NCBI RefSeq assembly: GCF_014274465.1
Contig: NZ_CP060394.1
Location: forward strand, 2,976,001-3,040,000
Length of the DNA: 64,000 nucleotides
Reading direction: 5' to 3'
Origin: Alloacidobacterium dinghuense
Lineage (GTDB): Bacteria; Acidobacteriota; Terriglobia; Terriglobales; Acidobacteriaceae
The position numbers were made by a program, and so were the translations under genes. Positions within the stretch are counted from its first letter, which is position 1; each line of letters starts with the position of its first letter. The notes beneath the pieces were generated by a model, which was not told the origin of the DNA, made no database searches, and saw only the letters and a program-made list of their open reading frames with translations. Positions 1 to 64,000 of the stretch are shown here, piece after piece.

Positions 1-884
1 TTCTTGGCTGCACCCTGCTCTGCTTCGGGCAGCTCTTTGAGTTCGGCTGCCAGCTCGTCCTTGATCTGCTTCACGAGAGCATAGCTCTCGGTCTTGGCGT
101 GGGTCTTGGTGTCGAGCGCGTCCTTGAGACGATCACCGACCTTGGCGAACAGCGCGTCGTAGTAGGCCTGATCGAACTCAGAAGCGGTGACGGGGCGCTT
201 TGGCTTGCCGGCCTTGGCTGCCAGCTCGTCGATCACGGCGACGATCTTCTTGATCTCGGCGTGGCCAAACTCGATGGCGTCAACGACGACGTCTTCTGTC
301 ACGCCTTCGGAGCCGCTTTCGATCATCACGATGCCGTCTTTGGTGCCGACGACGGTGATGTTGATCTTGCTGTCGCGGCGATCGGTGTAGGACGGATTGA
401 TGACGAACTCGCCATTGACCTGACCTACGCGAACTGCGCCCACAGTTGCGCCGAAGGGAATATCGGAGAGGGCGAGGGCGGCGCTGGCGGCGTTGATGCC
501 GATGACGTCGGGATCGTTTTCCTTGTCAGCGGAGAAGACGAGGGCGATGACCTGGGTCTCGTTGCGGAAGCCTTCAGGAAAGAGCGGGCGAATGGGGCGG
601 TCGATCTGGCGGCTGGTGAGAATTTCACGCTCGCTGGGACGGCCTTCGCGCTTGATGAATCCGCCAGGAATGCGGCCGCCTGCGTAGGCGTACTCGCGAT
701 AATCGACGGTGAGGGGAAAGAAATCGATTCCCTCTTTTGGATCGGGGGCGGCCACGGCGGTTGCGAGCACCACGCTGTCACCTTGGGTGACCAGGGCTGC
801 GCCAGAGGCCTGCTTGGCCATACGGCCAGTTTCAAAGGTCAGCCGCTTGCCACCGGCAAGCTCAACTGTCACTTCGTGTTTCAT
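1..884 (-). CDS. pnp: Polynucleotide phosphorylase, N-terminal part (cut by window edge)
   Basis: PNPase is a phosphate-dependent 3'-5' exoribonuclease and RNA degradosome component. The minus-strand frame is open from an ATG at 884 to the left edge of the window, giving about 294 residues. It begins MKHEVTVELAGGKRLTFETG and continues with the typical first RNase PH-like domain: KQASGAALVTQGDSVVLATA near residue 25, DFFPLTVDYREYAYAGGRIPGG near 55, and RQIDRPIRPLFPEGF near 95. The all-helical linker starts near the edge. The second RNase PH domain, KH and S1 domains must lie outside. It follows rpsO on the same strand, the conserved bacterial rpsO-pnp order, so cotranscription is likely. The identification is firm; only the C-terminal part is missing. 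Confidence 0.96.
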   Translation of the reverse strand, partial: MKHEVTVELAGGKRLTFETGRMAKQASGAALVTQGDSVVLATAVAAPDPKEGIDFFPLTVDYREYAYAGGRIPGGFIKREGRPSEREILTSRQIDRPIRPLFPEGFRNETQVIALVFSADKENDPDVIGINAASAALALSDIPFGATVGAVRVGQVNGEFVINPSYTDRRDSKINITVVGTKDGIVMIESGSEGVTEDVVVDAIEFGHAEIKKIVAVIDELAAKAGKPKRPVTASEFDQAYYDALFAKVGDRLKDALDTKTHAKTESYALVKQIKDELAAELKELPEAEQGAAK

Positions 885-1001
885 ATTTTCCTCGTTTCTT
901 GATGTGCAAAGGAGCTACGCAGGGAGTGCGCGCGGGCGGGAAGATACACGACAGGTATGTGGGCTTCGCTAGAGGCGGAAATAGCCGTTGACGTGGATAC
1001 A

Positions 1002-1025
1002 CGCCAGCCGTTGACCCGGCTGACG
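1002..1025 (-). promoter_or_regulatory. Stem-loop in the rpsO-pnp intergenic region
   Basis: Read on the minus strand, CGTCAGCCG and CGGCTGGCG form a 9-bp stem with one G-U pair and a 6-base loop. It lies between the rpsO stop and the pnp start. In enterobacteria a hairpin at this place is cut by RNase III and serves PNPase autocontrol. The same role here is inference from position. Confidence 0.45.
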
Positions 1026-1088
1026 TTTTCCAATCCTTTACGAAGTTCTCGTCGCGTGCGCGTAGGAGACAAAGGTTTGAGCTTGCGG

Positions 1089-1355
1089 CTACTTGCGGAT
1101 GCCCAGTTTTCCGATGACGTCCCGGTAGCGGTCAGAATCGTTCGTCTTGAGGTAATCGAGCAGGCGGCGGCGCTTGCTGACAAGCATGAGAAGGCCGCGG
1201 CGGGACGCATGGTCCTTGGCGTGGGTCTTGAAATGCTCGGTCAACTCGCCGATGCGCTCGCTCAGGATCGCGATCTGCACTTCAGGACTGCCGGTGTCGG
1301 AGTCGTGAGTGCGAAAGCGAGAGATAATGTCGGTTTTTTTTGCAGGTGCCAGCAC
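1089..1355 (-). CDS. rpsO: 30S ribosomal protein S15
   Basis: S15 binds the central domain of 16S rRNA early in 30S assembly. The 88-residue product has the usual length and family motifs: [22 protein letters not shown] (residues about 14-35), [19 protein letters not shown] (about 38-56) and the C-terminal [21 protein letters not shown]. The start is GTG at 1355, supported by the family N-terminus MLxxxKKTDII. An AGGAG stands about 12 bases upstream, a rather long spacing. Codons 5-8 contain a run of eight A bases. A short palindrome (ACACTT-CCT-AAGTGT, 1393-1407) lies in the leader, a possible site of S15 autoregulation, which is known in several bacteria. pnp follows downstream. Confidence 0.97.
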
Positions 1356-1457
1356 GAGAGTGCGTTACTCCTATTGCTAATTTCTATTCGTTACACTTCC
1401 TAAGTGTCTGCAATAAGAGTAACATGGATTGCTTTTTCGAGCCAGTCAGAGACATAG

Positions 1458-1486
1458 AAAAGGGTGCGGAAATGCCGCACCCTTTT
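1458..1486 (-). terminator. Intrinsic terminator downstream of the fucosidase gene
   Basis: A perfect 12-bp stem (AAAAGGGTGCGG / CCGCACCCTTTT) encloses a 5-base loop, 20 bases past the stop codon of the alpha-L-fucosidase gene. Its outer A-T pairs supply a U-rich 3' end in both directions, but the gene order makes the minus strand the relevant one. Confidence 0.85.
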
Positions 1487-1505
1487 ATTGTGGATATTCC
1501 TGTAC

Positions 1506-2975
1506 CTACTTCGCTGCTTCAAGGACCAGAACAGTGGCGATGGGATCAAGCCCGTTTGCCGGGAGCTGGACGTCAACTCTGTCACCCGATTGGTTGAATT
1601 TGAGTGGCTTGTGGGCGGAATCGGCCAGCAGATATGCGCCGGTGACTTTACGCGGCATCTTGTCCAGATGGAAGGTGCCGTGGGGCCACTTGAAGATTTC
1701 GACGTAGACCTTGTCGGCCTTGGTGGTGGAGCGCCAATCCCACGCGGGAATGAACTTCGGCTTGCCGTCCTTGTCTTTTTCGGTATCGCTGAAGCTGCCA
1801 GCTTCGGCTCCGAAGAGAGTGGGCTGGGTGCCGTAGATCGCCTCGCCATTTACGTCGAGCCACTTGCCCACTTGATGGAGACGCACGACTTCCTCAGGCG
1901 GAACGACGCCGTGCGAATCGGGACCGATGTTCAGCAGGTAGTTGCCGCCTTTGCTGGCGATGTCGATGAGGTTGCGCAACAGCGTCTCGGTTGACTTGAA
2001 GTTTTTGTCGTAGGACTTGTAACCCCAGGTGTCGTTCATGGTCATGCAGGATTCCCAGTCGCGGCCGGGATAACCCTGCGCGGGAATGAACTGCTCGGGG
2101 GTTTCGGTGTCACCCTTATATCCGCCGCCGAGACGGTTGTTCCAGATGAGCTTTGGATACTGGTTGAGGACGGTGACGATTTCGGCTGCCAGCTGCGGGG
2201 TCATGTCCGGCGTGGGCGTGTCAAACCAGATGACTGCGGGATAATCGCCGTAGTTGGCCAGCAACTCCTTGAGCTGAGGAATGGCTTTGGTTTCGAGATA
2301 TTGCTGGAAATTGCCGTCCTGCGCTTTGTCCCAGTGATAGGTGGGCGGTTGGTGGTCGCCGGTCTTGAGAGCAGCGCCGCCGGGAGCGGTCCAGTCCTGG
2401 TCTTGCGAGTAGTAGAAGCCTAGCTTGATTCCCTGCTTCTTGCACTCCTCGGCGAGTTCTTTGATTGGGTCGCGCTTGAAGGGCGTGCCGGCGGCGATGT
2501 TGAAGTCGTTCGCCTTCGAGTCATACATGGCGAAGCCGTCGTGATGCTTCGAGGTGATGACGATGTACTTCATGCCGGCAGCCTTGGCGAGGGCGACGAT
2601 GTCATGCGCGTTGAAGCCGGTGGGATTGAACTTGGGCGCGAGTGCTTTGTAGTCGGCGACAGGGATGGAGGCGGTATTCATGATCCACTCGCCGATGCCG
2701 GGAATTTGTTTGCCGTTCCATGTGCCAGCTGGAATGGAGTAGAGTCCCCAGTGGATGAACATGCCGAAGCGGGCTTCACGCCACCATGCCATGCGGGCAT
2801 CGCGTTGCTCGGGCGTCTCGGTGTCCTGAATCGCCGCGACTGGATGGTCGGGAGACTTTGGAGCGGGCGTGCTCTCCGTTGTTTGTTTTGGCTGCTGCGT
2901 GCAACCCACTAAGCCCGCGGCGATGAGGACGACGCTGGCGCCGACTAAGGCGAAGGTGCGATGGACAAATTTCAA
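1506..2975 (-). CDS. Alpha-L-fucosidase, GH29 family, lipoprotein
   Basis: This glycosidase removes alpha-linked L-fucose from glycans. The 489-residue product opens with a lipoprotein signal peptide whose lipobox LVGC places the modified Cys at residue 25, so it is expected to be membrane-anchored outside the cytoplasm. GH29 signatures follow: WWREARFGMFIHWGLYSIPAGTW (about 64-86), YIVITSKHHDGFAMYDS (about 136-152), LGFYYSQDQDW (about 185-195) and AVIWFDTP, where D252 matches the family's catalytic nucleophile. The C-terminal region is a beta-sandwich-like tail after RNLIDIASKGGNYLLNIGPDS. It appears to be a single-gene unit closed by the terminator at 1458-1486. The fucose source and exact linkage specificity cannot be read from sequence. 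Confidence 0.93.
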   Translation of the reverse strand: MKFVHRTFALVGASVVLIAAGLVGCTQQPKQTTESTPAPKSPDHPVAAIQDTETPEQRDARMAWWREARFGMFIHWGLYSIPAGTWNGKQIPGIGEWIMNTASIPVADYKALAPKFNPTGFNAHDIVALAKAAGMKYIVITSKHHDGFAMYDSKANDFNIAAGTPFKRDPIKELAEECKKQGIKLGFYYSQDQDWTAPGGAALKTGDHQPPTYHWDKAQDGNFQQYLETKAIPQLKELLANYGDYPAVIWFDTPTPDMTPQLAAEIVTVLNQYPKLIWNNRLGGGYKGDTETPEQFIPAQGYPGRDWESCMTMNDTWGYKSYDKNFKSTETLLRNLIDIASKGGNYLLNIGPDSHGVVPPEEVVRLHQVGKWLDVNGEAIYGTQPTLFGAEAGSFSDTEKDKDGKPKFIPAWDWRSTTKADKVYVEIFKWPHGTFHLDKMPRKVTGAYLLADSAHKPLKFNQSGDRVDVQLPANGLDPIATVLVLEAAK

Positions 2976-3031
2976 TGCAATCCCTCAAGGTGAATTATCG
3001 GACTGGGGAATTGTATGTGAAAAGATATTCT

Positions 3032-3056
3032 TATGGGCGAAATTTATTCGCCCATA
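3032..3056. other. Perfect stem-loop between the fucosidase gene and the zinc-ribbon gene
   Basis: TATGGGCGAA and TTCGCCCATA form a perfect 10-bp inverted repeat around a 5-base loop. It lies 38 bases past the stop of the minus-strand gene 3094-3465 and 57 bases before the fucosidase start. No T-run follows on either strand, so it could be a weak terminator for the upstream gene or an operator for the fucosidase gene. Confidence 0.4.
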
Positions 3057-3093
3057 GTTACAGATTTGTGACTGGAAGCGGAATTAGCCCTGC

Positions 3094-3465
3094 CTAAGCA
3101 TGGCTATCTCTTTCGACGGTATGAAGTTGAAGACCGCAGGTCATGCATTGTCGGGTAAAGGAGTTCCGCCAATGCAGCGTGATCCAACCGATTCCTCGCG
3201 TTGAGCGAACTCCAAACAGGTTTCCACATCTTGGACAGCGAAAGTTCAGACTGGAGAGCCAAGAGAAATACGGAACGACAATAAGCGGCAGAACTAAGGC
3301 GAGCAGCGTAGCCAACCAGGACAAGTCTTCTGCGATACCGATCAGACCAACTATCAGGCATGTACCAGCAGCCACGAGCAAACGCGTAGACATCCACCTG
3401 CGATATCTACGGCGCCCCCATGCTTCCGGATAATCACCCTCAACACTTTCTAATCGATGCTTCAC
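3094..3465 (-). CDS. Small membrane protein with a C-terminal zinc ribbon
   Basis: The 123-residue product is not recognised as a named family. A basic N-terminus (residues 1-25) is followed by two hydrophobic segments, about 28-45 and 50-70, and then by two cysteine pairs, CPRCG (about 76) and CMTCG (about 107), that resemble a four-Cys zinc ribbon. The GTG start at 3465 has AGGA five bases upstream, and this SD overlaps the stop region of the M14 peptidase gene just before it, so the two are probably cotranscribed and translationally coupled. The zinc-binding role is inferred from the CxxC pairs only. A helper or unrelated hitchhiker of the peptidase are both possible. Confidence 0.7.
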   Translation of the reverse strand: MKHRLESVEGDYPEAWGRRRYRRWMSTRLLVAAGTCLIVGLIGIAEDLSWLATLLALVLPLIVVPYFSWLSSLNFRCPRCGNLFGVRSTRGIGWITLHWRNSFTRQCMTCGLQLHTVERDSHA

Positions 3466-3471
3466 AATTTC

Positions 3472-6400
3472 CTATTTTGCTGCTTGATTACCAGATGCGC
3501 TGCGTTGTCCTAGCTGGTTGAAATTCAGAATTGCGTTGAAAACCAGCGGATAGCTACCGATCGTCTCGCCGCGATAGACAGGGTTGTTCGCGAAGAGCAG
3601 CACCGTTCCTTTGCCCAGGTGGGCGGCGACGATGGCAGCATGCTGCGCCATTAGATCGCCGTGATCGAGCAGGCCTGCAACCAGTAATGACTCCTTATCG
3701 GCATAGCGGAGGAGGACCTGCGGTCGAAGCTCCGCTGGGATGACGTTGGGGTTGTTGCGGGTCTGCTCCTCATTCAGCGGCATCGGCTCCCATGGCTTTG
3801 GCCGTGGACGATCATCGGCAGCCATATAAGGACGGCCTTGAGGGATGTCGGGGTCATCCGGGCCGCCGCGACCCGTGGTGCGCTCTTCGCTGCCTGCGAG
3901 ACGCGGGGCGCGCGTGCCGCCAACAGTGTTGCTCACGTTCATCGAAAGGCCGTCTTCGCTATAGACAGTGAGTGGCTTGGTGTATCCGTAGAGCACGGGC
4001 GATTTCGGATCGACGGTGACTGTTGCCAGCAGCGTGCCAACAACTTTCAGATCGCCATGCGTGACCACGGAGACGCCGGGCGCGAGGCCGATTTCGATGG
4101 CGAACTGCGCTGTGTCTCCGGATGTGATGAGCAGACCGCCTTGCGCGACGAAATGCTGCAAATGCTCGACACCGCTATAGCCGAGTCCCGGGCGCATGTC
4201 GTCGGTTGAGTCGATGCGGCCCAGGTTTGGCGTCAGTTCAGTCTTTTTCCATGGAAGCGCGTTGCCCCACATCGGCAAGCCCTGAATGATCTGTGCTGTG
4301 CGCGCCCCGCCAACGGAGGCGAAGATGATCACGTCGTATTTCGAGCCGAGATTGTCGTCATTGCTGACACTCTGGGTGCTGATGTAGTCGAAGGGTACGC
4401 CTAGCTTATCGAACGCCTGCCGCCACCACCCTTCGGTCTGCGTACTGAGCCACGTGTGCATCATGGCAATGCGTGGGGCACCCACGTTGTGCTTGGCGAC
4501 AGATGGCGCCGCGTTCACTGCGGTTGCGGCTAATTTGGTCTTTTCCAGCGCGGACTTCACGTCGTCTGCGTTCGCATTTTGAATGATGAGCGATCCGGTT
4601 GGAAATTGCTGGCCATCGACTGTTGTTGCAGCATCTGTGACCGATACGGTGGCATTCTTCAGTAAGTATCGGAGTGTGATGATCCCTGGATCGGCGTGAT
4701 TCGCAATCAGGTAGACAGAACCTGATCCGGACGGGCTGTCGCCTGAGGCTTGATCCTTCACCGGCTGCATTCGAGATTTGAGGATTGCGGACTCGGTTAC
4801 GCGCACGGCTTCTACGTTGAAAAGAGATGGCAGCGACCATCCTGTGTCGTCATAGGGAGTCTTCTGCGGATCGTTGGGGGCCCAGTACTGGCGGTCTAGT
4901 AACGCGTCGGCAATGCGCGAGTACGGCTGGTCCATGCGGATAACGTAGCTGTCTGCGGGGAAGGTTCGCTGTTCTGTCTTCGGCTGCTGCGGCTTAGTTG
5001 TGGAGTCCTCTTCCCTGCTCTCGCGTTTTGGCTTAACTGGTATCGATACGGTGACGGCCTCGGTTGTTTCGCTGATCTCGACATGTTGCGCGCGCAGGAT
5101 GTCGAGGAGCATTCGCCGGCGGTCCTTCGATTCTTCGTTTGCAGGAAGCACGTAAGCGGCTGGGCCGGAGTCGCTTGGCTTCAGAATCGATCGCTTGCTC
5201 TTGAGATAGAAGTTGTTGAGAAAAGTCTGCGCGTTCTGCGCGAAGTAGCTGAGCGAAACCAGGATCGCAGTCTGCTCGTAGTTATTGTTGTCGCGCTGCG
5301 ACCACTTCACTTTGGGATAGGGTGGGTTCTGGCGGTACCAGGTGCGCGAGTATTCGTCGGGTGTGAGGATGCGCTCGACGGTGTCTGCTCCGCCGTTGCC
5401 GAAGGTTTCATAGAGACGGCTGATGCCGTTGTGCATGGCGGCGAGGAACATGAGGTAGCCGGGGCTCCACGTATCGAAATTGCCGTGGGTGAAGACGCCG
5501 GGCATGCCGAACTTCGTCATCTCCTGGACGTTGTTCCAGCCGATCATCTGCCATTCGTTAGTGAGGATCGGGTCGAGCCACGCGTTGTAGGGCTCGTCGC
5601 CAACGGTGTTGTCGTAGAGGAACGGCACCGATTCGTGGAGGTCGTGGAGTACCTGGGCGTGCCATCCAATGTAAGTATCGAGGACATTGCGCGAGAGGTT
5701 GAGGGTCAGTGTCATCGCATCGCGGTTATTGTCATGCGCGACGTAGTGCCCCCAGTAAACAAGGCGCGGATAGTTCTCATTCGGATGCGCCTTGTGCCAT
5801 TTGTAGATGTCGACCATGCGATCGCGACCGTCGACTTCGACCACGGGCGTGATGAGCGTGATCATGTGCGAGCGGATGTACTGGATGTAGGGCGCGTCAT
5901 CCACGGCGAGACGATAAGCGAGTTCCATGAGCGCGGTTGGTGCGCCTGTCTCGGGGGAATGGATGGTTCCAGTGATGTAGTAGACGGGTACGGACTGCCT
6001 GACGAGGTCCGCTGCCGTTGCGTCGTTCATGTTGATTATTCTCGGGTCGGCGAGCTTTGCGAGGCGCGCATCGTTTTCCTTGTAGTTTTTGAGTAACGAC
6101 TCGTCGGCGACGCCTACAGCGATCATCTCGCGGCCTTCTTCGCTATGGCCGATGGTTAAGACCTTCACGCGTGGGCTGGCTGACTCAAGCATGCGGAAGT
6201 AGCGATAGACATCTTCGGCGTAGGGCAGGATGTCAGGCGCGCCGGAAACGTCGCCTAGCACCTTTTCTGGCGTGGGCACTGTCGGGGATGCGGGCAGATA
6301 GTCGGTGAGAGGCGAATTCAATTCGGGCAGCGTGGTGTATTTGGCGATGCGCTGCGTGTAGTCCTGATCGATGGCCTGTTTTGCGTCACGCGCATAAGTC

Positions 6401-6483
6401 TGATCCATTTGCGCTGTGGCCTGCAGGCAGAAAATGACCGCGCAGAGCGTAATGGCTCCGCGGGAAAAAGCAGAGAATGACAT
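3472..6483 (-). CDS. Secreted zinc carboxypeptidase, M14 family
   Basis: This is a 1003-residue secreted metallopeptidase. Residues 1-24 form a Sec signal peptide ending near ATAQ. The M14 domain spans about 85-400: VLTIGHSEEGREMIAVGV, then GTIHSPETG, in which H175 and E178 are the expected zinc ligands, and VEVDGRDRMVD further on. Residues about 500-900 hold a long second part with a Rossmann-like stretch (RIAMMHTW...) that resembles a glutamine-amidotransferase fold seen in similar large M14 proteins. The start is an ATG with GGGGAG upstream. Large secreted M14 proteins of this size are common in acidobacteria and Bacteroidetes, where the substrate is usually unknown. Confidence 0.88.
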   Translation of the reverse strand: MSFSAFSRGAITLCAVIFCLQATAQMDQTYARDAKQAIDQDYTQRIAKYTTLPELNSPLTDYLPASPTVPTPEKVLGDVSGAPDILPYAEDVYRYFRMLESASPRVKVLTIGHSEEGREMIAVGVADESLLKNYKENDARLAKLADPRIINMNDATAADLVRQSVPVYYITGTIHSPETGAPTALMELAYRLAVDDAPYIQYIRSHMITLITPVVEVDGRDRMVDIYKWHKAHPNENYPRLVYWGHYVAHDNNRDAMTLTLNLSRNVLDTYIGWHAQVLHDLHESVPFLYDNTVGDEPYNAWLDPILTNEWQMIGWNNVQEMTKFGMPGVFTHGNFDTWSPGYLMFLAAMHNGISRLYETFGNGGADTVERILTPDEYSRTWYRQNPPYPKVKWSQRDNNNYEQTAILVSLSYFAQNAQTFLNNFYLKSKRSILKPSDSGPAAYVLPANEESKDRRRMLLDILRAQHVEISETTEAVTVSIPVKPKRESREEDSTTKPQQPKTEQRTFPADSYVIRMDQPYSRIADALLDRQYWAPNDPQKTPYDDTGWSLPSLFNVEAVRVTESAILKSRMQPVKDQASGDSPSGSGSVYLIANHADPGIITLRYLLKNATVSVTDAATTVDGQQFPTGSLIIQNANADDVKSALEKTKLAATAVNAAPSVAKHNVGAPRIAMMHTWLSTQTEGWWRQAFDKLGVPFDYISTQSVSNDDNLGSKYDVIIFASVGGARTAQIIQGLPMWGNALPWKKTELTPNLGRIDSTDDMRPGLGYSGVEHLQHFVAQGGLLITSGDTAQFAIEIGLAPGVSVVTHGDLKVVGTLLATVTVDPKSPVLYGYTKPLTVYSEDGLSMNVSNTVGGTRAPRLAGSEERTTGRGGPDDPDIPQGRPYMAADDRPRPKPWEPMPLNEEQTRNNPNVIPAELRPQVLLRYADKESLLVAGLLDHGDLMAQHAAIVAAHLGKGTVLLFANNPVYRGETIGSYPLVFNAILNFNQLGQRSASGNQAAK

Positions 6484-6593
6484 CGCTGGCTCCCCTGAGT
6501 CGATTGCAATTCAATTATGGATACAAAGGATAGCAGACGAAACGGAGGCTAAAAGAGACGCACGCAGATGAGCAAGCGCGGCTGAAATTGCAT

Positions 6594-7937
6594 CTAGCTC
6601 GTGCTGGCCTCTTCTTCCACGACGACAGGTATTTTGGGTTGCACGATGCCGAGCTGCTCGTAAATCGGGCGCATCTCTTTGCGAATGACTTTGAGCCGCG
6701 ACCAGAACCATATTGCCCCGAGGATGCAGGCAACGCCGCTTAACATCACGGTTCTTTGCGAACCGATGGCGTGCCCCAGGGCTCCGGCGAGCAGGCTTCC
6801 GAATGGCGCCATGCCCACGAATGCGACTGTGTAGTAGCTCATCACGCGTCCGCGCTTATCCTCGGGAACGAGCGTCTGAATGATGGTGTTGCTCGCGGTC
6901 ATGCCCTGCATCATACCGAAGCCGGTGACCAACATGAGCAGCAGCGAAAGCCACTGGCTGTGCGACAGGCCAAAACTGACAAGGCCAATTCCAAAAATCG
7001 CGGCTGCGATGGGAATCATCTTGGTCAGGCCGCGGACGGACTTTCGCACCACGAGCGAAAGCGCCGAGATGAGCGCGCCAACGCCGAGCGCACCCATCAG
7101 AAAGCCTAATGTGTGCGCGCCGCCATGCAGCACCTGGGCTGCGAAAACGGGCATGAGCACGACAAAAGGCATGCCCATGAGACTGATAAGGGCAAAGAGC
7201 AAAAGAATAGTACGGATGGGGACGAAGTTCGAAACATACTCCCAGCCTTCTTTGAGCTGATCGACCATGGAGGCGGTTGCACGTTTTACAGCGCTCACCT
7301 TAACTTGCATCAGCAGGAGCGACGCGATGACGGCGATGTAGCTGACGCCGTCGATCAGGAAACACCAGCCTTCGTTTGTGGCGGCAATGACAAGGCCGGC
7401 GAGCGAGGGACCGACGAGCCGGGCAAGGTTCACCATCGACGAATTGATGGCGATGGCGTTCGAGAGGTCGCCGCGATCTTCAACCATCTGCACCAGGAAG
7501 GACTGGCGGCCGGGCATATCGAATGCGTTGATCATGCCCTGAAAGACGCTCAGCGCTAATACTTCATGAATATTGATGCGATGCGTCAGCGTGAGTGCGG
7601 CCAGTACCAGGGATTGCACCATGGCGAGCACCTGTGTCCAGACAAGGACTTTCCGGCGGTCCATCCGATCGACGAGGACACCCGCGAACGGAGCGAGCAG
7701 AAAGGTGGGAATCTGCCCGGCGAAGCTGACGGTGCCCAGAAGCAGCGAAGACTTCGTAAGACGGTAGACGAGCCACGAGGTGGCGATGCGCGTCATCCAG
7801 GTGCCGATGAGCGAAATGCTCTGCCCGCCGAAAAACAGGCGGAAGTTGCGGTGGCGCAGCGCGCGCCACGCATACGAGTAGCTAAGCGAGGATGCCGGTT
7901 TTTCCGGTTCTATTTTTTCTTCTGTATTGAGCGCCAT
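6594..7937 (-). CDS. MFS transporter, enterobactin-exporter-like (MFS_3 type)
   Basis: The product (447 residues from the ATG at 7937) is an integral inner-membrane transporter with about 12 hydrophobic segments. Its opening AWRALRHRNFRLFFGGQSISLIGTWMTRIATSWLVYRLT and the loop DRMDRRKVLVWTQ are typical of the EntS/MFS_3 group of drug and siderophore exporters. A TTG two codons upstream is a less likely start. A soluble acidic tail (IPVVVEEEASTS) closes the protein. No siderophore genes are nearby, so the cargo is unknown. It is preceded on the same strand by the Met/His-rich protein gene, 76 bases away. Confidence 0.87.
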   Translation of the reverse strand: MALNTEEKIEPEKPASSLSYSYAWRALRHRNFRLFFGGQSISLIGTWMTRIATSWLVYRLTKSSLLLGTVSFAGQIPTFLLAPFAGVLVDRMDRRKVLVWTQVLAMVQSLVLAALTLTHRINIHEVLALSVFQGMINAFDMPGRQSFLVQMVEDRGDLSNAIAINSSMVNLARLVGPSLAGLVIAATNEGWCFLIDGVSYIAVIASLLLMQVKVSAVKRATASMVDQLKEGWEYVSNFVPIRTILLLFALISLMGMPFVVLMPVFAAQVLHGGAHTLGFLMGALGVGALISALSLVVRKSVRGLTKMIPIAAAIFGIGLVSFGLSHSQWLSLLLMLVTGFGMMQGMTASNTIIQTLVPEDKRGRVMSYYTVAFVGMAPFGSLLAGALGHAIGSQRTVMLSGVACILGAIWFWSRLKVIRKEMRPIYEQLGIVQPKIPVVVEEEASTS

Positions 7938-8013
7938 TCGCAAAGAGTCGTTTATTTGATCCTATCTGTTTCGATGCGATGGAATCTGTAAACGGTCCGC
8001 AAATGCTCGCGTG

Positions 8014-9309
8014 CTATTTCCCAATTGGGCGCAGGCGTACAAAAATGGCAACGCCCATCGGGTCGCTTCCATATATAGGTTGCAGACGCGACCCCGGTGT
8101 GTAGACAGTCGTTTGCGCTCCTATCGCGGTTTCCCAATGAGGCAACAGGTTGAAGTCGCGGTCATAGCCGAAAGTGTATGCCTGCACGCGGCCGGCCGGT
8201 TCTTCCTGAAAACCTTGCGGGGCGGGATTTTCGCCCAGCAAGAGTTCTGTGGTGCGATCCACATTTTCGATACGCGTCCACGCGTAGTTCTTGTCGGCGA
8301 AGCGCAGCGTGGATTCGAGCAGATAGCTGTTCTGGATGACGTTGTCGGTGAGCGAGCGTGTTCTTCCCCACGCGATGGTATTGGCCCAGTTGCCATGTTC
8401 CATCGGCTGGTTGTACATCGCGGATGCTGTCATACGTTCCTGGTTTTCATCCGGGAAGAGGGCTTCGGGGCTGTGGATACGAGCGTAGGAATATTGGCCG
8501 CTCCAATCCCTACCCGGTTGCAGAGTGAGGCGCGTGGACCACGAATCGATGGCGCCCTGCTGGACTTGCCAGCGGTGCTCGTTTGGCTCGCGTCCGTGAA
8601 AACCGCTCGCCTCGATGCGGACGATGTTGTGGGTGAAGCCCATCGTGAGCACGTCGTAGGCGATGTGGGTTGAGTCTTCCTGATGATGGCCGAGCGTGCC
8701 TACTGGATTTTCAAACGCCGAGGCGCGATGGGGATATGCTGTTGGGCCGATTGCCGGATCGCCGACTGGGGCTGCGTAAAACGAGAACAGCGTTTTTTCG
8801 CCCAACTTCCAGTCGTAGAGCGCGGCTAGTTCCATCACGAAATTGTGGGGGTGCTGGCCATCGACGATGGGATTGCCGTATGCGGTCTCGCCCTGCTGGA
8901 AGAGCAGCGGATATCTGCGGTCTGTGATGGTCGCTGGCTCGAGGCTCAACATCGTGCGCAGGGTTAAATAGCCGGGGCCGAGTTGGTGCTGCGCCATCGG
9001 CATGAACCAGTTGGTGGAGAAAAACTTGTCGCCACCACGGGGGCTGGTCTGCTGCTCATCCGTTATGAATGCGTTGGCATGGAACATCAGCATCCAGTCA
9101 CCATGCATTTTCATCCACATCGGCGTTGGCGTGGAGTTTGGCTCGGCGCTGGTGCCGGAGCTGGCGTGGTGCAAGATCTGTTGTGCGAATGTTTTGTTAT
9201 CGCGATTCATTATCTCGCCCATGCCGGGCATATCACTCATCGGCATCGACATCTGGGCAATGGCCGCAACGCTGCATAACAGCAGCGGCAAAAGGAACAG
9301 GCGCTTCAC
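8014..9309 (-). CDS. Secreted Met/His-rich beta-barrel-like protein, possibly metal related
   Basis: The 431-residue product starts with a Sec signal peptide (cleavage near AIAQ, residue 18) followed by a Met-rich stretch, MSMPMSDMPGMGEIM. The rest alternates short hydrophobic and aromatic strands with polar turns, as in outer-membrane beta-barrels, and ends in a strand-like VAIFVRLRPIGK. Histidines are frequent (GQHPHNF, LGHHQEDSTH). I do not recognise a characterised family. Met- and His-rich surfaces often bind copper or silver, and a small Cys-rich secreted protein is encoded just upstream on the same strand, so a metal-related envelope role is a reasonable inference but unproven. Confidence 0.75.
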   Translation of the reverse strand: MKRLFLLPLLLCSVAAIAQMSMPMSDMPGMGEIMNRDNKTFAQQILHHASSGTSAEPNSTPTPMWMKMHGDWMLMFHANAFITDEQQTSPRGGDKFFSTNWFMPMAQHQLGPGYLTLRTMLSLEPATITDRRYPLLFQQGETAYGNPIVDGQHPHNFVMELAALYDWKLGEKTLFSFYAAPVGDPAIGPTAYPHRASAFENPVGTLGHHQEDSTHIAYDVLTMGFTHNIVRIEASGFHGREPNEHRWQVQQGAIDSWSTRLTLQPGRDWSGQYSYARIHSPEALFPDENQERMTASAMYNQPMEHGNWANTIAWGRTRSLTDNVIQNSYLLESTLRFADKNYAWTRIENVDRTTELLLGENPAPQGFQEEPAGRVQAYTFGYDRDFNLLPHWETAIGAQTTVYTPGSRLQPIYGSDPMGVAIFVRLRPIGK

Positions 9310-9389
9310 GGAAACTCCTCAAGGTAACGGGCGAAAACATGCAATGGGCATCGTGTTGCCATTGCCTTTCGATCAGAGGAGCGGCGATG

Positions 9390-9740
9390 TCAGATGCGTA
9401 GAGGCGGGGTAAACGACGATCGACTAAGACTGTTGCGAGGCGAGGCGTTGCTGGTTGCGACAAAGGCGAGAATTGTCGGGGCGACGAGATCTGAAACGAG
9501 GTTGCCGGGAACGTGAGATTGTAACGACTGCGCGGTTCCGGTCAAGAGAGCAGATTCTTCCTGCGGATGGCCGCATTGACGCTCACTTGTTACAGACGCA
9601 GCGCTCGTGCAGGATTGCATCGTATGCGTGCAGCAGACCGCTGACTGGTTCCCCGGAGTACAGATCATCTCGCATGCGGTCGAAGACACAATCCCGGCAA
9701 AGAGAAGCAGGACCATGATTGTGACACCGACGGCGCGCAT
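9390..9740 (-). CDS. Small cysteine-rich secreted protein of unknown function
   Basis: The 116-residue product has a Sec signal peptide (about residues 1-22) and then a cluster of cysteines: CEMICTPGN, AVCCTH, QSC and RQC within residues 23-57. The C-terminal half is Ser-rich and ends in PPLRI. The family is not recognised. It lies between the EmrB-type exporter gene (15 bases upstream) and the Met/His-rich outer-membrane-type gene (80 bases downstream), all on the minus strand, so an operon is likely. The cysteines could bind metal or form disulfides. Short length and lack of a known family make this less certain than its neighbours. Confidence 0.6.
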   Translation of the reverse strand: MRAVGVTIMVLLLFAGIVSSTACEMICTPGNQSAVCCTHTMQSCTSAASVTSERQCGHPQEESALLTGTAQSLQSHVPGNLVSDLVAPTILAFVATSNASPRNSLSRSSFTPPLRI

Positions 9741-9755
9741 GCGGTAATTCTACCT

Positions 9756-11378
9756 TTAATGGACAGCGATTTCCCCGCCTGCTCCGGGTTTGTTTTTGCG
9801 CAGCAGAAAAGTCAGCGGAATCATGATGAACGACGTGACACATAGGATAAAGTACATATCTTGATAGGCAAGCGTGTGCGACTGCTGCTGGATCTGGTTA
9901 TAGATTTGCCCCTGTGCCAGGTAGTTCGCGTTTGCCGAGCCTGCGCTTCGGGTAAAGACGTTGCTGAGTGCATTGACCTGGTTCTGCAGATTCGCGCTAT
10001 CTGGAGTTATGTGCTTGAGCAACTGGTTCTGGTGAAACTGACCGAGTTCGATCACGCCCGCATTGGTGAGCGAAATGAGAATGCTGCCGCCAATGTTGCG
10101 GACAAAATTGATGAGACCGGAAATCTGATTGTTCTTCTCCACCGGCATGCCGAAATAGGCCGCAGTAGTGACCGCGATAAAGACAAATGGAATGAAGAGA
10201 ACCTGAAGGATTCTGATGATAGACGCCATTCCGAAGCTCAAGCCGAGATTGATGTGAAGCGCGCTGAAATAGTAGCCAACAACGGCGGCACAGAAGCCAC
10301 CCGCGATGATGTTGCGCGCCGGAATTCGGCTTACTAACTGCCCCGCGATCGGCACCATGAATAGGAGGACAACTCCGCCTGCTGAAAGCGACAGGCCCGC
10401 GATGGTTGCCGTGTAGCCAAGCTGCGCCTGCAGGAATTGCGGCTGCAACACGGTTGTCGCATTCAGCAGGCCACCGGTAAAGAGCATGAGGAAACAACAG
10501 GTGGCGAAATTGCGGTTCTTGAGCAGGCGCAATTCCATGATGGGATTTTTCGTGAACCACTCCCACGCGAGAAGAACGACGAACGAAATCGCGAAAGTGA
10601 TCCCAAAGAAGCGGATGAAATCCGACTGGAACCAGTCCTTTTCTTCTCCTTTGTCGAGCATGATCTGTAGTGCGGACATGGAAATCACGAGCAGCGCTAT
10701 GCCCATTCGGTCCACATTCAGCAGATTCTTGCGGTCGGCCTTGATCCAGGGCGGATCTTCCACCAGGCGGTTGGTAAGAATCAGTGTAAGTATTCCGACG
10801 GGAATGTTGATGTAGAAAATCCAATTCCAGCTGTAATTGTCTGTGATCCAGCCGCCGAGAGTGGGGCCGATGGAGGGAGCGAGAATCGCAACGAGCCCGT
10901 AGAGCGCAAAGGCAAGGCCACGTTTCGCAGGCTCGAATGAATCGGCCATGATGGACTGTGCCATTGGCTGCAACCCGCCGCCGCCGGCGCCCTGAATCAC
11001 GCGAAACAGCAGCAGGAACCCGAGCGAGGGAGCAATGCCGCAGAGGAACGAGCTGATGGTGAAGATGACAATGCAGAACATGAAGAAGTTCTTGCGGCCC
11101 ATGATGCTCGTCGCCCATCCACCCATGGGCAGGACGACCGCGTTTGAAACAAGGTAGGCGGTCAGAACCCAGGTGCTCTCATCCTGACTGGCGCCGAGAC
11201 TGCCGGCGATGTGTGGCAGCGCAACGTTGGCGATGGAGGTATCTAGTACCTCCATGAATGCGGCGAGAGCCACAGTCGCCGCGATGACCCAGGGATTGAC
11301 CCGAGGCCGCCATCGTTCCTGTGCTATGAGCTTTGGTTCAGCAATGGTTTCGCTTGCCGCCATTGTTGCGGAGGCCAC
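9756..11378 (-). CDS. EmrB/QacA-type multidrug exporter (DHA2 family MFS)
   Basis: This 540-residue inner-membrane protein has 14 predicted membrane segments, the DHA2 pattern. Motif C-like and family signatures include FMEVLDTSIANVALPHIAGSLGA (about 41-63), STWVLTAYLVSNAVVLPMGGW (about 68-88) and SIGPTLGGWITDNYSWNWIFYINIPVG (about 170-196), all typical of EmrB. EmrB normally works with an EmrA/HlyD adaptor; none is next to it, so it may use one encoded elsewhere. A Met codon five residues in is an alternative start. Two small genes follow on the same strand. The drug or metabolite exported cannot be told from sequence. Confidence 0.92.
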   Translation of the reverse strand: MASATMAASETIAEPKLIAQERWRPRVNPWVIAATVALAAFMEVLDTSIANVALPHIAGSLGASQDESTWVLTAYLVSNAVVLPMGGWATSIMGRKNFFMFCIVIFTISSFLCGIAPSLGFLLLFRVIQGAGGGGLQPMAQSIMADSFEPAKRGLAFALYGLVAILAPSIGPTLGGWITDNYSWNWIFYINIPVGILTLILTNRLVEDPPWIKADRKNLLNVDRMGIALLVISMSALQIMLDKGEEKDWFQSDFIRFFGITFAISFVVLLAWEWFTKNPIMELRLLKNRNFATCCFLMLFTGGLLNATTVLQPQFLQAQLGYTATIAGLSLSAGGVVLLFMVPIAGQLVSRIPARNIIAGGFCAAVVGYYFSALHINLGLSFGMASIIRILQVLFIPFVFIAVTTAAYFGMPVEKNNQISGLINFVRNIGGSILISLTNAGVIELGQFHQNQLLKHITPDSANLQNQVNALSNVFTRSAGSANANYLAQGQIYNQIQQQSHTLAYQDMYFILCVTSFIMIPLTFLLRKNKPGAGGEIAVH

Positions 11379-11511
11379 CTTTCCCTACAGGAAAACAGGA
11401 CTTGCAGTACGACTGAAAAAGTATGTCTTGTCGTAGATGCATCTCCGCAGCTCAACGACGCTTAGAATGCATCATTTTAAGAAAATTCAAGCGGTTTTCG
11501 TTTTACTCGAA

Positions 11512-12186
11512 TCAGCCTCTCAAGTTTTCCGTCAGGAAGGCGAATGACCGTTCGCGCGCAATCCGGGCTGAATTCGGCTCATAGCTTGACCGCGGATTGC
11601 AATTGAAGCCGTGGCCTGCGTCATACCAGAAGATCTGCACCTCAGGATTAGAGGTGTGGACGCGATCCACTTCTTCTTTGGGAATGTGGGTGTCGAGCTT
11701 CCCGAAATGAAGCATCACCGGAACCTTCGGCGCTTCTTCTGCAAAGCTTCCAATGCCGCCACCATAATATCCCACTGTCGCATCCGTCTTTAGTCGCGTG
11801 GCGCTGAGCCATGCTACGGTTCCACCAAAACAATAGCCGATTACGCCCGCTTTCTTACCTGTCTCCTTGTGCGCGTAGTCGAGCGCTGCTGCAACGTCGA
11901 GGAGCGCACTCTCGATGTTCAGCTTCGGAATGAAGGACATTGCCTTCTGCATGTCGGCGCCTTCGTAGCCCAATTCAACATGCTTCTCGATGCGATCAAA
12001 AATGGCGGGGGCTATCGCCAGGAATCCGTCGCGAGCATAGCTGTCCGCGACGGAACGAATATGGGCGTTCACTCCGAAAATCTCCTGCACGACAACCAGA
12101 CCAGCGATAGGTTCCTTTTCCGGTTTCGCGATGTATGCATCCAGGAAATGTCCGTCGCTTGCTGTCAATTGCAACCACTCACTCAT
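11512..12186 (-). CDS. Dienelactone hydrolase family protein
   Basis: This is an alpha/beta hydrolase of the carboxymethylenebutenolidase family, about 224 residues. Catalytic features are visible: E35 in VVVQEIFGVN, nucleophile C119 in GYCFGG, an Asp in FGKLDTHIP, and the His in DAGHGFNC. The start was placed at the ATG at 12186 because AGGAGA lies just upstream. A GTG at 12201 would put that SD inside the coding region. It is a single cytosolic gene with no aromatic-degradation genes around it, so the physiological substrate is open; many members act on other small esters or lactones. Confidence 0.9.
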   Translation of the reverse strand: MSEWLQLTASDGHFLDAYIAKPEKEPIAGLVVVQEIFGVNAHIRSVADSYARDGFLAIAPAIFDRIEKHVELGYEGADMQKAMSFIPKLNIESALLDVAAALDYAHKETGKKAGVIGYCFGGTVAWLSATRLKTDATVGYYGGGIGSFAEEAPKVPVMLHFGKLDTHIPKEEVDRVHTSNPEVQIFWYDAGHGFNCNPRSSYEPNSARIARERSFAFLTENLRG

Positions 12187-12240
12187 GGAATCTCTCCTCA
12201 CTCCCTTCAGGAATTTTGTTTTGTGTTGAGGTTTGCAGGG

Positions 12241-13350
12241 CTATTGCGCTGAACCTGTGGTCTTCGTCGCATCGCTCACAGCCCAGTAACTGGCCCGTGC
12301 CACCACGCGTGCGTTGTAGTCGTTGTTGAGTTTCACCTGGATGGTGTGCAGGCCCGGCGTCAGATCGGATGGATGAAAGCTGAGAATGTAGCGGTTTCTG
12401 GAGTGGCTCGCCAGTTCATCGACGCGATCCTGAAAACCCTTTTCCTTAGTGAAGGAGGCGTACTCGCCACCGCTCATGGTGGCGATTTCACGCGCTGCGT
12501 TCTTGTGCACGGCGGCAATGGCCATCATGAGGGGTGCGAGGACATTGATCGATGATCCTCCTGCTGCATTTCCGCTTCCCCAATCCATGAGTCCTGCCTT
12601 AGTGGGCGAGAACGTCAGGCTCAGCACAAGAGTATTGCTGGTGCCAATGCGTTCGACCAGATCCTGTGCGTTGAATCTCTTGCTGCCATGGTCACGCGAC
12701 TCGCTGATGAGCAACAGCACGCGGCGATGGTCGGGTTGACGATGCTCAAGCAAGTCGACGGAGTATCCGACAGCATCGAAAATTGCTGCGCCGCCATCGC
12801 CGGGCCGCAGTTGTTGCAGGTCTTCTGTGATGTTGTTGGTGTCGCGCGAAAAGGCATCGAGGTAAACGGGCTTGGAATCGAAAACGACGAGTGCGGCCTC
12901 TCCGCGTCCGCCAGCGGTGAAGAGATCGAGCAATGGGCCAAGCTTGGCGAGCTTGCCGAACTCAAGACCGCTGGAGCGCCCGCGCTGGATGCAAACGACC
13001 AGGGACACAGGTTGCGCGTCTAGATCGTCGTCTACGTGGATGTCCTGCTTCACGCCGTTGTCTTCGAGGGTGAAATCCTTCGCTGCTAAACCGTACAACA
13101 CCTCGCCGGTCGGCTTTTCGACCAGTGTCGGCACCAATACCACGCTGGTATTGACACGGATTGTGGGCGGCAACTGTTGCTCCGGCAGGGGCTTCGCCGT
13201 TGGCCCCTGCGTTGAGTTTGGCGCGGCTTGTTGTGGCTTCGGAGCGGTCACGGGTTCTCCCGGAAACGGTTCCTGGGCTACGGAAATCTGCGCACCACCG
13301 CATAAAAACCCGGCGAACAGCGCTGCGCGGATAAGGGAATGAGAGGTCAC
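12241..13350 (-). CDS. VWFA-related protein of the acidobacterial type, secreted
   Basis: The 369-residue product has a signal peptide (cleavage near SVAQ, residue 25), a Pro/Gln-rich linker, and then the features of the acidobacterial VWFA-related family: VVLVPTLVEKPTGEVLYGLAAKDFTLEDNGVKQ (about 70-103) leading into a von Willebrand A-like domain (about 115-330) with GGRGEAALVVFDS and RRVLLLISESRDHGS. The first metal-binding (MIDAS) motif DxSxS is replaced by the segment CIQRGRSS, so metal-dependent ligand binding is doubtful. It starts with GTG at 13350 and follows the xylanase gene by 24 bases on the same strand. Function in this large family is unknown. Confidence 0.85.
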   Translation of the reverse strand: MTSHSLIRAALFAGFLCGGAQISVAQEPFPGEPVTAPKPQQAAPNSTQGPTAKPLPEQQLPPTIRVNTSVVLVPTLVEKPTGEVLYGLAAKDFTLEDNGVKQDIHVDDDLDAQPVSLVVCIQRGRSSGLEFGKLAKLGPLLDLFTAGGRGEAALVVFDSKPVYLDAFSRDTNNITEDLQQLRPGDGGAAIFDAVGYSVDLLEHRQPDHRRVLLLISESRDHGSKRFNAQDLVERIGTSNTLVLSLTFSPTKAGLMDWGSGNAAGGSSINVLAPLMMAIAAVHKNAAREIATMSGGEYASFTKEKGFQDRVDELASHSRNRYILSFHPSDLTPGLHTIQVKLNNDYNARVVARASYWAVSDATKTTGSAQ

Positions 13351-13374
13351 TTCTCTATGACAACAAAGCGCGGC

Positions 13375-14505
13375 TCAACTGCCAAGTCCGGGGCTTGCCT
13401 GGCGCCGTGCATCGAAGGCCTTGCGCATGGCAAAAAAGACGGGAGTCGGCTGGTAGTCGGCGTCAAAAGGCAGACAGCGCTGCGGCTGACCATCGCTGCG
13501 CGCGTGATGATGATTGAGCCAGGAGTACGTGTCAGTAATGCCCCAGGTGAGAACCGCCGTTACATTTGGCTCGGCAAGCACCAGGTTGAGATAGTCGCCG
13601 TAGAGTTTGGCTACAGCAGTGTCGCGCTCTTTTACCGAGCCTGTAAGCTTATGGTCTGAGACGTCTAGTTCTGTGATGAAAACCTGCATACCCAGTTCGC
13701 CAACAGCGCGGACAAACTCACGCAGCCCAGCGCCGGGTGTGCCCTCTCCTGCTGTTAGATGGCTCTGCACACCGACTGCATGGATCGGTACGCCTCTGAG
13801 CCGAAGTTGTTTGACCAGCGCCAGCACTTGGCTGCGCTTTTGTTCCTGCTCTGGCGTATCGAGTTCGATGCCGTAATCGTTGTAGGTCAGCAGAGCGGTG
13901 GAATCTGCTCTGCGGGCCGTGCGAAATGCGATTTCAATGTAGTCGGGACCGATCAGATCAAGCCACGGAGATTTGCGCAGTCCGTCTGGCCTGCCGTCCT
14001 TAACGTCAATCGCTTCGTTGACCACATCCCACGAGTGCAGTTTTCCGGCGAAGTGTCCGGCTACATGCTCAATGTGGTCGATCAGCAGCTCGCGTGCGTT
14101 TTCGTGCGTGGCCGTTGCTTGAAACCAGTCCGGCAACGCTTCATGCCAGCAAAGATTGTGTCCGCGAACACGCTGGTTGTGCTCATTGGCAAAGGCGAGG
14201 ATCGCATCTGCCGGAGCAAAATTATATTTGTCCGGAGCGGGACGCAGCGCTTTCCACTTCATCGCGTTTTCGGCAACGAGCAGATTCGCCTGCTCGGCGA
14301 CGGTGTTTGCATAGGCCGGCTCGCCGGCGAGCTTTTCCGGGACCACGGCGCAACCGGCGAGCAGTCCTCGCGCTTGCGCATGCGCGCGCAGCGACTGCGG
14401 CCCGGCGACATCTTCGGCCAGGATTTGATCCCACGGCAGGAGACTGGCTGCGGCTACATTTGCACTTTGTCGCAGAAATTGGCGGCGTGTCGATCTGAGA
14501 TGCAT
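13375..14505 (-). CDS. Endo-1,4-beta-xylanase, GH10 family, Tat-exported
   Basis: The 376-residue product hydrolyses beta-1,4-xylan. It opens with a twin-arginine signal (STRRQFLRQSANVAAAS), so export in folded form is likely. GH10 landmarks are NAMKWKALRP (about 79), VRGHNLCWHEALPDWF (about 113-128), SWDVVNEAID with acid/base E164, and VFITELDVSD with nucleophile E279, followed by TWGITDTYSWL. The catalytic domain makes up nearly the whole protein and no carbohydrate-binding module is present. It lies directly upstream of the VWFA-related gene. Together with the GH29 fucosidase it points to plant-polymer use. Confidence 0.95.
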   Translation of the reverse strand: MHLRSTRRQFLRQSANVAAASLLPWDQILAEDVAGPQSLRAHAQARGLLAGCAVVPEKLAGEPAYANTVAEQANLLVAENAMKWKALRPAPDKYNFAPADAILAFANEHNQRVRGHNLCWHEALPDWFQATATHENARELLIDHIEHVAGHFAGKLHSWDVVNEAIDVKDGRPDGLRKSPWLDLIGPDYIEIAFRTARRADSTALLTYNDYGIELDTPEQEQKRSQVLALVKQLRLRGVPIHAVGVQSHLTAGEGTPGAGLREFVRAVGELGMQVFITELDVSDHKLTGSVKERDTAVAKLYGDYLNLVLAEPNVTAVLTWGITDTYSWLNHHHARSDGQPQRCLPFDADYQPTPVFFAMRKAFDARRQASPGLGS

Positions 14506-14554
14506 GTTTTTGGAAGCGATTATATCGATGCAGCGCCTAACGACGAATTACAGG

Positions 14555-14794
14555 TTAAGAGTGCTGGCTGCGGGATGACAGCCTCTTGAAGTCATCCATT
14601 TCATTAGTCCAATGGAGAAAGCGCACGAGATTTCGTTTTTCAGTCCATAGAAAATGGATGACTTCCTTGGGCTGGAGGCTTTCAGCCTTTTTGCCGGAAT
14701 AGGTTTCGATGCGCCACTTCAGATACTCGCTGCGCCAGGGCCGCAGGCGGTGACCACGAGTTGCGTTCCAGATGAATCGAAGAGAAGCGAGCAT
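14555..14794 (-). CDS. Small basic hypothetical protein
   Basis: The 79-residue product is rich in Arg, Lys and Trp (LRFIWNATRGHRLRPWRSEYLKWRIETYSG) and has no signal peptide or membrane segment. I recall similar short proteins with the RGxRLRPWRSxYLxWRIETYSG pattern in other acidobacteria, but no function is known to me. It begins 22 bases after the DUF2306 gene on the same strand and has no clear SD. Conserved spacing and composition make it more likely a gene than chance. Confidence 0.6.
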   Translation of the reverse strand: MLASLRFIWNATRGHRLRPWRSEYLKWRIETYSGKKAESLQPKEVIHFLWTEKRNLVRFLHWTNEMDDFKRLSSRSQHS

Positions 14795-14816
14795 CTAGCG
14801 AAATGATACTGCACGC

Positions 14817-15512
14817 TTACGCTGTGGCCTGCAGGTTGTTTTTTGGTCTGGGAGCGAATTTTCTGTGATAGTAAGCGCGCGTCATCACGATTGCCGGAAC
14901 GCCGATTCCCGTCGGCACTACCCATATCCACCAGGCGTGGTGCAGCAAAGGGCCGATGGTGACAACGCTGAAGGCCGTCCATGCAGCGATGTAGCTGCCG
15001 AGCATGCCTGAAAGGTGCGCGTACCACCAGAACATCTTTTCCTTTGGACGATGGGTGAATGCCCAGGCGGTTGTGCCCGCGATCCACATACCAATGCCGC
15101 CGAAGACCATCGCGGGAATGCCGAGGTTCTGGACGAGCCCCGGCTTGAATGCTCCGAGAGACGCGAGCATTGCGCTGGCCATGAAGGTAAATCCTGCGGC
15201 GAACCAGTCGAGTGCTTTGGCTGTCTTTTCCCCCTTGTATGCGGCCTTCTGCCCCAACACGCGATAGCCGACAAACGCCGAATAGAAGCTGAAGATGGCC
15301 ACCAGCGCCAGAAACAGGATGGGACGGTAAATCGACATGACGATCGCCGTGACAGCGACTACGGCCATTGCCCAGAAGTAGATCTTTCCCCAGCGGCGAT
15401 GCGCGTTGCCGCCTTTTGCCGTAATCAGCGCGAGAGGAGCGAGCACAAAGGCCGAACTCCCCGCCGCGATATGAACGGCAAGAAATGCTTTCATCCAAAG
15501 TGGATCATGCAT
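14817..15512 (-). CDS. DUF2306-type membrane protein
   Basis: The 231-residue product has about seven hydrophobic segments, beginning KAFLAVHIAAGSSAFVLAPLAL and followed by KGGNAHRRWGKIYFWAM, a loop typical of DUF2306-like proteins, then further helices to a basic C-terminus. The start is the ATG at 15512 because AGGAGG stands 7-8 bases before it. Longer frames run back into padR and are ruled out. It follows padR by 20 bases and doxX before that, so it probably belongs to a PadR-controlled operon. Its biochemical role is unknown. Confidence 0.82.
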   Translation of the reverse strand: MHDPLWMKAFLAVHIAAGSSAFVLAPLALITAKGGNAHRRWGKIYFWAMAVVAVTAIVMSIYRPILFLALVAIFSFYSAFVGYRVLGQKAAYKGEKTAKALDWFAAGFTFMASAMLASLGAFKPGLVQNLGIPAMVFGGIGMWIAGTTAWAFTHRPKEKMFWWYAHLSGMLGSYIAAWTAFSVVTIGPLLHHAWWIWVVPTGIGVPAIVMTRAYYHRKFAPRPKNNLQATA

Positions 15513-15532
15513 GGCGTGACCTCCTCTGCGGT

Positions 15533-16084
15533 CTAGTCCGTGTCTTTTAGCCTTTTCAAGGCTTCTTCGCTCCACGCAAGTTGAGCTTTGGCGATGTGCT
15601 CGCCGTAGCTCAACGTCATCTCCCAGAACGGCAGCCCTGGATTTCTTTCGTCGCTCTCGGCAAAGAGGCGCTTGCGAATGCCTGCGTAGTCGGCGATCTC
15701 CTGCTTCCATAGCTGGCGATGGTCTTCGATCTGTTTGCGGCTCGTCGCGCCCGGAGCCCATTGGCCGAAAAACAGCTTGAGCAAAAGCTCGTTGCGCGGA
15801 ACCTCTGGGCTGGCAGGCTCGGCAAGCCATTGTTTCAGGCGTTCGCGTCCGGCGGGCGTGAGCGAGTAGACGTTACGGTCTGGTTTACCCTTTTGCCGCT
15901 GCGTCTTTTTGGTGACGAGGCGCTGCTTTGCCAACTGCTGCAGCGTAGGATAGATCTGCCCATAGCCTTCGCGCCAGAAATGGTTCACCGACCACGAAAT
16001 CAGTTGCTTGAGATCGTAGCCGGACTTGGGCCCGAGGCTGAGTAGTCCGAGCAAGGCGAACTGGCTCTGGTTTACACGCGGCAT
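15533..16084 (-). CDS. PadR family transcriptional regulator
   Basis: The 183-residue product has the PadR winged helix at the N-terminus (FALLGLLSLGPKSGYDLKQLISWSVNHFW, LYPTLQQLAKQRLV-like YPTLQQLAKQRLVTKK, YSLTPAGRERL; residues about 10-85) and the Vir-like helical C-terminal dimerisation domain, subfamily with a long tail. PadR proteins usually repress and respond to small phenolics or drugs. Its ATG at 16084 is one base past the TGA of doxX. The palindrome at 16552-16563 in the operon promoter is the obvious candidate operator, giving autoregulation. Confidence 0.92.
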   Translation of the reverse strand: MPRVNQSQFALLGLLSLGPKSGYDLKQLISWSVNHFWREGYGQIYPTLQQLAKQRLVTKKTQRQKGKPDRNVYSLTPAGRERLKQWLAEPASPEVPRNELLLKLFFGQWAPGATSRKQIEDHRQLWKQEIADYAGIRKRLFAESDERNPGLPFWEMTLSYGEHIAKAQLAWSEEALKRLKDTD

Positions 16085-16085
16085 C

Positions 16086-16550
16086 TCAGCACCACCCCGC
16101 CGGAATAACCCCTGCGAGAAAGGCTATCTGAAGCACGGTCCGCATAAAGAGCCCCGGCACTCCGCGGCCTGCGATCGTCAGCTCGTGCCGGGCGGCATAG
16201 ACATTCGCTGGAAACATCGCGATCAGAAGAACAGCCAGCCCCAGCGAGGCGGCTTTCGTCACCGGCGTCCATAGCATTCCGACGGCTCCGGCGATTTCGG
16301 CAAAGCCGGTGAGCGTGACCAGCATTTCTGGACGCGGGAATGCCGGAGGCACCATGCGAACGAGATCGGCGCGGCGCTTGCCCCAGTGCGCGGATGCCGT
16401 CAGCAGAAACATCGCGGCCACGGCTACACGTAGGCAATGCTGCCATGTCGCAAAGAACTCAGCGCCTGCCCATCCGATGAGGCGGCAGATGATGAGGGTT
16501 CCGGCGAGTACGAAGAATGGGATCATATCCTGGCTCTTCAGTACAACCAT
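16086..16550 (-). CDS. DoxX family membrane protein
   Basis: About 154 residues with four hydrophobic segments and the DoxX signature region VRMVPPAFPRPEMLVTLTGFAEIAGAVGML. DoxX-like proteins sit in the inner membrane and are often linked to redox or stress genes. It is the first gene of a doxX-padR-DUF2306 operon. The start is uncertain: ATG codons at 16574, 16550 and 16526 are in frame. A -35/-10 pair at 16579-16551 would place transcription start near 16544, which favours 16526 (MIPFFVLAG). No good SD precedes any of them. Confidence 0.85.
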   Translation of the reverse strand: MVVLKSQDMIPFFVLAGTLIICRLIGWAGAEFFATWQHCLRVAVAAMFLLTASAHWGKRRADLVRMVPPAFPRPEMLVTLTGFAEIAGAVGMLWTPVTKAASLGLAVLLIAMFPANVYAARHELTIAGRGVPGLFMRTVLQIAFLAGVIPAGWC

Positions 16551-16579
16551 TAGATATATATCTTTTTGATACATGTCAA
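16551..16579 (-). promoter_or_regulatory. Promoter with overlapping palindrome, likely PadR operator
   Basis: On the minus strand TTGACA (16579-16574), a 17-base spacer and TATCTA (16556-16551) form a sigma-70-type promoter before doxX. The perfect palindrome AGATATATATCT (16552-16563) overlaps the spacer and -10. PadR proteins bind short AT-rich dyads, and padR is the second gene of this operon, so autorepression is likely. Confidence 0.5.
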
Positions 16580-17388
16580 GTTAAATTCGACCCTCAAATT
16601 TCTGGAACTGAACTTTTCAGAACGCACTTACGAGGGTCACGGGCAGATGGATGAATCTTTTCAGGCAGATATGGCGAGCCTGCCTACTTCTGCTATGCTT
16701 CAGAATTTCAAACCAATAGCTAAGCGCTTGATTCTGCGAGTCGCTACTCAACAGAAAGCAAAGCATCTCAGATTATTTACAGCTAAGCCGCTGTGAAATG
16801 AAGGCGATAGCCGGGCGAAGGATTTGTCACGGTATCCTCTATCGACTCAGCAGGCGCGTGAGCCATCGTGGGAATCCTGATGGGAACCACCCTGTAACTC
16901 TTGAACCTTTTTCTTGGCGTGGTCGTGATGGGAACCTTCAAAGCAATGCTCCAGCATGTGCCGGAAGACATATTGAGTGACACCGAGTTGCACTGAGTTG
17001 CAGAACGAACAGCCACCCACGATATTTAGATGTTCGCTGCCCTGCGATGAATGGTAAGAAGGTTTTGCCCAAGGCACATCAACATTAAGACAGCCTGAAG
17101 CAGATCGGTTACGACCGTATTCATCCCTGTTACTCCCGTACTCATCCCAACGGTTGACGCCTTGCATTTGTAACCGTACTTTGAACACATTCTTCCCCCA
17201 CAGCAGTTTAACGGCCCCGGCCAGCTTACTCGTTTGCTCATCTGGCTTCGGCAATGACTTGCAGGTTTGCAACAGCGCCCCACGGCTTTAGCTCCAGAAC
17301 GGCTGACCTTTGGGAATTCCGCGCTGTTTCTGACCATCGACCGTGTTTTCAGGCGGAACGAATGCAAGAGCATGGAGGTCAGGCCTTG
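16580..17388. other. 0.8-kb stretch without a recognised gene upstream of the Tad-type genes
   Basis: No frame here gives a recognisable protein, and no tRNA or known riboswitch was seen. An extended -10-like element, TGCTATGCTTCAGAATT (16691-16707), matches one before ssb (19751-19767). TGATGGGAACC occurs twice (about 16879 and 16926), and a 13-base near-repeat CCGTA(T/C)TCATCCC occurs twice (about 17114 and 17137). It may hold a long leader, a small RNA or decayed coding sequence. Confidence 0.4.
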
Positions 17389-18636
17389 ATGAGAATTCAA
17401 CACGATGAAAGCGGACACGTACTAGTACTCGCATCTTTGAGCATGACTGTCCTTTTGGGCTTTACTGGCCTGGCAGCCGATGTGGGTATGCTCTTCCATG
17501 CCAAACGCAACTTGCAGATCGCCGCAGATGCGGCTGCCAGTGCCGGTGCGGTCGATTATCTGTACAACGGATCGACAACGTCGGCACAAACTGCAGGCAA
17601 GGCCGCCGCCAGCCTCAACGGTGTAACGGACGGCAGCGGTGGAGCAATCGTCACCCTGAATGTTCCCGCGTCCAGTGGCCCTAACTCTGGCTCGGCAGGC
17701 TTTGTGGAGGCGATCGTCAGTACACCAAACCCAACATTCTTCATGAAGCTGTTCAATCAGGGCTCTGTCACCGTGTCGGCCCGGGCTGTAGCTGGCGCAC
17801 CTACTGCAGGAGGACCTTGCATCTGGCTCATGTCAAAAACCGGCACCGGGCTCAAGCTCAAGGGCGCCTATGACATCGAGGCTACCGACTGCGGCATCTA
17901 CGTGAATTCGACTTCCTCCGGCGCTATTAGTGTTACTGGCAACGGCGGCATCATGAATTCAGAATTTGTGGATGTGGTAGGGAATGCCACTGGAAATCAC
18001 ACCACAGCGCCCACAGCCCCCACCCTGAATGCCGCACCTAGAAGCGAGCCATTGCATCCTCCCGACCCAAACCCGTTGACGGGCTCCGGCTGCGCCTCCG
18101 TCGATAGCAGCTCCACGACCCTTACCGGCAGCATAGCTGGTCCTGGTCTTGGTAGCGCGATTTGTTACACCAAGGCGATTACGCTGAATGGGGCGACCTT
18201 GGGTCCGGGAACCTACGCTTTCGGCAATGGCGTCACCATCAACGGGACAGTAACCGCCAACGGCGCGACAATCGATATTGCTGACGGCACCTACAACCAG
18301 CCCAGCAACACCACGATCAACTACACTGCATCCACGACAGTAAGCAACCCGTACAACGGCATCTCTCTCATGGTGCCCTCGACCAACAGCTCCTATCCCT
18401 GCAATTCAAGTAATCCTACGCAGTTGCAGCTGGTCTTCGGCAGCAGTTCTTCGCTCGACGGCATTATCTATGCTCCGTGCGCGCAGGTATTTTTGCAGGA
18501 CAACGGCGGGAACATAACAGCCATAGGTATCGTCGCAGACTCGATGTACGATAACGCCTCGCTCATCACCATTCCCAATTACAGCGTCGTCCATCCCGAC
18601 ACATCGCCTTTCAGGGTGGTCACCCTGGTGGAGTAA
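17389..18636 (+). CDS. TadG-like protein with a C-terminal repeat/beta-rich domain
   Basis: The 415-residue product begins with the TadE/TadG-type membrane segment: GHVLVLASLSMTVLLGFTGLAADVGMLFHAKRNLQIAADAAASAGA (about residues 8-53), as in pilus-assembly proteins that resemble prepilins. The rest is Gly/Ser/Thr/Asn-rich with many short strand-like repeats (GATLGPGTYAFGNGVTINGTV) and four to six cysteines, suggesting an extracellular beta-rich domain. The ATG at 17389 was chosen because GGAGG lies 10 bases upstream. It is the first of three TadE/G-like genes with short spacing. The TadA ATPase, TadB/C and secretin genes are not in the window. Confidence 0.78.
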   Translation: MRIQHDESGHVLVLASLSMTVLLGFTGLAADVGMLFHAKRNLQIAADAAASAGAVDYLYNGSTTSAQTAGKAAASLNGVTDGSGGAIVTLNVPASSGPNSGSAGFVEAIVSTPNPTFFMKLFNQGSVTVSARAVAGAPTAGGPCIWLMSKTGTGLKLKGAYDIEATDCGIYVNSTSSGAISVTGNGGIMNSEFVDVVGNATGNHTTAPTAPTLNAAPRSEPLHPPDPNPLTGSGCASVDSSSTTLTGSIAGPGLGSAICYTKAITLNGATLGPGTYAFGNGVTINGTVTANGATIDIADGTYNQPSNTTINYTASTTVSNPYNGISLMVPSTNSSYPCNSSNPTQLQLVFGSSSSLDGIIYAPCAQVFLQDNGGNITAIGIVADSMYDNASLITIPNYSVVHPDTSPFRVVTLVE

Positions 18637-18659
18637 GACGAGGAAGGAGATACGGCACG

Positions 18660-19133
18660 ATGATCAACGCAAAGCTCGATCACCGCAGATGGATTCGGAG
18701 GATGGGTTGCGATTGCGGCCAATCGATCCTTGAATTGGCACTGGTTGCGCCTCTTCTGATCGTTATTCTCGTGGGTGCTGCTGAGTTCGGCCGACTCGCC
18801 TTTGCCGCCGTTGAAGTCGCGAACGCAGCCAGCGCTGGGGCCAGATATGGCGCACAGAACGGCAGCACGGCTTCCGACACAACCGGAATCTCGAATGCAG
18901 CCGCAAACGACGCAGGCAATCTCACCGGCCTCAGCACCACCTCCTCCATCTCCTGCATCTGCTCCGATGGCACAGCCGCCTCATGTACGGATAATTCCGC
19001 CTGCTCAACTTCTAATATTGAGGAAAACGTCACCGTTAACACGCAGGTGTCGTTCGATCCGCTGATTCATCTTCCCGGATTTCCAACAACATTCACGTTA
19101 AAAGGACAGGCGATACAAAAGTGCCTACAGTAA
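18660..19133 (+). CDS. TadE-like pseudopilin
   Basis: The 157-residue product has the TadE signature: a short basic N-terminus, then GQSILELALVAPLLIVILVGAAEFGRLAFAAVEVANAASAGARYGAQ (about 20-66), which combines a Glu-containing prepilin-like site with a single membrane helix. The remainder is Ser/Thr/Cys-rich. TadE proteins are minor pseudopilins of Flp/Tad pili. AGGAG stands shortly before the ATG. It follows the TadG-like gene by 23 bases and overlaps the next gene by 13 bases, so the three form an operon. Confidence 0.85.
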   Translation: MINAKLDHRRWIRRMGCDCGQSILELALVAPLLIVILVGAAEFGRLAFAAVEVANAASAGARYGAQNGSTASDTTGISNAAANDAGNLTGLSTTSSISCICSDGTAASCTDNSACSTSNIEENVTVNTQVSFDPLIHLPGFPTTFTLKGQAIQKCLQ

Positions 19134-19663
19134 AAGGGCTGGTTGCCTCAATCGAAAGAACTGCCAAACGGCTCGTCGGAGGAGAATTCGTTCACAGGAT
19201 CTGCATCCAGGAAGGCGCGGCGTTGGTCGAGATGGCCATTGCATCCGCGGTCCTCTTGGCTCTGTTGTTCGGCATCATCCAGATCGCCTTCGCGCTTTAC
19301 ACTTACGACTTCGCTTCCGAAGGAGCGCGGGAAGGTACCCGCTATGCCATCGTTCGTGGTTCAAGCTCCTGCACGAACACGCCCAATCTAACAAACTGCA
19401 ACGCGACTGCCGCGCAGATTCAGAACTATGTTAAGGGCCTTGGCTATCCCGGTATCAACTCCAGCAACCTTACTGTAACCACCACGTGGTACACCGCTAG
19501 CGCAGAGCCAACCAGTTGGTCAATCTGCTCCAGCGGCACATGCAATGCACCAGGAAATGCGGTGCAAGTGGCAGTTACCTATGCCATGCCCCTCTGGATT
19601 CCCTTCTGGAAAAGACAGACAGTCAATATCAGCAGTAACTCTCAAATGATCATTGCCCAGTAG
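19121..19663 (+). CDS. Second TadE-like pseudopilin
   Basis: The 180-residue product has the TadE-type helix EGAALVEMAIASAVLLALLFGIIQIAFALYTYDFASEGAREGTRYA (about 31-76) after a basic N-terminal segment, then a Cys/Thr-rich exported part. The start is GTG at 19121, inside the last codons of the previous gene. Two TadE copies beside a TadG-like gene without the Tad motor suggest either a dispersed Tad system or a specialised surface structure. Which one cannot be told from the window. Confidence 0.85.
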   Translation: MPTVKGLVASIERTAKRLVGGEFVHRICIQEGAALVEMAIASAVLLALLFGIIQIAFALYTYDFASEGAREGTRYAIVRGSSSCTNTPNLTNCNATAAQIQNYVKGLGYPGINSSNLTVTTTWYTASAEPTSWSICSSGTCNAPGNAVQVAVTYAMPLWIPFWKRQTVNISSNSQMIIAQ

Positions 19664-19750
19664 ACAGAGCGGTAGCGCTAGCGGGAATCTAATGGAAACC
19701 ACCCTAATCTACAGTTCAGAGGCGCAAATAGCTGCATAATCAGTCGATTC

Positions 19751-19767
19751 TGGTATGCTTCAGAATT
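19751..19767 (+). promoter_or_regulatory. Extended -10 promoter element before ssb
   Basis: TGGTATGCTTCAGAATT contains TGnTATGCT, an extended -10-like box, 44-60 bases before the ssb start. Fourteen bases (TATGCTTCAGAATT) recur exactly at 16694-16707 in the gene-free stretch. No clear -35 hexamer was seen. Confidence 0.35.
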
Positions 19768-19810
19768 AGCCGCGAGCACACGCGGCAGGGATTGGGAGAA
19801 TTCAGGATTT

Positions 19811-20275
19811 ATGGGAAAGAGCGTCAATAAAGTCATTCTTCTCGGCAATGTGGGTAAAGACCCCGAGATTCGCGCCACGGCGGGCGGCACCATGGTCGCA
19901 AACTTTTCGCTGGCAACCACCGATCGTGTTAAGGATCAGGGCGGGAACTGGAGCGACCGCACCGAGTGGCATAACCTCGTTGCCTTTCAGCGCACGGCAG
20001 AGATCATCCGCGACTACGTGAAGAAAGGCTCGAAGCTCTATGTTGAGGGCAAGATCCAGACGCGGTCGTGGGACGACAAGCAAACGGGCGAGAAGAAATA
20101 CCGCACCGAGATCATCATCAATGATCTTTCACTGTTAAGCGGACGTGGCGAAGAAGGCGGCGGTGGCGGCTATACACGCGCAGCCAGCACTTCGTCCTTT
20201 GATCAGCGGTCGTCGGCTCCCACGGAGGACTACGGGCAATCGGCTGAGATCACGGACGACGATATTCCTTTCTAG
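19811..20275 (+). CDS. ssb: Single-stranded DNA-binding protein
   Basis: SSB coats single-stranded DNA in replication, repair and recombination. The 154-residue product has the OB fold at residues about 4-108 (VNKVILLGNVGKDPEIRATAGGTMVANFSLATTD; TEWHNLVAFQRTAEI; GSKLYVEGKIQTRSWDD), a Gly-rich flexible linker and the acidic C-terminal tip DDDIPF that recruits partner proteins. Length and motifs are standard for a bacterial SSB. Its SD is GGGAGAATTC-like upstream of the ATG. It appears to be a single gene next to the Tad-type genes. Confidence 0.97.
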   Translation: MGKSVNKVILLGNVGKDPEIRATAGGTMVANFSLATTDRVKDQGGNWSDRTEWHNLVAFQRTAEIIRDYVKKGSKLYVEGKIQTRSWDDKQTGEKKYRTEIIINDLSLLSGRGEEGGGGGYTRAASTSSFDQRSSAPTEDYGQSAEITDDDIPF

Positions 20276-20424
20276 ACACGCACCTTGGCTTTCGTGTCCA
20301 TTTACTCTTCAAATCTGTAATTCAGCAGTCGTCGGCTCTGTGGAAGAGTGGGAACGCACAGCGTTTTCCCAGCAAGGCGGCAAGCATCAACGTTCGAAAC
20401 AGCCGCCTAGACATCGGGCCCCAA

Positions 20425-20733
20425 CTAGTCCTTAAACAAGTGCGTCGCGTGAGTGATTGACGCACCTGCGCGCATCGCCGCCGCGACTATCGCAGATTCC
20501 GTCAGCATCGCATCACTTGCACCGGCTTGACGGGCTGCTCTTACATGCAACTCAATACAGTATGGACATTGCGTAGTCAGCGCAACGGCCACCGCCATCA
20601 ACTGCTTGTGTAGGACATCGATGGCACCCTCTTTGAACGCCTCTTTATCAAAAGCCCAAAAGGCCTTCATCGTTTCAGGTGCATTCTCATCCAGCTTCTT
20701 CAGCCGAGTCAGATCCTTCATATCAAACATGTA
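20425..20733 (-). CDS. AhpD-like carboxymuconolactone decarboxylase family protein
   Basis: The 102-residue product is a small single-domain CMD/AhpD protein. It carries the redox motif CPYC (C55, C58) followed by H62, as in AhpD-type alkylhydroperoxidases, so a thiol peroxidase or disulfide function is likely. The ATG at 20733 was chosen for the family-typical length and GGAG about 10 bases upstream. It lies 203 bases downstream of the ECF-type sigma factor gene on the same strand. CMD genes next to ECF41 sigma factors are a known pairing, although this sigma factor lacks the ECF41 SnoaL domain. A second CMD gene lies at 32042-32602. Confidence 0.85.
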   Translation of the reverse strand, partial: YMFDMKDLTRLKKLDENAPETMKAFWAFDKEAFKEGAIDVLHKQLMAVAVALTTQCPYCIELHVRAARQAGASDAMLTESAIVAAAMRAGASITHATHLFKD

Positions 20734-20936
20734 CGTAACTCCATTTCGAGTTTTTAGGACGCTTCCAAAGATAAGAGGTACGGGAAGCACGTTTCGTTAC
20801 ATGTTCGGAGGCCTTAAGAGTGACTCTCCAAACGCACGGGAGGCGAAAATTAGATCCCCCGAAGTCACGTAGCATAGCAGAGTTAATTCCAATGGCCTGC
20901 CCCTTGATCATTGAAGAGCGGGTTACCAGCACTCCA

Positions 20937-21590
20937 TCATCTAAGACATCGTCTTGTATGACATCGTTCGCCAGTGCTCTCGCGCATCTGCACAGATTTT
21001 CCGTTTGTATGTTCCAACACCAGACGCTTGAGCCTTCCGCGAGCCCTTGATAGCTGAGTTTTTGCAGCGCTGTTCGACACTCCCAAAGCCTCTGCTGTCT
21101 CCTCAGTACTTAATCCATGTACATAATGCAGTTCAAAGGCCCTTCGCAACTTCGGTGAAAGACTCTTTGAAAGTCGCAGCACACGGTCCACAATTTCCAA
21201 CCTTCGGCAGACCTCTTCCGGATTTGGCCGGTGATCCGATAACGACTGTGATGAAGAGTGATAGTTCGACGTTTGATCTTCTCCGTCCAGCGGAATGTGC
21301 ACATGCCGAAGGTGCCGACGCAGTTTAGAACCGGCGGAATTAATGACGATTGAGGTTAGCCACGTTGAGAACTTTGCTTCTCCCTTGAATTGGTCTAAAT
21401 GCCTATAAGCGGACAATAGGGCGTCCTGAACAGCGTCTTCGGCGTCAGCGATGTTTCCGAGACGGCGAAGTGCTATGCGATGGAAGGCCGGAAGGAGGCG
21501 CGAGATAACGCGAGTGAATTCTTCGATGTGATCTCGATCAGGGCTGGACGCTTTGGACCGATGATTGATATCTACTCTTGCGATTGTCAT
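20937..21590 (-). CDS. RNA polymerase sigma factor, ECF type
   Basis: The 217-residue product has sigma region 2 (about 20-90: LPAFHRIALRRLGNIADAEDAVQDALLSAYRHLDQFKGEAKFSTWLTSIVIN) and region 4 (about 135-190: LSPKLRRAFELHYVHGLSTEETAEALGVSNSAAKTQLSRARGRLKRL). Region 3 is missing, as in ECF factors. The ATG at 21590 was chosen because it gives MTIARVDINHRSK before region 2; longer frames run into non-coding sequence. No anti-sigma gene is adjacent. A sigma-54-like promoter lies 27 bases upstream (21617-21632), so the gene may be a secondary regulator under the large sigma-54 activator encoded divergently. The AhpD-like gene follows it. Confidence 0.88.
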   Translation of the reverse strand: MTIARVDINHRSKASSPDRDHIEEFTRVISRLLPAFHRIALRRLGNIADAEDAVQDALLSAYRHLDQFKGEAKFSTWLTSIVINSAGSKLRRHLRHVHIPLDGEDQTSNYHSSSQSLSDHRPNPEEVCRRLEIVDRVLRLSKSLSPKLRRAFELHYVHGLSTEETAEALGVSNSAAKTQLSRARGRLKRLVLEHTNGKSVQMRESTGERCHTRRCLR

Positions 21591-21616
21591 TCGAGTGATT
21601 TGAATGCCTAACGCAG

Positions 21617-21632
21617 TGCAAGTCAGATTCCA
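21617..21632 (-). promoter_or_regulatory. Sigma-54-like promoter before the ECF sigma gene
   Basis: On the minus strand TGGAATCTGACTTGCA has GG and GC exactly 10 bases apart and a full TTGCA -12 box. The -24 box deviates (TGGAAT for TGGCAC). Predicted transcription start is near 21606, about 16 bases before the ATG. The inverted repeat at 21880-21898 lies about 270 bases upstream. Confidence 0.42.
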
Positions 21633-21879
21633 ATGTGCGCCGCTTGCCAGTGTAGATCGTCTAAACAGAGCTATGCCAAACAAACCACGAAGACACCGCG
21701 CAGAAACACGAAGGGAGAGTGATCTGCAGAGGTTGCGTTGTGCCCCGCCATGAACCATGTTTCATTGGCATCCCATGTTGCGGGTAGTCGAAATTGGCCA
21801 TCTGTCGCGCGATTAAGCCCCAGAAATATAATGAATTTGATCTGATTCAAAAGGCGCAGACATAATTGACTGTTGAAGG

Positions 21880-21898
21880 TGTCAATTACTCGTTGACA
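21880..21898. promoter_or_regulatory. Inverted repeat TGTCA-N9-TGACA, candidate regulator binding site 1
   Basis: TGTCA-ATTACTCGT-TGACA lies in the 427-base divergent region (21591-22017) between the ECF sigma gene and the large regulator, 120 bases before the regulator ATG. The same spacing and half-sites, including the 8-mer CGTTGACA, recur at 27945-27963. No gene was recognised in the rest of this region and no sigma-54 promoter facing the regulator was found. Confidence 0.55.
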
Positions 21899-22017
21899 CT
21901 TCAGCCATGGGAGCTGGGTCGACACACCAAACAATCCGCGAGTGCCCCCTTCGAAAACACTCGCCGGCTTCGAATCATGGTTATCGACCGATAAGACACC
22001 CCTGAAGTTGGAGAACA

Positions 22018-25000
22018 ATGAGCGTAGAGCAATATGTCGAAGCTGTCCGCAAGGATGAGGAGTTCATCCTGTATCGGGACGAGCATACAAACCAGCCCGG
22101 CTCACGATCCGTTCTCCGGCTGGTTCCTGCTTCCCTCCATCCGGCGCTCGAGACCCTGAAGAAGATAGAGCACGAATACTCCTTAAGGGATGAACTGGAT
22201 CCCGCCTGGGCGGTTCGGCCCTTAGCACTTTCCGATCACCGCGGGCAGACGGCGCTCTTGCTCGAAGATCCTGGCGGCGAAACTCTCGATCAATTCCTTT
22301 CAGAACCGATGCAAATAACGCGGTTCTTGCGCTTGGCTGTCGGTCTCGCAACGGCACTCAGCGGTTTGCACAAAAAGGAGCTGATTCACAAAGACGTAAA
22401 GCCTTCAAATGTTCTGGTTGACCCCGCGGGGCACGTCCGGCTGATGGGCTTCGGGATCGCATCGCGCCTTCCGCGAGAGCGTCAGGCGCCCAAGCCTCCT
22501 GAGTTCATAGCTGGAACGCTCCCCTATATGTCACCAGAACAAACCGGGCGAATGAATCGCTCGATTGATTCGCGGAGCGACCTCTACTCTCTAGGGGTAA
22601 CGCTTTACGAGATGCTTACCGGCGATCTTCCATTCGCGGCGTCCGATCCGATGGAATGGGTGCACTGCCATATTGCGCGACAGCCGATGCCACCAGGTGA
22701 ACGGATAAATGGCATACCTGGTCCGGTGTCGGCAATCATTATCAAGTTGCTGGCCAAAACTGCCGAAGACAGATACCAGGCAGCTTACGGCGTGGAGCGT
22801 GATCTTCAGCACTGCCTTGCAGAATTGGAAACGCAACATCGCATTGACGAATTCCCGCTTGGCAAACAAGACACGTCAGACCGACTGCTCGTTGCGGAGA
22901 AATTGTACGGGCGAGAATCCGAAATCGCCGCCTTGCTCGCCGCCTTCGACCGGGTTGTGGCTGACGGCAGCCCGGAGTTTGTTCTTGTCTCCGGCTACTC
23001 CGGTATCGGCAAGTCCTCCGTCGTCAATGAGCTTCATAAATCCCTTGTTCCTTCGCGTGGCCTTTTCGCATCGGGCAAGTTCGATCAGTACAAGCGCGAC
23101 ATCCCATATGCCACTTTGGCGCAGGCTCTTCAGAACCTTCTACTTCCGCTCCTGAGCAAGAGCGAGGTAGAGCTGAGCAAATGGCGCGACGCTCTTCATG
23201 AAGCGCTGGCTCCGAATGGTCAGCTCATTGTGGATCTGGTTCCCGAATTCAAGTTGATCATCGGGGAACAATTACCCGTTCCTGAACTTCCTCCACAAGA
23301 CGCGCAAGGCCGCTTTCAATTGGTGTTTCGTCGATTTATCAGCGTATTCACGCGGCCTGAGCACCCGCTAGTTCTGTTCCTTGATGATTTGCAATGGCTC
23401 GATACTGCAACGCTCGACTTGATCGAGGATCTTCTGACTCAACCGGATGTGCGGCATTTAATGGTAATCGGCGCATACCGGGATAACGAAGTCGATTCTT
23501 CCCATCCGCTCATGCGAAAACTGGAAGCGATCCGCCAGGTTCGGGCAAGCGTCCAGGAGATTGTCCTTGCGCCCTTGGCCGTTGAAGATTTGGATCTGTT
23601 ACTTGCAGATTCTGTTTATTGTGAACCGGAGCGTGCCACCCCGCTGGCTCAGCTAATCCACGAAAAAACCGCTGGCAATCCGTTTTTCGCTATTCAGTTT
23701 ATCTCTGCACTTGCCGAAGAGGGTTTACTCATCTTCGACCACGGCAATGGGCGATGGTTCTGGGACCTGAATCGCATTCGCGCCAAGGGTTACACCGACA
23801 ATGTGGTCGACCTCTTGATCGGCAAGCTGAATCGCCTGTCCGTCGAAACTCGGAATGCACTGCAGCTACTTGCGTGCATGGGCAACAGCGCGGCGTTTGT
23901 CCTGCTGGAGATGGCTTCCCAACACTCGAACGAGGAAGTACATGGCTGGCTTTGGGAGGCGGTTCGAACGGGCCTCATCTTCCGCATGGAAGATTCCTAT
24001 AGATTCCTGCACGATCGCGTCCAGGAAGCAGCTTATTCTTTGATCTCGGAAGAATTACGCGCGGAAGCCCATCTCCGAATAGGAAGGTTGCTAGCCGCGC
24101 ACACCCCACCAGAGAGTCGGGAAGAGCGTATCTTCGAGGTCGTCAACCAGCTCAACCGCGGTGCGGCCTTGATCACCGCGCGAGACGAACGTGAACAACT
24201 GGCCGAACTTAACCTGATCGCGGGCAAACGCGCTAAGGCCTCTGCTGCTTACACCTCAGCGCTCACGTATTTCACTGCCGGCACATCATTCTTAGGCGAT
24301 GACTCATGGAAGCGTCTGCATGAGCTCAGGTTCTCGCTGGAATTGAACCGGGCTGAGTGTGAGTTCGTAACCGGCCAGTCGGCGGCTGCAGAAGAGCGCT
24401 TGACCGTGCTTTCATCCCGCGCTTTGACCACGATCGAACTAGCAACCGTCACATGCTTGCAGGTCGATCTGTACACCAGCCTCGACCAGAATGACCGCGC
24501 CATTGCCGTCTGCCTCGACTACCTCCGGCATCTAGGCATGGAATGGTCGGCGCATCCGACAAAAGAAGAAGTGAAGCGGGAATACGCGGAGATCTGGTCA
24601 AGGCTCGGAGACCGCGACATCGAGGAACTTGTCGAGCTGCCGTTGATGAACAACCCGGTGTCCCTCGCAACACTGGATGTTCTGACCAAGGTATTACCAC
24701 CAGCATTGTTTTCGGATGCGAACCTGCTCTCCCTGGCCATCTGCAGGGCGGTCAACCTCAGCCTTGAGGGAGGAAACAGCGACGGCTCGTGTGTTGCCTA
24801 TGTATGGCTTGGTCAGATAGCCGGACCGCACTTCGGCGACTATAAGGCCGGATATCGATTCGGACTTCTCGGCTATGAGCTGGTCGAAAAACGAGGCTTG
24901 ACGCGCTTTCAGGCCAGGACCTCTATGGTCTTCGCATGTCACGTGCTGCCGTGGGCAAAACATGTCCGAGCTGGTCGCGATCTGATATATCAGACGTTCG

Positions 25001-27924
25001 AGGTCGCGAACAGGATTGGCGATCTCTGCTTTGCAGCGTTCAGCGGCATCAACCTCAACACACACCTGTTGGCTGCGGGAGACCCGCTGTCGCAGGTCCA
25101 GCGGGAGGCCGAAAATGGCTTCGAATTCGCGCGACGGACTCGCTTTGGTTTCGCCATTAACGTCATCAGCGTGCAGCTTGCCCTAATCCGGACCTTTCGT
25201 GGTTTGACGCCGGAATTTGGGCGTTTAGACGATGAACAGTTTGAGGAACAACGGTTCGAACGCCATTTGGGCAGCGACTCGGCACTGGCACAACCCGAGT
25301 GCTTTTACTGGATCCGAAAACTGCAAGCTCGCTTCTTCGCCGGGGATTACGTTTCCGCCGTGGATGCTTCATTGCATGCACAAAGATTGCTTTGGTCAGC
25401 TCCATCAAACTTTGAAGCAGTCGATTATCACTACTATGGCGCGCTCTCCCTCGCTGCATCCTGGGACTCTGCGTCTTCTATCGAGAAACAACAGACCATC
25501 GGCGCTCTGGCGGCACATCAACGGCAGCTTGAAGTCTGGACAGAAAATTGTCCGGAGAATTTCGAGAATCGTGCGGCGCTGGTAAGTGCAGAGATCGCAC
25601 GCATAGAGGGCCGTGTGATCGATGCCGAGCAACTTTATGAGAAGGCAATTCGCTCGGCGCACGAGAATGGCTTTATCCATAATGAGGCGCTTGCCAACGA
25701 ACTCACGGCACGATTTTACGCGGCGCGTGGTTTCGACAAGATCGCGGACGTCTACTTGCGTGATGCCCGCTACGGCTATCTCCGCTGGGGAGCCGGCGGC
25801 AAGGTGAAGCAGCTCGATCAGTTGTATCCACACCTCAAGAAAGAAGAACCCGCTCCCGGCCGCGCGAGAACAATCGTGGCGCCGGTCGAAGTTCTCGATT
25901 TGAGCACTATAATCAAAGTCTCGCAAGCCGTCTCGGGCGAGATGGTTCTGGAGAAACTGATCGACAGGATCATGCGAGCGGCCATCGAGCACGCGGGGGC
26001 CACGCGCGGGATTCTGATCTTTTCACGAGGTCATGAACTGCAGATAGAGGCGGAAGCCACCACTTCGGGAGACGATGTTACCGTGCACATGCGAGACGCT
26101 TCTGCTAGAGGAGTGGGGCTGCCGGAATCGCTCGTCCGCTATGTAATGCGGACTCATGAGAGAGTGATTCTTGATGATGCTTCATCACAGAACTGGTTTT
26201 CTACCGATCCCTATTTCCTTCAGCATCAAACCCGTTCTGTCCTCTGTTTGCCGCTGACTCACCAGGCAGAACTCACGGGTGTTCTGTATCTAGAAAATAA
26301 TCTAGCCTCCCACGTTTTTACTCCTGAGCGGACCACCGTGCTGAAGGTGCTTGCCTCGCAAGCAGCAATCTCGCTCGAGAATACGTGGCTTTATCGCGAT
26401 CTCGAAGACCGCGAAGCAAAGATTCGACGCCTGGTCGACGCCAATGTTCTGGGGATTTTCTTCTGGAATTTGGAAGGCGGCATCGTCGGGGCAAACGAGG
26501 AATTTCTGCGCATGGTGGATTACGATCGCGAAGATTTGGCCTCGGGTCGCGTACGCTGGACGGACCTGACACCGGAAGAATGGCGCAAGCGCGATGAACA
26601 GGCCATAGCAGACGTGATAAGGACCGGGAGCGTTCAGCCTTTCGAGAAGGAGTTTTTCCGAAAAAATGGCACCCGTGTTCCTGTACTCGTCGGCTCAGCT
26701 ATGTTCGAGGGAAGTAGGAGCGAAGGTGTGGCATTCGTGCTCGATTTGAGCGAGCAGAAGCGCGCCGAAGGGGAGATCAGAGCGCTAAAAGACCAACTCT
26801 ATCGAGAAAACCTCGCGCTTCACGACGCATACCGCGAGATTTCCGAGCTCAAAGAGAAATTGGTACAAGAGAAGCTCTATCTGGAACAGGAAATTCGCAG
26901 CGACATGGATTTCGAGCAGATCGTGGGAAACAGTCAAGCGCTCAAGCGCATCCTGCAACTGGTCGAAACCGTCGGCCCCAGCGATTCAACGGTTTTGCTG
27001 CTCGGTGAAACAGGAACGGGCAAGGAGTTGATCGCCCGTGCAATTCACGACCGCAGCGGTCGAAAGGATAGAACGTTTGTAAAGCTGAACTGTGCCGCGA
27101 TTCCAACCGGTCTTCTGGAGAGCGAATTGTTCGGCCACGAAAAGGGCGCCTTCACAGGCGCCATCGCGCAACGGATTGGCCGACTGGAGCTGGCCGATCA
27201 AGGAACGCTGTTTCTGGATGAGGTGGGCGACATCCCGATTGAAATCCAACCGAAACTTTTGCGGGCGTTGCAGGAACGGGAGTTTGAACGCCTCGGAAGC
27301 ACGCATACCCGTAAAGTGAACGTTCGCCTCATAGCCGCCACCAATCGCGATCTTGAGAAGATGATCGCAGCACGTGAATTTCGCAGCGATCTGTACTATC
27401 GGCTGAACGTATTTCCGATCCGGATTCCGCCGCTGCGGGAGCGCAAGGGAGATATTCCTCTGCTGGTGAGTTACTTTGTTCAAAAGTTCGCGAAACAGAT
27501 GCAGAAGAAGATCGACACCATTCCGGCAGCCGTGATGAAAGCGCTGGCGGCATGGGAATGGCTCGGAAATGTTCGCGAATTGGAGAATTTTATTGAGCGC
27601 GCAGTGATCCTGACGCGCAACAGCTCCCTGGAGGCGCCCCTTGCAGAGTTACGCAAGGTGAGAACCGAAGAACCTATGCAGGCTGCTTCAAATCACGACG
27701 ATGTGGTTCGCATAGTCAGAGAAACAATCAACGCTCTGCAAGGAAAGTACGGTGTTGCTGATGAACGTACCAATAAGCAGCGCGACGCAATTGTGCGCGC
27801 ACTCGCTGAAACTAAGGGACGCGTTGGCGGTTCCGACGGAGCTGCGGCGCGGATGGGCATCAATCGCACAACGCTCCTAGCCCGGATGAAAAAGTTCGGC
27901 ATCGATCCCAAGCAGTACGCCTGA
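22018..27924 (+). CDS. Giant sigma-54 activator: degenerate Ser/Thr kinase, AAA ATPase, GAF, PAS, NtrC-type AAA+ and Fis HTH
   Basis: The 1968-residue product joins a sensor of the Ser/Thr-kinase/AAA/GAF/PAS type to a transcription activator. Domains in order: protein-kinase fold (about 1-275) with HKDVKPSN (D126, N131) but GFG at 144-146 where DFG is expected and Arg34 at the usual beta-3 lysine, so it looks like a pseudokinase. Next is a predicted AAA ATPase (about 295-480) with Walker A GYSGIGKS (K332) and Walker B FLDD (456-457), then a helical TPR-like stretch to about 1280. GAF (about 1295-1455), PAS (about 1465-1580) and a coiled coil (about 1580-1630) follow. The sigma-54 interaction domain (about 1630-1870) has GETGTGKE (K1669), GAFTGA (1710-1715) and FLDE (1732-1735), and a Fis-type HTH ends the chain. 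GGAG precedes the ATG. In related proteins a histidine kinase takes the place of the sigma-54 module. It probably controls the genes downstream. Confidence 0.93.
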   Translation: MSVEQYVEAVRKDEEFILYRDEHTNQPGSRSVLRLVPASLHPALETLKKIEHEYSLRDELDPAWAVRPLALSDHRGQTALLLEDPGGETLDQFLSEPMQITRFLRLAVGLATALSGLHKKELIHKDVKPSNVLVDPAGHVRLMGFGIASRLPRERQAPKPPEFIAGTLPYMSPEQTGRMNRSIDSRSDLYSLGVTLYEMLTGDLPFAASDPMEWVHCHIARQPMPPGERINGIPGPVSAIIIKLLAKTAEDRYQAAYGVERDLQHCLAELETQHRIDEFPLGKQDTSDRLLVAEKLYGRESEIAALLAAFDRVVADGSPEFVLVSGYSGIGKSSVVNELHKSLVPSRGLFASGKFDQYKRDIPYATLAQALQNLLLPLLSKSEVELSKWRDALHEALAPNGQLIVDLVPEFKLIIGEQLPVPELPPQDAQGRFQLVFRRFISVFTRPEHPLVLFLDDLQWLDTATLDLIEDLLTQPDVRHLMVIGAYRDNEVDSSHPLMRKLEAIRQVRASVQEIVLAPLAVEDLDLLLADSVYCEPERATPLAQLIHEKTAGNPFFAIQFISALAEEGLLIFDHGNGRWFWDLNRIRAKGYTDNVVDLLIGKLNRLSVETRNALQLLACMGNSAAFVLLEMASQHSNEEVHGWLWEAVRTGLIFRMEDSYRFLHDRVQEAAYSLISEELRAEAHLRIGRLLAAHTPPESREERIFEVVNQLNRGAALITARDEREQLAELNLIAGKRAKASAAYTSALTYFTAGTSFLGDDSWKRLHELRFSLELNRAECEFVTGQSAAAEERLTVLSSRALTTIELATVTCLQVDLYTSLDQNDRAIAVCLDYLRHLGMEWSAHPTKEEVKREYAEIWSRLGDRDIEELVELPLMNNPVSLATLDVLTKVLPPALFSDANLLSLAICRAVNLSLEGGNSDGSCVAYVWLGQIAGPHFGDYKAGYRFGLLGYELVEKRGLTRFQARTSMVFACHVLPWAKHVRAGRDLIYQTFEVANRIGDLCFAAFSGINLNTHLLAAGDPLSQVQREAENGFEFARRTRFGFAINVISVQLALIRTFRGLTPEFGRLDDEQFEEQRFERHLGSDSALAQPECFYWIRKLQARFFAGDYVSAVDASLHAQRLLWSAPSNFEAVDYHYYGALSLAASWDSASSIEKQQTIGALAAHQRQLEVWTENCPENFENRAALVSAEIARIEGRVIDAEQLYEKAIRSAHENGFIHNEALANELTARFYAARGFDKIADVYLRDARYGYLRWGAGGKVKQLDQLYPHLKKEEPAPGRARTIVAPVEVLDLSTIIKVSQAVSGEMVLEKLIDRIMRAAIEHAGATRGILIFSRGHELQIEAEATTSGDDVTVHMRDASARGVGLPESLVRYVMRTHERVILDDASSQNWFSTDPYFLQHQTRSVLCLPLTHQAELTGVLYLENNLASHVFTPERTTVLKVLASQAAISLENTWLYRDLEDREAKIRRLVDANVLGIFFWNLEGGIVGANEEFLRMVDYDREDLASGRVRWTDLTPEEWRKRDEQAIADVIRTGSVQPFEKEFFRKNGTRVPVLVGSAMFEGSRSEGVAFVLDLSEQKRAEGEIRALKDQLYRENLALHDAYREISELKEKLVQEKLYLEQEIRSDMDFEQIVGNSQALKRILQLVETVGPSDSTVLLLGETGTGKELIARAIHDRSGRKDRTFVKLNCAAIPTGLLESELFGHEKGAFTGAIAQRIGRLELADQGTLFLDEVGDIPIEIQPKLLRALQEREFERLGSTHTRKVNVRLIAATNRDLEKMIAAREFRSDLYYRLNVFPIRIPPLRERKGDIPLLVSYFVQKFAKQMQKKIDTIPAAVMKALAAWEWLGNVRELENFIERAVILTRNSSLEAPLAELRKVRTEEPMQAASNHDDVVRIVRETINALQGKYGVADERTNKQRDAIVRALAETKGRVGGSDGAAARMGINRTTLLARMKKFGIDPKQYA

Positions 27925-27944
27925 TGTCCCATTCAGCCATGACT

Positions 27945-27963
27945 TGTCAGGATCGCGTTGACA
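27945..27963. promoter_or_regulatory. Inverted repeat TGTCA-N9-TGACA, candidate regulator binding site 2
   Basis: TGTCA-GGATCGCGT-TGACA is centred about 90 bases upstream of the -12 box of the sigma-54 promoter at 28031-28046, a normal enhancer distance. It shares half-sites, spacing and the 8-mer CGTTGACA with the site at 21880-21898. Confidence 0.58.
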
Positions 27964-28030
27964 GTCTCAACCCTCTCCACAGCTAAATTCAATCTTGCCT
28001 GAAAACACAATCAGTTATGCTCTCAGCGTT

Positions 28031-28046
28031 TGGCATATAACTTGCC
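28031..28046 (+). promoter_or_regulatory. Sigma-54 promoter before the STAS-like gene
   Basis: TGGCATATAACTTGCC has the -24 GG and -12 GC elements 10 bases apart with TGGCA and TTGC conserved. The expected start of transcription (about 28057) lies about 16 bases before the ATG at 28073, leaving room for its SD AAGGA. Confidence 0.68.
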
Positions 28047-28072
28047 CATGGGACGGTCAAGGACAGATGCGT

Positions 28073-28399
28073 ATGTTGAAGATCTCGGTTGTCGAAGACA
28101 CGCGCCGTCGCAGGCTGATTGTAGAGGGTAAGCTCGTCGCACCTTGGACCGTTGAGTTGACGACCGTGTGCGAGGCCGCCAAAGCGGGCCTTCATGAAGG
28201 GGAACTTATCGTCGATCTGAGGGGTGTAACGGCGATCAGTCCGGAAGGAGAACGCGTGCTACTGCAATTGATAAACGAAAAGGTCAAATTCCAGTGCGGC
28301 GTGTTTATGAAGGAGGTCTTACGACAACTCGCCCGCAAGAGCCAGAGGAGCCCACAGGGTGTGGTCAAGAAAGCATCCGATGAGGACTCAAATGGCTGA
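28073..28399 (+). CDS. STAS-like (anti-sigma-antagonist fold) small protein
   Basis: The 108-residue product resembles a STAS domain: LKISVVEDTRRRRLIVEGKLVAPWTVELTTVCEAAK, then GELIVDLRGVTAISPEGERVLLQLINEKVKF. In phosphorylatable STAS proteins the loop reads DSSG; here the matching residues are SPEG, so the switch serine is missing and regulation by phosphorylation is doubtful. The tail (about 85-108) is basic then acidic. The ATG at 28073 was chosen because AAGGA lies nine bases upstream and agrees with the predicted sigma-54 start site. Assignment to STAS is moderate. It sits between the large regulator and the crotonase gene, with its own sigma-54 promoter. Confidence 0.7.
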   Translation: MLKISVVEDTRRRRLIVEGKLVAPWTVELTTVCEAAKAGLHEGELIVDLRGVTAISPEGERVLLQLINEKVKFQCGVFMKEVLRQLARKSQRSPQGVVKKASDEDSNG

Positions 28400-28423
28400 A
28401 CGTGATGGCAACGAAACCGTTAC

Positions 28424-28457
28424 GACAGCTGTCAACGTCAACTCAACAGTTTTGACA
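28424..28457. promoter_or_regulatory. Candidate enhancer: palindrome plus half-sites of the shared repeat
   Basis: GACAGCTGTC (28424-28433) is a perfect palindrome overlapping TGTCAACG (28430-28437), the exact reverse complement of the CGTTGACA in sites 1 and 2. A second half-site, TTTTGACA, is at 28450-28457. The group is centred about 100 bases upstream of the -12 box at 28541. The second half does not pair at the N9 spacing, so this site is looser than the other two. Confidence 0.45.
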
Positions 28458-28527
28458 CCGAGATGGTAGCCGGCGGCCGCGTTTGACCGATTCACTCGAT
28501 ATCAATCGTTTACCACAAGCTCGGAGT

Positions 28528-28543
28528 TGGCACGAGCATTGCA
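28528..28543 (+). promoter_or_regulatory. Consensus sigma-54 promoter before the crotonase gene
   Basis: TGGCACGAGCATTGCA matches the full consensus TGGCACG-N4-TTGCA. It stands 150 bases before the GTG start of the crotonase-like gene and directs transcription into the redox operon, leaving a leader of about 140 bases. Confidence 0.82.
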
Positions 28544-28692
28544 ATATAGGTTTCTGTCCACGATGAAAGAGCGATTCGTATAAACAGTTGAACGATGCCC
28601 ATGACTCTATCAGGCGTTTCGGAAGAAAAAATCCGCAAGCCTTCGGCCAGGAGCGATTCAACCCGAGCAAGTAAACCAGAAAGGAGAAAGCT

Positions 28693-29469
28693 GTGCACGC
28701 ACTACAAACGGAATACTTCGATGCCTATCGCAGCCTGAAGCTGACACGAGACGCCAACGGTGTTCTTATTGCCGAATTTCACAGTAACGGCGGCCCGTTC
28801 ACTTTTGCCGCGCAGGATCACACGGAGATTGTGGATGCCTTTTACCGGATCTCGCAGGATCGGGCCAACAAAATCGTGATCCTAACGGGCGCAGGTGGAG
28901 GCTTCATTACTGGTGTCGAATGGCCATCGTTCGGTAACGTATCGGATCCGGGAGTTTGGAGCCAAATTCACGACGAAGGCGTTCAGGTTCTGGAAAACAT
29001 AGCCAACATCCGTGTGCCGGTCATCGCGGCGATCGAGGGACGCGCCCATGTGCACTCCGAGTACGCCCTACTAGCAAATGTGATTGTGGCGGCGGAGGGT
29101 GCGACGTTCCTGGATGGGGCGCACTTTGCCGCCGGCGTAGTGCCGGGCGATGGGATCTTTACCACCTGGAGTTATCGCGCCGGAGCGGGGCGGGCGGAGG
29201 CGTTCTTGCTTAACCCACAGCCGTTGCCCGCGCGCACGGCCTATGAATGGGGAGTGGTTGCGGAGGTTGTGCCGAACGGCAAAGCGCTCAATCGGGCGCA
29301 GGAATTGGCCGGCCTGTATTTGAAGGCTCCCGAGGTGACGCGCCGCAACACGCGTGTGCATTTCATTCAACCACTGAAAGAGCGCATTGTGCGAGAAGTT
29401 GGATATGGACTGTCGCTTGAAGGAGCTTCGGCAGCCGATCTCGTGAAAATCAAAGGAAGCCAAGGCTGA
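28693..29469 (+). CDS. Crotonase-superfamily enzyme, 6-oxocamphor-hydrolase-like
   Basis: The 258-residue product is a crotonase-fold protein. Its core, VPVIAAIEGRAHVHSEYALL then ATFLDGAHF and GVVPGDG (about 108-155), resembles 6-oxocamphor hydrolase, a retro-Claisen enzyme that cleaves the C-C bond of cyclic beta-diketones. H121, H144 and D153 fall where that enzyme has His122, His145 and Asp154 by my recalled alignment. The CoA-binding pattern of true enoyl-CoA hydratases is not obvious. The GTG start at 28693 has AAGGAG at good spacing. It is the first gene after the consensus sigma-54 promoter. Beta-diketone hydrolysis is the favoured role; enoyl-CoA hydratase/isomerase is the alternative. 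Confidence 0.8.
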   Translation: MHALQTEYFDAYRSLKLTRDANGVLIAEFHSNGGPFTFAAQDHTEIVDAFYRISQDRANKIVILTGAGGGFITGVEWPSFGNVSDPGVWSQIHDEGVQVLENIANIRVPVIAAIEGRAHVHSEYALLANVIVAAEGATFLDGAHFAAGVVPGDGIFTTWSYRAGAGRAEAFLLNPQPLPARTAYEWGVVAEVVPNGKALNRAQELAGLYLKAPEVTRRNTRVHFIQPLKERIVREVGYGLSLEGASAADLVKIKGSQG

Positions 29470-29634
29470 ATTAGTGGCTCAGTGAAGAAAATCTGCATGA
29501 AGAGACTTCATTCTTCGAGTTCCTCAAGACATGCTCAAGCCGGGCTGGATCTGCAGATGATCCGATCGAGCCACTAGCGCATGCCCTGGAGAACAGATGT
29601 TTCAAAATAGGCGCGATTTGAAAAAGGAGAGGAC

Positions 29635-31107
29635 ATGACCACTAGGCAAAATACTTCTTCACCTCAGCCACCTCGAAAAGGCGGCCCCGAAGAATACGAT
29701 CTGGTCATTCTTGGCGGCGGCACGGGAGGCACAATCGCCGCCTGGACCTTCGCCGGCCAGGGACAGCGTGTCGCAGTGATCGAACGCAAATACATCGGCG
29801 GATCCTGTCCGAACATCGCCTGTTTGCCGAGCAAGAACATCATTCACAGTGCGAAGGTTGCCTCATACCTGCGCAGAAGTGAAGAGTTCGGCATTGCCAC
29901 AAGAGACTTCGCAGTCGATATGCGCACAGTTCGTGAACGTAAGCGCAGGATGGTTTCGGGTTGGAATGAAGCTTACCTAGGCAACTACGAGAAGAGTGGA
30001 GCGGAGTTCATCCTCGGATCCGGACGCTTCGTCGGCCCCAGAACGCTGGAGGTTACACTTCCTGACGAAACAACGCGTCAACTCCGGGGAGCCAATGTGA
30101 TCGTGAATACTGGCACGCACGCTGCCTTTGAGCCAATTCCCGGCCTTGTTGACGCGCATCCCCTGACACACATCGAAGCACTGGAACTGGATGAAGTACC
30201 CGAGCATCTTCTCGTCATCGGCGGCGGCTACATTGGTTTGGAGATATCCCAGACAATGCGCCGCTTCGGCAGCAAAGTGACTCTGATCGATCGCAATGAC
30301 CGCCTCTTGCATCGAGAAGACGACGACGTAACGGAAGCGCTTCAAAACCTGTTTGACGACGAAGGAATTGAGGTCGCGCTGAACGCACGGCTCAAACAGA
30401 TATCCGGGAAGTCTGGACAGTCGGTCAGAATCCTTGTCGAAAAAAATGGGACCGAAAAGACGCTGGAGGGCAGTCATCTGCTGGTCGCAGCGGGCCGCGC
30501 TCCGAATACCCGGGAAATCGGACTGGAGCTTGCCGGCGTCGAACTCACCGAACGCGGCTACATCAAGGTGAATGAGCGCCTGGAGACCACGGCGCCGGGA
30601 GTTTGGGCGATCGGCGAGGTAGCGGGCAGCCCGCAGTTCACCCACGTAAGCGTCGACGATTTTCGTGTAGTTCATGCCAGCCTCACTGGCGGCAAACGTG
30701 TGACCACAGGAAGACAGGTACCATTTTGTCTTTTCACCGATCCAGAATTGGCCCATATCGGCCTGAGTGAAAAGGAAGCGAAAGCACAAGAGATCAGCTA
30801 CCGATTGTTCAAGGTTCCGATGGAAGCGGTAATGCGTGCGAGCACGATGTCAGAAACGCGAGGATTTTTGAAAGCCTTGGTCGCTGTTGACGAAGACCGC
30901 ATTCTAGGCTTCACGGCTCTCGGTGTTGGCGCGGCCGAGATCATGACTTCGGTACAAATTGCGATGGGCGCTGGGCTGGCCTATACCGTGCTACGCGACA
31001 CCATTCTGACTCACCCAACATTGGTTGAGGGGCTGATACCGCTGTTTACATCTACGCCGTCGGTGCGGAACGCTGCCGAGGCGGCACTAACAAGAGCTTC
31101 TGCTTAA
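29635..31107 (+). CDS. FAD-dependent pyridine nucleotide-disulfide oxidoreductase, RclA/mercuric-reductase-like
   Basis: The 490-residue flavoprotein has an FAD-binding GGGTGG (about 25-30), the redox-active pair C58/C63 in GGSCPNIACLPSK, an NAD(P)H-binding GGGYIGLE near 198, and the C-terminal dimerisation domain. The stretch QFTHVSVDDFRVVHASL, the segment ASTMSETRGFLKALV and the end AYTVLRDTILTHPTLVEGL resemble E. coli RclA, the reactive-chlorine-resistance flavoprotein. No heavy-metal-associated domain or C-terminal Cys pair of MerA is present. AGGAGAGG precedes the ATG. The DUF417 (RclC-like) gene three genes on supports the Rcl comparison. A lipoamide-dehydrogenase-type role is unlikely as no dehydrogenase complex genes are near. 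Confidence 0.88.
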   Translation: MTTRQNTSSPQPPRKGGPEEYDLVILGGGTGGTIAAWTFAGQGQRVAVIERKYIGGSCPNIACLPSKNIIHSAKVASYLRRSEEFGIATRDFAVDMRTVRERKRRMVSGWNEAYLGNYEKSGAEFILGSGRFVGPRTLEVTLPDETTRQLRGANVIVNTGTHAAFEPIPGLVDAHPLTHIEALELDEVPEHLLVIGGGYIGLEISQTMRRFGSKVTLIDRNDRLLHREDDDVTEALQNLFDDEGIEVALNARLKQISGKSGQSVRILVEKNGTEKTLEGSHLLVAAGRAPNTREIGLELAGVELTERGYIKVNERLETTAPGVWAIGEVAGSPQFTHVSVDDFRVVHASLTGGKRVTTGRQVPFCLFTDPELAHIGLSEKEAKAQEISYRLFKVPMEAVMRASTMSETRGFLKALVAVDEDRILGFTALGVGAAEIMTSVQIAMGAGLAYTVLRDTILTHPTLVEGLIPLFTSTPSVRNAAEAALTRASA

Positions 31108-31174
31108 GTAAGGCTGGACTGAGGAAGTTTTCATCGCGGAATAGATCCTCCAAGAAGCTATTAAAGAGCTTGCC

Positions 31175-31885
31175 ATGACCAAGTGCATCATCATTACCGG
31201 AGCATCAAAGGGGATCGGCCGCGCGGCCGCGAATGTTTTAGTAGAAGAGGGTTGGTCAGTGATAGGCGTCGCTCGCAGTTCCCCGCAATCGTTCCCGGGC
31301 ACCTTTATCGAGACAGATCTCGCAGACCAGAATCAGACCCAAGCTCTCGCCAACGATTTGGCCGCTCGCGGGAATGTCCTTGGGATTGTCAACAATGTCG
31401 GCATTGCCAGGCATGAAGCGATTGACACAGTGGATCCAGAAGCGTTCGCTGCGGTCATGGATTTGAATGTTCGCCCAGCGCTGCAGCTCACTCAAGCTCT
31501 TTTGCCCTGCATGCGAGCCGCGCGGTTCGGCCGCATTATTAACGTAACCAGCCTGGTTACTCGCGGGTTCGCATTTCGTTCAAGTTACGCAGCAGCAAAG
31601 GCAGCGCTAGAAAGCCTGACGCGCACTATGGCGATTGAGCTTGCAGCCGACGGCATTACTGCAAACGCCGTTGCGCCAGGCCCGACGGAAACCGAGCTAT
31701 TCCGTGCCAACAATCCGCAAGGTAGTGAAGGAGAGGCCCGCTATTTGAGCAAAGTGCCGATGAAACGGTTCGGACAACCCGTGGAGATTGCGGCGGCGAT
31801 TGCATTTCTTGCAGGGAAGAAAGCGGCGTTCATCACAGGCCAAACGTTATTTGTAGATGGGGGCGCAAGCCTCGGGACTCTCTAG
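31175..31885 (+). CDS. Short-chain dehydrogenase/reductase
   Basis: The 236-residue product is a classical SDR. It has the cofactor motif TGASKGIG (about 8-15), NNVG (about 75), catalytic Ser near 127 in NVTSLVTRG, YAAAK (about 140-144) and the C-terminal FITGQTLFVDGG. Residues after strand beta-2 (ARSSPQS) suggest NADP preference, but this is tentative. It lies 67 bases after the RclA-like gene and probably shares its transcript. Reduction of a carbonyl stress product would fit the neighbours; the substrate is unknown. Confidence 0.9.
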   Translation: MTKCIIITGASKGIGRAAANVLVEEGWSVIGVARSSPQSFPGTFIETDLADQNQTQALANDLAARGNVLGIVNNVGIARHEAIDTVDPEAFAAVMDLNVRPALQLTQALLPCMRAARFGRIINVTSLVTRGFAFRSSYAAAKAALESLTRTMAIELAADGITANAVAPGPTETELFRANNPQGSEGEARYLSKVPMKRFGQPVEIAAAIAFLAGKKAAFITGQTLFVDGGASLGTL

Positions 31886-31890
31886 TGCCA

Positions 31891-31942
31891 ATCGCCGAGA
31901 AAAATGAGGCGATTTTCGCATTCTTAAACATGATCGCCTTTT
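31891..31942 (+). promoter_or_regulatory. Three-segment alternative hairpin with T-tract, attenuator-like
   Basis: ATCGCC (31891-31896), GGCGAT (31908-31913) and ATCGCC (31933-31938) allow two mutually exclusive stems. The downstream one, AGGCGAT with ATCGCCT, is followed by TTTT and resembles an intrinsic terminator. The upstream one would prevent it. It lies between the SDR and the CMD-family gene. Stems are short (6-7 bp) and the terminator loop is long (19 bases). Confidence 0.3.
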
Positions 31943-32041
31943 GCTATCAGTCTGATTGAAACATACGACGGATCATCTCACCGCTTGAAGGATCTACTGA
32001 TCTGTACGGCGTTGAAATCGCCGAACCAGGAGGAAAAAGAC

Positions 32042-32602
32042 ATGAGCACCACAACCGACGCACTCTACACACCATTAACTATTGCGAACGCCCCTGAGGC
32101 TTCCAAGCCTGTGCTTGAGAACATTCAGAAGTCTTTCGGCTTTATCCCGAATCTGATGGCCACTTTTGCCAATAACCCGACCGTCCTGCAAGGCTATTTG
32201 TCGCTGGATGCCGTTTATGAGAAGGGCTCCTTCACTCCCAGGGAACGACAACTAATTCTGCTGACAGCAAGCGTAGAGAATCAATGCAACTACTGCGCAG
32301 CCGCGCATTCCACGGTCGCGAAAGGTGCCCTCCACACGCCAGCTGAGGTCGTAACCGCGATTCGTAACAACACGCCGGTGCCGGATAAAAGACTCAATGC
32401 TCTCGTGAGTCTGGTGAAAGAACTTGTTCGTGAGCGCGGCTATGCCAAGGAAGAAACCATTCAGAACTTCATCGCTGCTGGCTATAAGAGGGAGCAGGTG
32501 ATGGAGCTGCTGCTTGGCATTGCTCTCAAGACCATCAGCAATTATCTAGACCACATCTCACCCGCGCCTATCGATCAGGCATTCGCGGCAGAAAGTAAAT
32601 AA
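32042..32602 (+). CDS. Carboxymuconolactone decarboxylase family protein (AhpD-type, peroxidase-related)
   Basis: The 186-residue product has the CMD/AhpD helical fold and the redox motif CNYC (C82, C85) with His three residues on in AAAH, as in alkylhydroperoxidase-like proteins. NIQKSFGFIPNLMATFANNPTVLQGYLSLD is typical of the longer, peroxidase-related subgroup. The ATG at 32042 has AGGAGG at good spacing; an upstream in-frame start is less likely. It sits between the SDR and DUF417 genes. A role in removing organic peroxides fits the operon; no direct AhpC partner is in the window. Confidence 0.88.
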   Translation: MSTTTDALYTPLTIANAPEASKPVLENIQKSFGFIPNLMATFANNPTVLQGYLSLDAVYEKGSFTPRERQLILLTASVENQCNYCAAAHSTVAKGALHTPAEVVTAIRNNTPVPDKRLNALVSLVKELVRERGYAKEETIQNFIAAGYKREQVMELLLGIALKTISNYLDHISPAPIDQAFAAESK

Positions 32603-32614
32603 TCGCTTTTTGTT

Positions 32615-32642
32615 CCGGAATGCGGCTGATGCCGCATTCTGG
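32615..32642 (+). promoter_or_regulatory. Strong intercistronic hairpin next to the DUF417 ribosome-binding site
   Basis: GAATGCGGC and GCCGCATTC pair perfectly (9 bp) around a TGAT loop, extended by one wobble and two G-C pairs to 12 bp. The 3' arm ends in the GG that begins the purine-rich SD region GGAGAAAGGA of the DUF417 gene. No T-run follows, so RNA stability or translation control is more likely than termination. Confidence 0.5.
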
Positions 32643-32659
32643 AGAAAGGACAGCACGTC

Positions 32660-33181
32660 ATGAACTGGCTTATCAACCTTCTAGCAAAAACACGCCTTCT
32701 CAAGGGAGACCTGGACTACCATCTCGTCCGCGCATCGATGGTCATCATCTACTTCTTCTTTGGGTATCAGAAGTGGTTTGATTATGAAGCACAGGGACTC
32801 ATTCCATTCTTCACCCATGGGCCGCTGATCTTCTGGATGTACCCGGTCTTCGGCATCAAAGGCTCCTCTTACTTCCTGGGTGTTTCCGAATGGCTGTTTG
32901 GAGCGTTGTTGCTCGCCGGTTTCTGGAACAAGAAACTCGGGGTGTTGGGAGCTCTCGGCTCGGTGTTTACCTTCATTACGACAGTCACGATCATTCCCTT
33001 TATGCCAGATGGTTGGGCGCCGTCCGCAGGCGGATTCCCTGCAATGGTGGGCAACGTTGCATTTCTGATGAAAGACGTGGTTCTGTTGGCAGTATCGATC
33101 TACCTTCTGAAACAGGACCTTGTCAGAGTCCTCGAACACGATACAGCTAGAGCCTCACTTATCGCTGAACCTGCGCGATAA
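32660..33181 (+). CDS. DUF417 family membrane protein, RclC/YkgB-like
   Basis: The 173-residue product has four hydrophobic segments and the DUF417 hallmarks FFGYQKWFDYEAQGLIPFFTHGPLIFWMYP and YFLGVSEWLFGALLLAGFWNKKLGVLGALGS. E. coli RclC (YkgB) belongs to this family and is an inner-membrane protein of the rclABC reactive-chlorine-resistance operon. Its presence in the same operon as an RclA-like flavoprotein is the main reason to suggest an oxidant-defence role here. The ATG has GAAAGGA upstream, next to a strong hairpin. The molecular function of DUF417 proteins is not known. Confidence 0.88.
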   Translation: MNWLINLLAKTRLLKGDLDYHLVRASMVIIYFFFGYQKWFDYEAQGLIPFFTHGPLIFWMYPVFGIKGSSYFLGVSEWLFGALLLAGFWNKKLGVLGALGSVFTFITTVTIIPFMPDGWAPSAGGFPAMVGNVAFLMKDVVLLAVSIYLLKQDLVRVLEHDTARASLIAEPAR

Positions 33182-33196
33182 GAGGCAGAACTTCAG

Positions 33197-33222
33197 AGGG
33201 GGCGTACACTTGCATACCCCCT
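33197..33222 (+). terminator. Possible stem-loop terminator after the DUF417 gene
   Basis: AGGGGG and CCCCCT pair around an inner region that adds GTA/TAC with a small bulge, 16 bases after the DUF417 stop codon. No T-run follows, so termination would need Rho or be weak. Confidence 0.3.
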
Positions 33223-33366
33223 GGCTCTCTTCACCTTGGATAAACGATAACGGCCCAGTAGAGCTTGGCATGGCGGGTATTGATGTGATGTCCCGCCATC
33301 GAGACAGGCACCACTCGTCTTGACAGGCGATCAAAATCAGAGTTTCCCTAAAACAAGGAGCTGGGT

Positions 33367-33627
33367 GTGTCTAACAAGTTTGCAGGAAAAACCGCTGTCA
33401 TTACGGGTGCGTCCACTGGCATGGGCCTTGCCACCGCGAAGCGATTCGTTCAGGAAGGCATGGATCGTGTCTTTATGACGGGTCGCCGCAAGGAGGCACT
33501 GGATGCCGCCGTTGCTGAGATAGGAAAGAATGTCACGGCAGTGCAGGGGCGATGTTGCCAGCCTAGGCGATCTTGACCGCCTATACGAGGCAGTCCAAAA
33601 ACGGAACGGTAAAGTCGACACCATCAG
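33367..33627 (+). pseudogene. Frameshifted and truncated short-chain dehydrogenase
   Basis: From a GTG at 33367 with AAGGAG upstream, the frame encodes an SDR N-terminus: [17 protein letters not shown], then [24 protein letters not shown]. At the G4 run 33546-33549 one extra base breaks the frame; the next frame continues the same protein as [29 protein letters not shown] sequence stops near 33627, where the minus-strand neighbour begins. The NNxG, catalytic Ser and YxxxK parts are absent. It is therefore a remnant of a gene of about 250 residues that once followed the DUF417 gene. A sequencing error could explain the frameshift but not the truncation. Confidence 0.85.
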
Positions 33628-33646
33628 AAAAAGGCGGTTACGATTT

Positions 33647-34510
33647 CTACTTCGACTTTGGATCGCCTTTCAGTTCGGCCTCATTCTCCGAGGCAGCCTG
33701 ATCAAGGAGATGCTTTGCATCCGTAAGGCTGATGTCTGTTGGGACGGGCTGAAAATCCGACCGCGCTTCGCGATGATCCTTACTTACGCTCTTGAAGAGA
33801 ATGACACGTCCCGAAACGTGCACATCGACGAGGTCCGTTTTCCAGCATGTAGTGCTAACCTGCTGGCGATGAACCTCAAATCGTCCGCCTTTATCGACAT
33901 AGCCAAGCAGACCATAGCCAAAGTCAATGCGATTGATCACTGTTCCCCGCATGGAGACGAACCGCTTCAATCGTTGATTGATTACGATGACTCCGGCCAT
34001 CCCGTGAAAGATGCGGGCTTCATATGTAGGAGGATCAAAGTCTGGATTCGGTTTGAAGCGGAATGTCACGAGATCCCCTGAAGCTGGACCGTCCTGCTCA
34101 AACAGAAAGGCATTCGGCATCAATTTGGTTAAGCGCTGCAGACGTTCTTCGTCCTGTTTGTGGTCTTCCCGATTTCTCGCAAGAGCGCTTGGGCTGTTGA
34201 TGAGATGCTCCAGCCTGGCCTGCTCTCTTCTCGCCTCTGCATCCGTCAAAGGTTTTCCGTTTTGCTCAAGGATTCGGAAGATGGGGCCCTGTTGGGTTTC
34301 CACCTGGCGCTTCGCGTAGCTATTCTGGCCAACCTTCTGGTCAATATCGTATGCCCAGAAGCTATCCCGCTCGCGGTCCTGCAGTTCGTTATAGGCAACG
34401 TCTTTGATGAGTTGCTGCTGTGGAGAGGGTGCGGTGGCCTGCGCGCGACATATGCAAGCAAGCAACAGGCTGCAGGCTGCAAGAAACACAACGGCCCGGG
34501 AAAACCGCAT
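33647..34510 (-). CDS. Secreted hypothetical protein
   Basis: The product, about 287 residues, has a signal peptide (RFSRAVVFLAACSLLLACICRAQ) with Cys residues near the cleavage site, so either Sec export or lipidation is possible. The mature part is charged and rich in Gln and Arg, with heptad-like stretches at about 60-130 and a beta-rich region after FLFEQDGPASGDLVTFRFKPNPDF. The family is not recognised, but similar Arg/Gln-rich exported proteins are frequent in acidobacteria. Three ATG codons in a row follow GGAGGAA; the third (34510) gives the best SD spacing. It converges with the truncated SDR. Confidence 0.75.
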   Translation of the reverse strand: MRFSRAVVFLAACSLLLACICRAQATAPSPQQQLIKDVAYNELQDRERDSFWAYDIDQKVGQNSYAKRQVETQQGPIFRILEQNGKPLTDAEARREQARLEHLINSPSALARNREDHKQDEERLQRLTKLMPNAFLFEQDGPASGDLVTFRFKPNPDFDPPTYEARIFHGMAGVIVINQRLKRFVSMRGTVINRIDFGYGLLGYVDKGGRFEVHRQQVSTTCWKTDLVDVHVSGRVILFKSVSKDHREARSDFQPVPTDISLTDAKHLLDQAASENEAELKGDPKSK

Positions 34511-34648
34511 CATCATTTCCTCCAGTCTCAGTCTTAGATGCTGCGATTTTGCGATAGATTTTTTCTGTGTCATGTAAAAATCAGGCGAGTTTTGCATGCC
34601 CACCGGAGTTTGTCCCAAATCGGTAACCTTGCTTGCTACACTGATTCC

Positions 34649-34984
34649 ATGTTAGATGAGCTTACTTTCCGCAAAAATGCGGATGCTGCGATTGAGTCTC
34701 TCAAGAAAAGCTTAATCGCTGCTGAAGAAGATAGCGACTTCGAGGCCGAGGAACAGAACGGTGTGCTAAATATTGTCTTTGACGAGCCGCCTGCGAAATT
34801 CGTCATTACCCCCAATACTCCTGTGCGCCAGATATGGATTTCTGCGCTTTCAACCAGCTTCAAGCTGGACTGGTCTGATGAGGAGAGCACGTTTATCCTG
34901 CCAAAGGACGGCACTCAACTCAAGCCCTTGGTCGCGCGCCTTATCAACGAGCACCTCGGCACGGATTCCGTCACCCTGCAGTGA
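34649..34984 (+). CDS. cyaY: Frataxin-like iron donor protein CyaY
   Basis: The 111-residue product matches bacterial frataxin in length and layout: an acidic helix (ELTFRKNADAAIESLKKSLIAAEEDSDFEAEEQNGVLNIVFDEPP), then strands with VITPNTPVRQIWISALSTSFKLDW and a C-terminal helix LKPLVARLINEHLG. CyaY binds iron through the acidic helix and modulates iron-sulfur cluster assembly by IscS. The ATG at 34649 gives the family length; no strong SD is seen. The stop overlaps the start of the glycosyltransferase gene. No isc genes are in the window. Acidobacterial sequences are divergent, so the assignment is good but not absolute. Confidence 0.82.
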   Translation: MLDELTFRKNADAAIESLKKSLIAAEEDSDFEAEEQNGVLNIVFDEPPAKFVITPNTPVRQIWISALSTSFKLDWSDEESTFILPKDGTQLKPLVARLINEHLGTDSVTLQ

Positions 34985-35760
34985 CAGGCCGCGGGATGGG
35001 AAAGCCTCTTTCTGTAGCCATCATCACCAAAAACGAAGAAGCAAATCTGCCGCGAACATTGGAAAGCGTTCGCTGGGCAGATGAAGTCGTCGTCGTCGAC
35101 TCCGGTTCTACGGACAGGACCATCGAGATTGCTTCCCTGTTCGGAGCGAAGGTGATCCGCGAAGGGTGGCGTGGGTTTGGGAAGCAGAAGAATCTAGCGA
35201 TAGAGCATTGCACCAGTGAATGGGTGTTGTCACTCGACGCCGACGAAGAGGTCAGCGAAGCGCTCGCGCAGGAAATTACACAGTTAATGGAAATGACTCC
35301 TGACATACACGCATATTTTGTGCTGCGGCGGAATCTCTTTCTTGACCGCTGGATCAGACACGGCGGCTATTACCCTGATCCCAAGTTGAGGCTCTTTCGC
35401 AAAGGCGCTGCTTGGTTCGAAGAGCGAGCGGTGCATGAGACGCTGCGACACACCGGACCGACCCGCACGCTGCGCGGCGACCTGATCCACCACGCCTACC
35501 CCACGATTGAGAACTACATCGAGCACATGAACCGCTACAGTACACTGGGCGCAGAGCAGGCGAGTTCGAAGAACAAAACCAGCCGGAGCTGGCCTGCATT
35601 CTTGTGGAATGTGCTTCTCAACCCTGCTGCAACGTTTTTCTACAATTATGTCCTCCGTCTTGGGTTTCTCGACGGACGCGAGGGACTTCTCCTGCACCTT
35701 TATCACTCCGCCTATGTGAGCTGGAAATATGCCAAGGCATGGTACGCGGCAAAAGGCTAG
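34981..35760 (+). CDS. Glycosyltransferase family 2, LPS core type
   Basis: The 259-residue product has the GT2 GT-A fold: LSVAIITKNEEANLPRTLESVRWADEVVVVDSGSTDRT (about 10-47) and the metal-binding DxD in LSLDADEEVSE near 86. The middle part RNLFLDRWIRHGGYYPDPKLRLFRKG is typical of the WaaE/KdtX-like branch that adds sugars to LPS core. A membrane-associated segment near 200 suits work at the inner face of the membrane. The GTG at 34981 overlaps the cyaY stop; an ATG at 34996 is an alternative. The sugar donor is unknown. Confidence 0.9.
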   Translation: MTGRGMGKPLSVAIITKNEEANLPRTLESVRWADEVVVVDSGSTDRTIEIASLFGAKVIREGWRGFGKQKNLAIEHCTSEWVLSLDADEEVSEALAQEITQLMEMTPDIHAYFVLRRNLFLDRWIRHGGYYPDPKLRLFRKGAAWFEERAVHETLRHTGPTRTLRGDLIHHAYPTIENYIEHMNRYSTLGAEQASSKNKTSRSWPAFLWNVLLNPAATFFYNYVLRLGFLDGREGLLLHLYHSAYVSWKYAKAWYAAKG

Positions 35761-35821
35761 ATTCTTTCCGCCAAAAACGATAGGCTCCGTCTATCCCCGG
35801 TTCATTTCTTAAGGTTGACCG

Positions 35822-38287
35822 ATGAAGCTGCCGCGCCGTTTCTTTGCCCTTCCGCTGTTCCTCGCCCTGTCCCTGCCGTGTATGTCGCAAACACCGCCCG
35901 TGCAGCCTGTCTCTATCGCACAAAAGACCGCAGCGATGCAGAAACTTGACGGATACTTTCCCATCGCGTGGGATGCGAAGGAAGGCAAGCTCTATCTTGA
36001 GATCGACACCTTCGGCAAGGACTTTCTCTTTCTCGATTCCCTTCCTTATGGTGTCGGCTCAAACGATCTTGGACTAGACCGGGGGCAGTTAGGCCGGGGA
36101 CGCGTGGTACGCTTCTATCGCAGCGGCCCTAAGGTGCTGCTGATCGAGCGCAATCTCGAGTACCGCTCGAGCTCACCGAGCGCCGACGAGCAGCTTGATG
36201 TCACGCAATCGTTCGCTGAATCCGTTCTTTGGGGCTTCAAAGTTGAAGCCGAGGATGGCGACAAAGTTCTCGTCGATGCGACCGACTTTTTCTTGCATGA
36301 CGCACACGGAGTGGCCGAGCGGCTGGAGGAAAACAAACAGGGCACTTACCATCTCGAAACAACACGAAGCGCCATCCTGATGGAAGGCACAAAAAACTTT
36401 CCCCTCAACACTGAAGTTGAATCTGTGCTCACTTTCACGACCGAAGGCCCGGTGCACGCGCCGCTGGTGGCCTCTGTGACTCCCGACGCACATGCAGTCA
36501 CGGTGCATGAGCACTATTCATTCATCCAGCTGCCCGACGACGGATACAAACCGCGCGCCTTCGATCCTCGCTCTGGATATTTCGACGTCAGCTATCGCGA
36601 TTATTCGGCTCCGCTGGGTCAATCGGTGGACATCCACCTCATCTCGCGCCATCGCTTGCAGAAAAAAGACCCGACTGCGGCAACCAGCGAGCCCGTCAAG
36701 CCGATCGTCTATTATGTGGATCGCGGCGCACCGGAGCCGATCCGCACTGCTCTTGTGGAAGGAGCGAGTTGGTGGAATCAGGCATTTGAGGCGGCCGGCT
36801 TCAGGAACGCCTTCCAGGTGAAAGTGCTACCTGAAGGAGCGGATCCCATGGATGTGCGCTACAACGTCATCCAATGGGTGCACCGCTCTACGCGTGGCTG
36901 GTCCTATGGCGCGGGTGTGATCGATCCACGCACCGGCGAGATCATCAAAGGACAGGTAACGGTTGGCTCGCTGCGCGCGCGTCAGGATTACCTGATTGCG
37001 GAAGCTGTGCTCGCTCCTTACGAACAAGGCAAGCCTGTTCCAGACGCGATGAGAGAGATGGTGCTCGCGCGCATCCGCCAGCTCGCCGCCCACGAAGTAG
37101 GACACACGCTCGGCCTTGCGCACAATTTTGCCGCCAGTTCCATCGCGCCCGGAACGTCGGTGATGGACTATCCGCATCCATGGATCACGCTCAAGCCAGA
37201 TGGCACGCCAGATCTCTCGCACGCCTACACCACCGGTATCGGAAGCTGGGATAAGGTCGCGATCACCTACGGATACTCCGATTTCCCACAGGGTACTGAC
37301 GAACACAAAGCCCTCGACACGATCTTGCGCAAGACCACCGACAGTGGACTCATCTTCATTACCGATGAGGATTCGCGTCCACTCGGAAGCGCTAATCCGC
37401 GCTCGCACTTGTGGGACAACGGCGCTGACCCAGCGGCGGAACTGGAGCGCATTCTCACAGTCCGCGCTGCCGCTTTGAAGCGGTTCGGCGAGAACGCGAT
37501 TCAGCCGGGTCAGCCAATGGCGCAACTGGAAGATACGCTCGTGCCGCTGTATCTTTTGCACCGCTATCAAACAGAGGCCGCCAGTAAAGAGATTGGTGGT
37601 CTCGATTATCGCTATGCGATTCGAGGCGACGGTCAGTTGATCACAAGCATCGTCTCTCCCGCCGATCAGCAAAGAGCTCTGGATGCAGTGCTACGCACGC
37701 TCGATCCGTTTGCTCTTACACTCCCGCAGTCACTGCTTGAAATTTTGTCGCCGCGCCCCCCGGCCTATCCAACCACTCGCGAGTCTTTTCCAGGACGCAC
37801 CGGTCTCACCTTCGACCCGCAGGGCGCGGTGGAGTCCGCAGCAAACCTGACGGCAAGCCTTCTCTTTGAACCGGCACGTGCGAGCCGTCTTGTCGAATAC
37901 AAGCTGCGAAACAGTTCGCTGCCCGGACTCGATGACGTCATCAACCAGACCCTGAAGGCCACCTGGTATGCGCCACGCCAGGCAACGATCACTTTAGCTA
38001 CGCAGCTCACAGTAGAGGATGTTGTCCTCCGCCACCTGCTTTCCTTGGCGGCGTCCCCAACCGCCTCACCGGAGGCCAAAGCGATCGCCCTGTCGGAAAC
38101 CGATCAACTCAACACCTGGCTTAAAGGCAAAGCAGGCGACGCAAACGCTCCGGCGTTGCTGCATGCACACTGGGTAGCAGCGCAAAACGAGATCGCTACT
38201 TTCAGCAAGGACCCATTAAAATTCGCAACCCCTGCAGAACTTGAGACGCCGCCAGGGCAACCGATTGGCGACGACGACGACTTCTAA
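35822..38287 (+). CDS. Secreted zinc-dependent metalloprotease (DUF5117 type)
   Basis: The 821-residue product has a Sec signal peptide (cleavage near PCMSQ, about residue 22), an N-terminal DUF5118/DUF5117-like part (LDGYFPIAWDAKEGKLYLEI; QSFAESVLWGFKVEAED; about 35-300), and a metzincin-like protease domain with HEVGHTLGLAHNF (zinc ligands H424, H428, H434, catalytic E425), followed by SVMDYPHP, a Met-turn. The rest is helical. This family is common in acidobacteria and Bacteroidetes and its targets are not known. The gene stands alone between the glycosyltransferase and acyl-CoA mutase genes. Confidence 0.92.
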   Translation: MKLPRRFFALPLFLALSLPCMSQTPPVQPVSIAQKTAAMQKLDGYFPIAWDAKEGKLYLEIDTFGKDFLFLDSLPYGVGSNDLGLDRGQLGRGRVVRFYRSGPKVLLIERNLEYRSSSPSADEQLDVTQSFAESVLWGFKVEAEDGDKVLVDATDFFLHDAHGVAERLEENKQGTYHLETTRSAILMEGTKNFPLNTEVESVLTFTTEGPVHAPLVASVTPDAHAVTVHEHYSFIQLPDDGYKPRAFDPRSGYFDVSYRDYSAPLGQSVDIHLISRHRLQKKDPTAATSEPVKPIVYYVDRGAPEPIRTALVEGASWWNQAFEAAGFRNAFQVKVLPEGADPMDVRYNVIQWVHRSTRGWSYGAGVIDPRTGEIIKGQVTVGSLRARQDYLIAEAVLAPYEQGKPVPDAMREMVLARIRQLAAHEVGHTLGLAHNFAASSIAPGTSVMDYPHPWITLKPDGTPDLSHAYTTGIGSWDKVAITYGYSDFPQGTDEHKALDTILRKTTDSGLIFITDEDSRPLGSANPRSHLWDNGADPAAELERILTVRAAALKRFGENAIQPGQPMAQLEDTLVPLYLLHRYQTEAASKEIGGLDYRYAIRGDGQLITSIVSPADQQRALDAVLRTLDPFALTLPQSLLEILSPRPPAYPTTRESFPGRTGLTFDPQGAVESAANLTASLLFEPARASRLVEYKLRNSSLPGLDDVINQTLKATWYAPRQATITLATQLTVEDVVLRHLLSLAASPTASPEAKAIALSETDQLNTWLKGKAGDANAPALLHAHWVAAQNEIATFSKDPLKFATPAELETPPGQPIGDDDDF

Positions 38288-38368
38288 CGAATTAAGCGCG
38301 GAGTCTTGGCTTGCCGATGCTGGTCCTCTTCCCCTATGCTGAGAAGTTTTCCTGCCAGAGGTGAATGA

Positions 38369-40126
38369 ATGCCGGATGCGCCGCCAACAAACTCGCTCAC
38401 GTCCAATGCATCCGTGGAACGGGCCCGATGGGACAAGCACACTCTTGACCCAGCCCTGAGCAAGACTCCTGAGCGCCCCATAGGCGCGGCAACGGGCAGC
38501 AATCTTGACGACAAAGGCCGGGCCAGATTCTCGACGATCTCGGGTGTGCCGGTCGACCGCTTGTACACAGAAGCAGATCTTCCCGACGACTGGGAATCCA
38601 ATCTCGGCGCACCCGGCCAACCGCCCTACACGCGTGGCATTCATCCCAACGGATATAGTGGCAAGCTCTGGACGATGCGTCAGTTCTCGGGCTTTGCCTC
38701 GCCGGAAGAAACCAACCAACGCTACAAATATCTGTTGGCAAACGGTGGCAGCGGTCTTTCTGTCGCCTTCGATCTTCCCACCCTGATGGGCTGCGACTCA
38801 GACGATCCGCAGAGTGAAGGCGAAGTCGGCAAATGTGGGGTTGCCATCGATTCGCTTGAAGATATGGAGACGCTATTCTCCGGCATCAATCTTGAGCGGA
38901 CCACCGTTTCGATGACGATCAACTCGCCCGCAAGCGTCATCTGGGCCATGTATCTTGAGGTCGCTGAGCGGCAGGGCGCGGACCTTGCAAAAATCTCGGG
39001 CACGCTGCAGAACGACATCCTTAAGGAGTACATCGCGCAGAAGGAGTACATCTATCCGCCCGCTCCGTCGATGCGCCTCGTGGTCGACACCTTTGAATTC
39101 GGATCGCGCTTTACGCCGCGCTTCAACCCGATCTCAATTTCCGGGTACCACATCCGGGAAGCAGGCTCGACCGCACAGCAGGAGCTAGCCTTCACGCTCT
39201 ACGACGGTATCGAGTATGTGGAGTGGGCGCTTCGCCGCGGCCTCGCCATCGACGACTTTGCGCCGCGACTCAGCTTCTTCTTCAATTCGCACAATGACTT
39301 CTTTGAGGAGATCGCGAAATTCCGTGCCGCGCGCAAAATCTGGTATCGCGTCATGACAGAGCGCTACGGCGCAAGAAATCCCCGATCGACGTGGATGCGC
39401 TTCCATACGCAGACTGCTGGAGTCTCGCTCACAGCCCAGCAGCCGAAAAACAACATTGCGCGTGTTGCGATCCAAGCGCTGGCGGCGGTGCTCGGGGGAA
39501 CGCAATCCCTGCACACCGATGCCTATGACGAAGCTCTGGCGCTGCCAACGGAAGACGCCGTCCGCATCGCTCTGCGAACACAACAGATTCTCGCCTACGA
39601 ATCAGGAGTCGCAGATGTGGCCGATCCGCTTGGAGGCTCGTACTTCGTAGAGCGGCTGACGTTCGAGATGGAGAAGGCCGCCTTTGAATATTTCGAAAAG
39701 CTGGATGCTATGGGTGGCATGGTGCGCGCTATCGAGCACGGCTTTCCGCAGAAAGAAATTGCACAAGCAAGCTACGACTATCAGCGAGCAGTGGAAGCGG
39801 GCGAAAAGATTATTGTCGGCGTCAACGAATACGTGGTCGAGGAGCCATCGCCGGAGATTCTCTACATCGATGAGTCGGTGCGCGATGCGCAAACGGCAAA
39901 ATTGAAGAAGCTGCGTCGTAACCGCTCCAATGAAGCAGTAGCCCGGTCATTGCTCGCTCTTTGCCAGGCCGCCGAAAAAGAACCATCGGCGGTTACAGAT
40001 GGAGTTTCCTCCACGAACACGCTGCCGTATCTCCTCGATTGCGTAAAGGCTCACGCGACGGTTGGCGAAATCTGCAATGCGCTGAAGAAGGTGATGGGAA
40101 CCTACGAAGAAACCAGCATCGCCTAA
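38369..40126 (+). CDS. Acyl-CoA mutase large subunit (methylmalonyl-CoA mutase family), no B12 domain
   Basis: The 585-residue product is the substrate-binding TIM-barrel part of an adenosylcobalamin-dependent acyl-CoA mutase. Family segments include [37 protein letters not shown] (about 90-126), [38 protein letters not shown] and [46 protein letters not shown]. The B12-binding DxHxxG domain is absent, so it needs a separate small subunit, which is not in the window. Substrate may be methylmalonyl-CoA, isobutyryl-CoA or another acyl-CoA. A LacI regulator follows 41 bases on. Confidence 0.93.
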
Positions 40127-40167
40127 GCCTGGTAGTGCTCTTTTCTTAAACGTGCTACAAATCGCCT

Positions 40168-41241
40168 ATGGGTGATGACCGCCAAGAGAAGCAAGAGCAG
40201 CCAAACAACGGTGAGCCAATCAATCTAAAGCAGCTTGCCGCGATTCTCCAGCTTTCGCAGACGACAGTTTCGCTGGTGCTGAACAATTCGCCGTCGGCCA
40301 AATCTATACCGACTCGCACTCGTGAGCGCGTGCTTCAGGCTGCCAGAAAATTTCACTATCGTCCAAATTATTTCGCCCGCTCACTGCGCAAGAATCGCAG
40401 CATGTCGATCGGCGTCATGACTCCCGATCTCAGCGAAGGCTATTTCACCATGGTCATGAACGGCGTCGAAGAGTATCTGATGCGCGCGCAATATTTTTAC
40501 TTTACTGCCAGCCACTATTGGGATCAGGACCTGATGATCGAGTATCCGCGCATGCTCGCCGAGCGCGCCGTCGATGGATTTCTATTCCTGAATACTCCAT
40601 CTGAAATCCGTAGCCCGCTGCCTACCGTCGCCATCTCTGCTCATAACAACTCGCCGGGCGTAACCAACATCATCCTTGACCACTCAAAGGCTGCAGAGCT
40701 TGCTCTTCGGCACCTCTACGATCTTGGACACCGGAAAATCGCTTTCATCAAAGGACCCAATATCATTCCTGACACCGAGTATCGCTGGCGCTCCATACTT
40801 GAAGTGGCGCGACAGCTCAATCTCAAGGTACAGGCTGAGCACTGCATTCAACTCGATGCTGACAGCTGGTCGCCAGAAGTTGGCTTCGAGCCAATGCGCG
40901 ATCTACTCGCGCGCACACGCGACTTCACAGCAATCTTCTGCTTTAACGATATCTCTGCAATTGGAGTCATACGTGCCATCTACGATGCCGGACTGAGCGT
41001 GCCTGAAGACATTTCCGTGATCGGATTCGACGACATCATGAGCGCCGCCTACCACAAACCGAGTCTCACAACAGTGAGGCAGCCGCTGCGCGAAATGGGC
41101 CGCGAAGGTGCTCAGATATTGCTCGATATGATTTCGAATCCCGAAAAGCAGTTCCCGGAAGAGATCGTCATGCAGCCGGAGCTCATCATTCGAGAGTCGA
41201 CCGGGCTTGCCGCTGTGCAACGCGGCAAGCGCCGCGCCTGA
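40168..41241 (+). CDS. LacI family transcriptional regulator
   Basis: The 357-residue product has the LacI helix-turn-helix and hinge helix at about 18-75 (LKQLAAILQLSQTTVSLVLNNSPSAKSIPTRTRERVLQAARKFHYRPNYFARSLR) and a periplasmic-binding-like effector domain (SIGVMTPDLSEGYFTMVMNGVEEYL to IIRESTG). Such proteins usually sense a sugar or related metabolite and repress nearby genes. It follows the acyl-CoA mutase gene on the same strand and converges with the DUF1641 gene, five bases away. No sugar genes adjoin it, so the target is probably elsewhere. Confidence 0.93.
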   Translation: MGDDRQEKQEQPNNGEPINLKQLAAILQLSQTTVSLVLNNSPSAKSIPTRTRERVLQAARKFHYRPNYFARSLRKNRSMSIGVMTPDLSEGYFTMVMNGVEEYLMRAQYFYFTASHYWDQDLMIEYPRMLAERAVDGFLFLNTPSEIRSPLPTVAISAHNNSPGVTNIILDHSKAAELALRHLYDLGHRKIAFIKGPNIIPDTEYRWRSILEVARQLNLKVQAEHCIQLDADSWSPEVGFEPMRDLLARTRDFTAIFCFNDISAIGVIRAIYDAGLSVPEDISVIGFDDIMSAAYHKPSLTTVRQPLREMGREGAQILLDMISNPEKQFPEEIVMQPELIIRESTGLAAVQRGKRRA

Positions 41242-41245
41242 GCGA

Positions 41246-41707
41246 TCACTTCTTCCAATTGAGTTCGCGCCCAACGCTTTCAAGCAAAGTTGCGCCGGCT
41301 GCAAGTGCGCGCCTACTGTCCTTCGAACGGAAACGTCCCAAGAGCGCCCACAGGGATGGCGGATCTCCATTCTCAGACTGCTCTACCGCTTGCGGCAGCA
41401 TTGCCGAAATGCGGTGCAGGGTTTCGGGATCGATGCTGCTCAGCAGTTTGGCCATGATCAGCAGGTTGCGAATGCTGCGCACAGACTCAGGCTGCGTCGT
41501 GAGGCGGACGACGTGATTCAGCACTTCATCACCCGCGCCCAGTGCTCCGCGCAAAAGATCGAGTGTTCTGGAGTCATACAGTTGCTGGAGTAATTCGTAC
41601 AGCGAAAGCATCGCGTCCGCGTGTTCTACAGGCGCGTTGTCCAGACGGCGCTGCAACTCTTCGCGCGCATTGCGGGGCTGCGGCTTGATTTCAATCGGCT
41701 TGGCCAT
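41246..41707 (-). CDS. DUF1641 protein, formate dehydrogenase partner
   Basis: The 153-residue product is a helical DUF1641 protein (ADAMLSLYELLQQLYDSRTLDLLRGALGAGDEVLNHVV; SIRNLLIMAKLLSSIDPETL). DUF1641 genes, such as yrhD of Bacillus, regularly stand next to FdhF/YrhE-type formate dehydrogenase genes, as here, where only eight bases separate the two. Its role is not established; a chaperone or small subunit for the oxidoreductase is possible. No signal peptide is present, so it is expected in the cytoplasm. Confidence 0.85.
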   Translation of the reverse strand: MAKPIEIKPQPRNAREELQRRLDNAPVEHADAMLSLYELLQQLYDSRTLDLLRGALGAGDEVLNHVVRLTTQPESVRSIRNLLIMAKLLSSIDPETLHRISAMLPQAVEQSENGDPPSLWALLGRFRSKDSRRALAAGATLLESVGRELNWKK

Positions 41708-41715
41708 GGTCGCTC

Positions 41716-44700
41716 CTATTTATCCGTCTGAATCTGCACCAATCCATTGCCGGGCATTTTGTAGTCGACACGTTTCCACTTGCGTTCTACCTCGACACCT
41801 TTTTGCGGCGTGGGCGTGCCATAGCGGAAGTTGATGCGCGGTAGTGGATTTTCACCGCGCCATGGCAACACCTTCATCTTCACCGGAGTTTCTTTATAAG
41901 CAGGCGTATGCGTAGTCCTGTCGGTAAAACTTCCGGTCAGCAGATTTGCGGGCTTCTCCGGCGAATTTAGCGGCATATACAGCTGATTTCCGCTCACCCG
42001 ATCCGTCACCAGCACCTGCGTGCGAATCTCGCCGTGTCGCGACGTGATGTCCACCCATTGACCCGTTGAAATGCCGCGATTCTCGGCCAATTCCGGTGAT
42101 ACCTCCACGAATCGATTCGGAGTCTCTTCGTGCACTCCGGCAACCCGATAGGTCATGTTTCCTTCATGGAAATGTTCGAGCATGCGGCCGTTATTCAGAT
42201 GAAGGTCAAACTCGGCATCCATCACATCGCACGGAGGAATCCATTCCAGCGGATAAAAATTTGCCTTGCCATCATGGAAGTTAAATCTCTCGGTGTAGAG
42301 CAGCGGCTGATCCGTACCATCCAGCGCTACCGGCCACTGCAGTGTTTTGTATCCGGCGAGCCGGTCATATGTAACGCCTGCGAACATCGGAGAAAGAGAT
42401 GCGGCCTCATGCATCACATCTGCGGGATGCGTATAGTTCCACTTCGCGCCGAGGCGCCTGGCAATTTCCTGCACAATTTTCCAGTCCGGTTTACTTTCGC
42501 CCAGAGGTTCAAACACCTGATAGAGCCGCTGGATACGACGCTCTGTACTCGTAAACGTCCCCTCTTTTTCGAGGCTCGGGCTTGCGGGCAGCACCACGTC
42601 GGCATAACGGCACGTTTCGCTGAAGAAGATATCCTGCACCACAAAGAAGTCGAGCATAGAAAAGGCCGCGCCCACGTAGTTGGCATTCGAATCGGCGCTG
42701 TACATGTCTTCGCCGAAGAGGTAAATCCCTTTCACCTTGCCTTCGTGCACAGCGTCGACCATTTCGTGATTGTCGAGCCCCTTGCTGGTCGGGAGATCTA
42801 CTCCCCATCCCTGCTCGTAACGCTTCCGCACCTCTTCGTCGACCACCTTTTCGTAGCCGGCGAAATACGCTGGCATACAGCCAAAATCGCTTGCGCCCTG
42901 CACATTGTTGTGTCCACGCAGCGGATAGGCTCCTGTCCCCGGACGCATGTAATTTCCGGTCGTAAGCAGAAGATTTGATATCGCGGTGGAAGTGTCTGAG
43001 CCTCCGCAATGCTGCGTCACGCCCATCGCCCACAGCACACACATGGAAGGAGCCGCAATGATCTCTTCAGCAACCTTTATCAGCGTCTCTTTCGGAATGC
43101 CCGTGACCTGTGCTGCATGGTCCATCGTGAAGGGCTCAAGGCTCTTCCTGTACTCGTCGAACTTATTCACCCATTGATGGATGAAGTCCGTCTTCGCCTT
43201 GCCGTTGTCGATAATGTATTTTGCAATCGCCGAGAGCCACACGAGGTCCGTGCCAGGCAGTGGCCGAAGGTGAATATCTGAGCGCCGTGCCATCTCGTGC
43301 TCGCGAATATCAGCCACAATCAACGTTTGGCCATGCAGTTTGTGCGCCCGCTTCACGCGCGTCGCAAGCACCGGATGGCTCTCCGCTGTATTGCTTCCGA
43401 TAATCAACACCAACGATGACTGCGCAATGTCGCTGATCGATCCCGAATCTCCGCCGTACCCTACGGTGCGAAAGAGTCCCTGCGTAGCTGGAGACTGGCA
43501 GTAACGCGAGCAGTTGTCCACGTTATTTGTACCGACTACAGCACGCGCCAGCTTCTGCATCAGATAGTTTTCTTCGTTCGTGCACTTAGAAGATGAGATG
43601 AATCCGAGCGCATCTGGTCCATGAGCTGCCCTGATCTCGCCCAGTCGGCGCGCAACCATGTCGAGTGCTTCTTCCCAACTCGCTTCGCGAAAGCCATCGC
43701 CTTCGCGGATCAGCGGCTTCTGCAGGCGGTCCGGATGATTCACAAAATCCCATCCGAATTTGCCCTTCACGCAGGTTGAGATGTTGTTCGCCGCACCCTC
43801 ACTCGGCTCAATTTTCAGAATGTGCCGGTCTCTGGTCCAGATGTCATACGAGCATCCGACGCCACAGTAGGTGCAGACGGTCTTCGTTATTTTGGTTCGC
43901 ACCTTGCGCATTGCCGATTCGGTTTCAGAGAGCTGAAGAATCGGTCCGTATCCAACCTCCGGCTCGATCTCTTTCACCAGATCGATCATTCCCTCCAGGG
44001 CCTTGGCCGGCCAATGCGTAAAATACCCAGCCTCGCCCAGCATTGACTTCTCCATTAATGCATTACACGGACACACTGTGACGCAATGCCCGCAACTCAC
44101 ACAACTCGATCCGCCGATCTTCTCACCACCGTCCCACAACACGCGCGGATGGTCGTCTTCCCATCGAATCGAAAGCGTCTCATTCACCTGCACGTTCTGG
44201 CACGCTTCGACACAACGCCCGCATAAGATGCACTGATCTGGGTCGTAGCGATAGAAAGGGTTCGACATGTCCTTCTCATACGGCTTCGGCTTATAGGGGC
44301 GCTGCTGATGCTCGACATTCAGCATCGCCGTGGTGTTGTGCAGCGTACAGTTGCCGTTATTGTTGTCGCAGACCGTGCAGTAAAGCAGGTGATTGCCAAG
44401 AATGCGGTCGAAGGCCTCATGCTGCGCATCATGCGCTCTTTGCGATTCCGTCACCACATGCATTCCGGCAGCTACCTTCGTTCCGCAGGCGCGAACCAGC
44501 TTGCCGTCCACCTCTACCATGCAGGTATCGCACGTCTGGATCGGTCCGAGATGATGGTGATAGCAGACCTGTGGCACTTCCTTGCCTGTGCGATTGATCG
44601 CATCAATCAGATGCTCGCCGACATAGCCGGAGGCCGAAACCCCATCGAGAGTAATTTCACAGGAAGGAGCATGTATGGGCGAATCAGGCAAACTGGAGAT

Positions 44701-44733
44701 CAAGTGTCCGGAGGAAGTTTCTACTGTGCTCAT
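41716..44733 (-). CDS. Formate-dehydrogenase-like molybdopterin oxidoreductase, alpha subunit (FdhF/YrhE type)
   Basis: This is a 1005-residue cytoplasmic enzyme. In order it has a 2Fe-2S ferredoxin domain (CYHHHLGPIQTCDTCMVEV), two 4Fe-4S motifs (CILCGRCVEAC; CVSCGHCVTVCPC), a further cluster motif at CTYCGVGCSYDI, and the Mo/W-bis-PGD domains. The presumed metal ligand is C412 in SRYCQSPA; the next residue is Gln413, where E. coli FdhF has a catalytic His. This may be normal for this subgroup, so formate as substrate is likely but not certain. The ATG at 44733 was chosen over upstream codons because AAGGAC precedes it. DUF1641 follows in an operon. Confidence 0.88.
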   Translation of the reverse strand: MSTVETSSGHLISSLPDSPIHAPSCEITLDGVSASGYVGEHLIDAINRTGKEVPQVCYHHHLGPIQTCDTCMVEVDGKLVRACGTKVAAGMHVVTESQRAHDAQHEAFDRILGNHLLYCTVCDNNNGNCTLHNTTAMLNVEHQQRPYKPKPYEKDMSNPFYRYDPDQCILCGRCVEACQNVQVNETLSIRWEDDHPRVLWDGGEKIGGSSCVSCGHCVTVCPCNALMEKSMLGEAGYFTHWPAKALEGMIDLVKEIEPEVGYGPILQLSETESAMRKVRTKITKTVCTYCGVGCSYDIWTRDRHILKIEPSEGAANNISTCVKGKFGWDFVNHPDRLQKPLIREGDGFREASWEEALDMVARRLGEIRAAHGPDALGFISSSKCTNEENYLMQKLARAVVGTNNVDNCSRYCQSPATQGLFRTVGYGGDSGSISDIAQSSLVLIIGSNTAESHPVLATRVKRAHKLHGQTLIVADIREHEMARRSDIHLRPLPGTDLVWLSAIAKYIIDNGKAKTDFIHQWVNKFDEYRKSLEPFTMDHAAQVTGIPKETLIKVAEEIIAAPSMCVLWAMGVTQHCGGSDTSTAISNLLLTTGNYMRPGTGAYPLRGHNNVQGASDFGCMPAYFAGYEKVVDEEVRKRYEQGWGVDLPTSKGLDNHEMVDAVHEGKVKGIYLFGEDMYSADSNANYVGAAFSMLDFFVVQDIFFSETCRYADVVLPASPSLEKEGTFTSTERRIQRLYQVFEPLGESKPDWKIVQEIARRLGAKWNYTHPADVMHEAASLSPMFAGVTYDRLAGYKTLQWPVALDGTDQPLLYTERFNFHDGKANFYPLEWIPPCDVMDAEFDLHLNNGRMLEHFHEGNMTYRVAGVHEETPNRFVEVSPELAENRGISTGQWVDITSRHGEIRTQVLVTDRVSGNQLYMPLNSPEKPANLLTGSFTDRTTHTPAYKETPVKMKVLPWRGENPLPRINFRYGTPTPQKGVEVERKWKRVDYKMPGNGLVQIQTDK

Positions 44734-44953
44734 TGGGAGATGTCCTTTTAGCTTGGATGCGCTCCTACGCATATGTCGCTGCCGAGTGAAATCCCTGCGC
44801 TATGCTTGAACTCTCAGCAATGCGCGCCTCTTCTAACATGAAACTTTTCATCATATTTGCTCGTCACGACTTCTTCAACCCATCTGAGCCTTTTATCTTT
44901 CTCCATTCATCCAATTAAACGAATCCAATTTCCTATTCGTCGCAGGAGGCGGC

Positions 44954-45937
44954 ATGCAGTTTGTGAATCTGGGGTCTACTGGACTCAAAGTTTCTCGTAT
45001 TTGCCTTGGAACCATGACCTACGGTTCGAAAAAGTGGCGTGAATGGGTGTTAGAAGAAGACGAGAGCAAAACTTTTTTCCGCCGCGCGCTGGAAGCAGGC
45101 ATCAATTTCTTCGACACCGCCGATATGTATTCTCTCGGCGTAAGCGAAGAGATTACCGGCCGCGCGCTGAAAGAGTTCGGCTCCTCACGCGATAAGGTTG
45201 TCATCGCCACCAAGCTTTTCAATCCGATGGGTGATGACCCAAACCAACGCGGTCTCTCGCGCAAGCACATCTTCCATTCGATTGACGACAGTCTGCGCCG
45301 CCTCGGCACCGACTATATCGACTTGTACCAGATTCACCGCTTCGACTATGAAACGCCGATCGAAGAAACACTCGAAGCGCTGGACGACCTGGTGCGCTCC
45401 GGAAAGGTTCTCTATCTCGGCGCGTCGTCGATGTTCGCCTGGCAGTTCCAGCAGATGCTGCACACGTCAGACACTCTGGGACTCAACCGCTTCGTCACCA
45501 TGCAGAACCACTACAACCTCGTCTACCGCGAGGAAGAGCGCGAGATGATTCCTCTCTGCGAAGACCAGGGCATCGGCCTTATTCCCTGGAGCCCGCTCGC
45601 GCGCGGCTTTCTTGCCGGAAACCGCAGCCGCCAGGACCGTGGCGAAACCCTTCGCGCCAAAACCGATGCCTTCGCCCACGAACTCTATTACCGCGACTCA
45701 GACTTTACCATCGTGGACCGCGTGACAGAGATTGCCAAGAAACGCGGCGTCAGCAATGCGCAGATTGCGCTCGCCTGGATGCTGTCGAAGCCGGCAGTTG
45801 CCGCACCAATCATTGGAGCCAGCAAGCCACATCATCTGGACGATGCTCTTGCAGCGCTCGATGTTCATCTCAGCGAAGAAGAGCTCAGAGCGCTCGAAGA
45901 ACCATACGAGCCGCATCCGATTCTTGGTCACAAGTAG
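44954..45937 (+). CDS. Aldo/keto reductase
   Basis: The 327-residue NADPH-dependent reductase has the AKR TIM barrel with the catalytic tetrad visible: Asp and Tyr in FFDTADMYSLG (about 51-61), Lys in VVIATKLF (about 87) and His in DLYQIHRFD (about 125). VTMQNHYNLVYREEEREMIPLC and GLIPWSPLARGFLAGN are typical of the AKR11/12-like group near YajO. GGAGG lies before the ATG. It diverges from the oxidoreductase gene and converges with hom. The carbonyl substrate is unknown. Confidence 0.93.
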   Translation: MQFVNLGSTGLKVSRICLGTMTYGSKKWREWVLEEDESKTFFRRALEAGINFFDTADMYSLGVSEEITGRALKEFGSSRDKVVIATKLFNPMGDDPNQRGLSRKHIFHSIDDSLRRLGTDYIDLYQIHRFDYETPIEETLEALDDLVRSGKVLYLGASSMFAWQFQQMLHTSDTLGLNRFVTMQNHYNLVYREEEREMIPLCEDQGIGLIPWSPLARGFLAGNRSRQDRGETLRAKTDAFAHELYYRDSDFTIVDRVTEIAKKRGVSNAQIALAWMLSKPAVAAPIIGASKPHHLDDALAALDVHLSEEELRALEEPYEPHPILGHK

Positions 45938-45956
45938 TTCACGACCTGCCGTGGAT

Positions 45957-47225
45957 TCACAGACCCGCTTCTGGTTCCAGGATTTGCAGATCGAGAGTCG
46001 GCTCCAACAGATAGTCGAAGGTTGCAATTCTTGCCAAAGCCCGTCTTAGCGCGGAAGACGGGCACGGCTCCACGATGACGACGAAGGGCAGGCTTTCTTT
46101 CGTATGCCCGGGCTTTTGCAGGATCGCGTGGATGTTGATCTCCTGCTCCGCCAGGGCGCCAGCAATCTGTGCAATGATGCCTGGGCGATCTTTTACAACC
46201 AACCGAATATAGTGGCGCAGCAAAAAATCTCCGCTGACTCCAACCTTCTTGCTTGGCAAACCAATCGCACATGAGCCATGCGCGATCGCCAGCAGATCAG
46301 AGATGACCGCAACAGCTGTCGGATGGCCGCCCGCGCCGTGTCCGGAGAAAACAACGTCGCCGCCATAGGCGCCGCCCACCAGCAGCATATTCTCCGTGCC
46401 GCGTGACCACGCCAGCGGCGAATCCTGCGGCACCAGCATTGGCCCGACGGTGGCCAGAACTTCGTCGCCCCGCAGCTCTGCACGTGAAATCTGCCGGATC
46501 GTGCATCCCATCTCGCGCGCATACGCGAAATCAATGGCCGCAATTTCCGTAATAGACTTCGCCGCAACATCGCTCACCGCAACATCGGCACGCAGCGCGA
46601 TCCGCAAGAGAATCACCAGCTTCGCCCGCGCGTCGAATCCCGCCACATCTTCGGTCGGGTCAGCTTCGGCATATCCCAGTGCCTGCGTTTCTTTAAGAAT
46701 CTGTGCGAAGTCAGCACCATCTTCCATCTTGCTCAGGATGAAATTACAGGTGCCGTTCAGAATGCCTTCGATTCGGGTGATGCGGTCACCTGCGAGTCCC
46801 TGCTGCAGACCGGGAATAACCGGCACACCACCGGCTACAGCCGCTCCGTAAAACAAATGGCAGCCCTTACTCCGCGCCAGCTTGTCGAGTGCAATCCCAT
46901 GCTCTGCAATCAGCTTTTTGTTAGCCGTCACAACGGATTTACCGGCTTCCAGCGCCCGCCGCACCCAGTCGCCCGCGGGATCAAGACCGCCCGCCAGTTC
47001 CAGCACCACGTCTACGGGCGCCGACAAAACATCTTCGATCGCTTCAGTCCAGATCACACTTTGCGAAACCCAATCGACTCGCTTCCGCGCTACGTTGCGA
47101 TTGAAGATGTGCGTCAGTTCCACACCCGCAGGCTTCGAGTCGCAAAGAATGCGCGCCACTGAACTGCCAACCGTTCCGAATCCAAGAATTGCCGCTCTCA
47201 CTTTTGCCGCCTGCGCGTCGGACAC
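45957..47225 (-). CDS. hom: Homoserine dehydrogenase
   Basis: This enzyme reduces aspartate semialdehyde to homoserine for threonine and methionine synthesis. The 422-residue product has an N-terminal Rossmann fold (AAILGFGTVGSSVARIL), the family core KLIAEHGIALDKLA, GVPVIPGLQQGLAGDRITRIEGILNGTCNFILSKMEDG and AYAEADPTEDVAGFDARAK-like GYAEADPTEDVAGFDARAK, and a C-terminal ACT domain (VKDRPGIIAQIAGALAEQEINIHAILQ) for feedback control by an amino acid. The start is GTG at 47225 with AGGAATA upstream. It follows the sensor kinase gene by 84 bases on the same strand. Confidence 0.96.
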   Translation of the reverse strand: MSDAQAAKVRAAILGFGTVGSSVARILCDSKPAGVELTHIFNRNVARKRVDWVSQSVIWTEAIEDVLSAPVDVVLELAGGLDPAGDWVRRALEAGKSVVTANKKLIAEHGIALDKLARSKGCHLFYGAAVAGGVPVIPGLQQGLAGDRITRIEGILNGTCNFILSKMEDGADFAQILKETQALGYAEADPTEDVAGFDARAKLVILLRIALRADVAVSDVAAKSITEIAAIDFAYAREMGCTIRQISRAELRGDEVLATVGPMLVPQDSPLAWSRGTENMLLVGGAYGGDVVFSGHGAGGHPTAVAVISDLLAIAHGSCAIGLPSKKVGVSGDFLLRHYIRLVVKDRPGIIAQIAGALAEQEINIHAILQKPGHTKESLPFVVIVEPCPSSALRRALARIATFDYLLEPTLDLQILEPEAGL

Positions 47226-47309
47226 TATTCCTGTCTCTCCCGACTTGTTGAGTTGAATGGGTAACTGACAACCATCTTATCGGAAGTGTCTGACCTATCT
47301 TTCAAAGAC

Positions 47310-48779
47310 CTACGCGCCGCGTCGAACAGTTCCCGGCTCATTTTCCGGAATCTCGGGACGATGCAACGCCTCTCGCTCTGGCGAAACTATCGGAATCCGT
47401 ACCTCAGCCTGGCACCCGATGACATCCATCCGGTTTCGTAGTTCAAGCGAACCGCCATGCGCTTCGGCAATTTGCCGCGCCAGCACTAGGCCAACGCCAG
47501 TGCCGCTCTTCTTTGTTGTGTAGAACGGAACGAAAAGGTTGCCGGGATTCGTGAGTCCAGGCCCGTTGTCTTCAATCAGAATGGACACCATGTCTCCTGC
47601 AAACCGGCTGCGAATCCTCACTGCAGGCTTGCTCACCAGTCCAGCTTCTTCGCGCTCGTTCACCGCAGCATCCACTGCGTTCTTCACCAGGTTGATCAGC
47701 AACTGCTCCATCTGGTCAGGATCAGCCTTGAGACTCACGGACTGCGCATCTTCGACTTCCACGACCAGTCGCGTCTCCAGCACCGCAACGCGATCCAGCA
47801 ACTCAGGAAGCGGCACTCGCTTCAACATCGGAGACGGTAATGTCGCCAGCTGCCGATAAGCCTGCACGAACCGATTCAACGACTCCGCCCGGCTCTCGAT
47901 AACGTTCAATCCTCGTTCAAAGCTCGCTGCATTTTCAGGAGGCATCTGCGCAATGCGTGAACGCAGGCTCCCGGCGATCGACTTAATCGGCGCCAGTGAA
48001 TTACTCAGCTCATGCCCAAGCACGCGAATCAGCCGGCGCCATGCCAGCCGCTCCTCTTCGCGCAGCGCAGAGCTCACATCGGACAGCACCAGCAGCGTAT
48101 GCGGAACCCCGCGCTGGCGGAAGCTGCTCCGCCGCACCATCCACCGCGCCTGCTGTCCCTGGTCTTCAATCGAGGTAATGCCTTCATCGGGTTCATCCAG
48201 AATTTTGCGGAGGCCCAGCTCGTCGGCAGTGCGCCCCAAATCACGCGCTGCGATCAGATGCAGTACGCGCTCAGCCGCAGGATTCACGACACGCAACGCG
48301 CTCAGCTCATCAAAAGCGAGCACTGGCGCATCCATCTCAAGAATCACCCGTCGCAGCAGCGCGACCGCCTCAAGTGCGCTCAACCGCTGCGATTGCATCG
48401 CGTCGGCCAGCTGATTGATCTCGATCGCCAGTTCCCCCAGCGAATCCTGAGGCGCAGCCCCGCGAGCGCGAAAAGAAAAATCTTCTTCCCGCAAAGCCGC
48501 CACAACATTGGCAAGCGTTTGCAGCGGTCGCACCACCTGTTCAAGAAAGATCGACGCCACCAGCAGAACCACGAGGCCCAGCGTCGTCAGCGAACCAATA
48601 ATGAGAGACAGGGAAACATGCTCGATCCAGAGCAGAACGGCACAAAGTAAGAAAATAGGAACACACAGCGACGTAATCAGGATTTTGATCTTGGTCTCGA
48701 AGCTGAATCCCTCTCGGGGAATTTTGCTCGTGGCCGCCGTTCTCCTGTGGTTGTGGTCGCGTCTGTTTCTAGATCCCAT
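47310..48779 (-). CDS. NtrY-like sensor histidine kinase
   Basis: The 489-residue membrane kinase has two hydrophobic segments (about 33-50 and 55-75), a HAMP-like linker (EQVVRPLQTLANVVAALREEDFSFRARG), a PAS-like region (about 145-240), phosphoacceptor H256 in VLGHELSNSLAPIKSI, and a HATPase domain (LLINLVKNAVDAAV; IEDNGPGL; GTGVGLVLAR). There is almost no periplasmic loop, so the signal is probably sensed in or near the membrane. It overlaps the response regulator gene by 11 bases and is the likely partner. It is the last gene of the HlyD-ABC-TolC operon. Confidence 0.92.
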   Translation of the reverse strand: MGSRNRRDHNHRRTAATSKIPREGFSFETKIKILITSLCVPIFLLCAVLLWIEHVSLSLIIGSLTTLGLVVLLVASIFLEQVVRPLQTLANVVAALREEDFSFRARGAAPQDSLGELAIEINQLADAMQSQRLSALEAVALLRRVILEMDAPVLAFDELSALRVVNPAAERVLHLIAARDLGRTADELGLRKILDEPDEGITSIEDQGQQARWMVRRSSFRQRGVPHTLLVLSDVSSALREEERLAWRRLIRVLGHELSNSLAPIKSIAGSLRSRIAQMPPENAASFERGLNVIESRAESLNRFVQAYRQLATLPSPMLKRVPLPELLDRVAVLETRLVVEVEDAQSVSLKADPDQMEQLLINLVKNAVDAAVNEREEAGLVSKPAVRIRSRFAGDMVSILIEDNGPGLTNPGNLFVPFYTTKKSGTGVGLVLARQIAEAHGGSLELRNRMDVIGCQAEVRIPIVSPEREALHRPEIPENEPGTVRRGA

Positions 48780-50172
48780 ATTTCTCCATCCGCCGGTACA
48801 AAGCGCCTCGGCTTAACCCGAGCGCCTCAGCAGCCTGGCTCACGTTTCCATTGGCGCGAGTCAGTGCCTTGCGGATGAGAATACTCTCTACAGACTCCAG
48901 GCTCATATCTTCAAGTGCCTGGCTGGATGCCCGTGCCTGGTTCAATCCCAGGTCGGACGCTTCAATTCTAGTCCCACGCGCCATCAGCACGGCGCGCTCA
49001 ATCGTGTGGTCAAGTTCTCGCACATTGCCCGGCCACGGATGCTGCAACATCACCTGCAGGGCGGCAGGATCGATACCCTCCATCTGCTTGCGATAGCGCG
49101 ACGCATACCGGTTCAGAAAATGCGCTGCAAGCAGGGGAATATCTTCGCGGCGGTCGCGCAGTGGCGGCAGATGAATCTCGACGGTATTGAGACGAAACAA
49201 AAGGTCACCGCGGAAGCGTCCCTGCTCGACTTCGACATGCAGATCGGCGTTGGTTGCCGACAACAGGCGCACACTTATGCGCCGCGTTTTGGACGAACCG
49301 ACCCGCTCCATCTCGCCGGTTTCGAGCACACGCAGCAGCTTTGCCTGCTGGCGCATAGGCACATTGGCAATCTCGTCGAGAAACAGTGTTCCACCGTCTG
49401 CCAGTTCAAAGCGCCCGATACGTTCGGTGCGGGCGTCGGTAAACGCGCCTTTCACGTGTCCAAAAAGCTCGCTTTCGAAAGTGCCCTCAGGCAGCGCGCC
49501 GGTATTGACCGCGACCAGCGACCGCGTTGCGCGTTGCGACAAGCCATGCAGCATCTGCGCCACGATTTCCTTGCCGGTCCCATGCTCGCCCGTGATGAGA
49601 ACATTGGCATCCGAAGGTCCGATGCGTGTAATCGTGCTCAACACCGGCTGCATGGACGACGCGGTAGCAATCAGGTCGGGAAGATTTTGCCCGCGCAGCA
49701 TGCGGTTCTCGGCTTCCAGCCGATACGCGCGCTTCACGGCGTTATGAAGATCGATTTGGGTCCGGAGAATTGTCAGCAGGCGAGCATTGTCCCAGGGCTT
49801 GGGAATGAAGTCGCGAGCGCCCCGTCGCATCGCCTCCACCGCGACTTCAACATTCGCCCAGGCCGTCATCACGATCACTGGAACATGGCTGTCGAGCGCC
49901 TTAATCTGCGTCAGCAGGTCAAGGCCTTCTTTGCCCGAGGTCGTGTCCCGCGTGTAGTTCAGGTCAACCAGGAGCGCATCGAACGAACCCACCTGCAACG
50001 CCTCCAGCACCATCATCGGCGAGCGCGCTTTCTCTACCTGATATCCCTCAGGTTCGAGCAGCAGTTCCAGCGCATCCAGAATATGGGGCTGATCGTCAGC
50101 AATCAGAACGCGCGGAACCTGCTTGTTCAGAACGTCGTTTTGTACTCCGCCGAGTTGTGAGGTCGTGGCCAT
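48769..50172 (-). CDS. NtrC-family sigma-54-dependent response regulator with GAFTDA loop
   Basis: The 467-residue product has a receiver domain (about 20-135; acidic pair D26/D27, phosphoacceptor D70), an AAA+ sigma-54 domain (about 160-390; GEHGTGKE, FLDE) and a Fis-type HTH at the C-terminus (NGNVSQAAEALGLSRGALYRRMEKYG). The sigma-54 contact loop reads GAFTDA instead of GAFTGA, with Asp at residue 246. Such variants exist, but the loop is normally invariant for sigma-54 binding. It is cotranscribed with the sensor kinase and the export genes, and a sigma-54 promoter precedes the first of these (55217-55232), so positive autoregulation is likely. Confidence 0.94.
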   Translation of the reverse strand: MATTSQLGGVQNDVLNKQVPRVLIADDQPHILDALELLLEPEGYQVEKARSPMMVLEALQVGSFDALLVDLNYTRDTTSGKEGLDLLTQIKALDSHVPVIVMTAWANVEVAVEAMRRGARDFIPKPWDNARLLTILRTQIDLHNAVKRAYRLEAENRMLRGQNLPDLIATASSMQPVLSTITRIGPSDANVLITGEHGTGKEIVAQMLHGLSQRATRSLVAVNTGALPEGTFESELFGHVKGAFTDARTERIGRFELADGGTLFLDEIANVPMRQQAKLLRVLETGEMERVGSSKTRRISVRLLSATNADLHVEVEQGRFRGDLLFRLNTVEIHLPPLRDRREDIPLLAAHFLNRYASRYRKQMEGIDPAALQVMLQHPWPGNVRELDHTIERAVLMARGTRIEASDLGLNQARASSQALEDMSLESVESILIRKALTRANGNVSQAAEALGLSRGALYRRMEKYGI

Positions 50173-50203
50173 CTAAAGACCTGAGTATAGCCGCCTTCAG
50201 CGA

Positions 50204-52273
50204 TTATGGTTGCATGTGGGTTACTACACCGCTCTTCGCGTCATCAATGGAAACATCCGTACGGTCAAGCGTGAATCCGGTAGCTTGGTCGATATATGCC
50301 TTGGCTTTTTCGAATGCGGTCTGGGCCACGACAAGCGCGGATTGGGCCACCGCGAGAGCCTGCTCGCTGGTGAGCGTGTCGTATGCGGACATAGCACCGA
50401 GATTTTGCTCCTGCTTGGAGATATCAAAGGTCTTTTGTGCCAGATCGCGCGCCTTCTGCGCTGCGTTGACGCGGGCCTGGGCCTGCTGCAGAGAATATTG
50501 CGCGTTGCGGACATCGAGCAGAATTTGCTTCTTCTGCTGCTCGTAACTCAACTCCTTCTGGCGATAGTCGAGCACAGCGCGGAACTGGTCGGCCTTAGCG
50601 ACGCGGTTGCGGAGGGTGACGACGAGTGAGAAGCCGACCTGATATTCCGGTGAGGAATAATTGAAGGTGTCCTGGAAGGCTCCGGCAAAATCGGAAGGCA
50701 GGGTGGTGCTGCAATCGATAATCTGCGAGGCGCAAGCAGGGTTCATCAGACCGCCGATGCCTACGCCGATGTACTGTCCGTAGAGCGAAAGTCTGGGCAG
50801 TAGCTCGTTTTTAATGGTCTTGAGGTTGTTCTGCGCGATCTGCATGGCGATCTGGTCTTCAGCCACGTCGGGGCGGTTCTTTTCGGCTTCAATAATGAGC
50901 TGATCGATCGGCTCTCCAGCCTTAGGGTCGGGTGAGCCTATGAGATCGAGCGGAATGACCGGCATGTCTGCCAATGCAGGATCTTCAATGGTCTTGGTGA
51001 GCGCGTTCTTGATAAGAAGTTCGTTCAGTCTGAGCGTCGCTTTGGCAACAGTGAGATCGCCTTCGGCAGTGGCCACAGCGGCCTCGTCCTTCATGACCTG
51101 CATAGCAGGAACGTTCTGAAGCTGAAGTTGTTTCTGGTCGTCGGAAAGAGTCTCGTTGGCGTAGGCCAGCGAACGCTCCTTGATTTGAGCATCCTGATAG
51201 GCGCTGACAAGATCCCAGTAGATATTTTCAACCTGGGTAATGGTGGCGATCACCTGTGCCCTGAAGCCGAGGTCCGTGAGCTGGAGATTCTGTTTGGCGA
51301 TGTGCATGAAGCGCTGGTTCGTGGCGAGTCCAAAGCCTTGGAGCAGGGGCTGGTTGATCGTAAGGTTGAAGTTCGTGGTGAGCTGAGGGCTGAGAATATT
51401 GAAGATACTGTTCGTGGTCTGGCGTTCGCCGAAGTCAGTGATCGTAAAATTTGTGCCGAGCGAAAAGGCCTGCGAGTAGCTGGACGCTACCTCAATCGTG
51501 TTTTGTTTTAAGATGGGCACTCCGGTCTGAGATTTGTTGACCTGTACGAGCGTAGTGTGGTCGACAAGAGCCTGCACGGCAAGCTGCGGATCGAAAGAGC
51601 TGATGGGGGCGCCGTTGCCGAGAGTTGAGGTGACAAGGCCTTGGGCGCCGGCCGCCGTGGCTCCGGTGCTTCCACCGCCGCCGCCGCTGCCTACACCGGA
51701 AGAGCTGAAGCCCCCCTGCGTACCTTGCGCGATGCTGGTATTCACACCGTTCGCGAAGCCTCCAGCCTTGGTGCGCAGCAGGTCGGCCTGCGCAATCGGC
51801 AGGTTGTAGCGGAAATAGGCGATGTCGAGATTGTTCTCAATCGCGAGAGCGATGGCGTCGCGGAGCGAAACGTACAGTTTGCCATCGCGTTCCAGGCTTT
51901 GGAGGCGAGGCGAGTTCGTGAGATTGGTGGGCGGCACGGTGCTCGGCATATATGGCGCAAACGGATTGCGCGAGTGTGGCAGCTCAATGTGAAACGGAGC
52001 TTGGGATGTCACGGGACCAACTTGCTGCGCTTGCTGGGCCTGCTGAGCGATGGTCTGCTGCATTGGTGTTGGAGTGACTGTAGGCGCATCCGGGGTAGGC
52101 GTCGCTTGCTGTTGAGCAGGAGTGGTCGCGCCAGGCGCTGTCGTCTGTTGCTGCTGAGATGGTTGTTGTTCCTGGGAAGACGACGGAGCCGTCTGTGCCA
52201 GCGTGCTCGAAGAAACAAGGCAGCAAAGAGCGACTGCCATCAACTGCTGCTGAATCCCGGACCCGCTCCTCAC
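50204..52273 (-). CDS. TolC family outer-membrane efflux protein
   Basis: The 689-residue product has a signal peptide ending near TLAQ (about 27), an unusual Gln/Pro/Thr-rich linker of some 90 residues, then the two OEP repeats of long coiled-coil helices typical of TolC (SLRDAIALAIENNLDIAYFRYNL...; QAQARVNAAQKARDLAQKTFDISKQEQNLGAMSAYDTLTSEQALAVAQ). It forms the outer-membrane channel for the HlyD adaptor and ABC ATPases encoded upstream. Its start overlaps the ABC gene stop by four bases, indicating translational coupling. Length exceeds typical TolC (about 490) because of the linker and loop insertions. Confidence 0.93.
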   Translation of the reverse strand: MRSGSGIQQQLMAVALCCLVSSSTLAQTAPSSSQEQQPSQQQQTTAPGATTPAQQQATPTPDAPTVTPTPMQQTIAQQAQQAQQVGPVTSQAPFHIELPHSRNPFAPYMPSTVPPTNLTNSPRLQSLERDGKLYVSLRDAIALAIENNLDIAYFRYNLPIAQADLLRTKAGGFANGVNTSIAQGTQGGFSSSGVGSGGGGGSTGATAAGAQGLVTSTLGNGAPISSFDPQLAVQALVDHTTLVQVNKSQTGVPILKQNTIEVASSYSQAFSLGTNFTITDFGERQTTNSIFNILSPQLTTNFNLTINQPLLQGFGLATNQRFMHIAKQNLQLTDLGFRAQVIATITQVENIYWDLVSAYQDAQIKERSLAYANETLSDDQKQLQLQNVPAMQVMKDEAAVATAEGDLTVAKATLRLNELLIKNALTKTIEDPALADMPVIPLDLIGSPDPKAGEPIDQLIIEAEKNRPDVAEDQIAMQIAQNNLKTIKNELLPRLSLYGQYIGVGIGGLMNPACASQIIDCSTTLPSDFAGAFQDTFNYSSPEYQVGFSLVVTLRNRVAKADQFRAVLDYRQKELSYEQQKKQILLDVRNAQYSLQQAQARVNAAQKARDLAQKTFDISKQEQNLGAMSAYDTLTSEQALAVAQSALVVAQTAFEKAKAYIDQATGFTLDRTDVSIDDAKSGVVTHMQP

Positions 52274-52974
52274 GATGCGCTCACCTCCGCGCCCAGTTCC
52301 GGATGCGCCGTATCCTTTACCATCCAGCCATCGCGGACTTCGATAATGCGGTTGCCATACGAAGCATTCAATTCAGAGTGCGTCACCTGAATGATCGTCG
52401 TTCCCTGCTGATTCAGTTCGCGGAAAAGCTCCATGATTTCCTTTGCCTGGGTTGAATGCAGATTGCCTGTCGGCTCGTCGGCAAGTAACAGCGCGGGTTT
52501 ATGAATCACGGCGCGCGCAATGCCCACAAGCTGCTGCTGCCCGCCGGAAAGCTGCGATGGATACAAATCCTTCTTGCCGACGATCTGAAAATGATCCAGC
52601 GTGTCAGCAACCAGCCCCTGCCGCTCTGCGCGTGGAATGTCTTTGTAGGACAGAGGCAGATCAATGTTCTCCTGCACCGTCAGGTCATCCAGCAGGTGAT
52701 AGCTCTGAAAAACCATGCCGACGTTTTTCTTCGCCAGTTCCGCACGCTGCTTGCGGTTCATCTTGTGCACCGGCTGGTCCTTGAACCAGTACTCGCCCAG
52801 CCACTGATCATCGAGCAGCGCCAGCACGTTCAACAGCGATGATTTGCCCGCACCCGAAGGCCCCATGATGGTGACAAACTCACCTTCCTGAATCGTTAGA
52901 CCAATGCGGCGCAGCACCCACGTTTGCCCTGCGCCCGTCTTGTAGCTGCGTTCAATATTTTTCAGTTCAATCAT
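52270..52974 (-). CDS. ABC transporter ATPase, MacB/LolD type (second copy)
   Basis: The 234-residue ATPase has Walker A GPSGAGKSS (about 40), signature LSGGQQQLVGIARA (about 140), Walker B LLLADEPTG and the switch His in VTHSE. The signature has Leu-Val in place of the more usual Arg-Val after QQQ. It resembles the nucleotide-binding subunits of MacB- and LolD-type exporters, which act with FtsX-like permeases. No permease gene is present in this operon. It is separated by 184 bases from the other ATPase gene and overlaps tolC. The ATG at 52974 has AGGAGGAAAGCGATCTCC-type purines upstream. Confidence 0.93.
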   Translation of the reverse strand: MIELKNIERSYKTGAGQTWVLRRIGLTIQEGEFVTIMGPSGAGKSSLLNVLALLDDQWLGEYWFKDQPVHKMNRKQRAELAKKNVGMVFQSYHLLDDLTVQENIDLPLSYKDIPRAERQGLVADTLDHFQIVGKKDLYPSQLSGGQQQLVGIARAVIHKPALLLADEPTGNLHSTQAKEIMELFRELNQQGTTIIQVTHSELNASYGNRIIEVRDGWMVKDTAHPELGAEVSAS

Positions 52975-53010
52975 GGAGATCGCTTTCCTCCTCGTTGGGA
53001 TTATGCGTCG

Positions 53011-53060
53011 TCCCAGCGAGTGTCATCCTAAGCAGAGCATCCTTATCAGTCGAAGTCGAG
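53011..53060. repeat. Degenerate dispersed-repeat-like sequence between two ABC genes
   Basis: The stretch with GTGTCATCCTAAGCAGAGC and CAGTCGAAGTCGAGG resembles an intergenic repeat I recall from acidobacterial genomes (GTCATCCTGAGCGAAGC). It fills part of an unusual 184-base gap inside an otherwise tightly packed operon. No second copy is present in this window, so the repeat status rests on memory only. Confidence 0.28.
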
Positions 53061-53158
53061 GGCGCTGCCGTCGTCCCGCAATACTTCATTTAGGGCAATG
53101 GCTCGCCTGAGCACACCTTGACCGTGTGCGACGCGAACCATCCCCATAAACGTGAAAA

Positions 53159-53878
<720 letters not shown>

Positions 53879-53904
53879 GTCTACCTCGCTCCTCGCTTTT
53901 CCCA

Positions 53905-55203
53905 CTATTCCAAACGAACTTTATCGACGTTGTCGTTCCGCGACATATCCGACAGAATGACCTTGTCGCCTTCTTGCAGACCACCCAGAATCTGAATCTG
54001 CGTGACCGATGCCTTGCCAACCTTCACCTGCGTGCGCGTTGCCGTCTTGCCGTCCGGATCGTACCTGAACAGGCTGATTGTGCTGTCCGGATTCCCGAAG
54101 GCCGGACGACCCACATACAGCACGTCTTTCAAACGTTCCAGATCAATCGTTCCGTCCACGCTCAGTTGTGGAACCGCTCCCGCAGGAAGTGGCCCATCTA
54201 GCTTTACGTCAACTGTTCGCGTTCCGTTCACTACTGCCGGATCAATTCTTGTTACATGGCCTGGAACAATGCCGTTATGCGTATCAACTTCTGCCGGCTG
54301 GTCCAGCAGAATGTCATGTGCCTGGGTCTCAGCGATCTTTAATTGGGCCTTGAGCTGGTTCGGTACGACAACCGTTGCCAGCGTGGTGCCCGGCGCAACG
54401 TGCGTGCCGACACCCAAGGTGGCCTGGTCGCCAGCCCCGGTCGTCGAAGTCTGCTGGCCAAGAGAAGTCAGCACGCCGTCGATTCCGGCGCGCACTTGAA
54501 GCGCAGCCTTCTGGTCTTGCTTCAGTTGAAGCAGAGCCTTATCCTGATCGATCTTCGCCTGCTGCACGTCCAGCTGCGTTTTGATGGATTTATCATTCAT
54601 GTCGACCTGATCGACGGATATCTTGTTCCGTGTCGTCAATTCATCTGCCGAAGACTTCGATTTGTTGTAGGCCAGACCGCTGATCACGCCCAGGTTATAG
54701 AGCTGCTTGTCCGTCTGTGCCTGCAGCTGCGCCTGGCTGTAATCGGAATTCACTGTCGCGGCCGATGCCTTCTTGTCCATCAGGGCGCTCTGCAGGGTAA
54801 CCTGCAGATTGTGGTACGCCACTTCATCGGACTTCAGCTGCAGTTGCGCATTGAGCAGTTCCTGGTCCAGTTGCGGGTCGGTAAGATCCATAATGACGGT
54901 GTCCGGCGTCACCTTTGTGCCCGGCAGAACGCGAATGCGCGTCACCGTCGCTTCCGTCTGTGACGGAATCGACCGGATGCTTTCCTCACTGGGAACCAGC
55001 GTTCCTAGCCCGCGCACCTGCACGATCATTGGGCCACGCTTGACCGTGTCCGGCCACACTGTGCTGGCATCGACCGTCGGAGCCGCCGGCTTCAGCCGGT
55101 AAACAGCCGCTGCTGCTGCCGCGACAACAACCAGGCCGATCGCGCCGATAACGATCTGCCGGCGTAACTTCTTCTTCCTAATATCTGGGCGAGCGATATC
55201 CAT
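53905..55203 (-). CDS. HlyD-family periplasmic adaptor (membrane fusion protein)
   Basis: The 432-residue product has a basic N-terminus and one membrane helix (VIGAIGLVVVAAAAAAVYRL, about 19-38), a barrel-sandwich part (TVWPDTVKRGPMIVQVRGLGTLVPSEE), a long alpha-hairpin (about 115-225), and C-terminal beta domains (VVVPNQLKAQLKIAETQAHDI; VNGTRTVDVKLDGPL). It links the inner-membrane part of an exporter to TolC. It is the first gene of a six-gene minus-strand operon. A sigma-54 promoter ends only 14 bases before its ATG at 55203, so the predicted mRNA has a very short leader. Confidence 0.93.
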   Translation of the reverse strand: MDIARPDIRKKKLRRQIVIGAIGLVVVAAAAAAVYRLKPAAPTVDASTVWPDTVKRGPMIVQVRGLGTLVPSEESIRSIPSQTEATVTRIRVLPGTKVTPDTVIMDLTDPQLDQELLNAQLQLKSDEVAYHNLQVTLQSALMDKKASAATVNSDYSQAQLQAQTDKQLYNLGVISGLAYNKSKSSADELTTRNKISVDQVDMNDKSIKTQLDVQQAKIDQDKALLQLKQDQKAALQVRAGIDGVLTSLGQQTSTTGAGDQATLGVGTHVAPGTTLATVVVPNQLKAQLKIAETQAHDILLDQPAEVDTHNGIVPGHVTRIDPAVVNGTRTVDVKLDGPLPAGAVPQLSVDGTIDLERLKDVLYVGRPAFGNPDSTISLFRYDPDGKTATRTQVKVGKASVTQIQILGGLQEGDKVILSDMSRNDNVDKVRLE

Positions 55204-55216
55204 TGATCAGGAATGT

Positions 55217-55232
55217 TGCAACTGCCGCACCA
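55217..55232 (-). promoter_or_regulatory. Sigma-54 promoter before the HlyD-ABC-TolC-NtrC operon
   Basis: On the minus strand TGGTGCGGCAGTTGCA has GG and GC 10 bases apart and a full TTGCA -12 box; only one base of TGGC differs. Transcription would start near 55207, about four bases before the ATG. The operon encodes its own sigma-54 activator. Confidence 0.62.
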
Positions 55233-55312
55233 TTCTGAAAATCCGGATAACTCATTTAGATTCATATGGCTGTGAATGACTGGCCCAGACCATCTGAACT
55301 CGCTACTGGCCA

Positions 55313-55342
55313 TTTCCGGAACCATGTGTCCGTTTCCGGACA
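55313..55342. promoter_or_regulatory. Candidate enhancer for the NtrC-type regulator
   Basis: TGTCCG-TTTC-CGGACA (55327-55342) is a perfect inverted repeat about 115 bases upstream of the -12 box. TTTCCGGA occurs twice, at 55313-55320 and 55333-55340, exactly 20 bases or about two helical turns apart. Dyads of this kind at this distance are typical binding sites of NtrC-family activators. Confidence 0.55.
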
Positions 55343-55369
55343 ACCCGAGCCGACCTTGCTCTTAAGACG

Positions 55370-55402
55370 AAAAAAAAGGAATTTCCGTCTGGAAATCCCC
55401 TT
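55370..55402 (-). terminator. Intrinsic terminator downstream of the SDR gene
   Basis: On the minus strand AAGGGGATTTCC pairs with GGAAATTCCTT around AGAC (one wobble and one unpaired base), followed by a run of T (eight A bases on the plus strand, 55370-55377). It lies 24 bases past the stop of the SDR gene 55426-56184. Confidence 0.8.
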
Positions 55403-55425
55403 CAATACCTCTAATTTGGAGCGAA

Positions 55426-56184
55426 TCAGCGATAGCCGCCCGAGAGCACGATCCCCTCCCCTGTCATAAAGGCCGACTCATCCGAAGCAAGGTAAACCGC
55501 CGCATGGGCAACATCCTCCGGCGTCCCTAACCTTCCGAGCGGAGTGACAGAAATCAGTTTCTTCATCCGTTCCTCGGCATAATTGCCGTTTTGCATATTC
55601 GCCTGTACGCCTTCGGTGGGAATCAGACCCGGATGAATTGTATTCACGCGGATTTTGCGGACAGCCAGTTCTCTCGCCCACGAAACTGTCAGCGCATCGA
55701 CTGCGCCCTTCGTCGCCGAATAAACAGACGCGCTGACCGGCGGAGTGAGGCTCACAATCGAGCTGACGTTGATGATGCTTCCGCCATTTTCACCGAACTG
55801 TTTGACTGCCTCTTGCGTCGTCGCAATCAGGCCTAAAACGTTCACGTCGAACAGCCTGCGATAGTGCGCATCCGTAATCGCCTCCAACGGCAGAAACTCA
55901 TACACACCCGCGTTGTTCACCAGGACATCGAGCTTGCCAAAAGCTTTCTTGCTTTCCGCGAAGAGCTTTGCTATCTCTGCCCGATCTCCCACATTCGCCT
56001 GGACGGCAATCGCATTGCCACCCTTTGCGGCAATCTCCGAGACGACGCGATCCGCATCGGTCTTACTCGAGGCGTAGTTCACGACCACCGACGCACCCTC
56101 TGCCGCCAGCTTTTTCGCGATCGCCGCGCCCAATCCCTTTGACGCTCCCGTCACGATGGCCACTTTTCCTTCTAACCTGTTCAT
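55426..56184 (-). CDS. Short-chain dehydrogenase/reductase, glucose/ribitol type
   Basis: The 252-residue product is a classical SDR with cofactor motif TGASKGLG (about 13-20), NNAG (about 90), catalytic Ser in INVSSIVS (about 142), YSATK (about 155-159) and the end SAFMTGEGIVLSGG. The Ala-Ser-Ser-Lys after beta-2 suggests NADPH use. It is divergent from the MarR gene, with a MarR-type palindrome in its upstream region (56233-56244), and is therefore the probable target of that regulator. Many MarR/SDR pairs deal with quinones or small electrophiles; the actual substrate here is unknown. Confidence 0.94.
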   Translation of the reverse strand: MNRLEGKVAIVTGASKGLGAAIAKKLAAEGASVVVNYASSKTDADRVVSEIAAKGGNAIAVQANVGDRAEIAKLFAESKKAFGKLDVLVNNAGVYEFLPLEAITDAHYRRLFDVNVLGLIATTQEAVKQFGENGGSIINVSSIVSLTPPVSASVYSATKGAVDALTVSWARELAVRKIRVNTIHPGLIPTEGVQANMQNGNYAEERMKKLISVTPLGRLGTPEDVAHAAVYLASDESAFMTGEGIVLSGGYR

Positions 56185-56232
56185 CCTTTCTCCTCTCCCG
56201 GAATCTGCATCTCCGGGCTTACATCAGAATAG

Positions 56233-56244
56233 ATGCATATGCAT
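56233..56244. promoter_or_regulatory. Palindrome ATGCATATGCAT, candidate MarR operator (SDR side)
   Basis: A perfect 12-base palindrome lies 49 bases upstream of the SDR start in the 97-base SDR/MarR divergent region. The core TGCATATGCA is repeated 50 bases away at the MarR start, i.e. on nearly the same helical face. Confidence 0.6.
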
Positions 56245-56281
56245 ATATCTTATGATTCAGGAATTTTTGGAGTTAAGATAG

Positions 56282-56740
56282 GTGCATATGCATGTATCAG
56301 AAAGGCCTGAAGCCGTGGACGCAATCCCATGCTATGGCGCATCCGTCAGGAAAGCCAGCCGCATACTCACCCGCATCTACGACGAGACACTTGCGCCCAG
56401 CGGCCTCAACCTGACGCAATTTTCCATCGCTTACCTGCTTGCGCGCCACGGTTCCGCTACCATCACCGATCTTGCCGCATGGATGGACACCGACAAAACC
56501 GCGATGGGGCGCAACCTGGCCCCAATGGAGCGCGATGGCTTCATCTCGATCCAGCCTGGAAAAGACCGTCGCAGCCGCGAAGTCACGCTCACCACGACCG
56601 GACGGGTCAAGTACAAGAAAGCAGCATCGCTTTGGAGGCAGGCCCAAAAGCAAGTCGAGAAGTTAATTGGGGAGCAACCCGCGGCGAAGCTTCGTTCTAT
56701 CCTGCAACTGGTTGCGACGAAGGCAGGCGCTCATCAGTAA
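56282..56740 (+). CDS. MarR family transcriptional regulator
   Basis: The 152-residue product has the MarR winged helix: ILTRIYDETLAPSGLNLTQFSIAYLLARHGSATITDLAAWMDTDKTAMGRNLAPMERDGFISIQPGKDRRSREVTLTTTG (about 25-103), with the wing sequence GKDRRSREVTLT. MarR proteins usually repress and are released by phenolics or oxidants. The GTG at 56282 has GGAG nine bases upstream; an ATG at 56288 is the alternative. The palindrome TGCATATGCA (56283-56292) covers the start codon region. Its stop overlaps the stop of the convergent TonB-receptor gene by seven bases. Confidence 0.93.
   Translation: MHMHVSERPEAVDAIPCYGASVRKASRILTRIYDETLAPSGLNLTQFSIAYLLARHGSATITDLAAWMDTDKTAMGRNLAPMERDGFISIQPGKDRRSREVTLTTTGRVKYKKAASLWRQAQKQVEKLIGEQPAAKLRSILQLVATKAGAHQ
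56283..56292. promoter_or_regulatory. Palindrome TGCATATGCA over the MarR start, candidate operator
   Basis: This is the second copy of the palindrome core at 56233-56244. It covers the first codons of the MarR gene, so a bound dimer would block its own transcription. Confidence 0.55.
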
Positions 56741-59700
56741 ATCAGCTTCAACGAGAACTGAATCTGCCGCGAAGTCCCGGCTGTTTTGCTGATCTCGCCG
56801 AAACCAGATCCCTTGATCGTGTTCGCGGGCAGCCCCATATTCACAATGTTGAAGAGATTGAAGAACTCCGCCCGGAATTGCAGGTCTACCAGTTCGCTCC
56901 CGCTCGTGCGAGTGCCGAAAGGCGTGTCCTTGATCATGGCAAAGTCGTAGTTGTAATATGCGGGGCCGCGAAATGTGTTGCGTCCAAGCAGGCCGAAGCG
57001 TCCACTGTTTGGCCCTGTCCCGCCCGACAGGTTGATGGGAATCGAGAAATACGAGGCATTTGCGGGGCCCAGCCCGAAGTAGTCTTCGCGCACTTTGCGT
57101 GCCGTCGATAAATCAGGCTTGCCAATCTGGTCGGGCCGATCCGTTCCGTTCGAACCCGCGCCTGTCTGTTGAATCCCCGAATAGATGGTGAATGGCGAAC
57201 CGCTGGAAATCGTCGAAATGCTCAGCAACTCCCATCCGCGCGTAATTTTCTTTGTCACTGCTTCCAGAAAATTGACACTGTCCAAATGCAGGTCCTGCGC
57301 CACGCTCAGGCTGAAAGAGTTCGCCACATCAAACGTCGACGGCCCTTTTTCAGGATGCGTATTGAATGGATCCTGCGGAGCGAACGCTACCTGCGCGCCC
57401 GTGGAACCCGTTCCGCCGCCAATCACTCCGCTCACGTCATCCAGCGATTTCGACCACGTATAGCTCGCCTGCACGCCCGGACCGCCATGCGGAAATGTTC
57501 CGGAGAGCGAGCTTTGCAAAGCGTTGTAGCTCGAATGCGACGTGTCATCGACGACATTCTCCACGCCGAAACCGCCAATCACGTTGCCCGAGCTGTCGAA
57601 CTGCGTATAAGGAGCGTACTCCGGACTCGCCCCGGCAAATCCGTTTGGATACGTCATGCGTGGCAGCTTGACGCCCGCAGTACCTACATATGCGACATCG
57701 GCGGTGACGTTTCCAAATTGCCGCTCCAGTCCAAGCGTCCAGGTTTCCAGCCATCCGTTGCCGAAATTCCTGTCAATCCCGGCAAGATTCAGCGGCGTGA
57801 TCTGGTGGCTTGGCGTCAGCGCCGCCATGTCATGCTCGTAGCGGTCCACGTCGAGAACGGTATTCGCAGGCACATCTTTCGTATTGCCGCTGGCGAAGAT
57901 GTCCACTCCTGATGTCGAATAGGCACGCGGTAATTCATCCGGTGTGATCTGAAAGCCATAATGAAATTGCGCGCCCGGTGCAGCACTCAGATGTGGATAA
58001 ATCACAAACGGCGTCGAGCCGGTCAGCGAATTGTCCTGCCAGATATTCGGCGGAATCACCATCATCGCTCCGCCAGCGCGCACGTGCAGCTTCTGGGTAG
58101 CGCGCCAGTCCAGTTGCACGCGCGGCTCAAAGCCGTTGTAGTTTGTCTGGTATCCCGGCTGCGGATTCACAAGAAATTCCTGTTGATACCCGGTCGCCGT
58201 CTTCGTCGTCACGATACTCGATGTTCGCTTCGCCCGCTCCGTGATGGGCGAATACACGTCATAGCGAATGCCGTAGTCCAGCACAAAGCGATCAGAAATC
58301 TTCCAGGTGTCCTGAATGTAAAAGGCAAAATTGTTTCGATTGATCGCCGCAGGCCCGATGTGATTGCCACCCGAAAAGTATGGCGGAGCGACCGCAACGT
58401 TGTAGGAAAACGGAGTGCCAGTCAACAGTCCGGAGAGCGTATCAGGCAGCGGATCTCCGACATTCACATTGTGCGTACCGCTTTGAGACAGAATTTCGAC
58501 CGGCGAATACGCCGTACCGCCGCCAAAATCATATTCATTGTTGGGGCTGATGCCGAAATAGGTCGTGTCGCGGTTCAGCCGCACTTCGCCGCCAAACTTC
58601 CACGCGTGGCCGCTTCTGATGTAGGAAAAATTCTGCCGTGCTTGAATGAGATTGCCATAGGCCTGCATCACCGAACCGCCGGCAGAATTGAAGGCCTCAA
58701 AGAGTCCGTCATTGAACTTCACTGCGGCATCCGTGTGGTTCGGCGTCGGAAACCCGGGCGTGGAGCGCGTAAAGTCAATCGACGAGTCAAAGGAATACTG
58801 CGGCGAAATCACACGCGAATACGTCAGCACTCCGTTGCGCTGATGATCTTTGTATTCGACGGCAAAGCTCGGATCGATCGCCGTCTGATCGGGATTGGTC
58901 GTCGGTCCTGTCAGATTGTCCCAGGTAAATCGCGCGAATATCTGCGACTTCTCATCCAGCGTCTGATCGATGCGAATTGAAAACTGGTTGGCATTCGTAA
59001 TGACCTTCGAGGAAGTCGCATAGGTGTGCGCTCCGTACGGTCCTTGGGGAAAATTGGGCAGCGGATACCGCGCCAGTATGCGCGCCATCTGCGAATCCAC
59101 CGGAACATACAGCGTGTCACCCGGAAACGCGCTCGTGTCCGAGCCAGAACGCTCGTCGGCTGTAGGCACCGCTAACACCTGCGTCGTGCCCAGTACCTGG
59201 CGAAAGCCCTGATATTGACCGAAGTAGAACGTTTTCCCGCTTCCATCGAAAAGGTGCGGGATCACAACCGGTCCGCCGTTCGTGAATCCAAACTCATTGC
59301 GGCGGAATGGCGGAATTCTACCCTCTGTCGGATGATCGAAATAATTCCGCGCATCCAGGGCCGAGTTGCGCAAGAACTCGAAGAACGAACCGTGAAAGCC
59401 GCTCTTGCCGGAGCGCGTGATGATGTTTGTGAAGCCGGCAGCACCGCGCCCGATCTCGGCAGGCATCCATCCGGAACTCGACTGAATCCCCTCCACCGCA
59501 TCGACGTTGAAATTGGTAAAAGTGCCGCCACCCATTTCCGGATCGCTCGTATCGGATCCGTCCATCGCAAACGTTGCCTCGACGCCGCGCTGCCCGTTAA
59601 TCGCAAACTGTTGCGTGAAGTTGGTTGCGCCGTTCGTGTCCGTCATGGTTCCAGCGGCAAGCAACAGCAGAGTGCTGAAGTCGCGCTTGTTCAGTGGCAA

Positions 59701-60108
59701 CTCACTCACGGCACGGCTGGAAAGCTGCTCCCCACCGGTGGCCTCGTTCTGCTCCTTTTGTTCAGCAATTGCCAGCCCGCCCCGGTCTGATATCGTAACC
59801 AATACGGTTACATGATCCATAGCCAGCAAGACTGGCTGGCTCGCGTTGCTCAGTTTTCCCGCAGTCTCAACCGACAGCGTGTAACTCCCGGCCGGCAGGT
59901 TTTTGAAAGCAAAGCTCCCATTCGCGGCAGTAACAGCGGCGTGCTTATGCCCTTGTTCGGTAAGCCATACGGTCGCGTCTGCTATCGGAACGCCGCTGGA
60001 ATCACGCAGTTCGCCGCCCCACGTTGGAATCTCATCATGCTGCGACCACGCAACTGTGCTCAGTGCAAGGCATAGAAGCGCCAGCAGCGCAGGAAATAGT
60101 CTTCTCAC
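56734..60108 (-). CDS. TonB-dependent receptor with carboxypeptidase-regulatory-like N-terminal domain (Oar-like)
   Basis: The outer-membrane product is about 1124 residues. After a signal peptide (RRLFPALLALLCLALSTVAWSQ) comes a carboxypeptidase-regulatory-like beta domain (GELRDSSGVPIADATVWLTEQGHKHAAVTAANGSFAFKNLPAGSYTLSV), then a plug-like region (LSSRAVSELPLNKRDFSTLLLLAAG; GVEATFAMDGSDTSDPEMGG) and a long 22-strand-type barrel ending in IQFSLKLIY. Such Oar-like receptors are highly amplified in acidobacteria and thought to import large or complex nutrients. The start is uncertain: GTG at 60108 puts the signal peptide first, while longer frames add an implausible N-terminus. No TonB or transporter partner adjoins. 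Confidence 0.9.
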   Translation of the reverse strand: MRRLFPALLALLCLALSTVAWSQHDEIPTWGGELRDSSGVPIADATVWLTEQGHKHAAVTAANGSFAFKNLPAGSYTLSVETAGKLSNASQPVLLAMDHVTVLVTISDRGGLAIAEQKEQNEATGGEQLSSRAVSELPLNKRDFSTLLLLAAGTMTDTNGATNFTQQFAINGQRGVEATFAMDGSDTSDPEMGGGTFTNFNVDAVEGIQSSSGWMPAEIGRGAAGFTNIITRSGKSGFHGSFFEFLRNSALDARNYFDHPTEGRIPPFRRNEFGFTNGGPVVIPHLFDGSGKTFYFGQYQGFRQVLGTTQVLAVPTADERSGSDTSAFPGDTLYVPVDSQMARILARYPLPNFPQGPYGAHTYATSSKVITNANQFSIRIDQTLDEKSQIFARFTWDNLTGPTTNPDQTAIDPSFAVEYKDHQRNGVLTYSRVISPQYSFDSSIDFTRSTPGFPTPNHTDAAVKFNDGLFEAFNSAGGSVMQAYGNLIQARQNFSYIRSGHAWKFGGEVRLNRDTTYFGISPNNEYDFGGGTAYSPVEILSQSGTHNVNVGDPLPDTLSGLLTGTPFSYNVAVAPPYFSGGNHIGPAAINRNNFAFYIQDTWKISDRFVLDYGIRYDVYSPITERAKRTSSIVTTKTATGYQQEFLVNPQPGYQTNYNGFEPRVQLDWRATQKLHVRAGGAMMVIPPNIWQDNSLTGSTPFVIYPHLSAAPGAQFHYGFQITPDELPRAYSTSGVDIFASGNTKDVPANTVLDVDRYEHDMAALTPSHQITPLNLAGIDRNFGNGWLETWTLGLERQFGNVTADVAYVGTAGVKLPRMTYPNGFAGASPEYAPYTQFDSSGNVIGGFGVENVVDDTSHSSYNALQSSLSGTFPHGGPGVQASYTWSKSLDDVSGVIGGGTGSTGAQVAFAPQDPFNTHPEKGPSTFDVANSFSLSVAQDLHLDSVNFLEAVTKKITRGWELLSISTISSGSPFTIYSGIQQTGAGSNGTDRPDQIGKPDLSTARKVREDYFGLGPANASYFSIPINLSGGTGPNSGRFGLLGRNTFRGPAYYNYDFAMIKDTPFGTRTSGSELVDLQFRAEFFNLFNIVNMGLPANTIKGSGFGEISKTAGTSRQIQFSLKLIY

Positions 60109-60312
60109 TTCGGCTTTCGAGCAGCCTGCAATCAAAGAGTGATACCTGTTCCTCGGAGGATCAATGCAGGACGCTTTCCAGTGAAAATGCTTACACCCGC
60201 ACAAACATTCATTATATGGAGACGAAGGCCGAATCGCACAACTGCAGGGCGAACCACCCGCCCCAAGAGGCTAAGGCGCCAGAAACAGGACGCGAGTGGT
60301 TACACTACTTTC

Positions 60313-60918
60313 ATGCAAGTTGCTCCCGTTACGCTCGAAGGCACCGTCGTTCGTCTTGAACCACTTAGCATGAGTCACTTTGCTGAACTCGCCGAGATTG
60401 CATTCAACACTGACATCTGGCGCTGGATGACCGATCCGATGAAAGGTGAGGACGACCTGCGCCGCTATATCCAGACCGGGCTCGATGCTGCCGCTGCAGG
60501 CACAGCCATGCCCTGGGCCACTCGCTCGAAAAGAGACAATCGCATCATCGGCTCAACCCGATTCGCCGACATCCAGCCCTTCCATAAAACGTTAGAAATC
60601 GGCTGGACCTGGGTGTACCCTGACTACCAGCGGAGCGGGATCAACGTCGAAGCGAAATACCTTCAGCTTCGCCATGCTTTTGAAGTGATGGGCGCGCGTC
60701 GCGTCGCTTTTAAGACCCATCAGCAGAACGTGAAATCACAGACTGCCATCCAGGCTCTCGGCGCCAAGCCCGAAGGAGTTTTCCGCAATCACGTCATCAT
60801 GCCCGATGGCAGCGCGCGGCACAGTCACTGGTACAGCATCATCGATGAAGAATGGCCAGAGGTGAAGGCACGGCTGGAAACCCGCATGCAAAAGCATTTG
60901 CAACGCGCTTCAGGCTAA
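60313..60918 (+). CDS. GNAT family N-acetyltransferase
   Basis: The 201-residue product resembles RimJ/RimL-type acetyltransferases: VTLEGTVVRLEPLSMSHFAELAEIAF, IGSTRFADIQPFHKTLEIGWTWVYPDYQRSGINVEAKYLQLRHAFEVMGARRVAFKTHQQNVKSQTAIQALGAKPEGVFRNHVIMPDG. The acetyl-CoA loop normally Q/RxxGxG/A reads QRSGIN, as in this subgroup. The ATG at 60313 gives the family length; no clear SD was seen. It is divergent from the TonB-receptor gene. Substrates of this subgroup range from protein N-termini to antibiotics, so none is assigned. Confidence 0.9.
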   Translation: MQVAPVTLEGTVVRLEPLSMSHFAELAEIAFNTDIWRWMTDPMKGEDDLRRYIQTGLDAAAAGTAMPWATRSKRDNRIIGSTRFADIQPFHKTLEIGWTWVYPDYQRSGINVEAKYLQLRHAFEVMGARRVAFKTHQQNVKSQTAIQALGAKPEGVFRNHVIMPDGSARHSHWYSIIDEEWPEVKARLETRMQKHLQRASG

Positions 60919-60955
60919 AAACAAATGCCCATCTTTCGCGAGCCGAAGATGGGCA
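60917..60955 (-). terminator. Terminator shared by converging acetyltransferase and permease genes
   Basis: TGCCCATCTT (60926-60935) pairs with AAGATGGGCA (60946-60955), with three further pairs and one bulge inside. On the minus strand it is followed by TTTGTTTTT, making it the terminator of the permease gene 60976-62523. On the plus strand no T-run follows. Confidence 0.75.
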
Positions 60956-60975
60956 CTTCGAGTTAGCCGTAATGT

Positions 60976-62523
60976 TTACTGCTTCGCAGTAGCACGAGCT
61001 TCCAGCTTCTGCACCTTGCTGTGCTTCGTCGAATAGCTGAAGTAAATCACAAGCCCGACGACTAGCCAGATGCCCACCACAATCCATGTGAGCGTCGGCA
61101 GGTTCGCAATCAGATAAAGCGCGCTGACAATCCCGCAGATCGGGACCAGCGGAACCAGCGGCGTCTTGAACGGACGCTCCATCTCTGGATGCCGCACGCG
61201 CAGAATCCACACACCCGCCGAGACAATCGCGAACGCCAGCAGCGTTCCCATATTCACCATGGCGCTCAGCTTGTCGATCGGCAACAGCGCCGGAAGAAAG
61301 GCAACGATCGTGCCGACAATAATGTTCGAGATCCACGGCGTGCGGAACTTCGGATGAATTGCCCCCGCCCACTTCGGTAGCAGCCCATCACGCGACATAG
61401 AATAGAACACACGTGATTGCCCCAGTAACATCACCAGCATGACGGTGCCCAGTCCAAACACCGCGCCGATCTTCACCAGCAGGCCGCCCCACTTCACGCC
61501 CGTCGCGTCAATGCCGATAGCCACCGGCTCGGCCACATTCAGCGCCTTATAACTCACCAATCCCGTCAGCGTAAGCGAAACAGCAATATAAAGAATCGTG
61601 CAGATCACCAGCGATCCAAGAATGCCAATCGGCATATCGCGTTGCGGATTCTTCGCCTCCTGCGCCGCTGTCGATACCGCATCGAACCCGATATACGCAA
61701 AAAAGACCGACGCCGCGCCCGCTGCAATACCGCTGATGCCAAACTGCCCCGGCCCGATCTTCGGTGGAATGAAAGGATGCCAGTTCATCCGCGCCAGATC
61801 AGGATGCTGCAATAGAAATCCGATGCCCAGAAAAAGGAAGATAAAGACAACACCGACCTTCACGAACACGATCGCAGAATTGAGATTGGCCGACTCCTTG
61901 ATGCCGCGCACTAGCACCACTGTCACCACCCCAATCACGACAAAAGCAATCAGGTTGAAGACGCCCGTCACATGCGGCAGACCTGAGACGTCCGTCACAC
62001 CCATCGGCAGCGACATAAACGGCAGCCAGCGACCGTGATAGAGATACAGCACATTGCCATACGTCGTCGTAAACGGAGCCAGCGATGCCGATGGCGTCAG
62101 CCCGAGCTGCTCCAGCAGACTCAGAAAATATCCGGACCACCCCGAAGCCACGGTCGCTGCTCCAAAGGCGTATTCCAGGCACAGGCACCAGCCGATGATC
62201 CACGCCACCAGTTCGCCCAGCGTCGCATATCCATAGGTGTAAGCCGACCCGGCAATCGGAATCAGCGAGGCGAACTCGGCATAACAGAGTCCGGCAAAGG
62301 CGCACGTAATCCCCGCAAGAATGAAGCTCAGCGCAATCGCAGGCCCCGCATGCAGCGCCGCAGCCTGCCCGGTGAGCACAAAAATGCCTGCGCCGATCAC
62401 CGCACCCACGCCCAGCGTAATCAGATTCACCGGCCCCAGCGACCGCCTGAGTGTGTGCTCTCCTTCTTCGCCGGCTTCGCTCTTCAGCGTGGAGATATGT
62501 TTAACTGCAAACAGATTAGCCAT
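60976..62523 (-). CDS. APC superfamily amino acid permease, cationic amino acid transporter type
   Basis: The 515-residue inner-membrane protein has about 12-14 hydrophobic segments. The opening RSLGPVNLITLGVGAVIGAGIFVLTGQAAALHAGPAIALSFILAGI holds the APC substrate-binding GAVIGAGIF motif, and AGLCYAEFASLIPIAGSAYTYGYATLGELVAWIIGW is typical of the CAT/YfnA group. A helical FFAYIGFDAVSTAAQEAKNPQRDMP segment follows near 250-275. It is 39 bases downstream of a second APC permease gene on the same strand, so both may be cotranscribed. Specificity is not assignable. Confidence 0.93.
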   Translation of the reverse strand: MANLFAVKHISTLKSEAGEEGEHTLRRSLGPVNLITLGVGAVIGAGIFVLTGQAAALHAGPAIALSFILAGITCAFAGLCYAEFASLIPIAGSAYTYGYATLGELVAWIIGWCLCLEYAFGAATVASGWSGYFLSLLEQLGLTPSASLAPFTTTYGNVLYLYHGRWLPFMSLPMGVTDVSGLPHVTGVFNLIAFVVIGVVTVVLVRGIKESANLNSAIVFVKVGVVFIFLFLGIGFLLQHPDLARMNWHPFIPPKIGPGQFGISGIAAGAASVFFAYIGFDAVSTAAQEAKNPQRDMPIGILGSLVICTILYIAVSLTLTGLVSYKALNVAEPVAIGIDATGVKWGGLLVKIGAVFGLGTVMLVMLLGQSRVFYSMSRDGLLPKWAGAIHPKFRTPWISNIIVGTIVAFLPALLPIDKLSAMVNMGTLLAFAIVSAGVWILRVRHPEMERPFKTPLVPLVPICGIVSALYLIANLPTLTWIVVGIWLVVGLVIYFSYSTKHSKVQKLEARATAKQ

Positions 62524-62562
62524 CTACGAGCTTTTTCCTTCCAGGGGAAATCGAATCAGAAA

Positions 62563-64000
62563 TCAGTCCGCCACGGCCTGCCCGCGGCGCGACCACACGG
62601 CGAATACGGGAATCCCGAGCAGAACAATCATTATTCCCGGCCATGTGAATTGCGGCTTGTAGCGCAATAATACGACACATATCCACGCCGCCATACCGAT
62701 ATAAATCGCAGGCAGAACCGGATATCCTATCGCACGATAAGGACGTTCGGCATCTGGTCGCCGCCTGCGCAGTACAAACAAGCAGGCGATCGTCAACATG
62801 TAAAAGATCAGCTCGGTGCAGATAATGTATTCCAGCAGTTGACTATACGACCCCGTCAGGCACAGAAAACAAGTCCACACCGCCTGAATCACAAGCGCCG
62901 CAGCTGGGGTCTTATAGCGTGGATGCAGCTTGCTCGTGGACTTGAAAAACAGCCCGTCGCGGCTCATCGCATAGTAGACACGCGCCCCTGCAAGGATCAG
63001 CCCATTGGCACAGCCAAATGTCGAGATCAGAATCGCGCCCGCCATGAGGAAGGCGCCGCCATTCTGGAAAATCTGCTGCAGCACCACGGTGGCCACGCGA
63101 TCTTCCGCGGCATATTGAATTCCGCGCGCGATCGCAGTAGCGCCATGCGGATCGCCATGTAGCGGCAACGCAAAGAGGTAAACAAAATTCGCTGCAACAT
63201 ACAGCGAAATCACAATCACCGTGCCCAACACGAGTGATAGCGGCAGGTTCCGCTTCGGGTTACGAATCTCGCCCGCCGTGTACGTCACGTTGTTCCACGC
63301 ATCGGCAGAGAACAGCGACCCCGTTTGCACCACGGCAAGGATCGCAAGCAACCCAACCATCGCAATCGGGCCACCCACGCCCACCTGCACCGGATGCAGC
63401 GTGCTCCACGACGCGCCATGCCAGAAGTTGTGACCAAAATTCGCTGCAATCGCCGCCGGATTCCGTCCAAACAGGAACCCAATCACCACCAGCCCCAGTA
63501 GCGCTGCCGTCTTTGCTGTTGTGAAAACATTCTGCACCAGCGCCCCCAGCCGCACGCCGAGGATATTGATCCCGGTCAGCACCAGCATGATAATGATGCC
63601 CGTCAGATTAGCCGTGTTCAGGCCAATGTCCATATTTCCCAGCACCATCGGTCCAAGCTTGACGGCAGGCACGTGCCCCAGATGAAGCACCCAGTGCGAT
63701 GACGAAATCGCCGGAAAGAAAACACCCAGAAACTTCCCGAAAGCGACAGCCACTGCGGCAATCGTGCCCGTCTGGATCACGAGGAAAAGTGTCCACCCAA
63801 AAAGAAAGCCCCACATGGGGCCAAGTGCTTCTCTCAAATAGACGTATTGTCCGCCTGCCGACGGCATCATCGCAGCCAGTTCGCCGTAGCTGAGTGCGCC
63901 GATGATCGTCATCACCGCCGTCACCAGCCACGCCCCAATCATCAGCGACGGCGATCCCACGCCCCGGCCAATCTCCGCAGGAACAATAAAGATGCCGGAG
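62563..64000 (-). CDS. APC superfamily amino acid permease (cut by window edge)
   Basis: This minus-strand frame is open to the right edge, so the N-terminus is missing. The visible part runs from SGIFIVPAEIGRGVGSPSLMIGAWLVTAVMTIIGALSYGELAAMMPSAGGQYVYLREALGP through about 11 further hydrophobic segments to a basic C-terminus. SGIFIVP and SYGELAAMMPSAGGQY are marks of the LAT-like branch of APC permeases, distinct from the neighbour's CAT branch. An internal ATG at 63960 is not the true start because the family sequence continues before it. The amino acid carried is unknown. Confidence 0.92.
   Translation of the reverse strand, partial: SGIFIVPAEIGRGVGSPSLMIGAWLVTAVMTIIGALSYGELAAMMPSAGGQYVYLREALGPMWGFLFGWTLFLVIQTGTIAAVAVAFGKFLGVFFPAISSSHWVLHLGHVPAVKLGPMVLGNMDIGLNTANLTGIIIMLVLTGINILGVRLGALVQNVFTTAKTAALLGLVVIGFLFGRNPAAIAANFGHNFWHGASWSTLHPVQVGVGGPIAMVGLLAILAVVQTGSLFSADAWNNVTYTAGEIRNPKRNLPLSLVLGTVIVISLYVAANFVYLFALPLHGDPHGATAIARGIQYAAEDRVATVVLQQIFQNGGAFLMAGAILISTFGCANGLILAGARVYYAMSRDGLFFKSTSKLHPRYKTPAAALVIQAVWTCFLCLTGSYSQLLEYIICTELIFYMLTIACLFVLRRRRPDAERPYRAIGYPVLPAIYIGMAAWICVVLLRYKPQFTWPGIMIVLLGIPVFAVWSRRGQAVAD

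Follow-up and report, generated by a model that had tools for sequence, protein, structure and literature searches.

A probable sigma-54-dependent operon beside its candidate activator

Five collinear genes of Alloacidobacterium dinghuense are read here, with moderate confidence, as a sigma-54-dependent stress operon encoding a redox and carbonyl clean-up module, whose signal would be sensed by the activator encoded next to it. The window, that is, the whole stretch of DNA analysed, comprises 64,000 nt (NZ_CP060394.1, positions 2,976,001-3,040,000 of the forward strand, assembly GCF_014274465.1), and an ORF check places the five operon genes at 28693-33181, all on the + strand. The locus contains the following features:

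22018..27924, +, sigma-54 activator: degenerate kinase, AAA_16, TPR-like, GAF, PAS and Sigma54_activat parts, in this order (Pfam; motifs)
28031..28045, +, -24/-12-like site TGGCATATAACTTGC, one mismatch, before the STAS-like ORF
28073..28399, +, small STAS-like protein, between regulator and operon
28528..28542, +, predicted sigma-54 promoter TGGCACGAGCATTGC, perfect consensus, 150 bp before the first codon of the operon
28693..29469, +, predicted beta-diketone hydrolase of the crotonase superfamily (PDB match, catalytic residues)
29635..31107, +, class I flavoprotein disulfide reductase of a family near RclA
31175..31885, +, short-chain dehydrogenase/reductase (SDR; Pfam)
32042..32602, +, AhpD/CMD-family protein, CxxC (C82, C85) followed by His
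32660..33181, +, DUF417 membrane protein, distantly related to RclC
33361..33625, +, truncated, frame-shifted remains of a second SDR (blastx match of 73% across 67 aa, going on in a different frame)

The first-pass annotation had described an Rcl-like oxidant or electrophile defence operon under a novel regulator, a reading that is partly supported as a whole. Its gene run of crotonase, RclA-like flavoprotein, SDR, CMD and DUF417 corresponds to five real ORFs, mostly rightly named, with Pfam matches above the cut-offs to ECH_1 (PF00378, 69 bits, 28693 protein), Pyr_redox_2/dim (201/89 bits, flavoprotein), adh_short_C2 (174 bits, SDR), CMD (PF02627, 43 bits) and DUF417 (PF04224, 98.4 bits against a gathering score of 27); the name that changes is "crotonase". 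The exact gene order of the window was seen in none of the other loci inspected. The SDR reaches 292.9 of the 310 bits set for PRK07577. The CMD protein combines CxxC and His with an ahpD_dom score of 31.8 (cut-off 27.8), while TIGR01926 stays under its threshold (63.7 against 81.8); its true start is probably 32042, where an ATG follows AGGAGG-type letters by eye, rather than the listed TTG at 31985. Gaps of 165 bp before 29635 and 156 bp before 32042 would leave room for other promoters.

The GAF and PAS sigma-54 activator previously proposed upstream of these genes is real, and it carries a kinase-like domain and AAA_16 in addition. Its kinase domain keeps HKDVKPSN, with GFG in place of the usual DFG; the TPR match falls just under the Pfam cut-off (25.1 of 27 bits), and the C-terminal end looks by eye like a Fis-type HTH, not called by Pfam. 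Assignment to the bEBPs follows from a Sigma54_activat domain with GAFTGA, the presence of RpoN in the genome (one Sigma54_DBD gene) and a -24/-12 promoter nearby; among the 25 NCBIfam models listed, no cut-off was reached.

The exact pattern TGGCACGNNNNTTGC has 7 matches in the 6.27 Mb genome, compared with 4 for a control pattern. The other six lie inside ORFs of 148-650 aa, and the sole ORF overlapping the window copy is an antisense one of 75 aa. This consensus promoter fits, as a sequence-based prediction, with control by the adjacent activator. For the site at 28031, the extended form TTTGGCAYN5TTGC has 6 genome matches, against one for its reversed control. A simple sigma-70 scan of 27900-33614 returned no site, which is weak evidence, and a repeat-based search for activator sites gave short or weak pairs only. 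By eye, TGTCAA...TTGACA at 28430 might be guessed as a candidate activator site. The STAS-like protein lies under the Pfam STAS cut-off (11.9 of 22.6 bits), and the genome holds two homologs of it, each located behind a sigma-54 activator gene.

A predicted beta-diketone hydrolase as the first gene product

Judged by sequence, the first gene would encode a CoA-independent beta-diketone hydrolase rather than a crotonase acting in CoA metabolism. Among solved structures, the protein matches Anabaena ALR4455 best (2j5g, 222 bits), then 6-oxocamphor hydrolase (171 bits), and all other PDB matches, including the entries named enoyl-CoA hydratase, score at most 52.5 bits. Residues H43, D141, H144, D153 and E243 are kept, and the catalytic H43, H144, D153 and E243 are found in 11 of 11 aligned rows. 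An enoyl-CoA hydratase was rejected on these low structure matches and on missed NCBIfam cut-offs, the top hydratase model among the best 25 of 60 matched families giving 83.6 of 292 bits. A narrow literature search found no report of a beta-diketone hydrolase within a redox gene set. The new annotation in place of "crotonase" offers a concrete, testable substrate class.

This assignment also opens a catabolic explanation, in which the hydrolase and the SDR would feed the cell by degrading a diketone of plant or terpene origin, and the activator would act as an XylR/DmpR-like substrate sensor. We regard it as rather unlikely. The five operon proteins include no oxygenase, uptake or beta-oxidation family in Pfam, and no pathway emerges among the annotated neighbours on four plasmids, even if 6-oxocamphor hydrolase, the second-best solved relative, is a terpene-degradation enzyme and genes for SDRs and alpha/beta hydrolases are clustered with that of the flavoprotein. 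Sigma-54 activators often drive catabolism; the flavoprotein, DUF417 and CMD proteins, however, suit defence better.

A flavoprotein and a DUF417 protein akin to RclA and RclC

The flavoprotein presents a C58/C63 redox pair together with H460/E465, and its only cysteines, at 58, 63 and 365, are three as in RclA, two of them forming the redox pair. By sequence, its nearest relative of solved structure is E. coli RclA (36% identity). Fold alone fails to separate RclA from lipoamide dehydrogenase (Lpd), as the top six Foldseek matches are Lpd chains and RclA is the seventh. The tree places the flavoprotein in a separate family near the RclA branch, apart from Lpd and from MerA (one MerA row, from Roseovarius; two partial rows and one unextracted row were left out), and thus the placement among lipoamide dehydrogenases or mercuric reductases that the first-pass annotation had named as counter-evidence was not seen. 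A lipoamide dehydrogenase was rejected on this tree and on TIGR01350 (364.6 against a cut-off of 408.8 bits).

The kinship with the Rcl partners claimed at first therefore stands in part: among solved proteins, RclA matches the flavoprotein best in sequence, and the DUF417 linkage recurs elsewhere, but both proteins remain under the NCBIfam ortholog cut-offs. For RclA, NF040477 gives 355.8 bits against 740; for RclC, NF040476 gives 66.4 bits against 275, with 27% identity. No solved relative of the DUF417 protein appeared in the fold search (best E 1.3) or the sequence search. The reported absence of RclB and RclR was borne out, since E. coli RclB, RclR (258 aa of it) and two other AraC proteins gave no tblastn match in the window at E 0.1. 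Strict Rcl orthology was rejected on these grounds.

A true Rcl system, with RclA and RclC orthologs defending against HOCl/HOSCN and only the regulator replaced, is accordingly very unlikely. Both equivalog cut-offs are missed by far, the searches of the window found neither RclB nor RclR, and nine rows of other oxidoreductases group nearer to the flavoprotein family than RclA does; on the other side stand the flavoprotein's place beside the RclA branch of the tree, the shared cysteines and the RclA match itself. On two plasmids, moreover, flavoproteins of the same family adjoin a near-RclC DUF417 protein or an AraC protein that partly matches RclR; the soil habitat, in turn, would make host-made HOCl an improbable main signal. 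A role of the flavoprotein in metal resistance, as mercuric or copper reductase, is barely credible: plasmid homologs are annotated 'mercuric reductase' and the Chelativorans homolog adjoins a P-type metal ATPase, but the nine Pfam-scanned ORFs hold no mercury-transport or MerR-type family, and the flavoprotein scores 344.8 of 454 bits with TIGR02053, stands apart from Roseovarius MerA in the tree and has no C-terminal Cys pair like the CC at 471-472 of that enzyme.

Neighbourhoods of the hydrolase and flavoprotein families

The family sample contains 11 hydrolase loci, of which the contig-end fragment G059:C191 was left out; for G296 (L265), the neighbours were not included. A sigma-54 activator lies at most 2 kb upstream on the same strand in 4 of the 10 loci examined (the window, L251, L253 and L255); the other 6, some on short contigs, have none within that distance. 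L253 shows the order activator, 10/10 promoter site, STAS-like ORF and hydrolase, its STAS-like ORF being 17% identical to that of the window, with no blastp match. Scanning 500 bp upstream in 11 hydrolase loci returned a perfect sigma-54 site in the window only, with 9 of 10 positions at the genome's own L049. In L255, an 85% identical copy of the SDR follows the beta-diketone hydrolase. The decayed SDR just downstream of the operon (33361-33625) is kin of an SDR near the hydrolase of L251.

For the flavoprotein, neighbours were counted in 74 of 80 fetched loci, as the ORF picker lost the flavoprotein in L142, L151, L170, L178, L181 and L182. The counts exclude iterative activator and giant-regulator profiles, which drifted to other signalling proteins, and a LysR profile of doubtful seed. 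The proposed neighbourhood analysis of DUF417 and flavoprotein genes yielded a recurrent linkage (11/74 loci within 4 kb). An SDR lies within 4 kb in 19/74 loci, a count without background control, and of the 120 family genomes, 16 carry DUF417. Since the genome collections share members (L102 and L134 seem to be one and the same 7185-bp contig), their counts are not to be summed.

CMD neighbours are scarcer: outside the window, they were found beside the flavoprotein only in L112 and on a Paraburkholderia plasmid, where an AraC gene with a partial RclR match, CMD and flavoprotein follow one another, and a profile scan of the 74 loci gave one CMD, beyond 4 kb. This genome holds a second DUF417-CMD pair (L058), and sibling clusters hold an AhpC/TSA piece and a glyoxalase-family ORF. 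An Acidisarcina plasmid has the order AraC, cupin, DUF302, flavoprotein and DUF417, the latter with 243.6 of 275 bits for RclC; its AraC protein matched no NCBIfam model at 1e-20.

Two-GAF sigma-54 activators, 71-79% identical to each other and of a type different from that of the window, lie 3.4-8.3 kb upstream on the same strand in 5/74 flavoprotein loci (L121, L131, L145, L148, L150). The giant regulator appears near the flavoprotein in four Verrucomicrobiota metagenome bins (L123, L154, L157, L159), of which L123 may be misbinned. The first-pass idea of an independent solution to sensing has to be narrowed: several acidobacterial loci have sigma-54 activators close to such clusters, of differing types.

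Strict sigma-54 sites (at least 9 of 10 positions) were present in 5/72 flavoprotein loci, two controls giving 7 and 2; with no enrichment under this pattern, such sites were rejected as a general mark of the family. A looser matrix placed sites scoring at least 11 in 5 of the 7 loci that have an activator and in 5 of the 67 that lack one (Fisher p 0.0003); each of its two controls did so in 1 of 7 and 1 of 67. This weight matrix follows the published consensus and was fixed when some sites had already been seen, and the association of sites with activators is suggestive only.

Proposed mechanism

For the sigma-54-dependent stress operon that we favour, the signal would most likely be an oxidant, an electrophile or a toxic carbonyl, which the activator would sense through its GAF/PAS and AAA_16 part. 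The AAA+ domain would then open RNA polymerase-sigma-54 at the promoter sequence seen at 28528-28542, and probably likewise at 28031 for the STAS-like gene. Among the products, the hydrolase, given its conserved catalytic residues, would cleave 1,3-diketones without CoA, the SDR would reduce carbonyls, and the RclA-akin flavoprotein, following the chemistry of its superfamily, would reduce some small oxidised substrate with NAD(P)H by way of its C58-C63 pair. The AhpD-like protein, with its intact CxxC, may remove peroxide or reactive chlorine, as the precedent of P. aeruginosa RclX suggests, and the DUF417 protein would be a membrane partner in the clean-up. Sigma-54 control would hold the operon tightly off until the signal comes, which would make the promoter a ready reporter for the ligand of the activator.

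More tentatively, the Acidobacteriota could possess an oxidant/electrophile response class of their own, in which GAF-sensing sigma-54 activators took over an RclA-akin/DUF417/SDR module and one branch gained a new step of detoxification in the form of the CoA-independent beta-diketone hydrolase. The activators of such a class would be the two-GAF type and the giant kinase-like-AAA_16-GAF-PAS type with exchangeable outputs. On other replicons, the same module adjoins AraC or LysR genes.

Comparison with known systems

The E. coli rclABC-rclR system likewise joins an RclA-type flavoprotein with a CxxxxC redox pair and a DUF417 protein in one operon. Unlike it, the window has only 36% and 27% identity in these proteins, no RclB or RclR found, a sigma-54 promoter, and an extra hydrolase, SDR and CMD protein.

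The CMD protein resembles RclX of P. aeruginosa as a CMD-family CxxC protein, a comparison by family membership alone. RcsA of that species is presumably the same gene as RclX. As excerpted, the sources describe RclX (AhpD/CMD family, CxxC) as acting against HOCl/HOSCN and encoded, unlike the gene of the window, as a single gene under the AraC regulator RclR (PMC7950407), and RcsA as a CMD-family CxxC protein used against HOCl/HOSCN (PMC9751292).

For DUF417, the excerpted account of UPEC is of a membrane protein, RcrB, required for HOCl resistance, which differs from the window in its control by the TetR repressor RcrR and in its partner rcrA, a gene of no assigned function (PMC9600549). The role of RclC and other DUF417 proteins, E. 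coli included, is given as unknown in the excerpted text of PMC12096828. The RclA-akin family, often beside DUF417 in Acidobacteriota and beyond, would provide independent systems for finding that function.

Anabaena ALR4455 (2j5g/2j5s) and 6-oxocamphor hydrolase belong to the same family as the hydrolase by sequence, with H43/D141/H144/D153/E243 kept. Finally, the activator shares with the NorR and FhlA type a GAF plus AAA+ sigma-54 module, to which the window protein, unlike these, adds kinase-like, AAA_16 and TPR-like parts.

Organization of the operon and the adjacent activator

The window's own genome (G000; 6.27 Mb, single contig) encodes the following elements, with domains assigned from Pfam:

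22018-27924: sigma-54 activator of 1968 aa, with kinase-like, AAA_16, GAF, PAS and Sigma54_activat domains
28073-28399: small STAS-like ORF between activator and operon
28693-33181, + strand: operon encoding, in order, a crotonase-fold protein, a pyridine nucleotide-disulfide oxidoreductase, an SDR, a CMD protein and a DUF417 protein
33361-33625: what is left of a second SDR, cut short and with a frame change; intact relatives in loci L251 and L255
G000:C1 530463, 2503955, 3674118 and 3684233, plus window 22018-27924: five giant kinase-like-AAA_16-GAF-PAS regulators

The five operon ORFs are all on the + strand and each exceeds its Pfam cut-off. Intact relatives of the SDR remnant lie between a sigma-54 activator and a beta-diketone hydrolase in both L251 and L255. 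Just 3' of the operon region, 34538-34984 encodes a Frataxin/CyaY-like domain protein (Pfam 71.9 bits).

In the activator, the AAA+ domain carries GAFTGA, the kinase domain keeps HKDVKPSN with GFG replacing DFG, and a TPR match falls slightly below the Pfam cut-off. Giant regulators of this type, found in only 6 of 120 family genomes (E 1e-200), may represent one sensor with exchangeable outputs: GAFTGA is present in three of the five in G000 and absent from two.

Predicted sigma-54 promoter sites and the STAS-like gene

An exact match to the sigma-54 consensus lies at 28528-28542 (TGGCACGAGCATTGC). The exact pattern occurs seven times in the genome, compared with four for the reversed control; this copy occupies the gap 5' of the operon, where only a 75-aa antisense ORF overlaps it, and the other six fall within ORFs of 148-650 aa. 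A second site at 28031, with one mismatch, precedes the STAS-like ORF, and its extended form has six genomic copies against one for the control. One of these also stands 5' of a STAS-like ORF with putative efflux-pump ORFs behind it; the activator next to this set is 78% identical to the window activator over the AAA+ and C-terminal part. Sigma54_DBD is found in one gene of the genome. Counting against a recurrent sigma-54 link, strict sites showed no enrichment at flavoprotein loci at large, and among 11 hydrolase loci scanned up to 500 bp upstream, only the window had a perfect site.

The genome encodes two homologs of the STAS-like protein (52% and 30% identity), and both genes lie behind sigma-54 activators. 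Small STAS-like proteins repeatedly follow such activators (L253:1389-1661, L235:1162-1470, L231:1477-1845), with Pfam matches below cut-off or absent, and are possibly a general partner of sigma-54 activators.

Recurrence of activators near the module

Ten of the 11 hydrolase loci in the family sample were examined, and four of these ten (the window, L251, L253 and L255) have a sigma-54 activator on the same strand within 2 kb upstream. Activator and hydrolase are separated in L251 and L255 by an SDR plus one or two other ORFs. Behind its hydrolase, L255 additionally has an SDR 85% identical to the window SDR, and this locus also has an AhpC/TSA match. L253 runs from the activator through a 10/10 promoter site and a STAS-like ORF (17% identical to the window's) to the hydrolase. 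The hydrolase adjoins the flavoprotein in L114 and L127, and a glyoxalase-family ORF lies between them in L102. Five further loci (L121, L131, L145, L148, L150), from Granulicella mallensis, Edaphobacter lichenicola, Silvibacterium bohemicum and two metagenome bins, carry activators 71-79% identical to each other. These lie 3.4-8.3 kb 5' of the flavoprotein, separated from it by alpha/beta hydrolase and SDR genes, and the three isolates also have DUF417. Of the five activators, the three scanned with Pfam each have two GAF stretches. Activators of different types thus meet this module.

The flavoprotein is kin to RclA

Among solved structures, E. coli RclA scores highest against the flavoprotein sequence (274 bits), ahead of hypothiocyanous acid reductases (about 240) and of a lipoamide dehydrogenase (239); the nearest named matches of the flavoprotein are mostly acidobacterial. 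In a midpoint-rooted tree of 44 rows, its family forms a separate group of 27 rows (support 100/100), which sets it apart from lipoamide dehydrogenases and mercuric reductase. This family joins nine rows of other FAD oxidoreductases (96/89), and the combined group has RclA and a Leuconostoc protein as its sister (96/90); a single MerA falls outside (97/91), then Lpd, SthA and Gor. Given the midpoint root and the long MerA, Gor and Lpd branches, the separateness of the family is more secure than the order of the deep branches. Both the flavoprotein (C58, C63, C365) and RclA have three cysteines, and the flavoprotein lacks the MerA-type C-terminal Cys pair.

The first-pass annotation called this protein RclA-like, which holds as kinship (36% identity) and stops short of class membership: it scores 355.8 of the 740 bits required by the RclA equivalog model, PRK06370, the NCBIfam model that fits it best, reaches 391 of 629, and in a fold search with its AlphaFold model (pLDDT 81) Lpd chains head the list and RclA comes seventh. 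We therefore regard it as kin to RclA without filing it as RclA; it may work like RclA. The genome also holds a 65% identical copy with one internal stop, adjoining efflux-pump-size ORFs (G000:C1 2004429-2005820; L053), and a copy in broken pieces (5769731-5770500).

Sequence places the first gene among beta-diketone hydrolases

The first gene, initially named a crotonase, is closest among solved structures to Anabaena ALR4455 (222 bits) and 6-oxocamphor hydrolase (171 bits). Entries named enoyl-CoA hydratase follow at 52.5 bits or less, and PMC3584854 argues that even the highest of them, 3q1t, is a diketone hydrolase; the same paper gives the Anabaena catalytic residues as D153, H144, E243 and H43. 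The window protein has the same residues and numbers after a presumed 10-residue offset of the deposited Anabaena chain, and they are identical in all 11 aligned rows. The best 25 of 60 matched NCBIfam models all score far below their cut-offs. Judged by its sequence, the gene encodes a beta-diketone hydrolase and not a crotonase of CoA metabolism; the corresponding activity is predicted. Homologs occur in 8 of 120 family genomes and, at a stricter cut, in 2 of 396 phylum genomes.

Neighbours of the flavoprotein, DUF417 and CMD

Of 80 named flavoprotein-family loci, 74 could be parsed. Within 4 kb of the flavoprotein lay DUF417 in 11, zinc alcohol dehydrogenase in 12 and SDR in 19, the last figure without a background control. 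The proposed association of DUF417 with RclA-like genes recurs. DUF417 is an uncommon family, present in 16 of 120 family genomes. Four of the 19 flavoprotein hits with E of 1e-150 or lower (G000, G040, G072, G117) have DUF417 within 2 kb, the G040 copy containing a stop. An Acidisarcina plasmid has the order AraC, cupin, DUF302, flavoprotein, DUF417; its DUF417 almost reaches the RclC cut-off (243.6 of 275), and an NCBIfam scan of its AraC at 1e-20 gave no match. A Paraburkholderia plasmid carries a CMD gene with the flavoprotein next in line, and an AraC regulator that is divergent from this CMD gene and partially matches RclR (130.5 of 400 bits). Beyond this plasmid the CMD linkage is weak, with one case in the 74-locus scan (L148, more than 4 kb away) and another in the family set (L112). 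Two acidobacterial clusters have a TMEM175-type channel gene close to the flavoprotein (L145:7740-8369, L100:5622-6290).

The window DUF417 protein, likened earlier to RclC, keeps its family assignment and widely misses the RclC model (66.4 of 275 bits; 27% identity to RclC). Its AlphaFold model (pLDDT 82.5) is all-helical, and Foldseek returned no solved look-alike. The CMD protein contains a CxxC motif and a His, and its nearest solved structures are of the AhpD type. A second DUF417-CMD pair (33% and 32% identical) occurs in G000 (L058:7337-8660), and a 388-aa frame in family genome G108 has two tandem DUF417 matches (L256:86-1252).

Proposed mechanism and comparison with known systems

The activator, the promoter match, the gene order and the catalytic residues can be read directly from the DNA. 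Mechanistically, we infer that a signal would bind the GAF/PAS region of the activator, which would switch on the operon, with the STAS-like protein as a putative modulator and the operon enzymes all acting on candidate substrates. Because the partners recur in reactive-chlorine regulons and redox clusters, the signal may plausibly be an oxidant or a dicarbonyl; a serious rival is that the diketone hydrolase serves catabolism.

Among the open-licence papers listed on DUF417, on RclA/RclC, on RclA in acidobacteria and on RpoN with reactive chlorine, none describes an acidobacterial system of this kind. According to PMC12096828, RclB and RclC matter in HOSCN resistance, their action being unexplained. 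Parallels include the DUF417 protein RcrB of UPEC, described as required in HOCl resistance (PMC9600549), and the AhpD/CMD protein RclX of P. aeruginosa, described as driven by RclR and required against HOCl and HOSCN (PMC7950407).
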